The notes under the pieces are model-generated. The model was given only the letters and a program-made list of their open reading frames with translations. It made no database searches and had not been told where the DNA came from. A stretch of DNA of 16,019 bases, from positions 1-16,019 of the forward strand of contig JAFGKQ010000278.1 in assembly GCA_016928495.1 (NCBI GenBank), given 5' to 3'. This document shows positions 1 to 16,019 of this stretch, one piece after another. Source of the stretch: Candidatus Fermentibacterales bacterium. GTDB lineage: Bacteria > Fermentibacterota > Fermentibacteria > Fermentibacterales > JAFGKQ01. Numbering within the stretch: the stretch's first letter is position 1; each line of letters opens with the position of its first letter. The position numbers were made by a program, and so were the translations under genes.

Positions 1-154
1 ACTCATCCTGACGGATGCCGTCCGGTTCCCGCCCCGGGCTCTCTGGCTCCGGTGCCGTCCTCTCGGCAATGGAATACCGGCGTGTCGTGTAAGCTATCAC
101 ACGCTGGATGGAGAGCACAATGGACAGCGAGAGCTTTGCAGGGGAGGTAGAGAG

Positions 155-1492
155 ATGTTCAGGCTGATGGTTCTTTCGGCGCTGGCCGTGGCTTCTGCGG
201 CTTCCGACCGCGTGGATGTGCCCGTGGACTACAACGAGGTGGTGCAGCGGGTGGCGGAGATGACCTGGGACTACAAGGTATGCGAGTACGCGAGCCAGTA
301 CGGGCTGGACGTGGTGAACGTGACCTGGGAGGACACGGGCAGGTACTACGGTTCCTGCTGGGGCCCGAACATCAGCGACATGACGATACAGGTCCATCAC
401 GAGGATCCCTGGAACCCTGGTCAGACGGCACTGACCTGCATGCCGGTGATCAGGCACCCGAACTTCCACGATCTGTCGGCGGACCTGGACCCGGACCACT
501 TCTTCCTTCTGGTGGGCAACGAGCGTGGAGAGGACCTTCATCCCGTTACGCTGCGGGACTTCGTTGCGGACCTTCGCTACTACCTTCACGACCCGGGCAG
601 CTGGCGCGGAGACGAGGAGGGTCTGCTTGCGGACCGGGACAGCCTGGTTCTGGTGAGCGCGCAGGCGGTGTTCCTTCCGATACCGGACAACGGGGACGCC
701 ACCTTCAATCCGGTTCTGTTCAACTACCAGAGCTACGAGAAGAACCCCGCGGTGCTGACGATCCTTGCCACCCGCGAGGGCACGAGCGTGACGGTGATAG
801 ACAACGTTCGCGATCCGGTGCCTGGCGCCTGGAGCTGGGGCCAGAGGCTGTTCTTCAACGAGGACGGAATGAGGGCCAGCCTTACGGGCGAGCGGCTGTC
901 CGACTTCCACGACAACGGAGGGGACCAGACAGGACCCATGATCCACGCTGCCAGCGAGGAGGGCCTCAACATGGTCCTCCTGATCCAGATCCCCCTCAGG
1001 CAGAAGCAGCCCAGGAACACATGGTTCGACGATGTGAGCCTCTGCTGCTGCGAGTGTGCCGCCGGCGAGGGAGGCGTGGGGGGCGGCGCTTCCGACGTCG
1101 AGGCCGCGGTGGTTGGTCACGGAGACCTGGAGGGCCCGTTCACGGAGATAGACGGTCTCAGGGTCGAGCGGGACCCCGAGTTCCCGATCAGGGTGACGGT
1201 GCAGTTCTACAAGGCGACCTCGAACGGCGTGGTGACCGAGGACGACATGCAGGAGATCTACGAGCAGATCCAGAGGGTCTACGACGATGGCGAGTACGTG
1301 GGGTCACTCGTGGTTCCCGACCCGGGCCAGTACCGTCCCACGGACTGGGACCGCGATGCTGTTCCCAGGAGCCTGAACGACTACTGGCGGATGGTCCAGT
1401 ACAACTTCCTGGAGAAGATCGGCAGGCTGGACCTGCTGGAGGGATACGACGGCACGAAGGACAAGCCCTCGAGAAGCCTCGAGAAGAAGTAG
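155..1492 (+). CDS. Exported protein of unknown function, 445 aa
   Basis: I do not recognise this protein. It opens with a short signal peptide (hydrophobic stretch about residues 2-16, small residues before Ser17), so it is probably exported. The start is well supported: a GGAGGT site lies six bases before the ATG. The long N-terminal part (to about residue 290) is rich in Trp, Tyr, Asp and His and reads like a folded globular domain. A cysteine cluster (CCCEC, about residues 296-300) and a Gly-rich linker separate it from a C-terminal module of about 120 residues that begins with an RDPEFPIRVTVQFYKATSNG stretch and ends in a basic, Ser-rich tail. The linker suggests two domains; the cysteines could bind metal or form disulfides, which is inference. 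The gene is followed by its own terminator, so it is probably monocistronic. Confidence 0.85.
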   Translation: MFRLMVLSALAVASAASDRVDVPVDYNEVVQRVAEMTWDYKVCEYASQYGLDVVNVTWEDTGRYYGSCWGPNISDMTIQVHHEDPWNPGQTALTCMPVIRHPNFHDLSADLDPDHFFLLVGNERGEDLHPVTLRDFVADLRYYLHDPGSWRGDEEGLLADRDSLVLVSAQAVFLPIPDNGDATFNPVLFNYQSYEKNPAVLTILATREGTSVTVIDNVRDPVPGAWSWGQRLFFNEDGMRASLTGERLSDFHDNGGDQTGPMIHAASEEGLNMVLLIQIPLRQKQPRNTWFDDVSLCCCECAAGEGGVGGGASDVEAAVVGHGDLEGPFTEIDGLRVERDPEFPIRVTVQFYKATSNGVVTEDDMQEIYEQIQRVYDDGEYVGSLVVPDPGQYRPTDWDRDAVPRSLNDYWRMVQYNFLEKIGRLDLLEGYDGTKDKPSRSLEKK

Positions 1493-1514
1493 CCACCGCC
1501 AACCCCACCCCAGA

Positions 1515-1542
1515 GGAGGCCCGGGTGAGAGCCCGGGCCTCC
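1515..1542 (+). terminator. Intrinsic terminator
   Basis: An 11-bp perfect GC-rich stem (arms 1515-1525 and 1532-1542, loop TGAGAG) is followed by the T-rich stretch TTGTCTTG. It lies 22 bases after the stop of the upstream exported protein and separates that gene from the lipoprotein gene. Confidence 0.85.
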
Positions 1543-1598
1543 TTGTCTTGCGGAGCTCGCGCCGTTAACGTTGTTGTTGCTCACGCGGGAGGTTGACG

Positions 1599-2609
1599 AT
1601 GTCGCGAATCATCGTTCTCTGGACTGCCATGGCGCTGCTTCTCGTCGCGGCTTGCGGCGGCCGACAGGAGACGAGGGTCGATTCCCACAGGCCGGAGGGC
1701 GAGCTCACGGCCAACAGCCGCTCCTACGGCTTCTCAGGTGCCACCGCGGGGGTGGTCAATGCACGCAATCCGCTAACCTGGAACGGTATAGCAATGCCCG
1801 GGGTGATGCAGCTGGACCTGTTCGGGGAGGACGTGGAGTTCAACGCTCAGGGGCAGATGCTGACGAGCGGCAGGCCCATCCTGACAATGACCATCCCCTG
1901 CGGGCCGGACGGGGACTTCTACGCGGGTCGCATGATCGTGCCGGCATCGTTCTCGCTCCTGGTCGACAACATGGACATCTACCCGCCTTACCCCTACGCG
2001 CCTTTCGGGAGGGTCACGCTTCTGGACAACCCGATGGAGACCGAGCACGTCGGCTTCGAGGTCCGCATCGCCTTCGACAAAGGGGGGGGATGCTACGAGG
2101 TGGACGTCTCGGGCAGCGTCTGGATGCCCGGCTGTCAGATGCCGGACGGGCGAACCGCCGGCTATCCCGCACTGGAGATGCCCGACGGGCTGGAGATCCA
2201 TCTCCCCGATACGGTCCTGACGCCGCGCTTCTTCGTGGTCGTCGAGGAGGAGCTGGAGCTCCTCCACCAGCTCGTGGTGTACATGTTCATGGAGCCGTGC
2301 ACCGTAGCGGACCCCCGCAAGGCCGAGCAGACCTACTTCAGCTTCGCCATTCCGGCGGACCTGGTCGACGGGCAGCCGGTGCCCGTGTCGGTAAGCGCCT
2401 ACGTCCGCCAGGGCAGGCAGGACACCACCTACACCTGCCCTCACCCTCTGTCGTGGGCAAGCCTGGAATACGCGACCGACGACTCGACAGGCCTCGAGAT
2501 ACTGAGGGGCAGGCTGCTGTTCCAGAACAACGGCAGCCAGTCGGCCACGGGTTTCTACGGGGGGGGAGAGTTCGCCCTGTCCGTCAAGGACATCATCCGG
2601 CCCTGGTAG
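1599..2609 (+). CDS. Lipoprotein of unknown function, 336 aa
   Basis: The N terminus has the classic lipoprotein layout: a hydrophobic segment (residues about 4-18) ending in the lipobox LLVAAC followed by GG, so the protein is predicted to be lipidated and membrane-anchored. The ATG at 1599 is preferred over a TTG two codons upstream because GGGAGGT is six bases before it. The mature part is rich in Pro, Gly and acidic residues, with scattered cysteines (about residues 100-300) that could form disulfides. No family is recognised. It ends 15 bases from the end of the convergent lexA gene. Function unknown; a surface or periplasmic role is inferred from the lipobox only. Confidence 0.8.
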   Translation: MSRIIVLWTAMALLLVAACGGRQETRVDSHRPEGELTANSRSYGFSGATAGVVNARNPLTWNGIAMPGVMQLDLFGEDVEFNAQGQMLTSGRPILTMTIPCGPDGDFYAGRMIVPASFSLLVDNMDIYPPYPYAPFGRVTLLDNPMETEHVGFEVRIAFDKGGGCYEVDVSGSVWMPGCQMPDGRTAGYPALEMPDGLEIHLPDTVLTPRFFVVVEEELELLHQLVVYMFMEPCTVADPRKAEQTYFSFAIPADLVDGQPVPVSVSAYVRQGRQDTTYTCPHPLSWASLEYATDDSTGLEILRGRLLFQNNGSQSATGFYGGGEFALSVKDIIRPW

Positions 2610-2616
2610 CCCAGGG
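2601..2616. terminator. Short hairpin between convergent genes
   Basis: CCCTGG (2601-2606) and CCAGGG (2611-2616) form a 6-bp stem whose TAGC loop contains the lipoprotein stop codon. It sits in the 15-base gap between the convergent lipoprotein and lexA genes. There is no T tract, so a role in bidirectional termination is only possible. Confidence 0.3.
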
Positions 2617-2624
2617 TCCCAGTA

Positions 2625-3248
2625 CTAGCCCAGGCCGCCCTCGAAGCTGCGCAGCACCGCCGTCACCTTGCCTACTATCCTTATCTCCGGCGAGCTGGAG
2701 TCGAAAGCGAGGTTCGGGAACTCCGGGTTCTCGGACCTCAGGACGATCCTGCCGTCGGTCCTGTAGAAGCGCTTCACGGTGGCCTCGTCGCCAATGAGGA
2801 CCACGGCGATCTCGCCCTGCTCGACCGAGGGCTGGGAGCGGACCAGGAGGTAGTCCCCGGGGAGTATGCCAGCGCCGATCATGCTCTCGCCCTGGACCGT
2901 GAGAAGGAACACCTCGCGACCCATCGCAAGGCTGGCCGGAACGGGGACGAATGCCGAGATGTTCTCCGCGGCCAGAACCGGTGCCCCTGCGGCAACGCGC
3001 CCCACCAGAGGGACCCTTACGACTGCCTCGTCCTGGTCGACCAGCTCGAGTGCTCGAGCCGCCCGGCCGCGACGGCGGACGAAGCCCTTCTCCTCCAGGC
3101 GGTCCAGGTGGTCCTTCACGCCCTTCGTGCTGGCCAGGCCGAAGTGGGACTGGATCTCCCTTATCGTCGGAGGGAACCCATTGTCCGCGAGGTACTGCCT
3201 GATGAAACCCAGTACCTGCTTCTGTCTTTGCGTAAGATCGGTATCCAA
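2625..3248 (-). CDS. lexA: LexA, SOS response repressor and self-cleaving protease
   Basis: LexA represses DNA-damage genes and cleaves itself when stimulated by RecA filaments. All parts are visible in this 207-aa form, close to the usual length of about 200: an N-terminal winged HTH (residues 4-67, with PPTIREIQSHFGLAS as the helix-turn-helix), an Ala87-Gly88 cleavage site (GRVAAGAP), the catalytic Ser122 (QGESM) and the catalytic Lys159 (ATVKRF). I place the start at the TTG at 3248: AGGAGGT ends five bases upstream and the result matches the family N terminus (DLTQRQ). The frame stays open to 3299, but that extension would run through the ribosome site and the promoter. A perfect palindrome in the promoter suggests autoregulation. 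It is convergent with the lipoprotein gene. Confidence 0.95.
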   Translation of the reverse strand: MDTDLTQRQKQVLGFIRQYLADNGFPPTIREIQSHFGLASTKGVKDHLDRLEEKGFVRRRGRAARALELVDQDEAVVRVPLVGRVAAGAPVLAAENISAFVPVPASLAMGREVFLLTVQGESMIGAGILPGDYLLVRSQPSVEQGEIAVVLIGDEATVKRFYRTDGRIVLRSENPEFPNLAFDSSSPEIRIVGKVTAVLRSFEGGLG

Positions 3249-3265
3249 GCTTGACCTCCTGCACA

Positions 3266-3299
3266 TTTGTTTACTAAACAAAACAGCACGAGGTGTCAA
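3266..3299 (-). promoter_or_regulatory. lexA promoter with candidate SOS operator
   Basis: The 17-bp sequence TTTGTTTACTAAACAAA (3266-3282) is a perfect inverted repeat with 8-base arms. On the minus strand a perfect TTGACA -35 (3299-3294) is followed after 17 bases by TAGTAA (3276-3271), a weak -10 inside the palindrome. A repressor bound here would block transcription, as expected for LexA autoregulation. The palindrome is AT-rich in a GC-rich region, which makes chance unlikely. That LexA is the ligand is inferred from position. Confidence 0.65.
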
Positions 3300-3347
3300 C
3301 TACCCTGATGCGGAGGTTCGCCGGAATCGCCTCTGGAGTCGGTTCTG

Positions 3348-3785
3348 CTAGTCCTGCCTGGGGATGGTCTCGCTGAAGAAGACCAGATAGGCGGCGATCT
3401 TTTCGACCATGCCGTGGCTCGACCCGTCGGTGTAGAGAATTACGCGGAAGCCATCGTCCTCGACGGTCCCGTCCTCGGTGATCCGCGCAACCGTCCTGAA
3501 CCGGTTGTCGGAGAGCCTTCCGTCGTCCTCGAGGATGAAGAGCGTGCTGAAGGAAGAGTCCTGGATGCGCCCCTCGGTGAGGTAGCCCAGAGTGCGGAAG
3601 CTCGAGTCCTCCACTCGATTGTCGTCACGGATGTAGCCTATGGTGAGGAAGGAGGAGTCCTCGACCCTCCCGTCTTCCCTTATGTATGCAAGCGTCCTGA
3701 AATTGCGGTCCTCGAGGCGGAGATCGCCGGCAAGGACCACGGTGCAGGTGGCCAGTATGGTCGCTACAATAAGCAGGTTCCTCAT
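3348..3785 (-). CDS. Small secreted protein built of six short repeats, 145 aa
   Basis: A signal peptide (MRNLLIVATILATCTVVLAG) is followed by about six tandem units of 16-18 residues with the pattern R-hydrophobic-x-D-x-x-F-x-T-hydrophobic, for example RVEDSSFRTLGYLTEG and RIQDSSFSTLFILEDDG. Such short strand-turn-strand units suggest a closed or solenoid-like beta structure, reminiscent of beta-flower-type repeat proteins; that relation is inference. The C-terminal 30 residues are not repetitive and are mildly hydrophobic. The start at 3785 is chosen because GGAGG lies seven bases upstream; an earlier GTG at 3803 overlaps that site. It is divergent from the ComEC-like gene. Function unknown. 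Confidence 0.8.
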   Translation of the reverse strand: MRNLLIVATILATCTVVLAGDLRLEDRNFRTLAYIREDGRVEDSSFLTIGYIRDDNRVEDSSFRTLGYLTEGRIQDSSFSTLFILEDDGRLSDNRFRTVARITEDGTVEDDGFRVILYTDGSSHGMVEKIAAYLVFFSETIPRQD

Positions 3786-3844
3786 TACGGAACCTCCTCT
3801 CACGGACGGATACGCTGTGGCGTCCTGAGCCGAATGTCAAGAAG

Positions 3845-4927
3845 ATGGCCGGTTTACTCGTTCTCCTGGTCCTATCATCGCTGTTGGACCCCGCTCCGCT
3901 CGACCTCAACGCGGCCAGCGTCTCCGATCTCGAGAGACTGCCCGGCATCGGGGAATCGAAGGCCGCCGCGATAGTCGAGCACAGGAGGGCTTTCGGGCCG
4001 TTCCTGGAAATGACCGACCTGCTCGACGTCCCCGGCATTGGAGAGGCAACCCTCGCCACCCTGGAGGGGCTCGTCACGGTTGTCCCCTCCCCGGGTATCT
4101 CAGCGCTCAGCGACACGACCCACTGGCTTTCTGAGGGCGGCCTGGCGGACACGCTTCTCACCGTGGCCTTCCTCGACGTAGGGCAGGGGGACGCCATCCT
4201 GCTGGCTGCCGAGGGCGGTCAGACCTGGCTGGTGGACGGGGGGCCCGACGAGGGCGGTCCCGTCTTGCCTGCGGTAGTGCTCCGGCTGATGGAAGCAGGC
4301 TTCGCCAGCCTGGACATCGTCGCCCTCAGTCATCCCCACGAGGATCACATCGGGGGACTGGACGACGTGATCGGGATGTTCTCGCCTCGGAAGCTTCTTG
4401 ACCCTGGCCTGGACTTCTACTCCCCCGTGTACGAACAGCTCCTGCGCGTGGCTCTGGAGAGGGGCCTGGAGTACGAGCTTCTATGCCACCGCGACACCTT
4501 CGAGCTATCGGACTCGGTAGAGCTCGTGGTGATGACGGCTTCGGGCCGCTCCGGAGCCGCCGGTCTCGACGCCAACGAGCTGGGGGCTGTCATGCTTGTC
4601 AGTTGCGGGAGAGCGAGCCTGCTCCTGACCGGGGATGTGGGAGAGGCGGCCGAGCGCCTTATCTTCGAGGACATGGGCCCGGTAACAGTTCTCAAGGTGC
4701 CCCATCACGGGAGCGTCGGGTCTCTCTTCGCCCCCTTCTTCCGCAGGCTGAGGCCCCAGTACTCGATCATCTCGGTCGGCAGGGACAACCCCTTCGGCCA
4801 CCCGCACCCGGACGTGGTCGGGTTGCTCGAGCAGCTCAGCTCGACCGTATTGCGGACCGACAGGGCCGGGACTATCTTCGTTCGGACCGATGGCAGCCGG
4901 ATCGAGATAACCACCTCGGAGATGTGA
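3845..4927 (+). CDS. ComEA-type helix-hairpin-helix domain fused to ComEC-type metallo-hydrolase
   Basis: The 360-aa protein has a hydrophobic N terminus (residues 3-14, signal or anchor), a double helix-hairpin-helix DNA-binding domain of ComEA type (residues about 20-80, with LPGIGESKA and VPGIGEATL), then a metallo-beta-lactamase fold of the kind found at the C terminus of ComEC (residues about 104-355). The metal site is intact: LDVGQGDAILL (110-120), HPHEDH (163-168), TGD (261-263) and HHGS (286-289). The competence membrane channel of ComEC is absent. In known systems ComEA binds incoming DNA and the ComEC hydrolase domain is thought to degrade one strand, so an extracytoplasmic DNA-binding nuclease is a fair inference. 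The ribosome site is weak (AAGAAG). It heads a plus-strand gene run, two bases before the first permease. Confidence 0.88.
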   Translation: MAGLLVLLVLSSLLDPAPLDLNAASVSDLERLPGIGESKAAAIVEHRRAFGPFLEMTDLLDVPGIGEATLATLEGLVTVVPSPGISALSDTTHWLSEGGLADTLLTVAFLDVGQGDAILLAAEGGQTWLVDGGPDEGGPVLPAVVLRLMEAGFASLDIVALSHPHEDHIGGLDDVIGMFSPRKLLDPGLDFYSPVYEQLLRVALERGLEYELLCHRDTFELSDSVELVVMTASGRSGAAGLDANELGAVMLVSCGRASLLLTGDVGEAAERLIFEDMGPVTVLKVPHHGSVGSLFAPFFRRLRPQYSIISVGRDNPFGHPHPDVVGLLEQLSSTVLRTDRAGTIFVRTDGSRIEITTSEM

Positions 4928-4929
4928 CC

Positions 4930-5874
4930 TTGCGCCACCAGGGGAAGCTCCATCCCTACCTCTACATACTGCCGGCTCTGCTCATAGTCCTGCTCTTCAG
5001 AGCCCTGCCGATAGCCGGGGCCTTCGCCGGATCCGTGCTGGATTATGACATCGGCGGCTCTCACGGCTTCGTCGGTCTGGCCAACTACGCCCGCATGCTC
5101 GCCGACGGGCGGTTCTGGAACAGCGTAACCAACACGGTCTTCTTTGTGCTGGGCGTCGTTCCCCTGGCCATCGTGATCCCGCTGTTCCTGGCCATGCTGC
5201 TCAGGGGGAGGCTCGCTGGCAAGAGCGTCTACCGGACCATCTACTTCCTTCCTGTCGTGACCTCCGCCGTGGCCGTGTCCGTCGTCTGGACCTGGCTGTT
5301 CAACCCCGAGGCCGGGCCGGTCAACAGGGTCCTCGCGGCGGTCGGCATCGAGCCCCTTCTGTGGCTTCGCGAGCCCAGGGGGATCTTCGAGCTGCTGCTG
5401 GCTCCGCTCGGGGTCCACCCGCAGGGCACACTGGCCGGACCGAGCCTGGCTCTGGTATCGCTCATGATCGTCAGCATCTGGAAGAGCATAGGCTACAACA
5501 CGGTTCTGTTCCTCGCCGGCCTCGAGAGCATCCCGGGTGAGCTCTACGAGGCGGCCAGGCTGGACGGCGCCGGCCGGTGGGGCGTGTTCCGGCACGTCAC
5601 CTGGCCCATGCTGTCGCCTACGACCTACTACGTGTTGATCATGTCCACCATCGCCTCGTTCCAGACCTTCGCGCTGGTCTACGTCATGACCCCGCCCCCG
5701 GGAGGCGGCCCTCTGGGCACGACCAACCTGATCGTCTTCTACCTCTTCCAGAAAGCCTTCGACCGGTTCGACATAGGCTATGCCAGCGCCATCTCCGTCT
5801 TCCTGTTCGTGGTCCTCCTGGTGCTGACGCTTGCCCAGAGGAGGCTTGCCGGCAGAAGGGTTCACTACCAGTGA
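4930..5874 (+). CDS. Sugar-type ABC transporter permease, MalF/UgpA family
   Basis: This is an inner-membrane subunit of a carbohydrate-type importer, about 314 aa, with the expected hydrophobic segments (first at about residues 8-30) and the permease EAA loop (YEAARLDGAGRWGVFRHVTW, about residues 205-224) that docks to the ATPase. The family length is about 290-320. The TTG at 4930 is chosen because GGAG (4918-4921) is eight bases before it; a GTG at 4924 overlapping the previous stop is possible but too close to that site. Its end overlaps the start of the second permease. Substrate cannot be read from sequence. Confidence 0.92.
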   Translation: MRHQGKLHPYLYILPALLIVLLFRALPIAGAFAGSVLDYDIGGSHGFVGLANYARMLADGRFWNSVTNTVFFVLGVVPLAIVIPLFLAMLLRGRLAGKSVYRTIYFLPVVTSAVAVSVVWTWLFNPEAGPVNRVLAAVGIEPLLWLREPRGIFELLLAPLGVHPQGTLAGPSLALVSLMIVSIWKSIGYNTVLFLAGLESIPGELYEAARLDGAGRWGVFRHVTWPMLSPTTYYVLIMSTIASFQTFALVYVMTPPPGGGPLGTTNLIVFYLFQKAFDRFDIGYASAISVFLFVVLLVLTLAQRRLAGRRVHYQ

Positions 5875-6650
5875 AGCCGGGATCGCTTTCCGGGGCAGGC
5901 CAGCATGTTCTGCTGGTTGCAGGCAGCCTGGTGATGATGCTGCCCTTCATATGGATGATAGCCACCTCGCTCGAGCAGGGGGGATTCGCCAACTACGTCG
6001 AGGCCTGGTCCCGGGTTGCGTTCGGAAGGTACTTCCTCAACACGATCATGGTAACGTCTCTGACCGTGCTGGGCGTGCTGATCACGTCATGCCTGGCAGC
6101 CTACGCTTTCGCAACCATGGAGTTCAGGGGAAGGAGCGTGCTGTTCCTGCTGTTCCTCTCGACCATGATGGTCCCCCAGCCCGTCTACCTCGCGCCATCC
6201 TACGTCATACTCTCCAGGCTGCGATGGATAGACACCTATATGGCGCTCATAGTGCCCTGGACCGCGAACGTGTTCAGCATCTTCCTGCTGCGGCAGCACT
6301 TCATGACTCTGCCGAGGTCCCTGTACGAGGCTGCGACACTGGACGGCTGCGGCAGGCTGGAGTACCTCTGGAGGGTGGTTCTCCCGCTGTCCAGGTCCGT
6401 GATCGCTACTGTGATCCTGTTCAACGTTATCGGCTCCTGGAACAGCTTCATGTGGCCGCTCGTCGTGACCCACTCGGAGGAGCTGAGGGTCCTCCAGGTA
6501 GGGCTCTCCTACTTCAACCAGGAGCTCTCGAGCAACTACCAGTTGCTCATGGCGGCGAGCACCTTCTGTACGCTCCCCTTGCTGCTTATGTTCGTGCTGA
6601 CGCAGAAGCAGATAGTGGCAAGCTACGCAAGATCGGGGATCAAGAGCTGA
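5871..6650 (+). CDS. Sugar-type ABC transporter permease, MalG/UgpE family
   Basis: The partner permease, 259 aa, has about six membrane segments and the EAA loop (YEAATLDGCGRLEYLWRVVL, about residue 150 onward). It begins at a GTG that overlaps the TGA of the preceding permease (GTGA), a sign of translational coupling and heterodimer assembly. An AAGGG lies about ten bases upstream. It is slightly shorter at the N terminus than typical MalG proteins. No solute-binding protein or ATPase is encoded nearby, so these must be elsewhere, possibly shared with other importers. Confidence 0.92.
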   Translation: MKPGSLSGAGQHVLLVAGSLVMMLPFIWMIATSLEQGGFANYVEAWSRVAFGRYFLNTIMVTSLTVLGVLITSCLAAYAFATMEFRGRSVLFLLFLSTMMVPQPVYLAPSYVILSRLRWIDTYMALIVPWTANVFSIFLLRQHFMTLPRSLYEAATLDGCGRLEYLWRVVLPLSRSVIATVILFNVIGSWNSFMWPLVVTHSEELRVLQVGLSYFNQELSSNYQLLMAASTFCTLPLLLMFVLTQKQIVASYARSGIKS

Positions 6651-6655
6651 CTTCC

Positions 6656-7081
6656 GTGCGTGCAGAGGTGTGCTTGTTGCTCATTGCTCCCGCCGTGGCG
6701 TTTTGTGCCAGGCCTCCGGGGCAGGCGGACGACTTCGTCGGCAGGCTGGTAGACGCTGGCTACGAGGGCATCCGTGTGGAGACCATCCTGGCCGGCTTCG
6801 AGCAGCCCTGCACTCTGGCCGTATATCCCCCTCGCGACGTGCTCGAGGGCTACTTGGCCGGCATGGGGGGAAGGTTCGTGCTGGATCTCGAGATGAGGAT
6901 CCACGGGGAGGGATGGACCATCGTGGACACTCTTCCCGACGACTTCCCCGTGATCCATCTGGATTCGAGCCAGGTTCGCTCGATCAGGTTCGTAGAGCTC
7001 ACGGTCCTCGACCTTACCCACAACGTGCTGGAGGACAGCATCTCGTTCATCGTGGCGCTGGATCTGCCTCCGGTACCCTGA
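6656..7081 (+). CDS. Small exported protein of unknown function, 141 aa
   Basis: The product begins with a signal-like segment (VCLLLIAPAVAFCARPPGQA) and then about 120 residues with alternating charged and hydrophobic positions. The stretch DAGYEGIRVETILAGFEQPCTLAVYPPRD faintly recalls YjbH-like outer-membrane proteins, but too weakly to name. The GTG at 6656 is chosen because it gives a clean signal peptide five bases after the permease stop; no good ribosome site is visible, so coupling to the permease is likely. The gene sits between the transporter and the PorV-like gene, consistent with an envelope role (inference). Confidence 0.6.
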   Translation: MRAEVCLLLIAPAVAFCARPPGQADDFVGRLVDAGYEGIRVETILAGFEQPCTLAVYPPRDVLEGYLAGMGGRFVLDLEMRIHGEGWTIVDTLPDDFPVIHLDSSQVRSIRFVELTVLDLTHNVLEDSISFIVALDLPPVP

Positions 7082-7149
7082 GATCATGCGGCGGGATGGA
7101 ACCGGCGGCACCCGGAACGGTATCTTGTGAGGGCGCCGGCTGCCTGCCG

Positions 7150-7178
7150 TTGACCCCGAAGGGGCCAGCAAGCATTGT
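7150..7178 (+). promoter_or_regulatory. Possible promoter before the PorV-like gene
   Basis: TTGACC (7150-7155) is followed after 17 bases by CATTGT (7173-7178), in the only sizeable gap (128 bases) of the 3845-8489 gene run. The -10 matches consensus at three of six positions, so this is tentative. Confidence 0.25.
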
Positions 7179-7209
7179 GCTGCTGTCCACAGGCTGGAGG
7201 AACTGGCTG

Positions 7210-8136
7210 ATGAAGCTTATTTCAGTAGCTGTCCTGATAGGCGCGATTCTCCCCGCAACCTCCGCGATGGCAGCGGAGACGGCCGGGTTCGCCTTCCTGG
7301 ACGTTCCCGTCGGCGCCAGGGCCGTGGCCATGGGTGGGGCCTTCACCGGGATGACCGGTGATCCGAACGCCCTCTACTGGAATCCCGCCGCTCTCGCCAG
7401 CGTTAGCGTGTCGACGATCACCTCGAGCTACACCAGCTATCTCATGGACATGCAGGCCGGCTTCGTGGGCTGGGTCGGACCCAGGAGCTCAGACGTGATA
7501 GGGGTCTCCGCCAACTACTTCTATGGCGGGAGCTTCGTCAGGACCACCATGAGCGAGCCCCAGGGAACCGGGGAGGAGTTCTCCTCCAGCAGCATCGCCC
7601 TCTCCGCGAGCTACGCGAGAAGCCTGACTCCGTGCCTCTCGGCAGGCGTGACCGGGAGGTTCGTGTATTCCTCCATAGACACCTACAGCGGCAGCGGCGC
7701 GGTCCTGGATCTGGGCGCCATCTACTCCCCTCCGGGACTCGAGGGGGCCGCAATCGGCCTGGCGGTGAGGAACGCCGGCATCCAGACCAAGGCCTTCTAC
7801 GAGGAGAAGGACCCCATGCCGACTGAGGTGGCCGCCGGCGCTTCCTACAGGTTCCTCGGCAATCGCCTGGTCCTTGCGGCCGATCTCACCTACCCGTTCC
7901 ATGGCGACTTCAACGCTGCTGTCGGCACCGAGTACACGCCGCTGGACCTGCTCTCCGTGAGGCTCGGAACGAGCATGAGCGACATGGACGCCGCGGATGC
8001 CGCCGGGGGAGGCTTCGTGGACGGGATGTCCTTCGGCATGGGCACCAGATGGCATACGCTCGCCCTCGACTACGCCTTCAGGCCTTTCGCCGACCTCGGC
8101 TCGATCCACAGGATCTCCCTCAACGTCTCTCTGTGA
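7210..8136 (+). CDS. PorV/UPF0164-family outer-membrane beta-barrel protein
   Basis: The 308-aa protein has a signal peptide (cleavage likely after residue 22, at SAMA) followed by the family signature FLDVPVGARAVAMGGAF with DPNALYWNPAAL soon after (about residues 30-63). The rest alternates amphipathic strands typical of FadL/PorV-like barrels and ends in a hydrophobic strand (HRISLNVSL). Family members in Bacteroidota include PorV and PorQ of type IX secretion, but many FCB members are general outer-membrane proteins, and nothing here proves T9SS. The ATG at 7210 has GGAGG nine bases upstream. Its stop overlaps the start of the next gene. Confidence 0.88.
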   Translation: MKLISVAVLIGAILPATSAMAAETAGFAFLDVPVGARAVAMGGAFTGMTGDPNALYWNPAALASVSVSTITSSYTSYLMDMQAGFVGWVGPRSSDVIGVSANYFYGGSFVRTTMSEPQGTGEEFSSSSIALSASYARSLTPCLSAGVTGRFVYSSIDTYSGSGAVLDLGAIYSPPGLEGAAIGLAVRNAGIQTKAFYEEKDPMPTEVAAGASYRFLGNRLVLAADLTYPFHGDFNAAVGTEYTPLDLLSVRLGTSMSDMDAADAAGGGFVDGMSFGMGTRWHTLALDYAFRPFADLGSIHRISLNVSL

Positions 8137-8489
8137 CGGGCAGGCTGCTCAACCGGGCCATCTCGTTGCTCATAGCGATCTGTCTTGCCGCTCTGCCCTG
8201 CTGTGGGCGAAACCGCGCCGAGTTGCGTGCTCGCCGGCTGGAGAGCTTCACATCGGCACTGCCGCATGACGTAAGGCTTGCTTTCGAGGCCATCGAATCC
8301 GAAACCGACTTTGCTCCGGTGGGTCGCCTGCTGCACGAGGCCAGACTGGCCAGCACCGAGGTGGACGCCCGTATGGACTCCATCATGAGGGCCGAGCTGA
8401 TTCCCCTCTTCAGCGACACAGAGGTTGTGGAGTACTTCTGGGTCTACTTCGACCACGCACTAGAGACAGGCACTGTTCCGGACCCCTGA
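8133..8489 (+). CDS. Small exported protein of unknown function, 118 aa
   Basis: The GTG start overlaps the TGA of the PorV-like gene (GTGA), indicating translational coupling. The N terminus is a hydrophobic export segment (LLNRAISLLIAICLAALPCC) ending in a Cys pair that resembles, but does not match, a lipobox because Pro occupies the -1 position. The mature region of about 90 residues looks helical and acidic, with no recognised domain. It is the last gene of the run before the tRNA. Possibly a partner of the barrel protein, from the overlap only. Confidence 0.6.
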   Translation: MTGRLLNRAISLLIAICLAALPCCGRNRAELRARRLESFTSALPHDVRLAFEAIESETDFAPVGRLLHEARLASTEVDARMDSIMRAELIPLFSDTEVVEYFWVYFDHALETGTVPDP

Positions 8490-8530
8490 TCGCATATCTC
8501 GTTGCCAGGATACCATGAGCGCATCGGGAC

Positions 8531-8560
8531 TTGACAGGGAAGCCCGGCAACCCCATCCTA
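8531..8560 (+). promoter_or_regulatory. Promoter of the initiator tRNA
   Basis: A perfect TTGACA (8531-8536) is followed after 17-18 bases by a weak -10 (CATCCTA, 8554-8560). The tRNA begins 12 bases later, the right spacing for a short leader. Confidence 0.5.
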
Positions 8561-8571
8561 GCCCTTGCGAT

Positions 8572-10368
<1,797 letters not shown>

Positions 10369-10369
10369 C

Positions 10370-10960
10370 TTATTGCCTCACTGACCTACGTGACTGCCTG
10401 GCAACAGTCATCATCGTATTCGGCATGAACTTGCTCGGCTTCCGGAAGGGTTGCTGACCGGGTTTCTCAAACCGCGCCGCCTTCGTGAACCACCACGAGA
10501 GCCCGGCTGTGTTGTGTCGAGCCAGCTCACCGTCTGAGGGGGTCCTGAGGTTCGTCTGGCCCATCGATCGCGTTCTATTCGTCTTTCTCCAGCCCCGCTG
10601 CTCCATGATGATTCGCACGATCACACCAATGGCCTGGCGCAGTCGGCAGGAAGCCCTCTGCTCGAGATCCGAGAACCACTCACGGAAGGGCGAGGTGTCC
10701 TCCAGCTCTCTGACGACTCCTGCGAGCGCGGGGAGGTTGAAGTGCCTCTCAGCGTCCTCCATGCGGACCTGCCTGGCCTCATCGCTGAAGAACTCCAACA
10801 GCTGTCGGAACCGCGGTTGATCACCCTCCACAACGTTCTTGAAGGTCCGGCCCTGTCTGTCCTTCAGGAAGAAATCCTCGGTGATCGCGAACACGCTCGA
10901 CTCAGCAACCGCGTGCTCCTGTGAGCTCTCACTGGACATCGGCTCTTCAGTATCCAACAT
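10370..10960 (-). CDS. Unknown protein coupled to the recombinase, 196 aa
   Basis: No family is recognised. The ATG at 10960 has GGGAGG five bases upstream, and the stop is one base before the recombinase start, so the two are very likely co-translated. The protein has an acidic N terminus (EEPMSSESSQEH), a middle part that looks helical (VEGDQPRFRQLLEFFSDEAR, residues about 44-63; REWFSDLEQRASCRLRQAIG further on) and a basic, Gln/Arg-rich C terminus (KPGQQPFRKP to SRRSVRQ) that could contact DNA. A recombination-directionality or regulatory role is suggested by coupling alone. Confidence 0.7.
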   Translation of the reverse strand: MLDTEEPMSSESSQEHAVAESSVFAITEDFFLKDRQGRTFKNVVEGDQPRFRQLLEFFSDEARQVRMEDAERHFNLPALAGVVRELEDTSPFREWFSDLEQRASCRLRQAIGVIVRIIMEQRGWRKTNRTRSMGQTNLRTPSDGELARHNTAGLSWWFTKAARFEKPGQQPFRKPSKFMPNTMMTVARQSRRSVRQ

Positions 10961-11089
10961 CTCTTCCTCCCATACTAGACGCAGTATGCGCCGGCTACTT
11001 CACGAAAGTCCAGCACCGCGGGATTGACCCGGGGCCCGCTGGATGGCGAGAGCGCGCCACAGTTAGTCTCGGGCCTGGGAGGCATCTCG

Positions 11090-11338
11090 CTAGGCCTTGG
11101 GCCCACTTGGTACCTCAGCATCGGACTCGATGGTGTCCGGTGAACTCCCGAAGAGCAGATCCGGAGGTGTGGCGGTGTCAGCGGAAGGATCCGACCCCCG
11201 GAAGCTGCGCGCCACGAGCACCGCGAACAGCAGCTCTGCGTGTTCGAGGTCCTCTTTTGCAGCGTAGGAGTCCTTGCAGCGCTCTGCGCTGATCCTGATC
11301 CGCCGGCTACCTCGTTGCTTTCCCAGTGTGCTCACCAC
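11090..11338 (-). CDS. Possible small protein, 82 aa
   Basis: Reads in the same direction as the recombinase pair. A GTG start has AAGG four bases upstream. The first half is basic and looks helical (RIRISAERCKDSYAAKEDLE, then HAELLFAVLVARSFRG); the second is acidic and Pro/Ser-rich. No family recognised. Kept because of orientation, ribosome site and plausible composition, but it could be a chance frame. Confidence 0.35.
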   Translation of the reverse strand: MVSTLGKQRGSRRIRISAERCKDSYAAKEDLEHAELLFAVLVARSFRGSDPSADTATPPDLLFGSSPDTIESDAEVPSGPKA

Positions 11339-11680
11339 TGCCTTCGTCTCGTGCTGCGCTGACGCTCCAGTTGCTGCCGCTCCGGACCTTGGACGTCCTG
11401 TTGCCTATCTATCAGGACCTCGGCACTTCCTCCTGGAGATCGTCATCTAGCGCATGACGTGACGAACTCGTAACGCAATCTCATTACTGGCATGTGGTTG
11501 CGGCCAGCCGGCGGTGCGAGCATTGCACGGAGAGGCGGCAAGGCCACTCGAAGCACTGAGAATATGTGCAGGGCGAGAATCTGCACCCGCAGTCGCCTCG
11601 CGGCGCCCTGGCAGACGTATCAGATTGCTTGGCAATCAGATTGGTAGACCAGGGCGTCTAGGAGTCACTGATGAGCGCTC
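11339..11680. other. Non-coding stretch with a nested inverted repeat
   Basis: I see no convincing gene in these 342 bases. CGCCCTGG (11604-11611) pairs with CCAGGGCG (11649-11656), enclosing a second hairpin GATTGC-TTG-GCAATC (11623-11637). The sequence CAGATTG occurs twice within it. A weaker stem GTCCTG/CAGGAC is at 11395-11418. This could be a regulatory or recombination site for the minus-strand genes, or a small structured RNA. Confidence 0.5.
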
Positions 11681-12091
11681 TCACGTCTGGCTACGTAGTC
11701 GGTTGTCGAACATGGAGGTACGCGCCTGCGAGATCGCAATCACAGGAGCCGGAGAAAAGTCAGATGCCGTGATATATAGGTAGTGCAGGTCTTCATGCCG
11801 GACGTTCGGGTCCTGGAGAGGAGGAGCCAGATGACTGCCGGAACAGGGAGACAACAGTTGGACCCAAGACGTGCCGGAGCGATCGGAGCGACCGCCAGTG
11901 GAGACCAAGATGAGAGGGATGTGGGGAGTTGTACAAACGAAGACGATGCTGCGAATGAAACAGATGATGAAGACGCTGAAGCGAGAGATGGAGATGTCAG
12001 TGTCATAGAGAAGGTCGATTGCGTAGTGGAAGCAGGTCGTGATGGGGGATGTGAGGAGCGAGATGGCCACCAGCGGGACTGACGGACGCAC
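11681..12091 (-). CDS. Possible membrane protein, 136 aa
   Basis: A GTG-started frame with two or three hydrophobic stretches (VPLVAISLLTSPITTCFHYA and FSVFIICFIRSIVFVCTT, then PHIPLILVST). Codon third positions in the first 80 codons are mostly C or G (ATC, TTC, GAC, GTC) although the region has lower GC than its surroundings, which favours real coding. No good ribosome site is seen (AAGG ten bases upstream). The last third is less convincing. The start overlaps the stems of the structured region. No family recognised; a decayed gene is also possible. Confidence 0.35.
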   Translation of the reverse strand: MRPSVPLVAISLLTSPITTCFHYAIDLLYDTDISISRFSVFIICFIRSIVFVCTTPHIPLILVSTGGRSDRSGTSWVQLLSPCSGSHLAPPLQDPNVRHEDLHYLYITASDFSPAPVIAISQARTSMFDNRLRSQT

Positions 12092-12538
12092 TCAGGGAAA
12101 GCCTTGGCTCAAGGAGCCGTTGTCCGCCCTGAGAACAACCGTCCGCGGCGATGCTGGGAGCTACCGGACCGTCACACCGGCGCGCCGACCAGAGGAAGAG
12201 GCAGCGATCGGGCCAACCCCGATGGTCATCGCATCCGGCACAGTGGCGAGCATCACCCAACAAACACTATGCGTAACCCCTACCGCGCCGCGCGACCCGA
12301 CGGCGGGAGGGGCAACCCCGTGCCGAGACCCGCGAGGGTCGAGGCGCGGACGGCTCGGGTCGACCGGGAAGGAAAGGCCGAAGCCCCGATGACGAACGGA
12401 GGAGCAGACGCCCGCGCTGAAATGCGCGGGGCACCCCGGCAGGGCGCGAGCGCGCGAGGCGCGCGGCGGATGCGCGGGGGGTGTGCGCCAAGTGTCAGCG
12501 CGGGCGGAGGGACCGATCCCGGTGGTGGTGGCAGTCTG
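12083..12538 (+). ncRNA. Highly structured region upstream of the reverse transcriptase
   Basis: Nested stems at the left edge: CGGAC (12083-12087) with GTCCG (12141-12145), enclosing CTCAGGG (12091-12097) with CCCTGAG (12127-12133) and inside that CCTTG-GCT-CAAGG. Farther on are GGGG-CAA-CCCC (12309-12319), GACCC-GCGA-GGGTC (12327-12340, a GNRA-type loop) and CCCGCGC with GCGCGGG around TGAAAT (12411-12430). The frame open through here (from 12104) has low-complexity Arg/Gly/Pro composition and is probably not protein. Position and stems fit the 5' domains of a group II intron or another RT-linked RNA, but I find no clear GUGYG 5' end or other diagnostic motif. Confidence 0.45.
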
Positions 12539-13792
12539 ATGGAGGACGTGCTCGACAGAGCCAACATGATGGAGGCCGTCAGGAGGGTGGAGCGGAACCG
12601 CGGATGCCCCGGTGTAGACGGGATGACGTGGCGGCAGCTCCGTCCCTACATGGAGGCCCACCTCGACGAGATCGCCGAGCAGCTTCGGAACCGTGCCTAC
12701 CGACCCTCCCGCGTGCGCAGGGTGATGATAGACAAGTACGACGGGGGGAAGCGCCCGCTGGGCATGCCAACGGTCGTCGACAGGACGATACAGCAGGCGC
12801 TCTGCCAGGTCCTTCAGCCACTCTTCGAGCCCGACTTCTCCGGGAGCAGCTACGGATACCGCCCACACCGGAGCGCACACGACGCGCTGCGCGAAGCGCA
12901 GCGCCTGGTGCGCGCGAGGCGCCTGTGGGTGGTGGACGTGGACCTGGAGAGGTTCTTCGATACCGTCGACCACGACGTGCTCATGGCGCGCGTGGCGCGG
13001 CGGGTGGGTGACGGGAGTGTGCTGAAGGCCGTCAGGTCGTTCCTGGAGGCCGGGGTCGAGGGAGAGGGCGAATGGAGGGAGCGCAGCGATGCCGGGATAC
13101 CGCAGGGCGGACCGCTGTCGCCGCTCCTGGCTAACATCATGCTGGACGATCTCGACAGGGAGCTGGAGAGGAGGGGCCATGCGTTCTGCAGGTACGCGGA
13201 CGACGTGGTGATCTTCGTAGGCTCCGAGAGGGCGAGCGAGCGCGTCCTCGGGTCGGTGAGCGCCTTTGTGGAGAGGAGGCTCAAGCTGAAGGTGAACGCC
13301 CGGAAGAGCGGCGTGCGCCGTCCGTGGGAGTGCGTGTACCTCGGCTACACGTGGACGCCGGCGCCTGAGCTCGCGCTCAGGATGTCGGATCGGAGCGTGG
13401 AGAGGCTGAGGGAGAAGCTGGACGCGCTGCGGACGGATGCGACGCGCCGGGGGAGCGACAGGCCGATCGACGAGGCGACGCGAGAGATCCTCGACGGATG
13501 GGGCGCGTACTACGCCCTGGACGAGGACGCGCCGCGCGTCGTGGATGAGCTGGCGCTCGAGTACGGAGCGGCACCCAGGCGCGAGAGCCGTGCGGGAGGC
13601 GCGCGCGGGACGGAGGAGGGCGACGCGCCGGGCGACGAGATGTTGCGCGACGGGTACCTGTACCTCCCCGAGACGCGCGACCCCGAGGAGCGCACCACCC
13701 ACACCGCAGACGACGGCGCGCCCTACGAAGGAGACAACCACGCATCGGACCACCACCCGCCACAACCGCGGCGCGAGCGCGCCGCGCGATGA
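12539..13792 (+). CDS. Group II intron-type reverse transcriptase with truncated maturase domain
   Basis: The 417-aa form starting at MEDVLDR (ATG 12539) matches the N terminus of LtrA-type enzymes. RT motifs are complete: PGVDGMT (24-30), RPLGMPTVVDRTIQQAL (72-88), SYGYRPHRSAHDAL (104-117), catalytic Asp135 in VDVDLERFFD, GIPQGGPLSPLLANI (186-200), YADD (219-222) and the LGYTWTP thumb entry (268-274). Domain X is begun (ILDGWGAYYALDE, 317-329) but the usual basic stretch (WIRRRLR...WKxW) is missing; instead there is an Arg/Gly linker and an acidic tail to residue 417. No HNH endonuclease domain. Such enzymes splice and reverse-transcribe their intron; loss of domain X questions that here. 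The ribosome site is poor (GGAGG 28 bases upstream). Confidence 0.9.
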   Translation: MEDVLDRANMMEAVRRVERNRGCPGVDGMTWRQLRPYMEAHLDEIAEQLRNRAYRPSRVRRVMIDKYDGGKRPLGMPTVVDRTIQQALCQVLQPLFEPDFSGSSYGYRPHRSAHDALREAQRLVRARRLWVVDVDLERFFDTVDHDVLMARVARRVGDGSVLKAVRSFLEAGVEGEGEWRERSDAGIPQGGPLSPLLANIMLDDLDRELERRGHAFCRYADDVVIFVGSERASERVLGSVSAFVERRLKLKVNARKSGVRRPWECVYLGYTWTPAPELALRMSDRSVERLREKLDALRTDATRRGSDRPIDEATREILDGWGAYYALDEDAPRVVDELALEYGAAPRRESRAGGARGTEEGDAPGDEMLRDGYLYLPETRDPEERTTHTADDGAPYEGDNHASDHHPPQPRRERAAR

Positions 13793-13794
13793 AG

Positions 13795-13830
13795 ACGGAC
13801 CGGGCGGGGCATGCACCGCCTCGGGTCCGT
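13795..13830 (+). ncRNA. Hairpin after the RT stop, shaped like group II domain V
   Basis: ACGGACC (13795-13801) pairs with GGTCCGT (13824-13830), and GGCGG (13803-13807) with CCGCC (13816-13820), with one unpaired base on the left and three on the right; 36 bases in all. Domain V is 34 bases with a two-base bulge on the same side. However, there is no GNRA loop (the loop is eight bases) and no clear AGC triad, so it is at best a diverged relic. A second stem, GGGGTC/GACCCC, follows at 13841-13855. Confidence 0.35.
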
Positions 13831-13880
13831 ACGAGAAAAAGGGGTCGATGACCCCGCAGCACGAGGAAGTGAAGGAGACC

Positions 13881-14252
13881 ATGGCTCGAGAGACGGTTCG
13901 TACGCCCGAGAACCAGGCCGCCCTGGTCGAGCACCTGGGCCGTGGGTGCGGCTACAGGATCGCGGCCCGGATTGTCGGCATCGGCGAGAGCACGTTCCGG
14001 CTGTGGAGGGCCGAAGATAGCGATTTTGCCGCTATGTGCAGTCAGGCGATCGCGGACGTCGAGGAGGAGATCGAGTCTGACGCGGTGTGGTGCATCCGCC
14101 AGCGGATCGAGTACGGCGACTGGAGGACTGCCGCGTGGTGGCTCGCCCACCGATGCCCCGAGAAGTACTCGGAGCGGCGGATCGCTACCCCCCGCGCTCC
14201 GACCGATGCCCGCCCGGACCCGGAGAGGTCCGGGAGCCCCTCGGGCGCCTGA
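13881..14252 (+). CDS. Phage small-terminase-like HTH protein, 123 aa
   Basis: Residues about 22-46 form a helix-turn-helix (GCGYRIAARIVGIGESTFRLWRAED), followed by a helical acidic region (ADVEEEIESDA) and the motif YGDWRTAAWWLAHRCPEKYSERR (78-100), the same order as in phage proteins related to terminase small subunits, which recognise phage DNA for packaging. The Pro/Arg-rich tail looks disordered. GAAGGAG ends three bases before the ATG at 13881; an in-frame ATG at 13848 (overlapping a hairpin) is an alternative giving 11 more residues. No large terminase follows, so this may be a prophage remnant or a DNA-binding protein reused with the neighbouring RT. Confidence 0.72.
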   Translation: MARETVRTPENQAALVEHLGRGCGYRIAARIVGIGESTFRLWRAEDSDFAAMCSQAIADVEEEIESDAVWCIRQRIEYGDWRTAAWWLAHRCPEKYSERRIATPRAPTDARPDPERSGSPSGA

Positions 14253-14305
14253 GGCCCCGCGCGACTCGGGGGCGACGCGTCGTCGCCTCCCGGGGCGCGG
14301 ATTCC

Positions 14306-14587
14306 CTACGCCGAGGCTGAGGCGCTCTGCTGCGCCGCGGCGGGCGTCGCGCCCTTTCCCTGCGTCCCGTCCCCGAGCTTCGACACCGCCTCCCTGATCG
14401 ACTGCAGCATCAGCAGAGCGAGCCACATCCCGAAGCACAGGACCGTCCCGATCAGCAGGACGAAGAGTTCCGTCTCCTCGAACACCGTGACCCTGTCGAC
14501 GTCGAACTTCGACACAGCCGCTACGAGGAAGTACGCCAGGACCAGCGCCACGACGAACACCAGCACCGCCAGCACACGAGCACCCAT
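14306..14587 (-). CDS. Small two-helix membrane protein, 93 aa
   Basis: Two membrane helices are clear (VLAVLVFVVALVLAYFLVAA, about residues 5-24, and FVLLIGTVLCFGMWLALLML, about 41-60), joined by a short acidic loop (KFDVDRVTVFEETE) and followed by a soluble Gly/Ala/Gln-rich tail. The ATG at 14587 has GGAGGT seven bases upstream, and a fair promoter lies about 45 bases further. It converges on the HTH gene. No family recognised; phages and mobile elements often encode such proteins (holin-like), but that is speculation. Confidence 0.72.
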   Translation of the reverse strand: MGARVLAVLVFVVALVLAYFLVAAVSKFDVDRVTVFEETELFVLLIGTVLCFGMWLALLMLQSIREAVSKLGDGTQGKGATPAAAQQSASASA

Positions 14588-14629
14588 CGTCTCACCTCCA
14601 GGTTGACACTCCGACCCACGGTCCACCTG

Positions 14630-14658
14630 ATCGTAGTGCCCCATCGAGCGAGCAGCAA
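14630..14658 (-). promoter_or_regulatory. Promoter of the two-helix membrane protein gene
   Basis: On the minus strand TTGCTG (14658-14653) and TACGAT (14635-14630) are separated by exactly 17 bases, each matching consensus at four positions. They lie 43 bases before the ATG at 14587. Confidence 0.45.
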
Positions 14659-14945
14659 CGTGTGAGGACCTCGGGTCGAGCCCGCCCCCCGTCCGCCCGA
14701 AAACCGACCCGCGAGACAGAGCCGTGCCCCCGGGTGCTGCTGTCAGCCCGGCGGGCGGCTACGCAGGAAGCCCATAGACGCCTTCTAGTGCCCCGAAGAC
14801 ACGGGCTCGGCCGACTCCTCACATGGGACCCGTATCGCGTCTGCGAGGCGTTCTAGCGGCTCTTGCGACCTGGCTCGGCTTGAGTCACCCAGAGCGCGGA
14901 ACCGGTCCGCTACGGACGCACTCCAGGCATGGTCAGAGCGGGAAG
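14659..14945. other. Intergenic stretch before the CRISPR array
   Basis: No gene is convincing here. Near its right end, GAGTCACCC (from 14882) followed by GCGCGGAAC (from 14893) resembles two parts of the CRISPR repeat with a few bases missing between them, about one repeat period (61-65 bases) before the first recognised repeat. It may be a further decayed repeat; otherwise nothing is seen. Confidence 0.4.
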
Positions 14946-16019
14946 AGGTTCCCCTCCGCCTGCGCGGCAACGCTTGCCCGTGCCGGTGCGGCCGTGGAAC
15001 CCCGCCGGTTCAGCCCCGCTGGCGCGGGGAGCACGTGTTCGATCACCCTTGTGACGCTCTGCGGTACGGTTCACCCCCGCATGCGCGGGGAGCGCTCGAT
15101 GTCACGGGAGATCCGCAGGGATGCGGCTGCGTTCACCCCCGCATGCGCGGGGAGCGCTCGGTGGACGTAGTCGATGCGACCGAGCAGGCCGGTTCACCCC
15201 CGCCTGCGCGGGGAACATCTCGAAGTGCTACCAGCACTGTCAGAACGCGTACGGCTCACCCCCGCCCACGCGGGGACCACCAGCGCCCGACGGCTACGAT
15301 ATCGTCGGGATCCGGTTCACCCCCGCCCACGCGGGGACCACGTATCACGGCCGTGTCTGCCGTTGTAGCTCCGCGGTTCACCCCCGCCCACGCGGGGACC
15401 ACGTTCTGGCCGAACGTCTGGATTCAGGACGACCACGGTTCACCCCCGCCCACGCGGGGACCACTACGTCGACCTGACCGACCGTGGGCAGTACCACGGT
15501 TCACCCCCGCCCACGCGGGGACCACGCGGAACATCAGGAGGCCCCTCCCCTTCCAGACCGGTTCACCCCCGCCTGCGCGGGGAACGCTCAACCGCCGCCC
15601 ACGTCAGGTTAAACTCTTCCGGTTCACCCTCGCCTGCGCGGGGAACGCTACGCCGATCCCGAAGCGCCACCGCTCACCAAACGGTTCACCCCCGCCTGCG
15701 CGGGGAACGCGCCCGCTTAAACGCGGAGTTCGGGCCATTCGACGGTTCACCCCCGCCTGCGCGGGGAACGCTTCCGTGCATGAGTCGCCGAACTCTCCGT
15801 CCTGCGGTTCACCCCCGCCTGCGCGGGGAACGCTTCAAGCCCATCGTTATCAGAAACCCACCGGTCGGTTCACCCCCGCCTGCGCGGGGAACGCTTTCCG
15901 GATACGCATGATCCAGGCTTCGTGTCCGGTTCACCCCCGCCTGCGCGGGGAACGCAACGGCTTCCAGTACAGCCCACCCTCCTGTGCCGGTTCACCCCCG
16001 CCTGCGCGGGGAACGCTCC
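14946..16019 (-). CRISPR. Type I-E CRISPR array, 18 repeats, leader-distal end
   Basis: The 29-base repeat (main form CGGTTCACCCCCGCC then TGCGCGGGGAACGC) recurs every 61-62 bases, leaving 32-33-base spacers. Repeats start at 14946 (decayed), 15006, 15067, 15129, 15190, 15252, 15313, 15374, 15436, 15497, 15559, 15620, 15682, 15743, 15805, 15866, 15927 and 15988. It closely resembles the E. coli I-E repeat; read on the minus strand it ends in GTGAACCG, matching the AUAAACCG crRNA handle, so transcription should run right to left. Decay at the left fits an old trailer end. Leader and cas genes are not in the window. Repeats 15252-15497 share a CCAC loop; 15067 and 15129 share ATGC; the right-hand eight share CTGC. 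Confidence 0.97.

What the first reader, a model, noticed from the sequence alone, without database searches (positions are those of the whole stretch)
12083..14252. Reverse transcriptase with cut-down maturase domain, structured RNA flanks and a phage HTH partner
The RT keeps every catalytic motif but lacks the C-terminal basic part of domain X that group II maturases use to bind intron RNA, replacing it with an acidic tail. It sits between a stem-rich upstream region and a hairpin after the stop, then a small-terminase-like HTH gene within 90 bases. This could be a diverged group II intron, or a domesticated group II-like RT acting with its own RNA, perhaps in defence, on a recombinase-carried element.
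Basis: partly seen in the sequence, partly recalled or inferred. Interest (0 to 1): 0.65.

Follow-up and report, generated by a model that had tools for sequence, protein, structure and literature searches.

The report
Intron-less group II reverse transcriptase
A bacterial copying enzyme that once belonged to a self-splicing jumping intron has lost both the intron RNA and its DNA-binding end but kept a conserved active site, and in two of three related genomes it sits next to a CRISPR immune array, so it has probably been taken over for another job, perhaps defence.

Summary
The RT is real (12539-13792, +). It is a group II intron RT by TIGR04416 (353 bits, cut-off 300) and closest to GsI-IIC RT (E 7e-104). 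It keeps 77 of 81 near-invariant RT residues. The C-terminus carries net charge -11, against +10 to +18 in 23 intact relatives. AlphaFold shows fingers, palm and a thumb with a short third helix, then 69 disordered residues.

No group II RNA was found: Rfam at lax settings and a class-specific domain V model fail, while that model scores 57-91 bits in intact relatives. In a screen of 154 RT ORFs, only three close RTs lack the C-terminal domain: the window's and two from the same order (G011, G041). None of these three has intron RNA.

The HTH is a lone small-terminase-like gene, absent beside every other RT examined, so the RT-RNA-HTH trio is not conserved. The flanking RNA folds are only marginally stronger than shuffles.

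Unexpectedly, the RTs of the window and G011 each point at the trailer end of a type I-E CRISPR array 1.0-1.2 kb away, and G041's lies in a restriction-modification island. One of 80 intact relatives has an array-like repeat nearby. Best reading: a domesticated group IIC RT, probably defence-associated. Function is untested.

The parts
12539..13792 (+). Group IIC-type reverse transcriptase without a D-domain region (most likely start ATG 12539; the open frame runs from further upstream)
   Evidence: TIGR04416 353 bits; RVT_1 2.4e-36; GsI-IIC RT 7e-104; coding signal starts about 12533
13541..13789 (+). Acidic tail replacing most of thumb helix 3 and the DNA-binding domain; predicted disordered from residue 351 of the translated query
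   Evidence: net charge -11 against +10 to +18; pLDDT under 50 at residues 351-419; in-frame coding signal
10961..12538 (+). About 1.6 kb upstream of the RT with no recognised gene and no recognised intron RNA; possible non-coding RNA
   Evidence: no coding signal in the stretches tested between 11300 and 12532; no Rfam family in 11650-12560; z -2.15 for 12083-12532
13796..13831 (+). Hairpin just after the RT stop, at the place where intact relatives carry domain V; not recognisable as domain V
   Evidence: fold z -2.0; domain V model 2.4 bits or less here, no better than elsewhere
13881..14252 (+). Lone small-terminase-like HTH gene; neighbour, not shown to be a partner
   Evidence: phrog_4102 1.4e-12; not found in 98 relatives or beside other RTs
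14306..14644 (-). Small predicted membrane protein between the HTH and the array
   Evidence: ORF and coding signal +0.49 bits/codon
15007..16019 (-). Type I-E-like CRISPR array, trailer end towards the RT, running off the contig
   Evidence: 61-62 bp period, degenerate repeats at the RT side; cas3 and casA (type I-E) on contig C292 of the same genome
8605..10368 (-). Large serine recombinase whose 3' end overlaps tRNA-Met (8572-8648)
   Evidence: Resolvase, Recombinase and zinc-ribbon domains; tRNA

Best explanation
It is a domesticated group IIC intron RT. Shown: the polymerase core and a short thumb are retained under constraint, the intron ribozyme is not detectable, and the basic D domain that group II RTs use to bind target DNA has been replaced by a disordered acidic tail. 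Inferred from this: it can no longer splice or retrohome and works as a free-standing cDNA/DNA-synthesising enzyme. Inferred from neighbourhood: its job is defence-related. In all three genomes of this order that carry such an RT it sits among immune genes (type I-E CRISPR arrays in two, a type II restriction-modification/Vsr island in the third). The most likely mode is cDNA synthesis on a cellular RNA, possibly its own upstream transcript, as in defence-associated RTs, or end-repair synthesis as in G2L4. The template and trigger are unknown.
For: RT family and closest solved structure. 77/81 near-invariant RT residues kept while only 36% of variable columns match the consensus, and a long branch (0.92 changes per column against a median of 0.25) with an open frame: constraint, not decay. 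D-domain region absent in only three close RTs among 154 screened ORFs, all from one order. No intron RNA in the three, while nearly all intact relatives checked carry it. G011 and G041 RTs form a 100/100 clade and the data do not reject the window joining them (p-AU 0.27). Only RVT_1 gene found in its genome. Immune neighbourhoods: window array; G011 array trailer 1.0 kb away, with the same repeat and one spacer seen on contig C11 after a cas3-casA-E operon, a UG9 DRT and PD-Lambda-5 further along; G041 type II REase, MTases, Vsr. One of 80 intact-RT loci has an array-like repeat.
Against: Only three members, each with different flanking genes, so no conserved partner identifies the function. 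Mobile-element cargo accumulates in defence islands by chance. The window's place with the other two is allowed but not supported (it falls outside in the free tree). No upstream RNA similarity among the three. The G011 array end is at a contig edge with a 25-base duplication that looks like an assembly artefact.
Confidence: 0.5

Rival explanations
1. The RT is part of a type I-E CRISPR-Cas locus: it sits beyond the array trailer and supplies cDNA or DNA ends to the system, perhaps replacing or aiding spacer uptake.
For: Two of three such RTs point at the trailer end of a type I-E array at 1.0-1.2 kb, and both genomes hold type I-E cas genes. 1 of 80 intact relatives has an array-like repeat nearby. 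In G011 casE is followed by the array, and no Cas1 is found in a genome that is 95% complete. RTs beside type I-E loci have been reported (PMC5513706).
Against: Known CRISPR RTs act with Cas1, which is absent in G011. G041 has no array within the 18 kb read. Two genes separate RT and array in the window, and the cas genes lie on another contig. The window genome's and G011's CasA proteins hardly align, so the loci are not simple copies of each other.
Confidence: 0.15
2. A dying group II intron: the RNA is already destroyed and the RT is a passenger that has lost its C-terminus.
For: No intron RNA; C-terminus lost; low copy number; sits beside a recombinase on what looks like a worn mobile element. 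One member carries an odd long extension.
Against: After about 0.9 changes per column the frame is open and 77/81 near-invariant residues remain, while variable columns have drifted. Three same-order genomes keep the same unusual form. The new tail has coding signal.
Confidence: 0.17
3. A working group II intron whose RNA has diverged past recognition, with the post-stop hairpins as domains V and VI.
For: A two-part hairpin with a 2-base bulge directly follows the stop, where domain V lies in relatives, followed by a second hairpin.
Against: Domain V model gives 2.4 bits or less there and higher chance scores elsewhere, against 57-91 bits in relatives. No D1-D4 match. The D-domain region is lost. 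The two sister loci lack a recognisable domain V too.
Confidence: 0.05
4. RT, upstream RNA and HTH form one phage-related system carried by the recombinase element.
For: Gene order and spacing (88 nt) in the window.
Against: No HTH relative beside any other RT or in 98 relatives. The other two RTs have different next genes (SLFN/AlbA-type in G041, unassigned in G011). Right end of the element not found.
Confidence: 0.03

Closest known systems
GsI-IIC RT (TGIRT) and class C group II intron RTs
   Same: About 47% identity, same fingers/palm/thumb, YADD, best sequence and structure match
   Different: No intron RNA; third thumb helix shortened; D domain replaced by an acidic disordered tail
G2L4 group II intron-like RT
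   Same: Descends from group II RTs, lacks the D domain and intron RNA; domesticated (PMC12337344)
   Different: G2L4 has YIDD, an RT3a plug, a longer thumb and only about 20-22% identity to this RT in the structural match; this RT has YADD and belongs within the IIC neighbourhood
CRISPR-associated RTs (G2L1/G2L2, RT-Cas1)
   Same: Group II-derived, no ribozyme, some lack a maturase domain, near CRISPR; a few reported beside type I-E (PMC4244168, PMC5513706)
   Different: Not fused or adjacent to Cas1; much weaker match to Cas6-RT-Cas1 (6e-31 against 7e-104)
Defence-associated RTs (DRT/UG classes)
   Same: RT in immune neighbourhoods; stretch upstream without recognised genes
   Different: Not a member by sequence; no DRT model in NCBIfam reaches its cut-off

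Membership tests
Mobile group II intron (class C) | RT of the group II family | tested here: met
   TIGR04416 353 bits, cut-off 300
Mobile group II intron (class C) | Ribozyme RNA with domain V/VI after the ORF and D1-D4 before it | tested here: not met
   Rfam and class-specific model negative; relatives positive
Mobile group II intron (class C) | Basic domain X helix 3 and D domain | tested here: not met
   profile score 0; net charge -11
G2L4 RT | YIDD motif | tested here: not met
   YADD in the window RT
CRISPR-associated RT | Fused or adjacent Cas1 | tested here: not met
   no Cas1 in the window or in the 81%-complete genome; none in G011 at 95%
CRISPR-associated RT | Located at a CRISPR locus | tested here: inconclusive
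   array 1.2 kb away here and 1.0 kb in G011, none in G041
Defence-associated RT (DRT) | Match to a curated DRT family | tested here: not met
   best DRT 58 bits, cut-off 390
Defence-associated RT (DRT) | Protection against phage | not testable with these tools
   needs an experiment
Domesticated group II-like RT (general sense) | Group II-derived RT kept under constraint without ribozyme | tested here: met

The most novel reading that the evidence does not exclude
A group IIC RT was recruited, independently of the known CRISPR-RT clades, to type I-E CRISPR loci lacking Cas1-Cas2, where it acts from the trailer side of the array in a Cas1-independent form of array upkeep or interference.
Probability: 0.08. 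Interest if true: 0.8.

Novelty: new variant of a known kind. Interest (0 to 1): 0.45.

Why it matters
Domesticated group II RTs known so far are mostly far diverged. Here is a lineage close enough to working class C introns (about 40-50% identity) that the changes can be read directly: ribozyme lost, D domain lost, polymerase kept. It offers a test of how a selfish intron enzyme becomes a host or defence enzyme. The repeated placement at type I-E arrays would reopen the question of RT use outside type III CRISPR.

Tried and rejected
Frameshift explanation of the tail: rejected by in-frame coding signal. Post-stop hairpin as domain V: no model support. DGR template/variable repeats: no such repeat pair stood out in the repeat listing; no tandem array beside the RT. 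RT-HTH pairing: no second case. L171, whose match appeared to run into the tail, has a normal D domain. Shared upstream RNA among the three members: no similarity. A short N-terminal resemblance between window and G011 (GAD..AEM.GA, 26/5000 shuffles) is post hoc and in apparently non-coding sequence, so not relied on. Own-genome Cas1 absence is uninformative because the assembly is 81% complete. Array spacers matched nothing held.

Full report
The observation. The window is a whole contig (16,019 bases) of an 81%-complete genome. An open frame holds an RT that exceeds the curated cut-off for group II intron RT/maturase (353 bits, cut-off 300); its closest solved relative is GsI-IIC RT (E 7e-104). 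A codon model trained on other genes of the contig gives coding signal from about 12533 to the stop at 13792, and none in 12104-12388 or 12390-12532. The likely start is therefore ATG 12539 rather than anything near 12083.

The C-terminus. In 23 intact relatives the stretch after GWxxY is 91-131 residues with net charge +10 to +18; in the window it is 93 residues with net charge -11. The tail has in-frame coding signal (+0.37 bits/codon), so it is not a frameshift. AlphaFold (26-sequence alignment, mean pLDDT 82) gives fingers, palm and thumb helices at 286-306, 312-326 and a short third at 333-343, then disorder from 351. Foldseek ranks GsI-IIC RT first; DGR, DRT9 and G2L4 RTs follow at about 20% identity.

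Intron RNA. Rfam finds no group II element in the window at E up to 10, whether searched whole or in short stretches with laxer filters. Full-length relatives with complete loci typically carry D1-D4 elements upstream and a domain V/VI element directly after the stop. A covariance model of domain V/VI made from 12 of the nearest introns scores 57-69 bits in five relatives not used for training but at best 10.9 bits in the window, antisense in the HTH, and 2.4 bits at the post-stop hairpin. That hairpin does lie where domain V should be and has a similar two-part shape with a 2-base bulge, but this is suggestive only.

Relatives. One scan of the genome contigs, searches of up to 385 whole genomes and scans of viral contigs gave 154 RT ORFs (near-identical copies included) that reach the thumb. 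With a profile of the intact C-terminus, only three close RTs (over 440 bits on the RT profile) score nothing: the window's, G041's (L115:8459-9577) and G011's (L114:1181-3367). All three genomes are of one order. G041 and G011 form a 100/100 clade. The window sits on a long branch outside it, but joining the three is not rejected (p-AU 0.27). One loss or two cannot be decided. None of the three has recognisable intron RNA.

Selection. The window RT keeps 77 of 81 near-invariant RT residues yet matches the consensus in only 36% of variable columns, against 48-68% in the intact rows checked. With a branch of 0.92 changes per column and an open frame, this speaks for a working enzyme. It is the only RVT_1 gene found in its genome.

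The HTH partner. The gene at 13881-14252 matches small-terminase PHROGs (1.4e-12). Nothing like it occurs in 98 relatives or among 18,335 ORFs near other RTs; the only phage record hit is 25.6% identical. The next genes in G041 (SLFN/AlbA-type) and G011 (unassigned) differ. The trio is not conserved.

Immune neighbourhood. In the window a type I-E-like array (repeats from 15007, period 61-62) begins 1.2 kb after the RT stop with its degenerate, trailer end towards the RT. In G011 the RT also points at the trailer end of such an array, 1.0 kb away at the contig edge. That piece shares the repeat and one exact spacer with the array on contig C11, which follows cas3-casA-casB-casC-casD-casE directly, with no cas1; no Cas1 is found in that 95%-complete genome. 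The window's genome has type I-E cas3-casA on another contig; CasA hardly aligns with G011's and Cas3 is 36% identical, so the two loci are distinct. G041's RT lies among type II restriction and methylation genes and Vsr. As a control, 1 of 80 intact-RT genome loci has an array-like repeat, though that set contains near-identical copies and was chosen after the fact. G011's contig edge has a 25-base duplication that looks like an assembly artefact.

Interpretation. Shown: group IIC RT core, constraint, loss of the D-domain region, no detectable ribozyme, similar RTs in the same order. Inferred: no splicing or retrohoming; a free-standing polymerase. Inferred more weakly: a defence role, because all three lie among immune genes. 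A direct CRISPR role is possible; RTs beside type I-E systems are on record (PMC5513706), though a later study notes that one RT from a type I genome is not co-located with its cas genes (PMC8934634), and the lack of Cas1 in G011 argues against RNA spacer uptake of the known kind.

Known context. Group II-like RTs without ribozyme are established (G2L groups, CRISPR RTs; PMC4244168, PMC4424553), and degenerate intron proteins are said to be rare in bacteria (PMC4424553). This is a further, apparently unreported variant close to class C introns; the literature held here is incomplete, so priority is not certain.

Noticed in passing
L225:8165-15530 and L114:1-170 (G011): Type I-E operon cas3-casA-E followed directly by the array, with no Cas1 found anywhere in a 95%-complete genome, while the two other genomes of the order with type I-E casC have a Cas1 match on the same contig.
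   Followed up: partly
L226:4504-7780 (G011): A UG9-type defence RT with its associated PolA-like protein lies about 10 kb before the cas3 gene, beside a PD-Lambda-5 gene.
   Followed up: no
window 15256-15560: The array mixes two repeat variants (CCTGCGCGGGGAACGC and CCCACGCGGGGACCAC), the second in a block of five, as if two arrays had been joined.
   Followed up: no
L114:1-25 and 187-211: A 25-base exact duplication at the contig edge joins flank sequence to a truncated CRISPR repeat; probably an assembly artefact.
   Followed up: partly
window 8572-8648: The serine recombinase reading frame ends inside tRNA-Met; no second copy of the tRNA end is found in the window, so the element's right end is unknown.
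   Followed up: partly
L114:1184-1600: The G011 RT frame continues about 200 residues beyond the thumb with a degenerate repeat of about 14 residues; weak coding signal.
   Followed up: partly
L115:6500-8459 and L114:2780-4600: The two other D-less RTs also have about 1.8-2.0 kb upstream without a recognised gene.
   Followed up: partly
window 13841-13855: Hairpin with a T-run on the minus strand, a possible terminator for the opposite-strand gene at 14306-14644; one found, one expected by chance.
   Followed up: no
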